Virus record (IMG/VR): IMGVR_UViG_3300030328_004248
Coordinates: 27,688 to 64,714 of that record
Strand: one strand, 5' to 3'
From: a virus
Length of the DNA: 37,027 nucleotides
Both the position numbers and the translations under genes were made by a program. Below the pieces are notes generated by a model. That model ran no database searches and was not told the origin of the DNA. It was given only the letters and a program-made list of their open reading frames with translations. Below, in pieces: positions 1-37,027 of the stretch; positions within the stretch are counted from its first letter, which is position 1, and every line of letters begins with the position of its first letter.

Positions 1-3000
1 TATACCAACGAATACTTGTTTACCTACATTACCACCTCTACCACCTCTTAGTTTGATATCCTGTACATCAGTATTACCATTACTATAGAAGTTTTGATTG
101 ACTGTTATATCATCAAATGCTGCAGTGGAAGGTAACTGTGCAGTAGCACTAGAAACTGAAGTAGTATCAAACTCATCAATAGTAGATACTTCCTCACCTG
201 TTAGTGCATCAATTTTCTTTCTACCAACATAGAACTCACCCTTATCATTCATAGCAGTGTAAACTACTAATCCACCTCTAGTCTGAGTTGCCTGTGCTAG
301 TAATTGTTCTTTGTCATCCAAGATTCTATCTTGGACTTGAGGCATTGCAGTTGAATAGTTACCTGGACCAAAACCAACATATTCAAATGTGTGTCCTGAC
401 GCACGTATCAATGAGTTTCTTCTACCCTCAACTGGTAATGCCTTAATCTTTATTGCCGCCGCATTTCTAGGATGAGAAGTAGCATTAGTTCCTAATGCAC
501 CCCTAAGAACTGTAGTTTTATTCTTATTAGTAATTCTTACAATCTCATCTTCAATTTGAAGATAATCACCTCTTCTCAACATTGAGAGGTCTGCTAAATT
601 GATAGATGTAGAAGTACTTGTAAGATCGTTATTCAGTGTTGTAGTAGTACCACCGTATATTGGTATAGTCTGATTATATCCTCTACCAGATATACCTCCA
701 CCATGTGCTATACCACCACTACTGTAAGTAGGCTGGGAAGCAGTCTTACCAATATTGACTTTTAGAGAAGATCCATAACCCACTCTATCAGTTACATAAT
801 GAGTACCCTGATAAACTGAAGGACCACCAGATATTACTATCTGATCACCTTTTCTCAATCCAACGTCTGAAGCAAGAGTAACTGTAGCAATACCACTTAT
901 CCTATCATGTAGAATATTATTGATAGCAGTAGCAATACCAACGTGGTATACAAAACCACCTGCACCTGCAGTGTTACTTACTGTACCAGTATAAGCAATT
1001 CTCTTTGCATTCTCAATATTGGTTAGTCTATAAAGACCATTATAACCTTCACTACTTACTCCAATAACCTGGACCACTTGACCCTGGGCATTATCAATAG
1101 TACTTACCGTAACAGTAGCATCTGTAGTACTACCAGAAGGTCTAAATGGAACACCCTTTATAACAAGAGTATCTCCAACTTCGTATCCAGAACCAGGATG
1201 GTTCAAGTCTACTGAAGTAATAGTACCATTAGCAGCAACAGTAATATCTGCAGTTGCACCTGTACCATTACCACCTGTCAATCTTGCACTATAATAGAAT
1301 TCAGCATCACCACTACTTGTTCCATATCCAACACCATTTGATGCTATAGTGATACCTGATAGACCATTGAAACCATGCTCATGAGACATATCAAGAGTCA
1401 GTGTTCCACTAGATTCAGATGCTGCAGTTACACCTGTACCAATATTACTTTTCTCTACGAATGAATTTATTGTTTCCTTAGTAATACTATTCTTTGGATC
1501 ATTAGTTGCTACAATACCAATCTTATCCCTTCTGGCATAAGTCTTAGCAGCAATAGGATCATCATTTCTATTATCTGGATCTTGCTTAGGACGTAAAGAG
1601 TTTATATCCTGTGCAAAGTAGTTAGATGTAGTAGAGAATGGTGTTACACCAGGTTGTGCAAGATAACCAAGAACTGTTAGATCATAGATACCATCTTGAA
1701 CACCCTTAGAGAACTTCTGTACTTCCTCATTATTGAAGATTTGATAAGATGTACCAAAACTACGTTTAGTAAAGAATGGTGCGAATGTTCTACCAGAACC
1801 AACAATCGAATAATCGTGAGATGTATAAGGAATATTAGTTGTAATAGTTGATATTCCACCTGGATTAGTGTTTATACCAATGCTAAATGTTCTGTCATCA
1901 GTTATACTGAGAACTTCAAACATTCCATTATAACCACTATTATCAGTACCATTAGTATTCTGACCACTCTTTAATCTACTAATCTCAACAAGGTTACCAG
2001 CACTCAGTCTATGAGAACCCTGAGCAGTAATAATACCTGTCTTAGCAGTAGAGTTCCAAGTAGCATCAACAATTGCATTACTAGTTCTTAGATTAGCAAC
2101 TGATGTTAAAGCAGTATTATCATTCTTATAATATGTGTCGTCAATAAATGTTGAGGATTCTTGTAATGTAAATCCATTAGAAGGAGGAGCTGCAACAGTT
2201 GAATCGTCTGGGATAACAAATCTCATACGATAGATCTTCTCAAGATCCTTCCTAGTATCAGGTGTTCTTACAATATAAGTATTTGAAGTCTTATCAGTAA
2301 TACTATTCTGATTAGATACGATAGCAGAACGTAAACTGTTACCAGCACCAACGTTTACATACCATCCTCTAGAGGAATCAAACTGAATTGGATGTCCTGG
2401 ATCTCCTGGATCCTTACCATCTACAGTAGAAACTACTCGTAACCTACCACCTAAGTTGTTTAGTGTGGTTATGTTACTACTAGCAGTAGCATTGTTGAAT
2501 GTAGTAGCAATCTTGATCTTATCATTGTCTAGACCAGCTGTAATTACAAAGTAATCTGTATCATTAGTAATACCATCAGGCAATGATCCAGTGTCAGAAT
2601 AGAATCTTACCTTCTCACCTGCGTTGAACTTATGTACATCTTCGAGTGTTATTACATTAGCAGTAATACTATTGATACCAGCATTACTACCAACGAATAC
2701 TGATTTATTACCTGATGCCCAAGTATCTGGATCTGAATTAGGACCAGGCATCAATACATCAGCACCATAAACAATATTGTTCATGGAACAGAATAACTTA
2801 TCTCCTACCTTATTACCAACAGTATATCCACTAGCAGTCTTGATAGGAAGAGTATCTTTTACTGTATATCCATCAAGATATAATCTAGTATCTGTACTGA
2901 CACCAATAGTATTTTGAACATCAATTGACTTCCAGTTTACATCCTCATTCTTATTGAAGTTCTTCTTAGGTGGAACTATCGCTGTAATATATCCTTTGTC

Positions 3001-4542
3001 ATCCTTGATAAATGCTGATGGTTTGAAACCATCTGCACCTAATGCTTTAGCACCAAAGTTAGAGTTAGAGTTTGTGAGTGAAATATCAGCACCTGACTCT
3101 GTTCTAAACTGATGAGCATAACCAACAGCAAATGTAGATACTACCTGTAATACAGCTTCATTTGTTGCTTTGATGTGGAACGATTCCCACTCTGGTTTAT
3201 AATTTGCTAAACCATCAGTGTGTAATGTTACTGAAGTACCTAGAGTTGCTTGATCCTGCCAAGAACCAGATGTTGTATTATACTTTACGAATGCATTATC
3301 ATCTTTCTGTAGTCCAATACCTGTGTACTGAGCACAGACCATGGATTTGAATCCTGTTGACTTGCTACCATCAGCAAGCATACCACACATACCATAAACT
3401 GATCTCAATGAACAGTTGAATATGTAAGGTGATGCAGAAGTTACACTATCACTCTCAACTATAACTGTTGGAGATAAACCAGTCAGTGATGGAGTCGCTG
3501 TTGACGTTGGAGCTGCTGGTAAATTATAGGTGAAAGAAGTAGTACTAAGAACCTGTGCTACAACATGACTACCATCATAATCAGTGTTACTTACTCCATT
3601 GACAATAACAGGAGTATCAACGTTTAGATTATGTTCTGTCTTTGTTACAACAGTAACTACCGAAGTCGCTGTACTAGCAGACGGATTAGCACCTGAATAT
3701 ATGTCATCAATTTCCAGATCACCCAACCTAGAAACTGCACCAACAATCCTGGTTTCGTCAATGACCTTTTGGAAGTCATCATTAGCAGGATAGTTAGGTA
3801 ATGCTCTGCCGCTATTAGTACCGTAAGCAAGCGTAAGCTTAGCATAGTACATGTCGAGGTCTGTGTTCCCCTTCCCCGATACCGTGTTCTGCCCATCAGC
3901 AAATTCAAAACAAGTTAGCTTATGGTGTGAAAAATTAGGAGCATATACATTGCTCGTATAATCTTTGAAAATCCTATCTGCAGGATCACCATCAAATAAA
4001 CTAAAATTAAAGAAGAAACAACCACCAGTTACTTTGAATATGGCAGCGTTTGCAATATTATCGTTATCTGGTTGTGGAATATATTTTGGTTTTATCTTCG
4101 TCTTTCTAAGATCTTGACCAATAATAGATGTACCACGAGGTAGTATTACACCACCAGTAATAGAGTTGAAGTGATACAGTACATTATCTGGATCTTGTAT
4201 ATCAAACTTAGTTCCTATTGATAATTCACTTATAGATGCAGCAGTACCATTAGCGTCAGTTATATTACCAGAGGTATCAATCTGAAGTCCTGGACGGTTG
4301 TCTATGTAATGAGTGCCTGGAGACACCAATATTGTTGTTTTATCAAACTTATCATTATCTTTACCTAACTGATATGAAAATCTAGCAGACTCAATCAGTG
4401 CTCTTTGAATTGTCTTGAACGGACGAGTTCTGGAGTTACCAGTATTACTAACGTCATCAGTTGCATCAAGTTCTTCTGGGTTGACGTATATTACGTTACC
4501 CTGAACATTCTTGAGGAAATTTTCAAGTCTACTTAATGGCAT
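1..4542 (-). CDS. Large virion structural protein, N-terminal 1514 residues (partial)
   Basis: This reading frame stays open from an ATG at 4542 to the left edge with no stop, so at least 1514 residues are encoded and the C-terminus lies outside the window. The N-terminus (MPLSRLENFLKNVQGN) is followed at about residues 40-85 by a stretch resembling the start of pectate-lyase-type beta-helices (RPFKTIQRALIESA, then TILVSPGTHYIDN). The rest is rich in Thr, Ser, Gly, Asn and Val, with repeated beta-type segments and GSGYEVGD-like turns similar to those at the gp5 C-terminus. Cyanomyoviruses carry such giant tail or baseplate-associated proteins; I recognise the type but cannot assign a T4 number. 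A consensus late promoter sits 33 bases upstream, which fits a virion protein made late. It could be a tail-fibre-like adhesin or a baseplate appendage protein. Confidence 0.8.
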   Translation of the reverse strand, partial: MPLSRLENFLKNVQGNVIYVNPEELDATDDVSNTGNSRTRPFKTIQRALIESARFSYQLGKDNDKFDKTTILVSPGTHYIDNRPGLQIDTSGNITDANGTAASISELSIGTKFDIQDPDNVLYHFNSITGGVILPRGTSIIGQDLRKTKIKPKYIPQPDNDNIANAAIFKVTGGCFFFNFSLFDGDPADRIFKDYTSNVYAPNFSHHKLTCFEFADGQNTVSGKGNTDLDMYYAKLTLAYGTNSGRALPNYPANDDFQKVIDETRIVGAVSRLGDLEIDDIYSGANPSASTATSVVTVVTKTEHNLNVDTPVIVNGVSNTDYDGSHVVAQVLSTTSFTYNLPAAPTSTATPSLTGLSPTVIVESDSVTSASPYIFNCSLRSVYGMCGMLADGSKSTGFKSMVCAQYTGIGLQKDDNAFVKYNTTSGSWQDQATLGTSVTLHTDGLANYKPEWESFHIKATNEAVLQVVSTFAVGYAHQFRTESGADISLTNSNSNFGAKALGADGFKPSAFIKDDKGYITAIVPPKKNFNKNEDVNWKSIDVQNTIGVSTDTRLYLDGYTVKDTLPIKTASGYTVGNKVGDKLFCSMNNIVYGADVLMPGPNSDPDTWASGNKSVFVGSNAGINSITANVITLEDVHKFNAGEKVRFYSDTGSLPDGITNDTDYFVITAGLDNDKIKIATTFNNATASSNITTLNNLGGRLRVVSTVDGKDPGDPGHPIQFDSSRGWYVNVGAGNSLRSAIVSNQNSITDKTSNTYIVRTPDTRKDLEKIYRMRFVIPDDSTVAAPPSNGFTLQESSTFIDDTYYKNDNTALTSVANLRTSNAIVDATWNSTAKTGIITAQGSHRLSAGNLVEISRLKSGQNTNGTDNSGYNGMFEVLSITDDRTFSIGINTNPGGISTITTNIPYTSHDYSIVGSGRTFAPFFTKRSFGTSYQIFNNEEVQKFSKGVQDGIYDLTVLGYLAQPGVTPFSTTSNYFAQDINSLRPKQDPDNRNDDPIAAKTYARRDKIGIVATNDPKNSITKETINSFVEKSNIGTGVTAASESSGTLTLDMSHEHGFNGLSGITIASNGVGYGTSSGDAEFYYSARLTGGNGTGATADITVAANGTITSVDLNHPGSGYEVGDTLVIKGVPFRPSGSTTDATVTVSTIDNAQGQVVQVIGVSSEGYNGLYRLTNIENAKRIAYTGTVSNTAGAGGFVYHVGIATAINNILHDRISGIATVTLASDVGLRKGDQIVISGGPSVYQGTHYVTDRVGYGSSLKVNIGKTASQPTYSSGGIAHGGGISGRGYNQTIPIYGGTTTTLNNDLTSTSTSINLADLSMLRRGDYLQIEDEIVRITNKNKTTVLRGALGTNATSHPRNAAAIKIKALPVEGRRNSLIRASGHTFEYVGFGPGNYSTAMPQVQDRILDDKEQLLAQATQTRGGLVVYTAMNDKGEFYVGRKKIDALTGEEVSTIDEFDTTSVSSATAQLPSTAAFDDITVNQNFYSNGNTDVQDIKLRGGRGGNVGKQVFVGI

Positions 4543-4574
4543 TGCCTATTTTACCGTATACCAGTCCTTCAACT

Positions 4575-4582
4575 TATTTATA
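4575..4582 (-). promoter_or_regulatory. T4-type late promoter, TATAAATA
   Basis: The minus strand reads TATAAATA, a perfect match to the T4-like late promoter recognised by gp55/gp33-directed RNA polymerase. It is 33 bases upstream of the ATG of the giant virion gene and lies in a real intergenic gap, which makes it the most convincing late promoter in the window. Confidence 0.75.
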
Positions 4583-4586
4583 GTAA

Positions 4587-4913
4587 CTAAATTCGAGGTA
4601 TGTAACCTTTCGCCTGTTGCACTAATGGAATAACGTCAGATTCTACTTTTTCTATAATATCATCAATCACATTTACATCCAAATCCATGAATGGTGGAAT
4701 TATACCTAGTATCCGTAACAGTCCGTCAACAAATAGTGCCAAGCATATAAATCCTAAGATCATACTAATTATGGTAGCATCTCTATTATGCTTTGCCATA
4801 GATGCTTCATCAATTGCTCTTGCTTCAGCAAGGGCATCTGCAACCATTTTATCTACTTCTATTTTAGTATAGAAATCTCCTAAAAAGGGGATGTCGTGTC
4901 TATCAGGGGCCAT
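4587..4913 (-). CDS. Small single-pass membrane protein, conserved cyanophage hypothetical
   Basis: This gene encodes 108 residues of unknown function. A soluble N-terminus of about 44 residues (MAPDRHDIPFLGDFYTKIEV) contains an Ala/Glu/Asp-rich helix. One hydrophobic helix follows at about residues 47-72 (ISMILGFICLALFVDGLL), then an acidic C-terminal region ending in a short basic tail. No signal-peptide cleavage site is obvious. The ATG is preceded by a very strong purine-rich Shine-Dalgarno (AGGAGGAGGA), so it is well translated. It lies between the 62-aa gene and the late promoter of the giant virion protein. A role in the virion or in the host inner membrane during late infection is possible, but the sequence does not decide. 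Confidence 0.7.
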   Translation of the reverse strand: MAPDRHDIPFLGDFYTKIEVDKMVADALAEARAIDEASMAKHNRDATIISMILGFICLALFVDGLLRILGIIPPFMDLDVNVIDDIIEKVESDVIPLVQQAKGYIPRI

Positions 4914-4921
4914 TCCTCCTC

Positions 4922-5110
4922 CTACGAAACATATTCAATATCTAGGAATTTCTCTCCTGCTTCCCGTGTGACTTTCAATACATTCATAAACTCCTCTGGT
5001 GTATCACATTTTATTTTTTGTTTTGATCCATCAGATCCATGAATTTCAAAAGTCCGAGCTGCTACATCAACAGAAACGCTGTCAACATACTCACCTTCAA
5101 ACTGCGACAT
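4922..5110 (-). CDS. Small acidic conserved hypothetical protein, 62 aa
   Basis: An ATG at 5110 gives a 62-residue protein beginning MSQFEGEYVDSVSVDVAART and ending FLDIEYVS. A TTG at 5149, overlapping the stop of the oxygenase gene upstream, would add 13 residues (start MKRCYTEVYR). I prefer the ATG because the extension does not look like the rest of the protein, though neither start has a strong Shine-Dalgarno. The predicted fold is beta-rich (VDSVSVDVAARTFEIHGSDG) followed by a short helix (PEEFMNVLKVTREAG). I do not recognise a family with a known role. It is co-oriented with the late structural genes. Confidence 0.65.
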   Translation of the reverse strand: MSQFEGEYVDSVSVDVAARTFEIHGSDGSKQKIKCDTPEEFMNVLKVTREAGEKFLDIEYVS

Positions 5111-5145
5111 TAGAATTATGCGGTATACTTCAGTATAGCACCTCT

Positions 5146-5757
5146 TCAATCATATGTCAATGGATCAATATCTATAAGATGATCCCACTCCTCTTTACCT
5201 GGTAGTACTTTATCCAAATCTACAAAGAATGATTGAATAATAATTCTAGGTTCATTTCCTGACTTATAATAATGCCATGCTTTGTCTAAGTTATTGAAAG
5301 CAAATAACTTATTTTGTTTCCACTCTACTTCTAATTCATATTCATTAGTTTCAAATGGTGTATTACGTAAGTTAGTATCATTATATGCTGAATCATTCTT
5401 ACAGAGTACTGTACCATATGATTCCTTAGGACTTATGTAATACACAGCAGTAAAGAATCTAGCATGATAATCACAATGCATAGGCATTGTATAATTTGGT
5501 GGACATACTGTCCAATGCATTATTTTCTTTACATTCTTTGGAGGTTCTCTAAACCTCTCCATCATCTTATGAAGTTTATTAGATTCTGGTAGAATATCCT
5601 CATCTACCCAACGTATCCATTTACCAGAAGGTGTAAGTTCAGGATTTTCATTATAATTATTCAGTTCAATTGATGCTAATGCTTGAAACTCCTCCCATCT
5701 CTTAGGAGAAAGGAAGGAGTCTATAGTCATATACTGCCAAGGATCTGTATGTATCAT
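5146..5757 (-). CDS. 2OG-Fe(II) oxygenase-like protein
   Basis: This 203-residue protein has the spacing of the double-stranded beta-helix 2-oxoglutarate/Fe(II) dioxygenases. Visible candidate iron ligands are H94 and D96 (MHCDYHARFF) and a distal H162 (KAWHYYKSG). R171 (EPRIIIQSFF) is the likely 2OG-binding arginine. Family knowledge: such enzymes hydroxylate or oxidise proteins, nucleobases or small molecules, and cyanomyoviruses carry several. The substrate cannot be read from the sequence. It overlaps the 73-aa gene upstream by four bases (ATGA) and sits in the virion module, so it may be expressed late and act on a structural protein (inference). It is not closely similar to the other oxygenase-like genes in the window. 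Confidence 0.75.
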   Translation of the reverse strand: MIHTDPWQYMTIDSFLSPKRWEEFQALASIELNNYNENPELTPSGKWIRWVDEDILPESNKLHKMMERFREPPKNVKKIMHWTVCPPNYTMPMHCDYHARFFTAVYYISPKESYGTVLCKNDSAYNDTNLRNTPFETNEYELEVEWKQNKLFAFNNLDKAWHYYKSGNEPRIIIQSFFVDLDKVLPGKEEWDHLIDIDPLTYD

Positions 5758-5975
5758 CTTGACTCTGCTCTTACTAGGTAGTAGGCATTGATAGGACCAC
5801 CTGCACCATTACGTACTATAACCTTAGCACCATACTGAATACCTTGAACAAATAGTTCTTGTTGTACACCAATAGCTGTCAGTTGTACTGTAATAGTTTC
5901 TGGATTGACAACACCTATCCAATCCTCAGGTAATTCAATAATACCATCAATCTTTACTATTCCACTTACTTCCAT
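5754..5975 (-). CDS. Small beta-domain protein paralogous to the C-terminus of the neighbouring virion protein
   Basis: The gene encodes 73 residues. The segment LPEDWIGVVNPETITVQLTA followed by IGVQQELFV matches, with conserved spacing, the C-terminal part of the 266-aa protein encoded just upstream (LPSYWKNLVHEDSITVQLTP, then IGLQQKIIV). Both then end in a strand containing a Tyr-rich hairpin (INAYYLVRAE here, IDCFYMICGE there). It therefore looks like a free-standing copy of that domain. Similar domains close cyanophage and cyanobacterial fibre-like proteins. It overlaps the oxygenase gene downstream by four bases. A role as a virion or fibre-tip component is inferred. Confidence 0.65.
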   Translation of the reverse strand: MEVSGIVKIDGIIELPEDWIGVVNPETITVQLTAIGVQQELFVQGIQYGAKVIVRNGAGGPINAYYLVRAESR

Positions 5976-5996
5976 GATTTTGATTATTTTTTTATA

Positions 5997-6797
5997 TTAT
6001 ATCACAGTCTTAGTGTTTTGACCATAATCATATTGAGGATCTTTCATATTTCTAGTCTCATCATGAATATCTTTCTTCCAATTAGGATCAGGATAGTCTT
6101 TTCCTTGATATTCGGTAATAAGTGGATTTACATCCTTTCTCTCACCACATATCATATAAAAACAATCAATATTACCAATATCAGATTCTAATACAACTTT
6201 TTCATTATCAAATTCTTTTACTATAATCTTCTGCTGCAATCCAATAGGAGTAAGTTGAACTGTTATACTATCTTCATGCACTAGATTTTTCCAATAAGAA
6301 GGTAATATAATTTCTGTGCCAGTACACCTTCCTCTACAATACACTGCAATTTCTGGACCTTCAATACAAGCATGTCTTAGTCTATGTCCATCTTGATTAG
6401 GATGAGGCATATCAAAAGTTTTACCTTTTAGATCTGCTTCATCAAATCTAGATAAAAGTCTACCTTTATACAAGCAATCTACTTTTCCTGTAACATATAC
6501 ATCACCATCAATATAAACTGCATTCGTTGCTTTCTCACCATTTATTTCAATATCACCTTCTACCTGAACTGCTCTACCATCAACACCAGGTTTCCAGTCT
6601 CCAAGTGCAGTTCCTACAGTCAAGGTTCCCTTTGCAAATCCACCTTTATGATTACCTAGAAATGTAGGTCCAGTATTACATAAAGTACCATCGAACGGTT
6701 TATCTCCGTTCAATGTGTCTACTGACATATCTAATTTTGCTGGTTCTTCTACACCAATGTAGATTTTACCAGATTCAATGTCTCTAAATCCAGCCAT
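5997..6797 (-). CDS. Virion structural protein, fibre-like, with conserved C-terminal beta-domain
   Basis: This 266-residue protein has an N-terminal part rich in Gly and beta strands (residues about 70-110 alternate short VQVEGDIEINGEKATNAVYI-type strands, as in triple-stranded fibres). A conserved block follows at about residues 130-155 (MPHPNQDGHRLRHACIEGPE), which resembles the region preceding the C-terminal knob in cyanophage and cyanobacterial fibre proteins. A domain with DSITVQLTPIGLQQKIIV comes next. The last 40 residues are polar and end in Tyr/Lys-rich sequence. It starts two bases after the stop of the spike-candidate gene. I infer a short tail-fibre or baseplate component; no T4 number can be given. 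Confidence 0.7.
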   Translation of the reverse strand: MAGFRDIESGKIYIGVEEPAKLDMSVDTLNGDKPFDGTLCNTGPTFLGNHKGGFAKGTLTVGTALGDWKPGVDGRAVQVEGDIEINGEKATNAVYIDGDVYVTGKVDCLYKGRLLSRFDEADLKGKTFDMPHPNQDGHRLRHACIEGPEIAVYCRGRCTGTEIILPSYWKNLVHEDSITVQLTPIGLQQKIIVKEFDNEKVVLESDIGNIDCFYMICGERKDVNPLITEYQGKDYPDPNWKKDIHDETRNMKDPQYDYGQNTKTVI

Positions 6798-6798
6798 A

Positions 6799-7470
6799 CT
6801 ATCCTTTTAGTTCTTTGATTTGTTCTCTTATGTATCTTCCTAAACGACCAGGAATCAACATAGATTTTGGTTCGTGCAACCTAACAACTTCACCGATTAG
6901 TATCTGCCATCCTTCAGAATGAGATACTAATCGATCTTTAGCATCAAGTACAACGTTTTCTGCTTGCATTATAGCACGATTATTTGCATCTATGTTTATA
7001 TCATGCTTTGCTTTTAATGTAATATCACCTTCATCAGCATTTATTGCTTTCATACGAATGTCATTCGCTACAACAGAGAATCTACCATCCGCTTCAAATA
7101 TTATATCTCCCTTTGATTTAATAATCAACGGTGCATCATCACAATTCTGTAGTATATTACAACCCTTTATAGCATCAGCATCTTCGCTAGATTTTAGTTC
7201 AAATCCACCATCATGAAATAATCGTAAAGAAGCACTACTACCAGCATACAATCCTACATCTCTATGTCTAAGTACATCATCATCACGTTCCCTTCCTATA
7301 GTAAGATTACCATCCTCAGGGTGATTGATAATTATAGGTGGTACAAGTAATTTACCTTCTGGTTGCTCTCCTCCCTCAACAGGAACATCCTTTCCTGCCT
7401 CAACTGCCTCACTAAAAGACAGTCCATTATCAGGTGGTGGTGTATTAAATGCATTAGGTGTTCCTGTCAT
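6799..7470 (-). CDS. Baseplate spike/beta-helix candidate protein
   Basis: The gene encodes 223 residues. The first 60 residues are Pro/Gly/Glu-rich and probably extended. From about residue 115 to 185 the sequence alternates short hydrophobic strands and turns (GDIIFEADGRFSVVANDIRM, then GDITLKAKHDINIDANNRAI), which is the pattern of the intertwined beta-helix that ends T4 gp5 and VgrG spikes. Its start codon overlaps the stop of the gp5-like gene as TAATG, so the two are translationally coupled. I infer that it supplies the spike part of the hub as a separate polypeptide. It could also be a general structural protein with no spike role. Confidence 0.6.
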   Translation of the reverse strand: MTGTPNAFNTPPPDNGLSFSEAVEAGKDVPVEGGEQPEGKLLVPPIIINHPEDGNLTIGRERDDDVLRHRDVGLYAGSSASLRLFHDGGFELKSSEDADAIKGCNILQNCDDAPLIIKSKGDIIFEADGRFSVVANDIRMKAINADEGDITLKAKHDINIDANNRAIMQAENVVLDAKDRLVSHSEGWQILIGEVVRLHEPKSMLIPGRLGRYIREQIKELKG

Positions 7471-9455
7471 TAGTAAATCCTCGCACAGTCAACTACTCTA
7501 ATCACTCTAGCCTCAGGAACAACTGGATCAGTATAATCTTCTCTCTTAGTAAACTTAATAATTGGTCTAATAACAGCACCATTACCAGTCGTACTTTCAA
7601 CAAATAATGCTGGAACCTTAGTTAATCCCAAATCAATCCTACCAGTAGCACCTGTAATTCTACCATCTTCTATGATAGGTGTCAATGTCTGACCACTATT
7701 ACTTACAATTAGATCACCTTCTTGATAACCTGCCCCAGTAGAAACTACTTGAATGTTCTCAACTTCTCCTATAACATCTACACCTTCTGAATCACCAGCA
7801 CCAAGATAACCACCACCAGTATTAGTGACAATAATATTTGTAATCTGACCATCCTCGACAACAGGAGTACCAGTAGCACCCCTACCATTATCACAATCAT
7901 CTATAATAGCAACATAAGGTGCTTCAGTATAACCAACACCCAAATTCTTCATATTAGCACCAACTACCTGACCTGTTTCATTTATAACTGCATTAGCAAC
8001 AGCACCTATACCACCGCCACCAAATATTTCTATTCTAGGTGGTCCACAATCCTTAGTCTCAGTATTACATGGTCCAGCTAATGCTCCTACAGGACCAAGA
8101 CCTCCACCACCTCCTAAAATATTAGGGAACATACCATTTATCATTCCATCAATATTACCAACTAATCCACTCAATCCACCAGCTAAACCAAGAACCCTAT
8201 TGAAATCTAAAAGTGCCTTAGGATCAGGTCCAACATTTGTAATAACATCATTAGGATTAGGTTCACATTCCATACCTTCACAACTGAATAACGCTAAACC
8301 AGTCTGCTGCATATCAAGTGCATCAGCCATCATCGAAGAGAATGCTGGTAGTTGAATACCTGCTAATGCACCAATAGCAGCAAGTGGTCCACCAATAAGA
8401 TTTTGAATCTTATCTGTTATACTTGCCATCAAACCACCCATAAATTGTTCTGCTGCACAAAGTGGAAAATTAGCTAACTTACCAAGCATTCCTTTCAAGA
8501 AATTAGCAATCATATTCTTGAGTCCATTTATAACATTCTCTATCAAACAATAAATGGAATCTTTCTGCTTTTTGATCTCAAGGTTTTTGACTAGATGATC
8601 TGGCTCTAAGAAACTAACTGATTCATCAACACCTTTGTTTATTTGTGTGAATAATCCTTTTCTAGCACCTCTAACAGAACCAGAAATTCCACCAGCCATC
8701 TTACTAGAAGTCTTGTCAACCATCTTATCCATGTTGACAGTTTTATTTGTAACAGGATCTACATAACCCTCTTTAGTCTTTTTAAGTTTTGAGGTCTTAC
8801 CCATAAATCCTTGAAGTTCTTTGGTAGAATCACCCACTCCTGCCTTAGGAGGATCACATTTCTGTGCTACCTCAACTTCTTGAGTCTCATTATCATAATG
8901 CTTGATTATAGTACCTTTTGCAGTACTAGATTCATCACGTACTGTACTATTACTATCAGGAACACCACCAGAAGCTAAATTTGGTTCATCTTTTTGCAGT
9001 CTAATATTATCACCTTTCTCTAGCTTTTCATCAAAAGAAAATGGTTTGAAATTACTAGTACCCTGTGATACTACTTTTTTATATTCTTCTACATCAGCAA
9101 TATTATAATTGGCATAAAAAGCACCAACAACCACAGGTTGCTGACCTTCTTCCCCATCAAGGAAGAATCCAAAAACCATCTCACCCCCTTGAAGGGCAAA
9201 ACTAGTACCTTGATAATTGTTACCAGCACCGAACTGAGGTGATACTAAAAAATGAGCCCATGGTAAGTCATCATCAGATATACCGTCTGCTCCAGCAGGA
9301 TGATATCCTAGAATCCTTACCTTTGCCCTAAAACCATTATCAAAGTTCTGATTGTTTTTATCACGCCAAGATTTATCAGGAGCCACTTGTCCAAGAAACC
9401 AGTGGAAACCATCTTTACCGAGAAAATCTATATGTGAATGGCGTGATTCAAGCAT
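7470..9455 (-). CDS. 5: gp5-like baseplate hub protein
   Basis: This 661-residue protein starts with a gp5-type OB-fold domain at residues 1-120 (FHWFLGQVAPDKSWRD, then FRAKVRILGYHPAG, then DDLPWAHFLVSPQFGAGN, and VFGFFLDGEEGQQPVVVGAF). It continues with a Lys/Thr-rich linker, a hydrophobic Gly/Ala/Leu-rich middle (about 305-400) and a C-terminal region with GVGYTEAPYV, TGGGYLGAGD and TGAGYQEGDL repeats. T4 gp5 (575 aa) carries a lysozyme domain after the OB fold; I see no T4-lysozyme catalytic pattern here and no octapeptide beta-helix at the end. The gene lies directly after gp27-like and the His-rich gene, as expected for the hub, and is coupled to both neighbours by TAATG overlaps. The role as the central membrane-piercing hub is well supported; cell-wall hydrolysis is not. 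Confidence 0.8.
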   Translation of the reverse strand: MLESRHSHIDFLGKDGFHWFLGQVAPDKSWRDKNNQNFDNGFRAKVRILGYHPAGADGISDDDLPWAHFLVSPQFGAGNNYQGTSFALQGGEMVFGFFLDGEEGQQPVVVGAFYANYNIADVEEYKKVVSQGTSNFKPFSFDEKLEKGDNIRLQKDEPNLASGGVPDSNSTVRDESSTAKGTIIKHYDNETQEVEVAQKCDPPKAGVGDSTKELQGFMGKTSKLKKTKEGYVDPVTNKTVNMDKMVDKTSSKMAGGISGSVRGARKGLFTQINKGVDESVSFLEPDHLVKNLEIKKQKDSIYCLIENVINGLKNMIANFLKGMLGKLANFPLCAAEQFMGGLMASITDKIQNLIGGPLAAIGALAGIQLPAFSSMMADALDMQQTGLALFSCEGMECEPNPNDVITNVGPDPKALLDFNRVLGLAGGLSGLVGNIDGMINGMFPNILGGGGGLGPVGALAGPCNTETKDCGPPRIEIFGGGGIGAVANAVINETGQVVGANMKNLGVGYTEAPYVAIIDDCDNGRGATGTPVVEDGQITNIIVTNTGGGYLGAGDSEGVDVIGEVENIQVVSTGAGYQEGDLIVSNSGQTLTPIIEDGRITGATGRIDLGLTKVPALFVESTTGNGAVIRPIIKFTKREDYTDPVVPEARVIRVVDCARIY

Positions 9456-9724
9456 TAGTCGTCATACACTCTACATTCTAATGAGTCTGGATGATTATCA
9501 CAATACACTTCTAAGTGCTGATCCTCATGGCGTGTGTGCCAGTCATTGATCTTAGCACCACCAGGATTCTCTTCATTCTCTTCATGAGCATGAAAAGCAT
9601 CATTGTGCATCTTCAAATCTTCTTCACTATATTCAATCATACCATGATTGACATGCTCTTTATGATCCTTAGGATCAATATAAACCTCATGTTCGAGGTC
9701 ATGTTCTGGAGTTTTAGTGGTCAT
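9455..9724 (-). CDS. His-rich acidic small protein between gp27 and gp5
   Basis: The gene encodes 89 residues, of which 12 are histidines (positions 8, 12, 21, 24, 27, 40, 45, 47, 63, 66, 70 and 78), with many Asp/Glu and two Cys near the end (VYCDNHPDSLECR). There is no hydrophobic segment. The spacing of His pairs (HKEHVNH, HAHEEN, WHTRHEDQH) suggests metal binding. It starts two bases after the gp27-like stop and its own stop overlaps the gp5 start (TAATG), so it is made together with the hub. I do not recognise a family with a known role. A metal-binding hub or spike accessory, or an assembly factor, is inference. Confidence 0.65.
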   Translation of the reverse strand: MTTKTPEHDLEHEVYIDPKDHKEHVNHGMIEYSEEDLKMHNDAFHAHEENEENPGGAKINDWHTRHEDQHLEVYCDNHPDSLECRVYDD

Positions 9725-9725
9725 G

Positions 9726-11012
9726 TTACTTATTCTTTTGGAAAGTGTCTCTTACGAGTGTGAGTCCAGTGAAATCACCTTGGGGATTACCAAATTCATG
9801 GGCTAATCTGGCAATCATATATTTACCAGATTGTGCATTCTTACCACGTGGATTATTTAGATCAGGAAATTCAAGTTCTAACATATTACCTGCTCTCAAT
9901 GATAAGTTCATTGGTACGGTAATGTTTAGAGTCTGAGCAAATACACTAGAATATCGTGAATTAGATTGTGCTTGGTAAGTTGCCTGATCCTGTGGTTTGG
10001 CAGCTCCTGAACCAGAAACATCAGTAGTTGTAGTTCCTTTATCAATAGTACCTAAAATTATCCTAGAATAGGAATCTTTATAATCGGGAGGTAGTACTGC
10101 TTCTTTGTTTGCTTTCTCTTGGTGTTTTTGTGCCTTATCATATGAAAATTCATAAAAAGTCACTTTTCTGGTAAGGACATCATAATACCAATTAGCAGTT
10201 TTGTAAGCTCCAGATCTTAGTTTTTTTAGTATATCATGACTTTCTTTCCAAACTGGTTGAGAAGCAAGCATGAAATTATTCTTAGGATCCATTCCTGTCT
10301 TATAAGTAGTCATCAGATATTTTTCAACTGGATCACTAGCAAATAACTTATCAGTACTCCTAAAATTCCATCCATCTTGTGTTTCAAAGAATAAAAATCC
10401 ACCACTCCCACTACTAGGACTATCACCATCAACACTAGATGGTATAGACTTAGGACACAAATCACTTATAACTTTAAAAGGTCTTCGGTAATTACCATAG
10501 AACTCAGATGAGTTCTTCGTAGTATCAAAGTTCTTACCCATCATCTTATTACCAGGAACTTGTAACTTACTACTCAAAATATTTTTTACAGTACTTGTAA
10601 TAGAACCCGTTTTCTTTTCCCAAACCCGTGTAATATGATTATTGATAGCAGCTTTAGTTTCTAAAGTAAGGACATATGCTTCTCTTTTATTATCAGCAAC
10701 ATGATTACTAATATTTGTAATTACTAATGGGTCATAACCAGAACCTAGATCAAACTTCAATGGTTTTTCTTGACTAGGATGAGTTATCTCTACACGTACA
10801 GGAGATCCACTTCTAATAGGTAGTTGATTATAAAACCCATGAGTATCTACACAAACTATCTCAACATGTATAGAAGGGTCAATAACATCCTCATAGTATT
10901 TCAAACTATTTAATTGACCCATCATATTCAAAAAATCACCACCCCTACTGGTAGGAATGATATCAAATCTCTTTAGTTTATGACCTTTGGTCCAAACTAC
11001 ATCTCTATTCAT
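9726..11012 (-). CDS. 27: gp27-like baseplate hub subunit
   Basis: This 428-residue protein is similar in plan to T4 gp27 (391 aa) and to VgrG/gpD hub proteins. An N-terminal beta-barrel domain (RFDIIPTSRGGDFLNMMGQL, then VEIVCVDTHG) is followed by a domain containing GSGYDPLVITNISN and the EAYVLTLETKAAINNHI strand-helix. The central region starts KVISDLCPKSIPSS, and a C-terminal strand set begins LNITVPMNLSLRAGNMLELE. It is encoded directly before the His-rich protein and gp5. Its ATG overlaps the tape-measure stop (TAATG), placing it in one operon with the tape measure. In T4, gp27 forms the trimeric torus that holds gp5 and contacts the first tail-tube ring. Confidence 0.75.
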   Translation of the reverse strand: MNRDVVWTKGHKLKRFDIIPTSRGGDFLNMMGQLNSLKYYEDVIDPSIHVEIVCVDTHGFYNQLPIRSGSPVRVEITHPSQEKPLKFDLGSGYDPLVITNISNHVADNKREAYVLTLETKAAINNHITRVWEKKTGSITSTVKNILSSKLQVPGNKMMGKNFDTTKNSSEFYGNYRRPFKVISDLCPKSIPSSVDGDSPSSGSGGFLFFETQDGWNFRSTDKLFASDPVEKYLMTTYKTGMDPKNNFMLASQPVWKESHDILKKLRSGAYKTANWYYDVLTRKVTFYEFSYDKAQKHQEKANKEAVLPPDYKDSYSRIILGTIDKGTTTTDVSGSGAAKPQDQATYQAQSNSRYSSVFAQTLNITVPMNLSLRAGNMLELEFPDLNNPRGKNAQSGKYMIARLAHEFGNPQGDFTGLTLVRDTFQKNK

Positions 11013-12652
11013 TATGTGGTAAGTAGTTGTGCCATCTGAGCATATTTAGTAGCAACAGCGTAAGAATTTGGTCCACTTTTCCTGCTACCACTTGCACCTG
11101 CAATATTATTTACATGTGGAATATAAACCGTATCTGCACCATTGTTTATCACAAGAACTTCTGATGCAGGTAAATCTGCATTAGAAACAATATAACCATC
11201 CTCTTCAGGAATGAAAAGTTCTTCACCAATTTCACCCACAATGTATGGTTTACCTGCTATAACAGGACCACCATCAGCAAGTTTTGAAGTTGGTCCTAGA
11301 TTCATAACCTCTGACCAATTTAGACCAGATTCATTAGGAATATTATCCTTATTGATTCTATAATATCTCTTTTTTATTGGATTGATTTTTAAATTCCCAC
11401 TTGTTAAAGGAGAATCTTTAGATAAAAAACCTCTCATTTTAGCAGGATCTACCTTTACAGTCCTAGTCATAGGACTAAACCTTTTTAAGTTAGTTGTGGT
11501 AACTTTTACTTGACCTGCCTTTATCTTCAATCCACCCCTAAAAAGCAATAACCTCAAAGTTCTGAGTTTTCCAACTATTGTTGCGATTATACCTGGAGTT
11601 GCAGTTGCAGCTGCAGCTTCACCTGCAAAAGTAGGTTCAGCAACAGCAGCAGCCCAAATCATCGAAAGTAAACTTACTGCTCCCAAAACTTCCATACCAA
11701 CTCGTAGAAATTGCAATGCATTCCGATACCAACGATTTTTTGGTTTTGGAACAGATATACCAAAAGGAAATCTAATTCTCTCTCGTTCATCTTTAGATCT
11801 ACCACCAATTGCTTCGTCAGAATCAGATAAAGCAAACTTATCTAAAACTCTATCAAAATCATCTAAAGCATGAGAAAATGAACTTTTAGTTGTCATTGCT
11901 ATAACTCTTTTCTCTTCCATTTTCCTTCTACCATCAGCACCAGTAATAAAATCTGCTATACCACTACCTATACCTGATCCCAATATACTACCACCCACAC
12001 CACCAATAAATCCACCAATTGCAGCACCAGGAGCAGCACCTACTCCACCAAATAATGCACCAATTGATCCACCGACAACAGCACCTGCTTTTGCACCTGC
12101 AGCACCACCTGCCAATGCACCTGCTAGTCCACCACCAGCACCAACACCTGCCTGTAAATTAGTTTGACCCTCTGCCTTACGACCCATAAAGTCCAGACCA
12201 GTAGTTAGAACTGCTAAAGGACCAATACCCCCTCTAAGACCTTTAAGACCTGGTACTCTAAAACCTCTAGTACCTTTAGCTCCTCTAAGAAGACCACTTG
12301 TAGGTCTTATATTATTAGAAGGTAATATTGGTCCTTTAGGTTTAAATGGGTTCCATCCTCCACCACCTTTTGGTCCACCTCCAAAAGATCTTAGTAATCT
12401 AGATCCTCCACCAAGACCAAGAATACCTAGTAATCCACCAACAGCACCTGAACCACTATCCTTTTTTCCAGCTTGATTACTAAGAGCAAGAAGTGTTGCT
12501 CTTCTTTCTTCAACTAATTTCTTTCTAGTTCGTAAAGATTTTTTCTCAAATACTCTTTGCAAAGAAACAGAACTCTGAATCTCATTTCGTAAGATAGAAG
12601 AACTTCTAGTAGTCTTTCTAGATATTGCCAGTAGAGATCTTTCAATACTCAT
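11012..12652 (-). CDS. Tail tape-measure-like protein (C-terminal signature)
   Basis: This 546-residue protein has a basic N-terminus (SRKTTRSSSILRNEIQ) and a long Gly/Ala-rich hydrophobic region (about 140-240, with GAGGGLAGALAGGAAGAKAG). A second hydrophobic helix lies at about 325-350. At residues 458-495 is a segment with DGGPVIAGKPYIVGEIGEEL followed by FIPEEDGYIVS. That GGPV..G.PY.VGE.G.E.F.P motif is highly typical of the C-terminal end of tail tape-measure proteins of long-tailed phages. T4 gp29 (590 aa) plays this role. It overlaps the 499-aa gene upstream (ATGA) and gp27-like downstream (TAATG). The tape-measure motif is what I see; splitting of the role with the 499-aa protein is inference. 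Confidence 0.65.
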   Translation of the reverse strand: MSIERSLLAISRKTTRSSSILRNEIQSSVSLQRVFEKKSLRTRKKLVEERRATLLALSNQAGKKDSGSGAVGGLLGILGLGGGSRLLRSFGGGPKGGGGWNPFKPKGPILPSNNIRPTSGLLRGAKGTRGFRVPGLKGLRGGIGPLAVLTTGLDFMGRKAEGQTNLQAGVGAGGGLAGALAGGAAGAKAGAVVGGSIGALFGGVGAAPGAAIGGFIGGVGGSILGSGIGSGIADFITGADGRRKMEEKRVIAMTTKSSFSHALDDFDRVLDKFALSDSDEAIGGRSKDERERIRFPFGISVPKPKNRWYRNALQFLRVGMEVLGAVSLLSMIWAAAVAEPTFAGEAAAATATPGIIATIVGKLRTLRLLLFRGGLKIKAGQVKVTTTNLKRFSPMTRTVKVDPAKMRGFLSKDSPLTSGNLKINPIKKRYYRINKDNIPNESGLNWSEVMNLGPTSKLADGGPVIAGKPYIVGEIGEELFIPEEDGYIVSNADLPASEVLVINNGADTVYIPHVNNIAGASGSRKSGPNSYAVATKYAQMAQLLTT

Positions 12653-14148
12653 GGTGTTGTGAATGCAGCATAAGTGTTAAGTGATGATGCATAATCAAAC
12701 TTATCATAAGCACCACCAGAATCTGTAAACTCAGTAGCAACAAACGCACTTGCTGGTGCAGACTCATATCCAGAAGGTGATGAAGGCATTTGTTGAGTTA
12801 TACCTTCATTTTCAAAAACATTGACAGTTGGAGTCTTACTTCCACTTGTAGAAGCTACATTTTGTTTTTTCTTAGGTAAAAATAACTTTTGGAACCAATT
12901 TTTTTCTGATTTCTCACCTTTATTCTCTAATAATCCTGTGATATCAATATCAGAGAAACCTTTCTCTGGATCTATCTCCAATATACTTCCAATAGATTCC
13001 TTTGAATCAGTATTTTTACCAGAAAGCATAGAAGTTAAATTATTAACAGCAGCTGTATTTGAAGCAAGATCAACATTGTCCTTACCCATCACCCTCGACT
13101 GATCACCATTACGTTGAATGGTTGATTTATCATCCGAATTGCCATCCATCATCAATCCATAACCTCGATTATCAAAATCAAATAAGTCACCTGTGAAAAA
13201 ATCAGCAGTTCCAGCAAGACCTCTCATAAAACCTTTCGGTTTTCCTTTTTCAGGATCCCCTTTAAGTGTTTTCTGAATAGTACTATTCTGTGCGGAAATA
13301 TTATTCAATTGACCTACCGCATTAGCACTTGGAAGTTCACCAGTAAGCATTTCATCCATATCTTGATCTAAATCTTGATCTAAACCTGGGGTAACTGTTG
13401 ATATTTTACTATCCTTTTTACCAATAGATCTATCTAATATTCCTTCAAATCTAGTCAGTTGACCTCTAAATCTACCAACATCATTCTCATTTATAGTCTG
13501 CTTTCGACCTACTTCTTGACTAACAAGTTCTCCTCTTCGTCGATCCTGTCCAGAAGCTGCAGCCCGATTACCCAGTAATAAAGTAGCAGCAAGAGCTGCT
13601 GTCATCAATAAAGGATTCTTGAATTTTCCAACACCACCCGTAACACCAACTCCACCACCCATAGCAGTACTATTTTTTGGTAATATTCCTCTAAGTGCTA
13701 GTAAACCTACTACCCCAGAAGCAATCTCAGGTAAAAGTGCTCCCAATGCAAGCCCACCTGCCTGAAAACCTCCACCTATATTACCTCTACTAAATTCAAG
13801 TGCTGAAAGACCACCTAAAATTGTTGCTATATCGGATCTTGCTCCAAATAAAGCTGCAGTACGAATACTATTTAAATTCTCCGAATCCTTTTTAAGTATC
13901 TTTTGCTCTTCTCTAAAATATTTTTGTCTTTCTCTTATATCTGATCTAATCTCACGTTGCATAGCAACCATATTATTATTAATCTGCTCCATCTGCAGAA
14001 TAATACGGCCTAAACTTCTAATCTCTGGACGTGAAACCTGTACGTTATCCTCAGCAGTCTTTAATATCCTTTCATAAGCAGCATCCATCCTACGTTCCAT
14101 TGGAATCATAGGTGTATTTGATTGTACGTTACTACCAGGCGTTTGCAT
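12649..14148 (-). CDS. Virion structural protein, possible N-terminal partner of the tape measure
   Basis: The gene encodes 499 residues. Residues about 20-95 are strongly helical and heptad-like (RSLGRIILQMEQINNNMVAM, then REIRSDIRERQKYFREEQKI). Hydrophobic Gly/Ala/Leu segments follow at about 115-160 and 175-200, then a long polar, Asp/Ser-rich region and a disordered Ser/Pro/Thr-rich end. A coiled coil plus membrane-like helices is the composition of tape-measure proteins. The gene lies immediately after the gp26 and 65-aa chaperone-like pair and overlaps the next gene, which carries the tape-measure C-terminal motif, by four bases. I infer that it is either the N-terminal half of a split tape measure or a gp28/gp29-like hub protein. 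No T4 homologue is certain. Confidence 0.55.
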   Translation of the reverse strand: MQTPGSNVQSNTPMIPMERRMDAAYERILKTAEDNVQVSRPEIRSLGRIILQMEQINNNMVAMQREIRSDIRERQKYFREEQKILKKDSENLNSIRTAALFGARSDIATILGGLSALEFSRGNIGGGFQAGGLALGALLPEIASGVVGLLALRGILPKNSTAMGGGVGVTGGVGKFKNPLLMTAALAATLLLGNRAAASGQDRRRGELVSQEVGRKQTINENDVGRFRGQLTRFEGILDRSIGKKDSKISTVTPGLDQDLDQDMDEMLTGELPSANAVGQLNNISAQNSTIQKTLKGDPEKGKPKGFMRGLAGTADFFTGDLFDFDNRGYGLMMDGNSDDKSTIQRNGDQSRVMGKDNVDLASNTAAVNNLTSMLSGKNTDSKESIGSILEIDPEKGFSDIDITGLLENKGEKSEKNWFQKLFLPKKKQNVASTSGSKTPTVNVFENEGITQQMPSSPSGYESAPASAFVATEFTDSGGAYDKFDYASSLNTYAAFTTP

Positions 14149-14329
14149 GTGCTGCTTCTGCTTGTTGCTGTTCTAACTTTTGTTTCTCTAGGTACTTAAT
14201 AAGAAAATTCACATAAACTTCTTTTTCCCAAGGTATCATATTCTCTATATCACTCAATGTCCATTTATGATACTGCATCAAGGAAAAATTAGTTTCCATA
14301 ACAGCATCAATACTGGTATGATATAGCAT
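14132..14329 (-). CDS. Small tail/baseplate assembly protein, probable frameshift extension of gp26
   Basis: The ORF encodes 65 residues: MLYHTSIDAVMETNFSLMQY, then HKWTLSDIENMIPWEKEVYV and a charged Gln/Glu/Ala-rich tail. The W-(S/T)-x-x-(D/E)-I/L-E-x-(M/L)-(I/L)-P-x-E-x-x-(I/V)-Y pattern is similar to the second-frame (T) part of phage tail assembly chaperones. Its ATG overlaps the gp26 stop codon as TAATG, so it can be made by re-initiation. A T_TTT_TTC heptamer two codons before that stop would also shift ribosomes into this frame and give a 309-residue fusion (242 gp26 residues, then Arg-Ile, then the 65 residues). The position directly ahead of the tape-measure genes fits a gpG/gpGT-type role (inference). 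Confidence 0.7.
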   Translation of the reverse strand: MLYHTSIDAVMETNFSLMQYHKWTLSDIENMIPWEKEVYVNFLIKYLEKQKLEQQQAEAAHANAW

Positions 14330-15060
14330 TATGCGAAAAAATTTGATAGTCCCTCAACTAATACTTCAGATTCGACCTTTGTATTTGGATTAGTAACAGT
14401 ACCCTTATACTGTAACTTTGGCATAGTCTCAAAGAAAGTTTCAACTAATTTGAACTGAGAAGAATTAAGTTGTTCTATGAACTTGAGTAATTCTTTCTTA
14501 GTACAATCACTTGAAGACCAAGCTTCCTCTTGAGTATAAATGGTGTCAATAGATTCGATAACTGTATTGAATACTTGATCAATCCTATCTTCACTTTTAT
14601 CCAAATCAGAGAAAGTAAAATTACTATTCAAGAATTGTTTCATTGAAGGGTATTTCATCTTCATTGAGATGCCTTCACCTAAATCAATAACATCATTATG
14701 CTCATCAGGTACTACTAATTTGATATCTGAAAGAGCAATATTCAATGGAACCTTAGTTTGATTGTCATCTTGACAAGTAACTAATAATTCAACAGACTCA
14801 CCAATAGATTTTCCTCTAATATTCAAAAACAAATATTCTAATTCAAAACTTGGAAGATCTTCAACTTTTACTCCACGAGTAATGATACATGACTTCAATA
14901 CCTCCTTGAGGGTGGCAGCAATATCAGCATCATTTCCATTTTCTAAAGCGATCAATAAAACCTTTTCCTCTTTTACAAGAAACGGTCTATATTTGACAGT
15001 TTTATTAGTAGAAATAAGTTTCAGTTCAAAAACAGGTGCGTTGACCTTAGGTAATGGCAT
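14329..15060 (-). CDS. 26: gp26-like baseplate/tail assembly protein
   Basis: This 243-residue protein belongs to the T4 gp26-type baseplate family by its N-terminal pattern: MPLPKVNAPVFELKLISTNK, then YRPFLVKEEKVLLIALENG. The P(F/Y)..KEEK.LL.A.E block is the hallmark. T4 gp26 is 208 residues and is needed for baseplate hub assembly. The middle is helical (DADIAATLKEVLKSCI) and the end is charged and helical (ELLKFIEQLNSSQFKLVETF), finishing SNFFA. The last codons form the slippery heptamer that can fuse it to the 65-codon ORF. It is the second gene of the unit beginning with gp54-like. No Shine-Dalgarno is evident, and a 47-base gap separates it from gp54. Confidence 0.75.
   Translation of the reverse strand: MPLPKVNAPVFELKLISTNKTVKYRPFLVKEEKVLLIALENGNDADIAATLKEVLKSCIITRGVKVEDLPSFELEYLFLNIRGKSIGESVELLVTCQDDNQTKVPLNIALSDIKLVVPDEHNDVIDLGEGISMKMKYPSMKQFLNSNFTFSDLDKSEDRIDQVFNTVIESIDTIYTQEEAWSSSDCTKKELLKFIEQLNSSQFKLVETFFETMPKLQYKGTVTNPNTKVESEVLVEGLSNFFA
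14335..14341 (-). promoter_or_regulatory. Candidate programmed -1 frameshift site T_TTT_TTC
   Basis: On the minus strand, in the gp26 reading frame, the last codons are AAT TTT TTC GCA TAA. The heptamer T_TTT_TTC is a classical X_XXY_YYZ slippery site in the correct phase. A -1 slip gives CGC ATA ATG CTA, which is exactly the frame of the 65-codon ORF that overlaps the gp26 stop. I did not find a clear downstream pseudoknot, but the stop codon lies one codon after the site and could itself promote pausing. Confidence 0.6.
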
Positions 15061-15107
15061 AATAAGTTTTTCAGTATTTTATATAGGAAGGTTTTAAGGA
15101 AGTAGAA

Positions 15108-16052
15108 TCAAGAAGGACCAGGTCCAATATCAAATTCATAGAATTGACTATCATCCGCACCCTCATAATTGATTTCATAATCAGTAACTACTCCATCAGA
15201 AATAATATCATTTAAACTCTTAGTTTCTCTTCCTGGGAAAATAGCATTTTCAGATGTTGGTCCACCTCCAGATTTGGAAGTAGTTTTAGTATATTTCACT
15301 GTTGAAGAAGCGAGTCTAGAACCTATAGGTGATGAATTCAATTTCCATCCAGTTCTGGAAGTTCTACCAATATGATAGTAATCGTATTTGAATGTAACAG
15401 TCGTTTTGATCAGTTCTCCTTTACCATATGCTAATGGTGCAGCAACAATATTAACAGGAAATGCATTTTCTAGTTTATATGTGATACTACTCGGTATCTG
15501 CTGATTCCACTTACTTGTTCTATTCAATCTACTACTTTGATTGACAGTATCTTTACTAAATGCTGTTATTTCAATAGGAACTTTATAACTTTTAGGATAT
15601 TGCATTCTTTTAAATTCACCACCTTTTTCAAAAGCTCTAGTTGGAGAAATAAATTCTACCCAAGCATTAAAAACATCATTAGTATAATAATCTTTCTGAG
15701 AATACCATGTTAACATAACATCAGGAAATCTCCTGAAAGTAGCATAATTCTGACTAACACCTTGTCTCAATCCATCAATAGAAGTAGTTTGAACCTGGGA
15801 TCCAGGTAAAACAGCCTCAGAACAAAACAAACCAAGATAATCACCAGGATTAGTAAGTCCACCACGTTCATTATAAAACCCACTACCATTGATAAATCTC
15901 CTAAGAGAATTAGCGTTACCAAAATTTATAGTCACATCATAATTATTACTAATAGCTGGGGAAATATTACCAAACTTAGTCGAAGTCTCATATAATTCTG
16001 CTGTAGGCAGATAATGTCTACCCTGTCTAAAGGTATTTGGATCCTGTGCCAT
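15108..16052 (-). CDS. 54: gp54-like baseplate tail-tube initiator protein
   Basis: This 314-residue protein begins MAQDPNTFRQGRHYLPTAEL and contains NNYDVTINFGNANSLRRFIN, then DYLGLFCSEAVLPGSQVQT. A strand set follows (FRRFPDVMLTWYSQKDYYT, then FNAWVEFISPTRAF), and later ITYKLENAFPVNIVAAPLAY followed by TVTFKYDYYHIGRT. The pattern of two strand sheets with an A.P(L/I).Y turn near the end is that of tail-tube-fold proteins. T4 gp54 and gp48 share this fold and cap the baseplate. gp48 is identified separately on the other strand, so gp54 is the best match. It starts the minus-strand hub operon. The promoter region, shared with the divergent gp4 gene, is only 33 bases and has no perfect TATAAATA. 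Confidence 0.65.
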   Translation of the reverse strand: MAQDPNTFRQGRHYLPTAELYETSTKFGNISPAISNNYDVTINFGNANSLRRFINGSGFYNERGGLTNPGDYLGLFCSEAVLPGSQVQTTSIDGLRQGVSQNYATFRRFPDVMLTWYSQKDYYTNDVFNAWVEFISPTRAFEKGGEFKRMQYPKSYKVPIEITAFSKDTVNQSSRLNRTSKWNQQIPSSITYKLENAFPVNIVAAPLAYGKGELIKTTVTFKYDYYHIGRTSRTGWKLNSSPIGSRLASSTVKYTKTTSKSGGGPTSENAIFPGRETKSLNDIISDGVVTDYEINYEGADDSQFYEFDIGPGPS

Positions 16053-16085
16053 CTAAATATAAGATGCTTAGCTTATATACTATGT

Positions 16086-16520
16086 ATGTCATATAAAGGG
16101 AAGTTTAAGCCAAAAAACCGTAAAAAGTATAAAGGCAACTCTAGTGAAATAGTTTATAGGTCTCTTTGGGAACTAAAATTTATGAATTACTGCGATAGTA
16201 GTAAACATATTATAAATTGGTCTTCTGAAGAAATTATAATACCTTATAGATGCCCTACTGACAATAGAGTCCATAGGTACTTTCCTGATTTCTACATCAA
16301 ATACAAAGATGTAAAAGGTAAATTACATGAAAAAGTAATTGAAGTAAAACCTGCTAAAGAAACAAAAGAACCAAAGATTCAAAAAGCAAGAACTAAAAGG
16401 TATGTCACTGAAGTGATGAAATATGCCAAAAACATGGCAAAATGGGAAGCTGCAGAAGACTTCTGTAAAGACAGAAGGTGGGAATTTCAAATACTAACGG
16501 AGAGAGAACTTGGAGTATAG
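16086..16520 (+). CDS. 4: gp4-like head completion protein
   Basis: An ATG at 16086 gives 144 residues (T4 gp4 is 150). In-frame upstream codons back to 16014 overlap the divergent gp54 gene and encode an unlikely hydrophobic leader, so the internal ATG (MSYKGKFKPKNRKKYKGNSS) is chosen. Residues E21 and E29 (SEIVYRSLWELKFMNYC), D68 (YFPDFYIKY) and E86-x-K88 (VIEVKPA) form a TnsA-like PD-(D/E)XK nuclease pattern, as in T4 gp4 (also called gp50). Family knowledge: gp4 closes the packaged head before tail joining. It is the first gene of the plus-strand island and its stop overlaps the next gene. Confidence 0.8.
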   Translation: MSYKGKFKPKNRKKYKGNSSEIVYRSLWELKFMNYCDSSKHIINWSSEEIIIPYRCPTDNRVHRYFPDFYIKYKDVKGKLHEKVIEVKPAKETKEPKIQKARTKRYVTEVMKYAKNMAKWEAAEDFCKDRRWEFQILTERELGV

Positions 16521-16911
16521 AAACGTATTCCCAAATTCACAAACAGTAGGTTCTCCTGTACCTGGACATTTGATGATGTTCCAATATGGAGCAAAAACTG
16601 CTGAAAAATTAAGGTATTATGATAGAAATCCTTTATGTTATATCGTCGCATCTCAAGGTAATAAATTCTGGGGTGTAAACCTACATTACTATGCTCCAGA
16701 AGACAGACCAACCATTTTAGAATGGATGGATGAAGCTAATCCAGCAGACCTTCCTAGAGGATACCATAAATACCTAAAATCCTATGTGGACACATTGTAT
16801 CTCGACATATCAATGGAAGAACAGGAACAAGCCTTGAATATGGGTTTAGAAGAATTTGTTAGAGACCTAGGTAGTATTGAGATACCATTCAATCCTGGGA
16901 GGATTTGGTAA
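16510..16911 (+). CDS. Conserved T4-like cyanophage hypothetical protein, 133 aa
   Basis: A TTG start at 16510 overlaps the end of gp4 by 11 bases and has a good Shine-Dalgarno (GGAGAGAG at 16499-16506). I see no ATG that would keep the conserved N-terminal part. The block PGHLMMFQYGAKTAEKLRYY, then DRNPLCYIV and FWGVNLHYYAPEDRP, resembles a family found in T4-like phages beside structural genes (pattern G.L..F.Y..K....L.YYDR.PL, then F.G.N.HY). That family has no function I can name with confidence. The rest is acidic and helical. It sits between gp4 and gp48, so a role in virion completion is likely. Confidence 0.7.
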   Translation: MEYRNVFPNSQTVGSPVPGHLMMFQYGAKTAEKLRYYDRNPLCYIVASQGNKFWGVNLHYYAPEDRPTILEWMDEANPADLPRGYHKYLKSYVDTLYLDISMEEQEQALNMGLEEFVRDLGSIEIPFNPGRIW

Positions 16912-18407
16912 TGTCAACTGAAACAATAACACAATCAGAATCCATTCTCAACAGTGGAATGACAGAAAAGGTTTTTACCTTTACCCATGATGGTAAAAGA
17001 TACTACGAGGGAATAAACCTAAACCCAAATGGGGGAAATTTTGGTAAGTCTACAGGTATTTGGACATCTGAACCAGTTGGTACTACTAAAGGTATATACT
17101 TTGGAAGACAATATCTCGAACCAGATAGTGAGCTAGCTCAGTCAATCATATCGATTGACGGTGCTAGAGGAGTTGAATATAGAAATGCTATGACTGCTGT
17201 TTCTACTGAAGCAGCAAAACAAGGTAAAAGCGAACAATTTAATGTAGCACTTGAACAGTCTGGAATGTATAACAAATACAGAGGATCTGAAAGTTTTGCT
17301 GGAGAAACATTTCCTGGACAAGCAAAAGTAGATGATAAAATAAGTAATGAAGAAACGGATGGCCCAGTAGAACCTGCTCGTCTTCGTGATACTGAAAATG
17401 AATTACAGAATATAAATGAGACATATCCTGTGGATATGCAGTATAATAACCAAGACTACATTTATATCGAACAATTCAAATATTCGCCATCAAATAAAGG
17501 TATTAATAAAAAAGGCACAAATGAAGAATGGTCTGATAAACTTTCTGATACTATCAATAAGGGTCTAAGTAGAACTACAAACCTTGGCGAACCTAAAGGA
17601 TCAGTAAGACTACCAATACCAAATAAAATAAAATCCAGTAATGGTGTTAGTTGGGGTGAAGCAAAAGCAAATGCTGTTGAAGCAGGAACATTCTTTGCTG
17701 CTCAAGAAGGAGTTTCAAAAATACTATCAAAGGAGAACAATATTGTACAATCTATGGCATCTGGATTTGGAGGATTAAAAGATGTTTTAGGTAAAGTAGC
17801 AGAAGGTTTAGAACAAGACGGAAATCTGTCCCAATCAGGTCAAGTACTATCTGCTGTAATTGCTAAAGCAGCATTAGGGAAAATTGGTATCAACGTTGAT
17901 CCTGCTCAATTCATTACAAGATCATCAGGGATGGCAATCAATCCTAACATGGAACTCTTGTTCAGTGGTCCTCAACTAAGAACATTTGTTTTTGCCTTCC
18001 AATTTGCACCAAATGATACCAGAGAAGCAGCAGTAGTAAGAAAAATACAAAGATGGTTCAAACAAGGAATGTTACCTGTAAGAGAGGACACAGAAAGAAT
18101 CTATCTTGGATCTCCAAACGTATTCAGACTAAACTACAAAAATGGTAACAATAGAATAAGAGGTTTGAATGTATTCAAGTTATGTGCTTTGACTGCATGT
18201 GAAGTAGATTTTACTCCAAATAATGTATGGCAATCTTACGAAGATTCTAATGCAATATCAATGCCAGTACAATCTAACATGGCACTGACATTTACAGAAC
18301 TAACTCCAATATTCGGAGATGATTATAATATGGCATCCCCAAGTCAATCCGTACAGGACTTAGAACTTGGATCTAACAGAATTAGCAGCGACGACATTGG
18401 ATTCTAA
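16911..18407 (+). CDS. 48: gp48-like baseplate tail-tube cap protein
   Basis: An ATG at 16911 overlaps the previous stop (TAATG) and has GGGAGG at 16897-16902 as Shine-Dalgarno. An in-frame TTG two codons earlier is less likely. The product has 498 residues, longer than T4 gp48 (364). The N-terminal 230 residues are polar and variable. A helical, Gly-rich middle follows. The C-terminal part carries the tail-tube-like domain: LFSGPQLRTFVFAFQFAPND, then EAAVVRKIQRWFKQGMLPV, then FKLCALTACEVDFTPNNVWQ, ending NMALTFTELTPIFGDDY. In T4, gp48 sits on the hub and, with gp54, starts tube polymerisation. The next gene is gp53, as expected for a baseplate group. Confidence 0.8.
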   Translation: MSTETITQSESILNSGMTEKVFTFTHDGKRYYEGINLNPNGGNFGKSTGIWTSEPVGTTKGIYFGRQYLEPDSELAQSIISIDGARGVEYRNAMTAVSTEAAKQGKSEQFNVALEQSGMYNKYRGSESFAGETFPGQAKVDDKISNEETDGPVEPARLRDTENELQNINETYPVDMQYNNQDYIYIEQFKYSPSNKGINKKGTNEEWSDKLSDTINKGLSRTTNLGEPKGSVRLPIPNKIKSSNGVSWGEAKANAVEAGTFFAAQEGVSKILSKENNIVQSMASGFGGLKDVLGKVAEGLEQDGNLSQSGQVLSAVIAKAALGKIGINVDPAQFITRSSGMAINPNMELLFSGPQLRTFVFAFQFAPNDTREAAVVRKIQRWFKQGMLPVREDTERIYLGSPNVFRLNYKNGNNRIRGLNVFKLCALTACEVDFTPNNVWQSYEDSNAISMPVQSNMALTFTELTPIFGDDYNMASPSQSVQDLELGSNRISSDDIGF

Positions 18408-19063
18408 TGGCATACTTTGACCTTTTCCCAGACGTATTATTACCGTCACACTCTTCAAAACGTAATTCTAACAAAGACTTTGTTAGAGTAAAAAACCTCT
18501 TCAAAAGAGGCAAAATTAGAGAAGACTTTTTTCAAAACGCAACTACTTTCAACAAATATGCAATTATTGGTGATGAGCGACCAGATCAAGTAGCATATAA
18601 ACTATACAAAGATCAGACTTTAGATTGGGTAGTTATGTTATCCAATAATATGATCAATGTAAGAGATGAATGGCCAATGAGTCAATATGACTTCCAAAGG
18701 TATCTTGACAACAAGTATGATAAAGTTCAACTAAGTCAAATTCATCATTATGAAACTGAAGAAATTAGACAACCTGATGGTATGTTAATTCTTCAGGCAG
18801 GTTTACATGTTGATGCCAATTTCACTTATAAGTACTCTTACATTGGTAAACAATATAGTGTAAACAATGTAACTGCAGTTACCAACTTTGAACATGAAGT
18901 CAAGAAAAATGATGAAAAACGATCAATCTACATAATAAGAAATGAGTATTTGAATGTTATTATAGAAGATATGAGAGATATTATGACTTATGAAGATAGT
19001 TCCCAATATATTGATGATAGAACCAAAAAAGGAGATAATCTTAGAATTCTGTCTCCTCGATAG
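18407..19063 (+). CDS. 53: gp53-like baseplate wedge protein
   Basis: This 218-residue protein starts MAYFDLFPDVLLPSHSSKR and contains FFQNATTFNKYAIIGDERPD, then QVAYKLYKDQTLDWVVMLSN and NMINVRDEWPMSQYDFQRYL. This N-terminal pattern (Y.I.D.ERPD.VA...Y.D..LDW...L.N....  .WPM) defines the gp53 wedge family. T4 gp53 is 196 residues. Family knowledge: gp53 binds the wedge after gp6 and links wedges round the hub. Its ATG overlaps the gp48 stop (TAATG). The 3' end overlaps the convergent Asp/Asn hydroxylase gene by 23 bases, with no terminator visible between the two strands. Confidence 0.85.
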   Translation: MAYFDLFPDVLLPSHSSKRNSNKDFVRVKNLFKRGKIREDFFQNATTFNKYAIIGDERPDQVAYKLYKDQTLDWVVMLSNNMINVRDEWPMSQYDFQRYLDNKYDKVQLSQIHHYETEEIRQPDGMLILQAGLHVDANFTYKYSYIGKQYSVNNVTAVTNFEHEVKKNDEKRSIYIIRNEYLNVIIEDMRDIMTYEDSSQYIDDRTKKGDNLRILSPR

Positions 19064-19592
19064 TATGATGTGGATTACCTTCATTATGAGGCGTATCCCA
19101 CACTAAAGTAATTCGATCATTATCACCTATATTGTGTGCTGAGTGTGGTACTTTATTATAAAACCAAAAGAAAGTGCCAGGTTCCACTATCATCTCCTCA
19201 TCCCCTACAGTATAGTGATACCTTCCCTGTAGAGATAAGTGATATCTGTCTTTAGTAAGATAATATTTGCCTTCATCAATATGCTTACCAACACGTCCAT
19301 CAGGTTGTAATTTGAAAAATGCTGCTCTAGCAGTTTCTTTGATATTCCATTTTTTCCAAAATTTATGGACTTCTGTGAAATGAGAGTAAAGTACAGTACG
19401 TCCCAATCCTTCAGTATCTTTAGGATTTTCACCTTGTTTCACTTTTGCCATAGTTAGTGGTAAAAACCCATATGGGTTCTTTTTGCCACCTACACCACTT
19501 TGCTGAGAAACCCATTTCCAGTGTTTTGGTTGAATTTGCTCTAAAAGGGGTTTTGGGTCAATTCCCGTTTTTATGATTTTGATGTTTTTCAT
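19041..19592 (-). CDS. Aspartyl/asparaginyl beta-hydroxylase-like 2OG-Fe(II) oxygenase
   Basis: This 183-residue protein matches the Asp/Asn beta-hydroxylase fold. It has ARAAFFKLQPDGRVGKHIDE with H104 (first iron ligand) and D106, then YHLSLQGRYHYTVGDEEMIV, PGTFFWFYNKVPHSAHN with H150 in the H-x-x-x-N arrangement (second iron ligand), and R160 (DRITLVWD) for 2OG. AspH-type enzymes often keep only two histidines as iron ligands. The substrate is unknown; a phage or host protein is possible. It is the last gene of the long minus-strand cluster and overlaps the SGNH-like gene upstream (ATGA) and gp53 at its 3' end. Confidence 0.75.
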   Translation of the reverse strand: MKNIKIIKTGIDPKPLLEQIQPKHWKWVSQQSGVGGKKNPYGFLPLTMAKVKQGENPKDTEGLGRTVLYSHFTEVHKFWKKWNIKETARAAFFKLQPDGRVGKHIDEGKYYLTKDRYHLSLQGRYHYTVGDEEMIVEPGTFFWFYNKVPHSAHNIGDNDRITLVWDTPHNEGNPHHTIEETEF

Positions 19593-20116
19593 GAAAAAAC
19601 CGAAATAATTTTTGATGCTATTATACTATGACCCTCTTTTGTAGGATGCATCGTTGCACCACGAGGAATGTCAGATTCATCAAGATATAGATCATACTTA
19701 TATTTGGTATTTTTAGGAACTGTCAATAATATCAATTTTACGTTATTTGCCTTGAAATGGTCAATTATGGATTGTCTGAATATAAACTCATCTGAGTCAC
19801 CATACTGCTCACTGTAATAATCTCTATAATAGTCAATATACTTTCTACCGTTACCTCTGCCAGGATTGATATTTTCCCATTTTCCGTTCAAATGTAATTC
19901 TGTCCGATTTTTGTAAGTCATGCAAATAATCCCTAAATCGTATTTTGTGATATCATGCTCTAGAGTCGTTCTGACTATTCTACGGTTACTACATCCATGC
20001 ATGGATAAGTCGGTATAGTCAATATTCAGTTTTTTGGATATAACTGCAGCGTAACGGTCATCCCTATTTTCTAAACCATAACCATAACACCAACTATCAC
20101 CGTTGAATAAAATCAT
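19589..20116 (-). CDS. SGNH-hydrolase-like protein (copy 1)
   Basis: This 175-residue protein has the SGNH/GDSL block order: GDSW at residues 6-9 with candidate Ser8, GCSN at 41-44 (block with oxyanion Gly/Asn), a central beta strand LGIICMTYKNRTE, and H157 and H163 near the C-terminus (MHPTKEGHSIIASKI). It is related to the two SGNH-like genes at 21685-22856, which have DGCS in place of GDS. SGNH enzymes are esterases, deacetylases or lipases; cyanophage members may act on capsular or lipopolysaccharide acyl groups, or modify a phage glycan (inference). A 61-base repeat shared with position 28285 lies directly upstream of its start. Confidence 0.65.
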   Translation of the reverse strand: MILFNGDSWCYGYGLENRDDRYAAVISKKLNIDYTDLSMHGCSNRRIVRTTLEHDITKYDLGIICMTYKNRTELHLNGKWENINPGRGNGRKYIDYYRDYYSEQYGDSDEFIFRQSIIDHFKANNVKLILLTVPKNTKYKYDLYLDESDIPRGATMHPTKEGHSIIASKIISVFS

Positions 20117-20133
20117 AAAAAACCTTAAGAGTG

Positions 20134-20194
20134 AAAAAATTGCTGAGTTTTTTTTCCCGAATATTTGAAACTAAAAGTCGAATTTGCCTCAGTT
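20134..20194 (-). repeat. Imperfect ~60-bp dispersed repeat, copy A
   Basis: On the plus strand this copy reads A6 then TTGCTGAG, T8, CCCG, an AT-rich spacer and finally CTCAGTT. The core TTGC(T/C)GAG-T8-CCCG is identical in 20 of 21 positions to copy B at 28285-28348, and the similarity extends through the spacer to the shared CTCAGTT end. Copy A occupies the gap between the oxygenase stop and the SGNH start. Confidence 0.6.
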
Positions 20195-20743
20195 ATAATG
20201 TATTCCTATGTGGTAGGCAATCGAAACCCTGTCCTCATTTGACCTGTTGATGTCAACGTAGTGGATTAGATTGCTGTTGAAGAACACACCTCTGTTAGGT
20301 TGAGGGTGGAAGTACATAGCATTATAATCTTTCTTCTGTGCTATCGTACACGTATTCATGAACCTATTATAGAATGGGTTCATGACTATAAGGTCACCTG
20401 CATCAGGTTCTGCCTTCAACCATAGTGCTCCACTAAACTCACCGACTGTATGATGATGCATCATATTAGATGCACCTGGTGGATTTATATTGCAAAATAA
20501 CCTAGTAAAATCTAACCAATATGGTTCTTCTATACAATAATGCTTGATATATTTTCTAAACTCTCTTTCAATTACATTCTTGATTGGATGGTTCAGTTGT
20601 TTCTGCCAACCACCTTTGTTAGAGTTACCATCAGACTCTGGATACTGTTCTCTTAGTTTATAGACATAAGATAAAGCAGAGTCTACGACAGATTGATCTC
20701 CATCGTAGACTCCAATGGTCTCTTCAAATGAGACGTACTCCAT
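20189..20743 (-). CDS. Putative 2OG-Fe(II) oxygenase
   Basis: This 184-residue protein has a core typical of short phage and marine bacterial 2OG oxygenases (PF13759/TIGR02466-like): NPPGASNMMHHHTVGEFSGA with H96-H98 as candidate ligands, LWLKAEPDAGDLIVMNP, RGVFFNSNLIHYVDINRSN with distal H161, and R172 (EDRVSIAYHI) for 2OG. The usual HxD is replaced by a triple His followed by Thr, so the first ligand set is uncertain. The gene overlaps the gp32 stop (TAATG), so the oxygenase is made together with the ssDNA-binding protein. The substrate is unknown. Confidence 0.65.
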   Translation of the reverse strand: MEYVSFEETIGVYDGDQSVVDSALSYVYKLREQYPESDGNSNKGGWQKQLNHPIKNVIEREFRKYIKHYCIEEPYWLDFTRLFCNINPPGASNMMHHHTVGEFSGALWLKAEPDAGDLIVMNPFYNRFMNTCTIAQKKDYNAMYFHPQPNRGVFFNSNLIHYVDINRSNEDRVSIAYHIGIHYN

Positions 20744-21630
20744 TACTCTTCAGCTAAACGCTGGAAGTATGATAATGCATCGTCATCATCTTGTTTACTA
20801 TTCACAATAGGTGATGCAGTAACTGGTGTTGGATCAGCAGTAACAATCTCCGCTTCCTCATCAGCAACTTCAGGTGCTACTTTAGGACGAGAAGTATTCA
20901 GAACACTGTGTAAACGCTTCTCAAGGTCTTGATAAGACTTGAACTGATCTGCAGCAGTGAACTCTTCTAATGAGTACTGCTTCTTCCACAATGCTTCAAG
21001 AGCATCGTCATCATCTAGTAAAGGACTAGATGCAGCAAACTCAGAGGAATCATAGTTCCTATAACCTGCTACGTTCTTTGCCTTCAACTTGAAGTTAGCA
21101 CCTTGCCAGAAATCAAATGGATCGATTGCTGTTTCATCTTCAAACTCAGGTTGCATTGCTGCAGTGATCTTATCAAAGATCTTCTTACCGAACTTGTATA
21201 AGAATACCTTACCTTCGTTCTGTGGATTAGTTGGATCCTTTACAACATAGATGTTGCTGATGTAAGAAAGCTTACGCTTCTGCTTACGTGCAAGATCTTT
21301 GTCAGCATCGTTGCCACTGTTCCAAAGTAATCTATTGTACTCAGAGACAGGATCCTTACCACCAAGAGTAGTAAGACTGTTCTCAATGTACCAACCACCT
21401 GGTCCTTGGAAAGCATGTGACCATACTTTTGCCCATGGTAGTTCTTCCTTGTCTGGAGCAGGAAGGAATCTAATAACGGCATAACCGTTACCTGCCTTGT
21501 CTACTTCCAGTTTCCATAGTCTCTCGTCAGCACCCCCAGTGCTTCCCTTATTCATTTTTTCTATCTCATTGGTCAGTTTGGAAGTAAGACTGCCCAAGCG
21601 AGATTGCTTTTTCAGATTAGCGAATGACAT
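20743..21630 (-). CDS. 32: gp32-like single-stranded DNA-binding protein
   Basis: This 295-residue protein has the three-part plan of T4 gp32 (301 aa). A basic N-terminus (MSFANLKKQSRLGSLTSKL) serves cooperative self-binding. The core includes WKLEVDKAGNGYAVIRFLPA, then WAKVWSHAFQGPGGWYIENS and the FKLKAKNVAGYRNYDSSEF block. The tail is acidic (EVADEEAEIV, then KQDDDDALSYF) for protein contacts. The protein contains no cysteine at all, so the His/Cys zinc site of T4 gp32 is absent. The start has no Shine-Dalgarno; a 17-base inverted repeat lies about 40 bases upstream and may take part in regulation. It neighbours gp59 and gp33, the usual T4 group. Confidence 0.85.
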   Translation of the reverse strand: MSFANLKKQSRLGSLTSKLTNEIEKMNKGSTGGADERLWKLEVDKAGNGYAVIRFLPAPDKEELPWAKVWSHAFQGPGGWYIENSLTTLGGKDPVSEYNRLLWNSGNDADKDLARKQKRKLSYISNIYVVKDPTNPQNEGKVFLYKFGKKIFDKITAAMQPEFEDETAIDPFDFWQGANFKLKAKNVAGYRNYDSSEFAASSPLLDDDDALEALWKKQYSLEEFTAADQFKSYQDLEKRLHSVLNTSRPKVAPEVADEEAEIVTADPTPVTASPIVNSKQDDDDALSYFQRLAEE

Positions 21631-21671
21631 ATTCGTTGTATTAGGTGGATTGTAGTATTTTCACCGTAAAC

Positions 21672-21688
21672 ATAGTGTACCACACTAT
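21672..21688 (-). promoter_or_regulatory. Inverted repeat in the gp32 leader
   Basis: The minus strand contains ATAGTGT-GGT-ACACTAT, a perfect 7-bp inverted repeat with a 3-base centre. It is about 42 bases before the gp32 ATG and overlaps the last codon of the upstream SGNH-like gene. T4 gene 32 is translationally autoregulated through a structured leader, so a similar role is possible. It could equally be a dyad operator. Confidence 0.4.
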
Positions 21689-22275
21689 TTATGCTTTGTC
21701 AACAGGGATAATATATCATCACAAATGATCTTATGAGCACTCTCATTGATATGTTTTCTCCTCTCTTTAGGCAAGGAACCTTTAGGATATTTTAGATCAA
21801 CTGGTAGGTTGAAATCATAATCTCCTAACCAAAGTAGAACATGTGGTACATTTTCTAACAAAGATCTAATCGTTCTATAATATATCTCCTCGTCAACTTT
21901 TCCATACTCATCATGATAAACCTCTCTATAATATGTTTCCCAAAATTCATCATTGCCTGTACGTACAGCAGGATACCTTACCCTCTGCCATTGATTCATA
22001 GGAGGATATGTAGTATGAGGTGACTCACCAGTATACCTAGGGTCATACCACTCAGTCCTAGCTCTCTTGGTCATCTGTATGATGAACAAGTCGTATGATT
22101 CTAAATCAGTATTGATTAGATTCCTTACTATTCTCCTGTTACTACCACCACATACTGCTCTGTTATATTCCTCAGCATGTAACTCATTACATACTAACCT
22201 ACTATACCTAGACTCCTCAGGATTCTCTAGGTCTTTGCCGTAGGTGTTAGAACATCCATCAATGTATACTTTCAT
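21685..22275 (-). CDS. SGNH-like protein (copy 2, DGCS variant)
   Basis: This 196-residue protein begins MKVYIDGCSNTYGKDLENPE. Residues 6-9 are DGCS rather than the GDS of classical GDSL enzymes, with Ser9 as the candidate nucleophile. The second block is CGGSNRRIVRNL (44-46), the central strand is YDLFIIQMTKRARTEW, and the C-terminal HINESAHKIICDDIL supplies candidate catalytic His. Its order of blocks and many residues match the gene directly upstream (22272-22856). The last 9 codons before the divergent tail are base-for-base identical with that gene. It starts by ATGA overlap and its stop lies inside the gp32 leader region. Acyl-ester hydrolysis is inferred, not shown. Confidence 0.6.
   Translation of the reverse strand: MKVYIDGCSNTYGKDLENPEESRYSRLVCNELHAEEYNRAVCGGSNRRIVRNLINTDLESYDLFIIQMTKRARTEWYDPRYTGESPHTTYPPMNQWQRVRYPAVRTGNDEFWETYYREVYHDEYGKVDEEIYYRTIRSLLENVPHVLLWLGDYDFNLPVDLKYPKGSLPKERRKHINESAHKIICDDILSLLTKHK
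21693..21720 (-). repeat. 28-bp exact direct repeat at 3' ends of two SGNH-like genes (copy 1)
   Basis: The plus-strand sequence starts GCTTTGTCAACAGGG and ends ATATATCATC. The same 28 bases occur exactly at 22277-22304. Both copies encode the C-terminal residues DDILSLLTK of adjacent paralogous genes. Confidence 0.85.
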
Positions 22276-22856
22276 AGCTTTGTCAACAGGGATAATATAT
22301 CATCTGCCAGTATTCTATGACCTTCTTTATTCTCGTGTCCACCATGTGCTTTTGGGTATCTTGTATGTTCTATTTCAATGTCAAATTTTAGATCAGTATC
22401 CCAATTGTTATTAGTCATCAAAATAAGAGGCACATTATTTACTTTACAATGATCTTTTATGATTTGATATGTAATCCTCTCTTTTATACTACCATGATAC
22501 TCACAATATATTTTATCATAATAATATGTCCAGAAATCCTCATGCTCACAACGTTTCTTCTTTTTCTTCCATGGTTTCCAAAGTTGTGTGTCTTGAATGG
22601 AAACTCCTCTCCACTTCTGATAAAAATACTCTGTCCTACTTGGATATGTCATCTGTATTATTGCTAGATCATAATCTGTAATATCATTCTCCACAAGTAA
22701 CTGTCTTACAATACGTTCATTACTTGCACCACCTCTTGATATATTATACTCTTCAGCATCTAACTTCTTACATATCAGAGCACTAAATCTTTCTTGCTCT
22801 CTATTTTCTAGTTCACCTCCCCACATCCGAGAGCAACCATCAAAATATATCTTCAT
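22272..22856 (-). CDS. SGNH-like protein (copy 3, DGCS variant)
   Basis: This 194-residue protein begins MKIYFDGCSRMWGGELENRE. The blocks are DGCS (6-9), GGASNERIVRQL (42-46), the central strand YDLAIIQMTYPSRTEY and a C-terminal HENKEGHRILADDILSLL with two candidate His. It is a clear paralogue of the following gene (21685-22275) and more distantly of the one at 19589-20116. The middle contains a run of Lys (WKPWKKKKKR) not found in its neighbour. It starts by ATGA overlap with the DUF1825-like gene. The presence of three related genes around gp32 suggests duplication followed by divergence; a role in acyl or glycan modification is inferred. Confidence 0.6.
   Translation of the reverse strand: MKIYFDGCSRMWGGELENREQERFSALICKKLDAEEYNISRGGASNERIVRQLLVENDITDYDLAIIQMTYPSRTEYFYQKWRGVSIQDTQLWKPWKKKKKRCEHEDFWTYYYDKIYCEYHGSIKERITYQIIKDHCKVNNVPLILMTNNNWDTDLKFDIEIEHTRYPKAHGGHENKEGHRILADDILSLLTKL
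22277..22304 (-). repeat. 28-bp exact direct repeat (copy 2)
   Basis: This is the second exact copy of the 28-base sequence at 21693-21720, here at the end of the upstream SGNH-like gene. The two copies are 584 bases apart in the same orientation. Confidence 0.85.
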
Positions 22857-23182
22857 CGACGGAGACTTTGTTGCATTTGATTCAATGTGGTCCTCATGTT
22901 TGCAAAGATCATATTAAGATCAGCATCACCAAACCCCATCTCTTTAGAACCTGCTCTTATATTTTCTTTCATCTTGATTGCTTCTGGATCATCAGATAAT
23001 GACAACCTAGTCCACATTATCTGCTGCTTCTCTAACAGTTCCTTGACTGTTTCTATATGTAAAAACTTAGCTTCATCACTCATCCCTGGAAACTTCATGA
23101 TGACACTATAAAGTTCCTTCTGAAGATCATAGATGTCTTCCATCTCCATGCGAACTTTATCTGACTCGAAAAACTTACCCAT
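22853..23182 (-). CDS. DUF1825-like conserved cyanophage/cyanobacterial protein
   Basis: This 109-residue, all-helical protein starts MGKFFESDKVRMEMEDIYDL and contains LLEKQQIMWTRLSLSDDPEA and LNMIFANMRTTLNQMQQSL. The FF.S..V...M.....LQ.......L........ .LLEKQ....R..LSDDPEA pattern resembles the cyanobacterial DUF1825 family. No biochemical role is known to me. It overlaps gp59 upstream and an SGNH-like gene downstream. A homologue in the host would suggest an origin by transfer. A link with replication or late transcription rests only on its position between gp59 and gp32. Confidence 0.6.
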   Translation of the reverse strand: MGKFFESDKVRMEMEDIYDLQKELYSVIMKFPGMSDEAKFLHIETVKELLEKQQIMWTRLSLSDDPEAIKMKENIRAGSKEMGFGDADLNMIFANMRTTLNQMQQSLRR

Positions 23183-23774
23183 ACCTTTCCTTTACCCTCA
23201 TTAGCAAATGACTTTTGTACTTACCTTTATCTATATTCAAAAATGGTAGGTACTTCCTGATCTTTAGACCAACTACCTTCCAGACTGGATCATCTAACAG
23301 TTTATCATAGTCTTTACAGTAAGAGAATACCTTTTCATAGATACACATCTCTTCTACACTAATACGACCAGCAAGATGCTCCTTGAGTATAGGTGGGTGA
23401 CCTTTAGATGCATCAAAGAACTCTTCATAATCATACAAGTCCATCATATCTTCTGAACCCTGCTTGAAATTATAGAATAAACTCTGCTGTCTCTTCATCC
23501 AATCTTTATATACTACCTCACCTGTCTTGATAATGTTTCCTATCCATACACCTTGAGGGTTATCAGTGTCTACAAAGTTAGCAAGAAAGAAATTCTCTAT
23601 CTCATCATCTTTATACTTCCTCGATGTCTTCTCAAAGAAGTACCTGTCCTTTCTCTTATAGAATGATTCTATCTTAGCTCTAGATGCACCACCATACTTA
23701 TGGTAGTCATACTTCTCCTTGGTAAAATGATTCTTGAATGCAAGATACTTTTTGTAGGTGTCAAAGGGTGTCAT
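23175..23774 (-). CDS. 59: gp59-like loader of DNA helicase
   Basis: This 199-residue protein (T4 gp59 is 217) is rich in Lys, Tyr and Phe and largely helical. It has MTPFDTYKKYLAFKNHFTKE, KYGGASRAKIESFYKRKDRY, then FFLANFVDTDNPQGVWIGNI, which is the (F)(F)(V/L)(A/S)NF....  .WIG(D/N)I block typical of gp59, and LYDYEEFFDASKGHPPILK later. Family knowledge: gp59 loads gp41 helicase on gp32-coated forks and coordinates recombination-dependent replication. It lies two genes upstream of gp32 and overlaps the radical SAM gene and the DUF1825-like gene. Confidence 0.8.
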   Translation of the reverse strand: MTPFDTYKKYLAFKNHFTKEKYDYHKYGGASRAKIESFYKRKDRYFFEKTSRKYKDDEIENFFLANFVDTDNPQGVWIGNIIKTGEVVYKDWMKRQQSLFYNFKQGSEDMMDLYDYEEFFDASKGHPPILKEHLAGRISVEEMCIYEKVFSYCKDYDKLLDDPVWKVVGLKIRKYLPFLNIDKGKYKSHLLMRVKERYG

Positions 23775-24834
23775 AATTTGGAGGGTTGATCATTTCAACA
23801 GTCTTTTTCTGTGATGAATCTAATTGTTTCGTTGCAGTAAACCACTTAGGGTTAGCAGAACACATGTTACAGATGTCATGAGGTTCTAGAACCTCTTTGA
23901 ATGATGCTCTCAACTCATCCTCAGATGAATTGATACTGGTTGGTTTATATTCTAGATACTTCTTCCACTTAGGATCATCTAACTGACCTGTAGCTTCTAA
24001 TGATTCTCTGAGATAAGATATCATAGGACACTTCCATAGATGTCCATTATATAATTGAGAGTTAGGACAACTACAATGTTTGAAACTCTCATCAATATCA
24101 TTGTCTTCATATGGATAGTACTTGATGCCATCAGTATACTCATACCTAAACAAGTCAAACCATACTCTAGGTTGTCCGTTATCTAATCTGTATGCTTCAC
24201 TAAGTTCAAAAGTATTACCGTTTAGATCAACACCTCTGGACTCTGCATACTTAGTAAAGTTATAAGCATTCTCCCAACTTTTGAACCCCTTTATTGTATA
24301 CCATGGGAAGTGAAAGGTCAACCTAAAGACAACTCCCTTTAGCATCTCATCAACAATCCATTCCTTCTCTTGTAATAATCTTGACCCATTACTAAACAAC
24401 TTAACATGACATGGTTGTCCAGTACTCTCTACTAACTCCCGTGCCTTCTTCGTTACTTCTTTAGTACGTGGTTCTAGTAGTGGTTCGCCACCAATTATAC
24501 TAATATGACTCCACACATATATCTTAGGTAATAACTCTTCAATGTCATGAAGCACTTGATCTATATCTACTGTACTCTTTGGAGAAAGAAGACTACTATT
24601 ATGATTACATCCACGACATGCTAAGTTACATCCATTGATAGTGTGTATACTTAGAAGTCTAGTAGTTGGTCTTTCTTTATTCCATTCCTCTATTTGTTCT
24701 GGTGTTACATTCTTGAAGTTATCAATCCAAAATCCCTTCAGTCCTCTAATAAATTTTACCTTATTTGATAGCTCATCAATATTAACATCAACTAAACATG
24801 CTGACGCAACCTTACGTTCTTTCCATATTTCCAT
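23761..24834 (-). CDS. Radical SAM protein with auxiliary cysteine cluster (copy 1)
   Basis: This 357-residue protein has the radical SAM motif C69-x3-C73-x2-C76 (GCNLACRGCNH) after a 60-residue N-terminal extension. IIGGEPLLEP at 113-122 is the SAM-binding GGE motif. A C-terminal Cys set (C254, C256, C269, C322 and C325; HCSCPNSQLYNGHLWKCP, then DICNMC) could bind an extra iron-sulfur cluster as in SPASM/Twitch proteins. It is related to the protein at 26718-27542 over the whole core. Such enzymes start radical chemistry on peptides, nucleosides or sugars; the substrate is not known. It lies between gp33 and gp59, with overlaps on both sides. Confidence 0.8.
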   Translation of the reverse strand: MEIWKERKVASACLVDVNIDELSNKVKFIRGLKGFWIDNFKNVTPEQIEEWNKERPTTRLLSIHTINGCNLACRGCNHNSSLLSPKSTVDIDQVLHDIEELLPKIYVWSHISIIGGEPLLEPRTKEVTKKARELVESTGQPCHVKLFSNGSRLLQEKEWIVDEMLKGVVFRLTFHFPWYTIKGFKSWENAYNFTKYAESRGVDLNGNTFELSEAYRLDNGQPRVWFDLFRYEYTDGIKYYPYEDNDIDESFKHCSCPNSQLYNGHLWKCPMISYLRESLEATGQLDDPKWKKYLEYKPTSINSSEDELRASFKEVLEPHDICNMCSANPKWFTATKQLDSSQKKTVEMINPPNYDTL

Positions 24835-25100
24835 TAGATAGCAAGGAACTTAGCCCTCGATGTCCTCTTCAAATAATTTAGGTTAGTTGCATTACACTTC
24901 AACTTCTCCTTCATAGGTTTAGTGATCAACTTAGTAACACTTTCAATCTCTATGCTATTCTGTTCACAGTAGTGGCAGATTGCCTCTATGTAATTCATAC
25001 CAGTGTTCTCCTTGACTAGGAGTTCAATATCATTAGAGAACTTATCCTGACACAAAAACTTGTGCTTGATGGACTCTCTCACTTCAGTCTTCGTTGGCAT
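24834..25100 (-). CDS. 33: gp33-like late transcription accessory protein
   Basis: This 88-residue protein (T4 gp33 is 112) has the segment IELLVKENTGMNYIEAICHY followed by CEQNSIEIESVTKLI and MKEKLKCNATNLNYL. It aligns with T4 gp33 (IEKMVEEFGMSYLEATTAF, then LEENSI, then IPSGIIEKIQ). Family knowledge: gp33 bridges host RNA polymerase, the late sigma-like factor gp55 and the gp45 clamp so that TATAAATA late promoters fire. TATAAATA sequences are present in this window. The start overlaps the exonuclease stop, and the stop overlaps the radical SAM start (TAATG). Confidence 0.75.
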   Translation of the reverse strand: MPTKTEVRESIKHKFLCQDKFSNDIELLVKENTGMNYIEAICHYCEQNSIEIESVTKLITKPMKEKLKCNATNLNYLKRTSRAKFLAI

Positions 25101-25749
25101 TTAGTTTGTCTCCTACAAATTTTTCAATGTACTTTACTAGAAGTCTCATGTACTTCATTTTATCATACTCTTCGTAAACTTGCACCTCACCATTCTCACA
25201 TGTCATAAGAATGACAAGTTTCTTTACAGGTGTACCAGTTCTTTCATAGAACATACATGCATAGGCTGCTGCCTGTACAAAATAATTCTCAATCCAATCT
25301 CTTGGTTTAGGTTTTGCTGCAGTTTTAAAATCTATTATTGCTAGTTCACCGTTGTATTCTGCAATACAATCAACGGTTCCAGCAACGCCCAACTCAGTTG
25401 AGTACAAACTTTTTTCGAGAGCGTATATATTATTTATATTTTCTAAAGATTTCTTAGCCTGATTGAATAACATCTTAGAACCAGGTGTGTCAGGGTCTAC
25501 CTCCTTGTTCAATAGATGATTCTCTATTAGAGTATGCACCTTAGTACCACGAGTAGTTGCTCTCTTGGTAATCCTATTCGCCTCCTTATCACCAACCTTC
25601 TTTCTCCACTCAACAAAGACTTCCTTGTTGAAGTGAGAGGTAACTGATGTAATAGAAACTAACTTTTGTCCTTCAACATCATAAAGTCTAACCCCATCAA
25701 CAGTCTCCCTACTCAGAGAAGGGAGATCACATTCTATATGTTTGAACAT
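25084..25749 (-). CDS. PD-(D/E)XK exonuclease (MGME1-like)
   Basis: This 221-residue protein has nuclease motifs in order: RGTKVHTLIENHL (H72, E76), LYSTELGVAGTVDCIAEYNG (E119, D127), LAIIDFKTA (D140-x-K142) and YFVQAAAYACM (Q159). This is the pattern of lambda/Cas4/MGME1-like PD-(D/E)XK exonucleases that trim single-stranded or flap DNA. Cyanomyoviruses commonly encode it in the replication cluster. It overlaps phoH upstream (TAATG) and gp33 downstream. A role in recombination or degradation of host DNA is likely from family and context. Confidence 0.8.
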   Translation of the reverse strand: MFKHIECDLPSLSRETVDGVRLYDVEGQKLVSITSVTSHFNKEVFVEWRKKVGDKEANRITKRATTRGTKVHTLIENHLLNKEVDPDTPGSKMLFNQAKKSLENINNIYALEKSLYSTELGVAGTVDCIAEYNGELAIIDFKTAAKPKPRDWIENYFVQAAAYACMFYERTGTPVKKLVILMTCENGEVQVYEEYDKMKYMRLLVKYIEKFVGDKLNANED

Positions 25750-26504
25750 TACATACCTAATTCAATTTTACTAATGAGGTAACTCTTGACAAGACCTGAC
25801 CTAACAATATCATTGACATTGAATTCAACAAGATCAAACTCAGGCATACGCTGGATGATCTTTTGAAAGTCTAAGATACCATTCTTCTCATTTGTCTTGA
25901 CCAAATCAGTTTGAGCTGCATCACCACAGAACATGATCTTACAGTTCTCACCACATCTTGTCATTATACTATCTAACTCATGAAAATTCAAGTTTTGTGA
26001 CTCATCAACTATAACAATTGAATCATCTAATGTAGTACCACGTATGAAAGATGTAGACCAGAAGGTAACACTCTCCTGTGTCTTGAGGTTACCCCATAAC
26101 ATTTCAAACTCAGTGTCAGTAGGTAACTCAAACATATACTTGACCATATTTTTATATGGTATCTGGTATAAGAATGACTTGTCTTCATGATCACCAGGTA
26201 AGAATCCTATCTCTCTTGTAGATACAAGAGATCTAACAAGCACCACCTTAGTGTAAGGTGTCAAAGGATCTAGTACTTCCTTGAGTGCTAGGTATAAAGT
26301 AATGAATGTCTTACCTGTACCTGCAGCACCATATAGAAATAGATTCTTATCCTCTTTATAAGATGCGAATGCTTTCTTCTGGTTATCAGTGATAGGTTCC
26401 ACTGGAACCATCATGTCTGAATTGTATGGTTTCTTTCTCTTCATCTGCTTAGCCGTCATACCAGCACCAACACTGGTGGTCATCTTCTTTTTTCTTGCTG
26501 GCAT
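25749..26504 (-). CDS. phoH: PhoH-like P-loop ATPase
   Basis: This 251-residue protein has a basic N-terminus, a Walker A at 59-66 (GAAGTGKT), a Walker B at 164-171 (VIVDESQN) and the PhoH blocks VVLVRSLVSTREIGFLPGD and KIMFCGDAAQTDLV. PhoH is one of the most common auxiliary genes of cyanophages; in bacteria it belongs to the phosphate-stress set and is related to RNA helicase-type ATPases. Its exact role in infection is unsettled. Starts and stops overlap the flanking genes as TAATG. The protein is of normal length with all motifs intact. Confidence 0.9.
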   Translation of the reverse strand: MPARKKKMTTSVGAGMTAKQMKRKKPYNSDMMVPVEPITDNQKKAFASYKEDKNLFLYGAAGTGKTFITLYLALKEVLDPLTPYTKVVLVRSLVSTREIGFLPGDHEDKSFLYQIPYKNMVKYMFELPTDTEFEMLWGNLKTQESVTFWSTSFIRGTTLDDSIVIVDESQNLNFHELDSIMTRCGENCKIMFCGDAAQTDLVKTNEKNGILDFQKIIQRMPEFDLVEFNVNDIVRSGLVKSYLISKIELGM

Positions 26505-26755
26505 TACATGTACCGTCCGTTCTGAGGTTTTACTTTAGAACCAGGCATCTCTGATACCCTAGACAGAACTTCGTTCCATCCTCCATCTGTTCTACTGTAA
26601 ACATCTCCAGTCGCACTCACTACTCCTCCCGATCCTTTAGACCAGTCTTTATCCCAGTCAGGATTATCCTTTCTCCACTCATCATACTCTTTCATTGTCA
26701 TGGACAACTCTTTAGTTTCACCTGTCTTCAGATTTTTTAATGGATATGTTGGCAT
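26504..26755 (-). CDS. Small conserved phage hypothetical protein, 83 aa
   Basis: This protein begins MPTYPLKNLKTGETKELSMT, then MKEYDEWRKDNPDWDKDWSK and a C-terminal part with DGGWNEVLSRVSEMPGSKV. It recalls phage relatives of FmdB-type zinc-ribbon proteins (MPTY......  ...M....E....NP), but the zinc cysteines are missing. It is Trp- and Gly-rich and probably small and soluble. It overlaps the radical SAM gene by 38 bases and phoH by TAATG. Function unknown. Confidence 0.65.
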   Translation of the reverse strand: MPTYPLKNLKTGETKELSMTMKEYDEWRKDNPDWDKDWSKGSGGVVSATGDVYSRTDGGWNEVLSRVSEMPGSKVKPQNGRYM

Positions 26756-27542
26756 GGGTTGTTGCGAGTGATTTATTTATTGAGTCCTGAATAGCAGCAC
26801 TAAAGTGTAATGGTTTAGCAGTACACATGTTACATACATTCTCAGGTATTCTACTATTAGAACAGAACTTTGTCAATTCTTTATCACTACAGTCAACAGA
26901 TATTCCATCAACAATATACTCCTGCCATTCAGAGTCATCACTCTGCCCTGTAACAGACAGTAACTCCCTTAGGAATGCAGTGTTAGGACACTTCCAAAGT
27001 CTACCATTATATAACTGAGCATTAGGACAGGAGCATACCTGAAAACTCTTAGCAATTCTATTCTGATTGTATGGATATACTTTACCGTCTCGTTTTCTTA
27101 TTGAATCAAACCATCTATCCTTGCCTGTATGATGTTCGGTGACCAGTACCTTAGGATGATTGAACTTCTTTATTATATCTACTACCTCTGGCAGGTGAAT
27201 ACTTATCCTAAGGAACACTCTTTGATCTTCTAGAACTCTCTTGATCCAGTCTTCATTCTGTAAGAGAAGTAAGCCATTGGTATAAAGATAGACAGGAGAA
27301 TTAGTATATGATCTACATGCATTGACTATCTCCTCACATCTAGGATTGAGTAATGGTTCTCCACCTATGACAGAGACCCTACCAATATCTATACGTGGTA
27401 GTATAGTTTTGATGTCATCAATAAGAGCATCAGTGTCCAACTTACTACTTGGTGAGAAGTAATTACTAAAATGATTACATCCTTTACAAGATAGGTTACA
27501 ACCTATCGTTGCACTGATGTCAAGAATGTTCAAGCGTGGCAA
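26718..27542 (-). CDS. Radical SAM protein with auxiliary cysteine cluster (copy 2)
   Basis: This 274-residue protein has C15-x3-C19-x2-C22 (GCNLSCKGCNH), IGGEPLLNP at 59-67, and the same auxiliary Cys set as copy 1 (C170, C172, C185, C237, C240; CSCPNAQLYNGRLWKCP, then VCNMC). It lacks the 55-residue N-terminal extension of copy 1. The start is a TTG at 27542 with GGAG ten bases before it, inside the end of the carbamoyltransferase-like gene, to which it is coupled. Pairing with carbamoyltransferase genes suggests a shared substrate. The chemistry is unknown. Confidence 0.75.
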   Translation of the reverse strand: MPRLNILDISATIGCNLSCKGCNHFSNYFSPSSKLDTDALIDDIKTILPRIDIGRVSVIGGEPLLNPRCEEIVNACRSYTNSPVYLYTNGLLLLQNEDWIKRVLEDQRVFLRISIHLPEVVDIIKKFNHPKVLVTEHHTGKDRWFDSIRKRDGKVYPYNQNRIAKSFQVCSCPNAQLYNGRLWKCPNTAFLRELLSVTGQSDDSEWQEYIVDGISVDCSDKELTKFCSNSRIPENVCNMCTAKPLHFSAAIQDSINKSLATTHANISIKKSEDR

Positions 27543-28335
27543 GATAAGCAGCTCCTATTGAAGTTCCACCATCATGTGCAATTGGTTCAGCATATATCCT
27601 CTGATCCAATTCTTTACGTAGTAGATAGTTTACTTTACAGTTCAAGAAACATCCACCTGCAAGTATAAGATCTTTACCATCAGCATATTGTGCTAAGTCT
27701 AATGCTCTATACTCCCATGCTTGTTGTACATAACTTGCTTCCTTCTTACTACCATAAGCAGCAAGACCCATGATCTTACCTGCATCTTCAGCATCAAACC
27801 CATAGTTTACACAGGTCTGTTCAAACAACTTACCAATACCTATATCTTCTTGACTAAAATACTTCTTATGAAGTACCTTCCATGATGGCAATTCATACAC
27901 AGTCTCAATCTCTATGCCATCAGTAGTCTTAGAACCATTAGCATCTACAATGATAGCAACTGCCTCATCAAACCCTGAGTTCAACCAACCACATGCAGCA
28001 TGAAGTTTATGATGACACCCACGATAGTCTACAAACTTAGTGTTAGGATACTGTCTCCTTATAGAAGAGACATCCATTGATGATAGAAGAGACTTGGATC
28101 CTGTATCCCAGAAACAATCTGCTATAGCAATAACATCAGGAGTGCCGTCAATATACTCTAATAGTTTTCTGATAGTACTATCATACTTCTTCCTAGTAAT
28201 TCTTTCTGACTCTAAGTAGAACTCTATCTCACCACCCTTCATGATACAGATCGAACCATTGTTTGATAGGTTCAACCCTACAGCAAAAAAATTTGCCGAG
28301 TTTTTTTTCCCGTTTTCTGTGTTTTGAAAGGTCAT
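27520..28335 (-). CDS. Carbamoyltransferase N-terminal (kinase-like) subunit, copy 2
   Basis: This 271-residue protein matches the N-terminal domain of NodU/CmcH/TobZ carbamoyltransferases: VGLNLSNNGSICIMKGGEIE (19-38), FYLESERITRKK, H108-H109-x2-H112 (GCHHKLHAACGWLNSG), AIIVDANGS, AGKIMGLAAYGSK, LAGGCFLNCKVNYLL and DGGTSIGAAYLA. This domain makes carbamoyl-adenylate from carbamoyl phosphate and ATP. The 17-residue start MTFQNTENGKKNSANFF is not found in the paralogue at 29850 and is encoded by a dispersed repeat. The C-terminal domain is encoded as a separate gene just upstream (ATGA overlap). It is shorter than copy 1 by about 50 residues. Confidence 0.75.
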   Translation of the reverse strand: MTFQNTENGKKNSANFFAVGLNLSNNGSICIMKGGEIEFYLESERITRKKYDSTIRKLLEYIDGTPDVIAIADCFWDTGSKSLLSSMDVSSIRRQYPNTKFVDYRGCHHKLHAACGWLNSGFDEAVAIIVDANGSKTTDGIEIETVYELPSWKVLHKKYFSQEDIGIGKLFEQTCVNYGFDAEDAGKIMGLAAYGSKKEASYVQQAWEYRALDLAQYADGKDLILAGGCFLNCKVNYLLRKELDQRIYAEPIAHDGGTSIGAAYLATLEHS

Positions 28336-28348
28336 TTTCCCCTCAGTT
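28285..28348 (-). repeat. Imperfect ~60-bp dispersed repeat, copy B
   Basis: On the plus strand it reads A7, TTTGCCGAG, T8, CCCG, a spacer and CTCAGTT, aligned with copy A at 20134-20194. Here it spans the end of the carbamoyltransferase C-part gene and the first 17 codons of the following N-part gene, so it is translated. Confidence 0.6.
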
Positions 28349-28928
28349 TCTGGACTTCAGGAAAATACAAGTAGTCAATGCCACTACCCTCAAAAGTTTC
28401 GAGTGCATCCTCTGGTGTCTCTACTAATGGATCACCTGCCATGTTGAATGATGTATTGAATACTAAAGGTACTCCTGTTATCTGACAGAATGCATCGATC
28501 AACCTATAGTAATGTTCATTCTGATCTATAGTTACTGTCTGTATCCTACAAGTATGATCTACATGTAGTACAGCAGGTATCTTATCCCATGTATGTTCTA
28601 ATGCATCAACAGCATACATCATAAAGGGTGACTCATCTAACCCTGCCATGTCAAACCAATCATGTACATGAGATAACTTGACACTCGCTGCAAATGGTCT
28701 GAATGCCTCCCTCTTCTTTATCGTATTGACCTTATCTTTACCGTTAGGATCCCTTGGATCATATAGTATAGACCTGTTACCCAGTGCTCTTGGTCCTGCT
28801 TCTGATCTACCTTGGAATATTGCTACAACATTACGTTCCTCAATAAGTTTAGCCACATCCATAGAGGTACATGTATCTCCTTCAATATGTGACAGATCAT
28901 ACTTCGGTCCTAGGTAGAGTGTCTTCAT
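28332..28928 (-). CDS. Carbamoyltransferase C-terminal domain as a separate protein
   Basis: This 198-residue protein corresponds to the C-terminal domain (Carbam_trans_C) of NodU/TobZ-type O-carbamoyltransferases. It has VVAIFQGRSEAGPRALGNRS (34-53), ILYDPRDPNGKD, NTIKKREAFRPFAASV, then HYYRLIDAFCQITGVPLVFN and TSFNMAGDPLVETPEDAL. In known enzymes this domain (with the N-domain) binds the hydroxyl acceptor and transfers the carbamoyl group. Only one such C-part is in the window, against two N-parts. It overlaps purM by four bases upstream and N-part copy 2 downstream. Confidence 0.8.
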   Translation of the reverse strand: MKTLYLGPKYDLSHIEGDTCTSMDVAKLIEERNVVAIFQGRSEAGPRALGNRSILYDPRDPNGKDKVNTIKKREAFRPFAASVKLSHVHDWFDMAGLDESPFMMYAVDALEHTWDKIPAVLHVDHTCRIQTVTIDQNEHYYRLIDAFCQITGVPLVFNTSFNMAGDPLVETPEDALETFEGSGIDYLYFPEVQKLRGK

Positions 28929-29860
28929 ACAACTTCTCCTATCTGAACCCCATAGTCAACATCCCTAGGTATTATCATACAGAATCCAATACCACAGTTG
29001 AATACCTTTCTCATCTCACTCTCTTCTACCTCACCTAAGGTCTGAATCTTATTGAAAATATCAGGACGTTTCCAAGAACTCCAATCAATATTTACTTTCA
29101 ATTCTTCAGGTACAATCCTAGATATATTCTCCTCCAATCCACCACCTGTGATGTGTGCCATGCCCATGATAGGTATCTCACCCATCAACTCTTCTATTTG
29201 TTTTGCATAGATGGTAGTAGGAGTAAGAAGTTCTGGAGTAGGACTTGGATCTTTGATTTCACCACCACCCCATGCTTCAGTATAACCTTCCTCATAAAAA
29301 ATCTTCTGCCTCCATAGCATATCATTGACCAAAGTATATCCATTACTATGGAGTCCACTACTAGGTAGACCAATGATCTTATCACCTGACCTTATAAGTC
29401 TACCATCTACTATCTCAGACTTCTCTACAATACCTGTACAGAAACCAGCAAGATCATAATCTCTCTGTCTAAAATGCTCTGCTGTTTCTCCACCTATAAG
29501 TTCTACACCTGCTATCTCACACCCCTTTAGTATACCAACCATGATGTCAGCAACATTGCCATCTATCTTCTGTGTAGAAACATAATCTAAAAAGTATAAT
29601 GGTTTAGCACCACAGGTAATCACATCGTTGACACACATGGCAACTAGATCTATACCAATAGTAGTATAGTCATTAGCAACTCTACATATGTTTATCTTAG
29701 TACCTACACCATCAGCACCAGATACAAGCACTGGTTTCTCATACCCTGATGGTACTGCAAACAGACCACCAAATCCACCAATACCAGGTGCTTTTTCTCT
29801 AAGTTTTTCTACGAAAGCATTACCTGCTTCAATGTCAACACCTGAAGTTTTATAATCCAT
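28925..29860 (-). CDS. purM: Phosphoribosylformylglycinamidine cyclo-ligase (AIR synthetase)
   Basis: The start is ATG 29860 (MDYKTSGVDIEAGNAFVEKL), giving 311 residues. A longer frame back to 29908 only reads into the upstream gene. Motifs are those of PurM: SGVDIEAGN, VSGADGVGTKINIC, GIDLVAMCVNDVITCGAKPL, then YFLDYVSTQKID, IGGETAEH, LPSSGLHSNGYTLV and MGMAHITGGGLEENISRI. PurM makes aminoimidazole ribonucleotide in purine synthesis and is a well-known cyanophage auxiliary gene. It is placed between the parts of the split carbamoyltransferase, with overlaps on both sides (11 and 4 bases). It is slightly shorter than bacterial PurM (about 345). Confidence 0.9.
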   Translation of the reverse strand: MDYKTSGVDIEAGNAFVEKLREKAPGIGGFGGLFAVPSGYEKPVLVSGADGVGTKINICRVANDYTTIGIDLVAMCVNDVITCGAKPLYFLDYVSTQKIDGNVADIMVGILKGCEIAGVELIGGETAEHFRQRDYDLAGFCTGIVEKSEIVDGRLIRSGDKIIGLPSSGLHSNGYTLVNDMLWRQKIFYEEGYTEAWGGGEIKDPSPTPELLTPTTIYAKQIEELMGEIPIMGMAHITGGGLEENISRIVPEELKVNIDWSSWKRPDIFNKIQTLGEVEESEMRKVFNCGIGFCMIIPRDVDYGVQIGEVV

Positions 29861-30809
29861 ATGTATGTAATAATGCAGATCCAATAGCAAGACCACCATC
29901 ATATGCAATGGGGTCAGTATATAAATTTATATTCATATCTTTTATGATAGCATAGTTTGCCACACAATTCAAGAAGAACCCACCAGATACACAGATGTTC
30001 TTCTTACCTGTCAACTGCACTGCTTTCTTTATCATAAAGATAGCATGTCTTTCAGCAGACTTCTGCATATTATATGCTAGGTCTGCTTCAACATACTTTG
30101 TACCAGTATATTTTGTGGTGTTACCATAAGGTTTTATCTTTGTACTGCATATACTATGACCATACTCTTCATTGAATAGATCTACAGGTGTAGCAGGATG
30201 ACCGTAAGCAGACAGACCCATAGTCTTACCTGCTTCTATCTCATCAAACCCACAGTACCTTGAGACTGTTCTGAATGCTTGACCTATACTAACTCTATCA
30301 CTATAAAAATTATTCCCACTCCAGTAAGGAGCAGGTAACTTCTCCTCATGCCAGAAGGTAGAGTAGTGTTTGAATACTGGTGTTAGATTATCATAGATGC
30401 TTTCTGTTTCACAGAAACCCTTGTAGAAGGAACCCTTACCATCCATGACAATGACAGCAGCATCATCAAACCCTGAATTATATAATGCATTAGCAGCATG
30501 ACATTCATGATGTCTCTGCCTGTAGTCTATAATATTGTTACAACCTCTGGATCGTATGATCTTACATAACTTATGTTTTTCTCTGGTTCTTTCAATGTGG
30601 GTTTGTCTATTGTACCTAGTAAAGCAATCACATATGGTAACAGCATGAATATCAGAATCAATATACTTATTGGCAAGAGCCTTCGCACTGACATCTCGTT
30701 TGATTCTTGTGGCACGTTCTTCTTCTAGATAAAATTCTATCTCACCATCATTTATAATAGCAAGCGAACCATTCTTTGCTAGATTTATTCCTGCGATCCT
30801 TTTTCCCAT
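29850..30809 (-). CDS. Carbamoyltransferase N-terminal (kinase-like) subunit, copy 1
   Basis: This 319-residue protein matches the N-domain of NodU/TobZ carbamoyltransferases: MGKRIAGINLAKNGSLAIIN, FYLEEERATRIK, H100-H101-x2-H104 (QRHHECHAANALYNSG), AVIVMDGKGSFYKG, VSIGQAFRTVSRYCGF, EAGKTMGLSAYGHPA, KNICVSGGFFLNCVANYAI and DGGLAIGSALLHTYG. The C-terminal transfer domain is missing from this polypeptide; a free C-domain is encoded after purM. It overlaps thyX by 25 bases and purM by 11. I infer that it pairs with the separate C-part, as does copy 2, and that the acceptor may differ between the two. Confidence 0.75.
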   Translation of the reverse strand: MGKRIAGINLAKNGSLAIINDGEIEFYLEEERATRIKRDVSAKALANKYIDSDIHAVTICDCFTRYNRQTHIERTREKHKLCKIIRSRGCNNIIDYRQRHHECHAANALYNSGFDDAAVIVMDGKGSFYKGFCETESIYDNLTPVFKHYSTFWHEEKLPAPYWSGNNFYSDRVSIGQAFRTVSRYCGFDEIEAGKTMGLSAYGHPATPVDLFNEEYGHSICSTKIKPYGNTTKYTGTKYVEADLAYNMQKSAERHAIFMIKKAVQLTGKKNICVSGGFFLNCVANYAIIKDMNINLYTDPIAYDGGLAIGSALLHTYGL

Positions 30810-31444
30810 TCAAGTGCCTCACTCACAGCAGGGAACTGCTCAACAAATACATCTCTAACTGCTTCAGCAATTATCATATGCTCTTTCTGAGTACCATGTG
30901 CTGATCGTAAGTTGATATAATGTATCCATGATCTACATGATCCTGTCATGTATATTCTTGTAGGTACAGCAAGAGGTAGTACCATACGAGCACACTCTTT
31001 TGCTACACCCTGCTCAACCATCTGATTATATAATGACTGAGCAGAAGTAAACAAAGTCTTAGTCTGTTTGTTCAACTTATCAATAATATCTGGATCCAAA
31101 TCATCAATACTATTCTGTCTATTCTTTGTGTCCTGTCTACGATACTCTGGTATAGGTATAGTAGTATCTTTATCCTTCAACAGATTAGTGTCAGCATATC
31201 TCTGACTAAACTCTTGGAATGTAAAAGATCTATGACGTAAGATCTGTGCTGCAATAGCACGAGTAGTCTCAATCTCTACTGTCATAGTAGACTGCTCGAA
31301 CACAGACCAATGGTTGTGCTTGATACAATACTTCAACAGTCCAGAATACTTTTCGTTCTCCTGATTGTTAGGGTTAGATACTCTGGCAATGTATGCCATC
31401 GTCTTCTCTGCATCAGGTGTGATGCTTACAAGTTTTACAGTCAT
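30785..31444 (-). CDS. thyX: Flavin-dependent thymidylate synthase
   Basis: This 219-residue protein has the ThyX signature R70-H-R72-x7-S80 (RHRSFTFQEFSQRYAD), preceded by HNHWSVFEQSTMTVEIETTR. Further conserved blocks are MVLPLAVPTRIYMTGSCRSW and HYINLRSAHGTQKE. ThyX makes dTMP from dUMP with FAD, NADPH and methylene-folate and is common in marine cyanophages. It is the second gene of the long metabolic cluster, overlapping the 49-aa gene (ATGA) upstream and carbamoyltransferase copy 1 downstream. All catalytic residues I can check are present. Confidence 0.92.
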   Translation of the reverse strand: MTVKLVSITPDAEKTMAYIARVSNPNNQENEKYSGLLKYCIKHNHWSVFEQSTMTVEIETTRAIAAQILRHRSFTFQEFSQRYADTNLLKDKDTTIPIPEYRRQDTKNRQNSIDDLDPDIIDKLNKQTKTLFTSAQSLYNQMVEQGVAKECARMVLPLAVPTRIYMTGSCRSWIHYINLRSAHGTQKEHMIIAEAVRDVFVEQFPAVSEALEWEKGSQE

Positions 31445-31590
31445 GCTTCGTACTCTTCGTCGTAATCTACTTCAGTTGGTTCTATGTCGGAGTATCTATA
31501 AGACTCCACATCTGAATAAACTTCAGCCTTTAGAGCACTCAATAACATCTCTAAGTCAGAGACTATGATCTTTAGTTTATCTTTATCCAT
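31441..31590 (-). CDS. Small conserved hypothetical protein, 49 aa
   Basis: Reading the minus strand from the ATG at 31590 gives 49 residues: MDKDKLKIIVSDLEMLLSAL, then KAEVYSDVESYRYSDIEPTE and an acidic end VDYDEEYEA. It is a short helix followed by an acidic tail. Its stop overlaps the thyX start (ATGA), so it heads the metabolic operon. There is no Shine-Dalgarno; a sigma-70-like promoter places the transcription start at or next to the ATG. Function unknown. Confidence 0.65.
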   Translation of the reverse strand: MDKDKLKIIVSDLEMLLSALKAEVYSDVESYRYSDIEPTEVDYDEEYEA

Positions 31591-31596
31591 GACTAT

Positions 31597-31625
31597 AGTA
31601 TAGCATAAAAAAAGGAGGGGATCAA
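31597..31625 (-). promoter_or_regulatory. Sigma-70-like promoter embedded in a terminator
   Basis: On the minus strand, TTGATC (31625-31620) is followed after exactly 17 bases by TATACT (31602-31597). The -35 box lies in the loop and first stem base of the terminator hairpin at 31607-31635. The predicted start is close to 31590, the A of the ATG of the 49-aa gene. Confidence 0.45.
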
Positions 31626-31635
31626 CCCCTCCTTT
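31607..31635 (-). terminator. Rho-independent terminator
   Basis: A perfect 10-bp stem (AAAGGAGGGG / CCCCTCCTTT at 31611-31620 and 31626-31635) with a 5-base loop is followed on the minus strand by a T run (31613-31607). It ends the transcript of the 47-aa gene. Confidence 0.85.
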
Positions 31636-31638
31636 AAT

Positions 31639-31782
31639 TCAACTACAGGCTTTTGCCTTGCTTTTAACCTTGATGCCACGATACATTAGATCGTGGTTCC
31701 TACGCTTCGATGCTTCTGAAAGCACCCTTGCGTTATACTCCTCAGTGTCATACTCGACACCACGGTAAGTGACTTGTGCCAT
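31639..31782 (-). CDS. Small YRG-containing protein controlled by a riboswitch-like leader, 47 aa
   Basis: An ATG at 31782 encodes 47 residues: MAQVTYRGVEYDTEEYNARV, then LSEASKRRNHDLMYRGIKVK and SKAKACS. The repeated Y-R-G-(V/I)-(K/E) motif recalls small cyanobacterial DUF4278-type proteins (inference from pattern only). GAGG lies eight bases before the start. The gene is a self-contained unit: sigma-70 promoter at 31912-31940, a tandem glnA/Downstream-peptide-like RNA, the ORF, then a strong terminator. Short ORFs are typical downstream genes of the Downstream-peptide class of glutamine riboswitch. Its function is unknown; a role in nitrogen signalling of the infected cell is plausible. Confidence 0.8.
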   Translation of the reverse strand: MAQVTYRGVEYDTEEYNARVLSEASKRRNHDLMYRGIKVKSKAKACS

Positions 31783-31813
31783 TGGCGTGTCCTCAGGTAG
31801 GGTGGATTAGACC

Positions 31814-31854
31814 CGTTCCTTCAGTCGGCATTTGCGTCCCCTAAGGGATGAACG
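31814..31854 (-). ncRNA. Glutamine-type riboswitch aptamer candidate, second copy
   Basis: The minus-strand RNA starts CGTTC (31854-31850) and ends GAACG (31818-31814), pairing as a 5-bp closing stem. Inside are a small hairpin TCCC-TTAG-GGGA, the unpaired block ACGCAAATGCC and CTGAAG before the closing strand. This order (CGTTC, hairpin, ACG.AAGTA-like block, CTGAAG, GAACG) is that of glnA/Downstream-peptide glutamine aptamers. The block has C where the known consensus has G, and the region before CTGAAG is short. Confidence 0.6.
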
Positions 31855-31858
31855 ATTC

Positions 31859-31901
31859 CGTTCCGTGTCGGCTTACTTGCGACCTCCTATGAGGTTGAAC
31901 G
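31859..31901 (-). ncRNA. Glutamine-type riboswitch aptamer candidate, first copy
   Basis: The RNA starts CGTTC (31901-31897) and ends GAACG (31863-31859). Inside are the hairpin ACCTC-ATAG-GAGGT and the block CGCAAGTAAGCC, close to the CGGAAGTAAGG of known glutamine aptamers. It lies four bases before the second copy, immediately after the predicted transcription start near 31905. Confidence 0.6.
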
Positions 31902-31911
31902 TGTTGTGTTA

Positions 31912-31940
31912 ATTCTAACACACTTATCTTATATAGTCAA
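31912..31940 (-). promoter_or_regulatory. Sigma-70 promoter for the riboswitch/47-aa unit
   Basis: TTGACT (31940-31935), a spacer of exactly 17 bases and TAGAAT (31917-31912) on the minus strand. The predicted start is about 31905, four bases before the first aptamer. The promoter abuts the stop of the gene at 31942. Confidence 0.8.
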
Positions 31941-31941
31941 G

Positions 31942-32394
31942 CTACCTATCTCTCCAGTTTATTTCATCCCCGAATGCTTGCTCCACTACACTACGTGTAA
32001 TCCTATACTTGGATTGTAAGTCTGCATCCTTTGCTAGACATACGATCTCTGCCTCATCTTCATGAAGACTTTCAAGAAGTTGAAGAAATAAATTCTCTCT
32101 TCTCATGTTAGATAACTTATCGTTACCACCTCGAACAAAATTGTATAGAGTTCTCCACTCATGTACTAGTCGAGTGTGTCCTGCAGTTCCTTCTGGGGAA
32201 TCATTCTTCTTATAAGGAACTGATCCTTCAGGTACTGCACTGTCAATTCCTTTATCAAAATTCCAAATAAGAATTGCCTTTACATCATCACGTTTATATT
32301 GTGATAACAGTTCCACTTTCTGTGCAACTGTCTTCTTCCCATGAACAGCTCTGAATATCTCAGATACTAAAGGGTTTGGTGGTAATTTAGCCAT
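31942..32394 (-). CDS. Conserved T4-like phage protein (DUF6433-like)
   Basis: This 150-residue helical protein begins MAKLPPNPLVSEIFRAVHGK and contains AILIWNFDKGID, VPEGSVPYKKNDSPEGTAGH, then TRLVHEWRTLYNFVRGG and ENLFLQLLESLHEDEAEIV. This set of blocks is shared by a family widespread in T4-like phages (I recall it as DUF6433). No function is known to me. It follows the membrane-protein gene after two bases, and its stop directly precedes the sigma-70 promoter of the riboswitch unit. Confidence 0.7.
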   Translation of the reverse strand: MAKLPPNPLVSEIFRAVHGKKTVAQKVELLSQYKRDDVKAILIWNFDKGIDSAVPEGSVPYKKNDSPEGTAGHTRLVHEWRTLYNFVRGGNDKLSNMRRENLFLQLLESLHEDEAEIVCLAKDADLQSKYRITRSVVEQAFGDEINWRDR

Positions 32395-32396
32395 GA

Positions 32397-32612
32397 TTAA
32401 TCGTCATCATCAGTTTCGTTTAGTCTACCTTCAAATCTTATAGCAAGAAGTTCATCTGGTAGTGGGTTCCCATTCGCATCAAACATTTCAGGATGGGAGT
32501 ATTGTATTGTTGTGTCTTGTAAGTATGCTCGAACGAGATACCCAACAACAGCACCTAGACCTAAGGTAAGTACCCCAACCATTATGGACAGTACTATGAT
32601 TGCTTGTTCCAT
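32397..32612 (-). CDS. Small membrane protein, 71 aa (alternative start at 32738 gives 113 aa)
   Basis: I choose the ATG at 32612, which has GGAG seven bases upstream and follows a TATAAATA late promoter at 32688-32681. The product begins MEQAIIVLSIMVGVLTLGLG and has one transmembrane helix (residues 4-30), then an acidic tail ending ETDDDD. The longer frame from the ATG at 32738 adds MQRNIALSAEAEDDLDSINK and a Pro/Arg-rich stretch. It overlaps the glutaredoxin gene by 46 bases, and its only GGAGG abuts the ATG, which is poor spacing. Function unknown. Confidence 0.55.
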   Translation of the reverse strand: MEQAIIVLSIMVGVLTLGLGAVVGYLVRAYLQDTTIQYSHPEMFDANGNPLPDELLAIRFEGRLNETDDDD

Positions 32613-32680
32613 CTTAAGTCTCCATTTTGTTTGCAGTTGTGGTCTAGGTGGTGGTCTCCTCAATAAAAGTTCTGCGCCTT

Positions 32681-32688
32681 TATTTATA
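32681..32688 (-). promoter_or_regulatory. T4-type late promoter TATAAATA
   Basis: A perfect TATAAATA on the minus strand, 69 bases before the ATG at 32612. It lies just past the end of the glutaredoxin gene. If that ATG is correct, the promoter gives a leader of about 60 bases with a good Shine-Dalgarno. Confidence 0.5.
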
Positions 32689-32692
32689 GAGT

Positions 32693-32938
32693 CTAAATCA
32701 TCTTCTGCTTCTGCAGATAGTGCAATGTTTCTTTGCATCCTCCTATGTGTTCAATACCTCGTGATACTTGTGGGAAGGTAGCACCCTCACCAAATTCTTT
32801 ATAGAATTGTTCTTTGGTAAAGTTCTTTTCATACTTATACTCCTGATAATTTATATCAACACTGGTCAAGAGTTGTCTAACTCTTTCACACCATTGACAG
32901 TTATCTCTTGAGTATACAACCCATTGAAAATCTTCCAT
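32693..32938 (-). CDS. nrdC: Glutaredoxin
   Basis: This 81-residue protein has the dithiol active site C14-Q-W-C17 (YSRDNCQWCERVRQLL), the cis-proline block TFPQV (54-58) and the GGC..T helix start (HIGGCKETLHYL), as in phage and bacterial glutaredoxins. It would reduce ribonucleotide reductase or other disulfides. Its ATG adjoins the stop of the oxygenase gene upstream. The gene symbol follows T4 usage and is tentative. Confidence 0.85.
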   Translation of the reverse strand: MEDFQWVVYSRDNCQWCERVRQLLTSVDINYQEYKYEKNFTKEQFYKEFGEGATFPQVSRGIEHIGGCKETLHYLQKQKMI

Positions 32939-33480
32939 CAGTTGAGTCTAGTAATGTTTCCAACAACAACAAACCTATCCTCACCTTCAGTCATCTTATC
33001 AACTCCATGCATAGCATAGGATGGATAGAATATAAGATCAGAAGTTCTTTGTGTTTCTGGGTAGACTTTTTCATCATCCACCTGAAAGTAAAAGCATTTC
33101 TGATCAGGAACTTCTAAGAAATGAACCCAAGATATCAAGTGTCTTGGTTCCGAGTAATGGTTGTGTGCATCTATTATAGCACCCAACTCTCGTTTGTATA
33201 GTTGTCCCCAAATACTATTGAAAGTGTAGATAGACTTTGTATCTAGTAGTCCAAACTTCTTGAGTATGGATTTTAATTTAGGTACGTAAATGGATAGTAA
33301 ATCTTTATCCACAAACCCACCATTCACAGTGGCAGCACTGTTGTTTGGGTTCCTATGATACCCTGTGTAATGCTGACCCCAATCAGGATCACCTTTCAAA
33401 AAGTATTCATCACAATACTTCTTCTTTAGATTAGATATAGTATCCTCAGGTAGGAGGAACTTCTCGTGCCATAGGATCAT
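32938..33480 (-). CDS. 2OG-Fe(II) oxygenase-like protein
   Basis: This 180-residue protein starts MILWHEKFLLPEDTISNLKK. The core has IIDAHNHYSEPRHLISWVHF with H106/H108, a strand KCFYFQV, DLIFYPSYAMHGVDKMTEG with distal H158, and R169 (EDRFVVVGNI). The arrangement of two His sites and a late Arg fits the double-stranded beta-helix oxygenases; HxH replaces HxD at the first site. The substrate is unknown. It overlaps the 75-aa membrane-protein gene by 35 bases and the glutaredoxin gene by one base. Confidence 0.65.
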   Translation of the reverse strand: MILWHEKFLLPEDTISNLKKKYCDEYFLKGDPDWGQHYTGYHRNPNNSAATVNGGFVDKDLLSIYVPKLKSILKKFGLLDTKSIYTFNSIWGQLYKRELGAIIDAHNHYSEPRHLISWVHFLEVPDQKCFYFQVDDEKVYPETQRTSDLIFYPSYAMHGVDKMTEGEDRFVVVGNITRLN

Positions 33481-33673
33481 GATCTAACCATTCAACTCCA
33501 GGTGCAACGTCTATTACTATTGGTTTTGTCAGTAAATTATGTAAGAGATTGTCAACACTACCAGACATCTTACGATATCCAGAACCAACATAGAACTGAC
33601 CAGCACATACTGCTACAGTACATACTCCCCAGAACCAGTAGTAGGTTCTACTTTTCTTTTGCCTTGGCTTCAT
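33446..33673 (-). CDS. Small membrane protein, 75 aa
   Basis: This protein begins MKPRQKKSRTYYWFWGVCTV, with one hydrophobic helix (about residues 11-29, FWGVCTVAVCAGQFYVGSG) behind a basic N-terminus, consistent with N-in topology. The rest is soluble and ends MAREVPPT. It overlaps the 46-aa gene upstream and the oxygenase downstream. Similar small membrane proteins occur in cyanophages. Function unknown. Confidence 0.65.
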   Translation of the reverse strand: MKPRQKKSRTYYWFWGVCTVAVCAGQFYVGSGYRKMSGSVDNLLHNLLTKPIVIDVAPGVEWLDHDPMAREVPPT

Positions 33674-33788
33674 CCTCTTTTATACGTTTCCTTACCATCT
33701 TAGCATACTTTACTTCCATTGGCGAGTACCAATCTGGATGTTTCTTTGCTCTCTTAATAATTTTCTTTGCTGCTTTCTTATCTTTCAT
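33648..33788 (-). CDS. Small basic conserved protein, 46 aa
   Basis: An ATG at 33788 encodes MKDKKAAKKIIKRAKKHPDW, then YSPMEVKYAKMVRKRIKEDE and AKAKEK. It is a very basic helical peptide of a kind I recognise from cyanomyovirus genomes (KK....AKKHP.WY.P..V.YAK..R). Its start has no Shine-Dalgarno. A TATAAATA late promoter ends six bases before the ATG, so the mRNA would begin at the ATG itself. It overlaps the 75-aa membrane-protein gene by 26 bases. Function unknown. Confidence 0.7.
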   Translation of the reverse strand: MKDKKAAKKIIKRAKKHPDWYSPMEVKYAKMVRKRIKEDEAKAKEK

Positions 33789-33793
33789 CTAAG

Positions 33794-33801
33794 TATTTAT
33801 A
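33794..33801 (-). promoter_or_regulatory. T4-type late promoter TATAAATA abutting the ATG
   Basis: The minus strand reads TATAAATA-CTTAG-ATG. T4 late transcripts start about six bases after the last A, which here is the A of the start codon of the 46-aa gene. It lies directly after the terminator of the 53-aa unit. Confidence 0.55.
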
Positions 33802-33806
33802 CTCAC

Positions 33807-33834
33807 AAAAAAGACCCCTTACGGAGTCTTTTTA
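33807..33834. terminator. Rho-independent terminator, potentially bidirectional
   Basis: Stem AAAAAGAC / GTCTTTTT (33808-33815 with 33826-33833) plus an inner CC/GG pair after one mismatch, loop TTAC. T runs are present in both directions. On the minus strand it ends the transcript of the 53-aa gene. Confidence 0.75.
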
Positions 33835-33854
33835 TAATAGTTTTTTGATTGAAT

Positions 33855-34016
33855 TTAACCTGTTAGAATTGATCTACACGCTCGCTCCCCATTTGGTTCG
33901 TTTTCTAGGTCACAAAGACACTCAACATATTCTGTCAGTTTATCTGGTGTGCTGAGTTCCTGTTCGTTTAGCTCCCAATAAGCCAGTTGATTGTGCGAGA
34001 TAAGATTGTGAGTCAT
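33855..34016 (-). CDS. Small conserved hypothetical protein, 53 aa
   Basis: An ATG at 34016 encodes MTHNLISHNQLAYWELNEQE, then LSTPDKLTEYVECLCDLENE and PNGERACRSILTG. I recognise this type (HNQLAYWEL...L....KLTEY.ECL) from cyanomyoviruses, but it has no known role. CGGAGG lies eight bases upstream of the ATG. The gene forms a self-contained unit with a consensus sigma-70 promoter (34097-34125), a short leader ORF and a terminator (33807-33834), so it is probably an early gene. Confidence 0.75.
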   Translation of the reverse strand: MTHNLISHNQLAYWELNEQELSTPDKLTEYVECLCDLENEPNGERACRSILTG

Positions 34017-34048
34017 TCACATCCTCCGTGTTAGAACTGTTTACTTGA

Positions 34049-34075
34049 TCACATAATGTAGAAGTCTGGGTTCAT
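34049..34075 (-). CDS. Leader ORF, 8 codons
   Basis: In the leader of the 53-aa gene, ATG 34075 encodes MNPDFYIM and a TGA stop. It is preceded by GGAGG at ideal spacing, a better site than many genes here have. It lies about 20 bases after the predicted transcription start and ends 32 bases before the 53-aa ATG. It may be a regulatory leader peptide. Confidence 0.45.
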   Translation of the reverse strand: MNPDFYIM

Positions 34076-34096
34076 CCTGACCTCCTAAGTCCTGTT

Positions 34097-34125
34097 ATTA
34101 TATATGCAATTCCACACAAGGTCAA
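34097..34125 (-). promoter_or_regulatory. Consensus sigma-70 promoter
   Basis: TTGACC (34125-34120), a 17-base spacer and a perfect TATAAT (34102-34097) on the minus strand. It lies between the amidinotransferase-like gene and the 53-aa unit and is the strongest host-type promoter in the window. Confidence 0.85.
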
Positions 34126-34151
34126 CCCCCTAACTTTACAAAAATAAATGC

Positions 34152-35447
34152 CTAGAAGAAGTCCTTCATCTCACCCTCTCGATCTATATCACTGGTGATA
34201 CAATGCAGTCCTCCATCCCAGAACCATCTATGTCTAAAGTTGACTACGTGAGGGGTCACTCCATGCCTCTGGAAGGCATCGAAAATCTTTTTGTTGTATC
34301 CATTGACAATACAATTCTTCTCGTCTAGAGGGAGCACGTTGACATCAAAGACGGACTCCTCAGCATAGGTAACCCAATGTCCTAGCCATGTATCAATGTA
34401 ATCAATAAGATCTTGGTTGTCTTCCTCTCCTTTGATCCACCACCTTCCTTGATTCTTATGTTTCATTTTTATAAATGGTTTCACTTGCTTCCATCCATTC
34501 TCTACAGTCACTACCTCCCAGTCAGGGTATAGATCTTTATAGTTCTCTTCAGGATAGGTAGCAATGATAAGACCCTCCTTGACAGGATGCATCACACCAT
34601 CACCATGACCAGGTACATCCACACCATGTACTCTGTAATTGGGGAACATTCTCCTCCACTTCTTGAGAAAAGAATCCTCATTCAATTTGTTTATAATGTT
34701 TACATAATTGAAGAACAAATCTTTACCTAACCTCCAGCATCCAGCACTGCTTATGTACTGATCATATACTATAGGTACATTGTTATCCTCTAACCAATTC
34801 TTTATACTAGTCCAAGCATAGAACCTCTTGTTACTAGGAAACTTTATGTTAGATCCTATAGTGTTTGTCTCTGCTGCAATGATAACCTTCTCTAATTCTT
34901 CTCTATCAATACCCTGAAGAAACTTCAAAGGCATACTCTTCATCTCATCTCTCTGTCTGAACATGTCAAGTGATGCTTGCTCAGACAATGGTCTACCAGG
35001 ATGTAGTAAGTCCTCAAAATACTGTGCTAATACTGCTTCTCTTTTCTCCTGTACCTTACCCTTATCCCATGAAGGATTATCATTCAACATACTCCAGTAT
35101 AAATTTTCAACATCAAAGTTCTCACCGTAGTTAGAACCAGGCATATAGAATGTGTCACCTACCTGAGCACTAAAATCTCTAGGACACATAGGTGGTGGAT
35201 CATTTACCACACCATCATAGTCCATGTAGTCCTCAACATTCTCAGACACATCAGTCCTGAGAACAGTGACATCAAACTCTTCTAACTTATCAATCAACTT
35301 CTGGTAATCTTCTTCTGTCTCTATAGCAAGACGTTCCATAGCAGAACGTACCTTAGAGTTACCTATCGTGCTATAGAATTCGGGTGGGAAACTTCTACCA
35401 ACTGCACACACTTTGAGTGGGTCAAAGCATTGATAAACCGATACCAT
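34152..35447 (-). CDS. Amidinotransferase-like protein (guanidino-modifying superfamily), copy 1
   Basis: This 431-residue protein starts MVSVYQCFDPLKVCAVGRSF. It carries the pattern of the arginine:glycine amidinotransferase / arginine deiminase superfamily: MCPRDFSAQVGDTFYMPGSN (PRD at 89-91), WRLGKDLFF, PGHGDGVMHPVKEGLII (H281-x-D283) and a C-terminal FWDGGLHCITSDI with candidate nucleophile C416. In known enzymes the Cys takes the amidino group from arginine, assisted by His and Asp. Products in that family include guanidinoacetate and inosamine derivatives; here the acceptor is unknown. It is divergent from, and paralogous to, the gene at 35475. The two ATG codons are only about 27 bases apart. 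Confidence 0.7.
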   Translation of the reverse strand: MVSVYQCFDPLKVCAVGRSFPPEFYSTIGNSKVRSAMERLAIETEEDYQKLIDKLEEFDVTVLRTDVSENVEDYMDYDGVVNDPPPMCPRDFSAQVGDTFYMPGSNYGENFDVENLYWSMLNDNPSWDKGKVQEKREAVLAQYFEDLLHPGRPLSEQASLDMFRQRDEMKSMPLKFLQGIDREELEKVIIAAETNTIGSNIKFPSNKRFYAWTSIKNWLEDNNVPIVYDQYISSAGCWRLGKDLFFNYVNIINKLNEDSFLKKWRRMFPNYRVHGVDVPGHGDGVMHPVKEGLIIATYPEENYKDLYPDWEVVTVENGWKQVKPFIKMKHKNQGRWWIKGEEDNQDLIDYIDTWLGHWVTYAEESVFDVNVLPLDEKNCIVNGYNKKIFDAFQRHGVTPHVVNFRHRWFWDGGLHCITSDIDREGEMKDFF

Positions 35448-35457
35448 ACATATAATA
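35430..35457. promoter_or_regulatory. Overlapping divergent promoter-like boxes
   Basis: On the plus strand TTGATA (35430-35435) and TATAAT (35451-35456) are separated by 15 bases, which is shorter than ideal. On the minus strand a TATTAT box at 35457-35452 follows TTAACA by 18 bases and would start transcription at or inside the ATG of the minus-strand gene. The same AT-rich bases would serve both directions. Confidence 0.35.
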
Positions 35458-35474
35458 CACGTACATTATGTAGC

Positions 35475-36821
35475 ATGTTAACAGTACACCAGCACTGGGA
35501 TCCCCTGAAAGTATGTGCAGTTGGTAGAAGTTATCCTCCTGAATTTTATAGTAGAATAAAAAACCCTAGAGTAAGAAATGTATTAGAAAGAATTGCTATA
35601 GAAACTGAAGAAGACTATCAGAAACTTATCAGTAAACTAGAAGAGTTCAATGTAACTGTCCTTAGGACTGATATATCAGAAGATCCAGAGGTGTATATAA
35701 ACAACGGTGTTCTAAATGTTCCACCACCTATGTGTCCTAGAGATCACACAGCAATGGTGGGTAATACATTTTATATGCCAGGTGATAATTATGGTGAGAA
35801 CTTTGATGTAGACTTGATAATGAGTGAGATGTTTGAAAGAATATTCACAAGTCCATTAGAAGATACCACCACTTATAGTATATGTAAAGAGATTGAGGAC
35901 TGTATAGATCCTCATAATAAAGTACCACCTGAAGAGTCATTCTTGAGATTGAAAAAAAGGATGAAGCGTGGTCGTAAAGAACTTCATCATCATACTGACC
36001 TAAAAATAAGACTACCTGGTAATAAACATAGAGATGTAGGTAAACTCAAGAAATTTCTTGACTTCAAACCCATGGTCGATAAGATCATAGCATCACAAAC
36101 ACTTACCGTAGGTTCTAATTTCAAGTATCCTAATAATAAAAAATTCTATTCATTTACCACAATAAAAAATTTCTTAGAAGAACATAATGTTCCTATAGTT
36201 TATGATACATACGTGAACACTGCATCGATGACACGTATAGGAAAAGATTTATTTTTTTCATCAATGAATATAGTGAATGAGTTCAACAAGGAAGAGTTCA
36301 GTCGTAAGTGGAAAAAATTATTCCCTGATTATAATGTACACCCTGTGACAGTGACTGGACATAGTGATGCTTGTTTTTGTCCTGTAAAACCTGGTCTTAT
36401 AATCTCACTAGAAGGTATGAATATATACGAGGACACATTTCCTGATTGGGAAGTAGTACATTTACCTGGTCAAAGTTGGACAAAGGTTAGACCTTTCCTT
36501 GAGTTGAAAAAAAGAAACAAAGGTAAGTGGTGGATACCTGGCGAGGAAAACAATGATGAACTAACAGATTACGTAGAGAAATGGTTGAGTGACTGGGTAA
36601 CATACGTAGAAGAGACAGTATTTGATGTCAATATGTTAGTGATAGATGAACATAATGTTATATGTAATGGATATAATAAACAGGTGTTCGATGCTTTTGA
36701 AAGATATAATATCACACCACACATTGTAAACTTTAGACACCGTTACTTCTGGGATGGTGGTCTACACTGCATCACATCAGACATAGCAAGAGAAGGGGAA
36801 CAGAAAAATCTATTTGCATAA
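35475..36821 (+). CDS. Amidinotransferase-like protein (guanidino-modifying superfamily), copy 2
   Basis: The start is ATG 35475 (MLTVHQHWDPLKVCAVGRSY), set by alignment with the divergent paralogue; the frame is open back to a TTG at 35430, but that part reads through the promoter region. The protein has 448 residues. It has MCPRDHTAMVGNTFYMPGDN, TRIGKDLFFSSMNIV, TGHSDACFCPVKPGLIISLE (His-x-Asp) and YFWDGGLHCITSDIAREGE with the candidate catalytic Cys, so both copies look active. It differs from copy 1 mainly in a Lys-rich insertion near residues 130-190. No Shine-Dalgarno is visible. The stop lies in front of the terminator at 36820-36846. Confidence 0.7.
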   Translation: MLTVHQHWDPLKVCAVGRSYPPEFYSRIKNPRVRNVLERIAIETEEDYQKLISKLEEFNVTVLRTDISEDPEVYINNGVLNVPPPMCPRDHTAMVGNTFYMPGDNYGENFDVDLIMSEMFERIFTSPLEDTTTYSICKEIEDCIDPHNKVPPEESFLRLKKRMKRGRKELHHHTDLKIRLPGNKHRDVGKLKKFLDFKPMVDKIIASQTLTVGSNFKYPNNKKFYSFTTIKNFLEEHNVPIVYDTYVNTASMTRIGKDLFFSSMNIVNEFNKEEFSRKWKKLFPDYNVHPVTVTGHSDACFCPVKPGLIISLEGMNIYEDTFPDWEVVHLPGQSWTKVRPFLELKKRNKGKWWIPGEENNDELTDYVEKWLSDWVTYVEETVFDVNMLVIDEHNVICNGYNKQVFDAFERYNITPHIVNFRHRYFWDGGLHCITSDIAREGEQKNLFA

Positions 36822-36938
36822 AAAAGGAGACCCACTAGGGGTCTCCACATATTCAGGTTCTCTCGGATCATCTTTAGGATCCCACCAGAAGAATTTCATC
36901 TGATGTAATCTAACATGTTTGAGAGGTTTGATTTTCAT
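36810..36938 (-). CDS. Doubtful 42-codon ORF after psbA
   Basis: An ATG at 36938 overlaps the psbA stop as TAATG and opens 42 codons: MKIKPLKHVRLHQMKFFWWD, then PKDDPREPEYVETPSGSPFL and CK. The N-terminal half looks protein-like, but the frame runs through the terminator hairpin at 36826-36846 and its stop lies beyond the T run. An mRNA ending at the hairpin would have no stop codon. It may be a decayed or chance ORF. Confidence 0.3.
   Translation of the reverse strand: MKIKPLKHVRLHQMKFFWWDPKDDPREPEYVETPSGSPFLCK
36820..36846 (-). terminator. Rho-independent terminator downstream of psbA
   Basis: Perfect 8-bp stem GGAGACCC / GGGTCTCC (36826-36833 with 36839-36846), loop ACTAG, followed on the minus strand by six T (36825-36820). 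It ends the psbA transcript about 90 bases after the stop codon. In the plus direction the T run is missing. Confidence 0.8.
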
Positions 36939-37027
36939 TAACCAACAGCAGGAGCAACAAGTGCAACCTCAGATGAACTAGCAGCTGCTAGGTCAAGTGG
37001 GAAGTTGTGTGCATTTCTTTCATGCAT
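36938..37027 (-). CDS. psbA: Photosystem II D1 protein, last 29 codons (partial)
   Basis: The frame entering from the right edge encodes MHERNAHNFPLDLAAASSSE, then VALVAPAVG and a TAA stop at 36938-36940. This is the lumenal C-terminus of D1: HERNAHNFPLDLAA contains Mn-cluster ligands (the His and Asp of this stretch and the final Ala after processing). Processing by CtpA would cut after LDLAA or nearby and remove the SSSEVALVAPAVG tail. Cyanophage psbA supports host photosynthesis during infection. The first Met shown is internal to the gene, whose main part is outside the window. A terminator follows. Confidence 0.95.
   Translation of the reverse strand: MHERNAHNFPLDLAAASSSEVALVAPAVG

Follow-up and report, generated by a model that had tools for sequence, protein, structure and literature searches.

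Most long-tailed phages make two tail-building chaperones by a programmed -1 frameshift. The tail assembly chaperones (TACs) of T4-like phages were reportedly identified by Vladimirov, Gautam and Davidson in 2022 (Virology 566:9-15, PMID 34826709), the genes named being, it is said, 26 and 51. A 2016 review reports wide conservation of the G-T frameshift among long-tailed phages, with T4 as the exception (PMC5009743). The portions of two later papers that cite Vladimirov et al. (2022) state that some T4-like phages have separate short and long TAC genes (PMC10885494) and that poly-T frameshift signals are known in the TAC-N genes of T4-like phages (PMC12846349). Part of the latter paper also describes the TAC of Vandenendeviridae phage Adele, in which a conserved -1 frame and a T-rich slip site likewise mark the end of TAC-N; Adele belongs to another phage family and uses another slip motif, an invariant GTTTTT (PMC12846349). 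Since the TAC genes of T4-like phages have already been identified (Vladimirov et al. 2022), the locus presented here is not new in kind; it is a further case of a described system, differing from the earlier ones in that it comes from an uncultured marine, cyanophage-like contig.

The window analysed, a 37,027-nucleotide stretch of viral DNA, carries on its minus strand a gp26 gene (14329..15060) encoding 243 residues, which match PF12322 (T4_baseplate, E 4e-64) and phrog_150 (E 1e-69). Overlapping its end in the -1 frame is an ORF (14132..14329, minus strand) of 65 codons counted from the ATG; it matches phrog_634, the baseplate hub assembly catalyst gp51 (E 2e-22). The latter ORF also matches the end of the phrog_150 profile weakly (E 0.036), hinting that some phrog_150 members are fused. 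The gp26 sequence ends, on the minus strand, with GAG GGA CTA TCA AAT TTT TTC GCA TAA TG. It thus contains the slippery heptamer T_TTT_TTC (14335..14341), in gp26 phase and one codon before the TAA stop (14329..14331), which overlaps the ATG of the gp51 ORF as TAATG. A second in-phase heptamer, A_AAT_TTT (14344-14338, minus strand), overlaps the first. After a -1 slip the predicted reading is ...N F F R I M L Y H..., continuing as MLYHTSID..., with the CGC at 14335-14333 read as Arg; the gp51 domain so entered would have 67 residues, and the predicted product (14132..15060, minus strand) 242 + 2 + 65 = 309. The initial annotation had noted the heptamer, its phase and a 309-residue fusion; the sequence bears out the first two, and the arithmetic and the open -1 frame agree with the third as a predicted product. 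In-phase X_XXY_YYZ heptamers were counted in 36 genes on the window's minus strand, 8771 codons altogether. Among the 44 found, only two, the one at the gp26 end and a G_GGA_AAA at 28341, are followed by a -1 frame that extends over 90 nt beyond the stop of the gene itself. The gp26/gp51 arrangement, a zero-frame heptamer lying inside the overlap of two ORFs, is far beyond chance.

We consider it highly probable (roughly 0.9) that gp26 and the 65-codon ORF form a single tail assembly chaperone gene pair, made by -1 frameshifting and having roles like those of lambda gpG and gpGT. Most ribosomes would stop at the gp26 stop codon, yielding the short, gpG-like form (TAC-N), which is gp26 itself. 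A minority would re-pair tRNA-Phe one base back on T_TTT_TTC and enter the -1 frame, yielding the gpGT-like gp26-gp51 fusion (TAC-NC). By analogy with lambda gpG/gpGT, both forms might coat the tape-measure protein, the gp51 extension serving to recruit tail-tube subunits. That slippage takes place, and at such a rate, is what we infer from the signal and the frame that follows it.

The neighbourhood has the layout expected of gpG/gpGT-type genes. Just upstream of gp26 lies a tail-tube-like gene of the gp54/gp19 type (15108..16052, minus strand; PF23849 Phage_TTP_2, E 9e-14; phrog_45 tail tube, E 4e-26). Downstream are two large minus-strand ORFs, both candidate tape-measure genes mainly by their position. 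The first (12649..14148), placed by position only, gave no significant family match in Pfam and PHROG searches; the second (11012..12652) matches tape-measure families phrog_794 (E 1e-7) and phrog_167 (E 8e-7), mostly in a Gly/Ala-rich stretch. The gene order thus agrees with the earlier statement that the pair sits ahead of the tape-measure genes, the latter remaining candidates. The relatives HTVC008M and phiM12 show the same layout in their annotations. The lambda slippery site differs from T_TTT_TTC, and gp26 is longer than lambda gpG. What the two systems would have in common is a minor -1 product made near the end of the short ORF, between the tail-tube gene and the tape measure (Levin 1993; Xu 2004, 2013, 2014, cited in PMC5009743); lambda V precedes G as the tail-tube-like gene precedes gp26. 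Elsewhere in the tail module, a small ORF (9455-9724, minus strand) that matches phrog_2603 over nearly its whole length also has a CP12 domain match (PF02672, E 2e-7) in its last 25 residues, CP12 being normally a Calvin-cycle regulator.

The conservation of the slip site was assessed at 261 loci where gp26 has sufficient sequence downstream of it; they came from the window, viral contigs and phage records and were grouped into 53 clusters at 70% protein identity. In 51 of the 53 clusters (257 of 261 loci) an in-phase T_TTT_TTY precedes a -1 frame that stays open for 56-73 codons, in cyanophages and in phages of Pelagibacter, Sinorhizobium, Agrobacterium, Stenotrophomonas, Pseudomonas, Desulfovibrio, Citrobacter, Vibrio and Aeromonas. 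Loss of the heptamer from relatives that keep the overlap had been named beforehand as the finding that would speak against frameshifting; heptamer, phase and -1 ORF are preserved together in these 51 clusters. The other two clusters, a phiMAM1-like one (Ackermannviridae) and that of Vibrio phage K393, are devoid of a standard X_XXY_YYZ heptamer and still have an open, gp51-like -1 frame; slippage might occur there on a different sequence, for instance G_GTT_TTC. The GTT TTC site of phiMAM1 resembles the slip site of T7 gene 10.

The codons at the site are constrained beyond what the amino acids require. The residue preceding the two phenylalanines can be Asn, Ser, Asp, Ala, Thr or His, and the third base of its codon is T in all 51 clusters. 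At the first Phe, each of the 51 clusters with this residue uses TTT, whereas TTT makes up 17-88% of codons in ten other Phe columns, the lowest value (17%) being that of the second Phe of the heptamer itself; the last heptamer codon is TTC in 42 clusters and TTT in nine. Other Phe-Phe pairs of gp26 take the T_TTT_TTY form in just 2 of 51 cases, against 51 of 51 at the heptamer site (Fisher p 7e-27, a value that ignores relatedness and is to be taken as strong rather than literal).

A different picture is obtained in phages that encode gp51 separately. In T4 the two genes are divergent, gp51 has 249 residues, and gp26 ends in GAG TTC TTT GAG TTA CTA TAA. Separate genes 26 and 51 were found in eight lineages: T4, PG7, Klebsiella 15882-6-3, MX01, Acinetobacter fHyAci03, RB49-like kvi, Aeromonas AhMtk13a and Morganella Rgz1, gp51 of the seven other than T4 having about 250 residues. 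The last 60 nt of gp26 contain no in-phase heptamer in any of these eight lineages. A profile of the predicted fusion, searched against a set of five proteins, aligns with T4 gp51 residues 15-246 (E 3e-15), and in a five-protein set its N-terminal and C-terminal halves each match T4 gp51 on their own, with E values of 6e-8 and 4e-7; in addition, T4 gp26 and T4 gp51 match one another by BLASTP (2e-6). That T4 gp51 is homologous to both halves of the fusion, taken with the gp26/gp51 match, suggests that T4 encodes both chaperone forms, apparently as separate genes. According to a review, T4 gp26 and gp51 are hub assembly chaperones, gp51 not being found in the final particle (PMC3004832). Together with the PF12322 and phrog_634 matches, the profile alignment equates the pair in the window with genes 26 and 51, the TAC genes of T4-like phages. 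The suggestion that gp26 and its short partner are a chaperone pair is supported and can be refined, in that the partner is the C-terminal domain of gp51.

Structural comparisons point weakly in the same direction. The AlphaFold2 model of gp26 (pLDDT 85) has the HK97 tail assembly chaperone 2ob9 as its first- and third-ranked Foldseek matches in the PDB, with an E value of 0.54 and TM scores of 0.37-0.43 by target length, values that are not significant and make the fold match a lead only (the solved 2ob9 chain has 107 residues). Searched against viral predicted structures, the model retrieves gp26 proteins first and gp51 proteins lower down. The gp51 domain is modelled as three predicted helices (pLDDT 68). 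At the sequence level, gp26 found no match among solved structures and gp51 chance-level matches only. The assignment of the pair as tape-measure chaperones, already suggested in the initial annotation, draws support from the order of the genes, from the similarity of T4 gp51 to the entire fusion and, weakly, from the fold.

How the -1 frame is entered was further examined by inspecting its start codons. In 27 of the 51 clusters the first ATG lies at codon 12 or later, although the residues ahead of it are conserved (SHxSLxxYYxxNFALMQHHKYS), so ATG initiation cannot explain these clusters. Some of them have an earlier GTG or TTG; in Desulfovibrio phage 7757 all three codons, ATG included, are missing from the -1 ORF. 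Judging from these start codons, frameshifting would be close to obligatory in relatives that have no ATG at the junction. One such relative is Aeromonas phage Aeh1, where an unannotated gp51 domain lies in the -1 frame (3214-3387 of the locus) with no nearby ATG. The situation is different in the window, whose gp51 ORF has its own ATG within TAATG and could therefore also be served by coupled initiation. A dual arrangement, with the slip making the fusion and the ATG, where present, also making some free gp51 domain, is compatible with the preferred reading and overlaps it; we judge it rather unlikely, though worth keeping in mind. The retention of TAATG in all 41 aligned sequences of the window's clade speaks in its favour, but the pentamer is partly forced by the -1 frame codons Arg-Ile-Met, and the absence of a junction ATG from many other clades means that a free gp51 domain is not generally needed.

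Translational coupling alone, giving a small separate gp51 from the ATG of TAATG with no frameshift, appears very improbable. The window and its near relatives do have an ATG at TAATG or TGATG, and in T4 an overlap of this type couples gene 26 with gene 25. However, there is no Shine-Dalgarno (SD) sequence at initiation distance from the gp51 ATG (TTTTTTCGCATAATG), the nearby GAGGG being 21 nt away from it, and the 27 clusters with no ATG before codon 12 are at odds with such a scheme. Coupling would also leave the invariant heptamer unexplained; the 26/25 junctions of T-even-type phages lack this heptamer. Nor does coupling account for T4 gp51 being a full fusion-like protein.

Frameshifting on T_TTT_TTC might be assisted by neighbouring elements. 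The GAGGG just mentioned (14351..14355, minus strand) lies 9 nt upstream of the heptamer and is a candidate 5′ stimulator; SD-like stimulators of -1 frameshifting are found 9-14 nt upstream of the slip site (review, PMC5009743). The Glu codon at this position is GAG in 24 of 33 clusters, as compared to 34% elsewhere in gp26 (p 6e-6), the highest GAG share of 17 Glu columns, and pairing to the anti-SD sequence peaks at the same offset. Downstream of the slip site, a predicted RNA structure (14240..14327, minus strand; folding z -3.65 for 14230-14334) is a weak candidate for a 3′ stimulator. A conserved structure was rejected for the time being in the window's clade, the 41-sequence alignment giving no consensus. 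Folding z-scores are lowest just after the heptamer, averaging -1.5 to -1.6 for 90-nt segments starting 0-12 nt from its first base, and range from -0.8 to +0.4 for segments clear of the heptamer region. In one relative clade (35 cyanophage sequences), an 11-bp hairpin located 5 nt beyond the heptamer is paired in 92% of cells, a percentage inflated by the choice of these sequences for their resemblance to the hairpin. It shows 18 double changes versus 4.1 in shuffles, none of 500 shuffles reaching 18. A single hairpin common to cyanophages was rejected, as across 98 sequences the share of paired cells does not exceed about 66% for any one stem. The parts of PMC10885494 and PMC12846349 that cite Vladimirov et al. 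(2022) make no mention of an SD-like stimulator or a covarying hairpin.

These elements bear on a further alternative, transcriptional slippage, whereby one T would be added to the T run in some mRNAs. One extra T gives the same fusion, and the run is at least seven T long in nine clusters. On the other hand, it usually has only six T, and runs used for slippage in bacteria comprise 9 As or Ts (review, PMC5009743); moreover, the SD-like element at 9-14 nt spacing and the hairpin covarying in one clade point to the ribosome. We regard this alternative as slightly less plausible still than coupling. Finally, the notion that Phe-Phe is kept for the protein, the heptamer following by chance or from amino-acid conservation, finds some ground in the near invariance of Phe-Phe in gp26 but is hardly credible, codon choice being invariant at positions free to change and Phe-Phe being encoded as TTC TTT or TTC TTC in several T-even-type phages that keep it.

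Ribosomal frameshifting at the gp26 end, which we favour, has implications for related phages. It is an even bet, in our view, that gp26/gp51 frameshifting represents the ancestral state of the T4 superfamily, helped by the SD-like GAGGG inside gp26, some 9 nt ahead of the slip site, and by lineage-specific hairpins about 5 nt downstream, whose sequence changes while pairing is kept, and that it was lost in T4-type phages once gp51 became a separate full-length gene. The short gp51 ORFs of cyanophages would be the frameshift-encoded end of a chaperone, explaining annotation oddities such as a cyanophage gp51 that seemed about 20% of normal length (PMC3037559). The gp51 listed as missing from Aeh1 (PMC3037559) would be the domain found in the -1 frame with no nearby ATG. 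The findings also bear on the exception that the review makes for T4 (PMC5009743): the signal is widespread among T4 relatives and absent where the two forms are separate genes. In hundreds of cyanophage records, the annotation of gp26 and gp51 should be changed to a single frameshifted TAC gene.

The other site retained by the scan of the window, G_GGA_AAA at 28341, was rejected as a second frameshift. It is present in only 37 of 80 relatives and therefore is probably the Shine-Dalgarno sequence of the next gene, placed before an ATGA overlap. A separate observation concerns the minus-strand interval 27520-28928, where two adjacent ORFs match different parts of phrog_1601, a Nol-like carbamoyltransferase family of 528 positions: the upstream ORF covers positions 355-526 and the downstream ORF positions 4-211. 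From these match positions, the carbamoyltransferase gene looks split, with its parts in reversed order.
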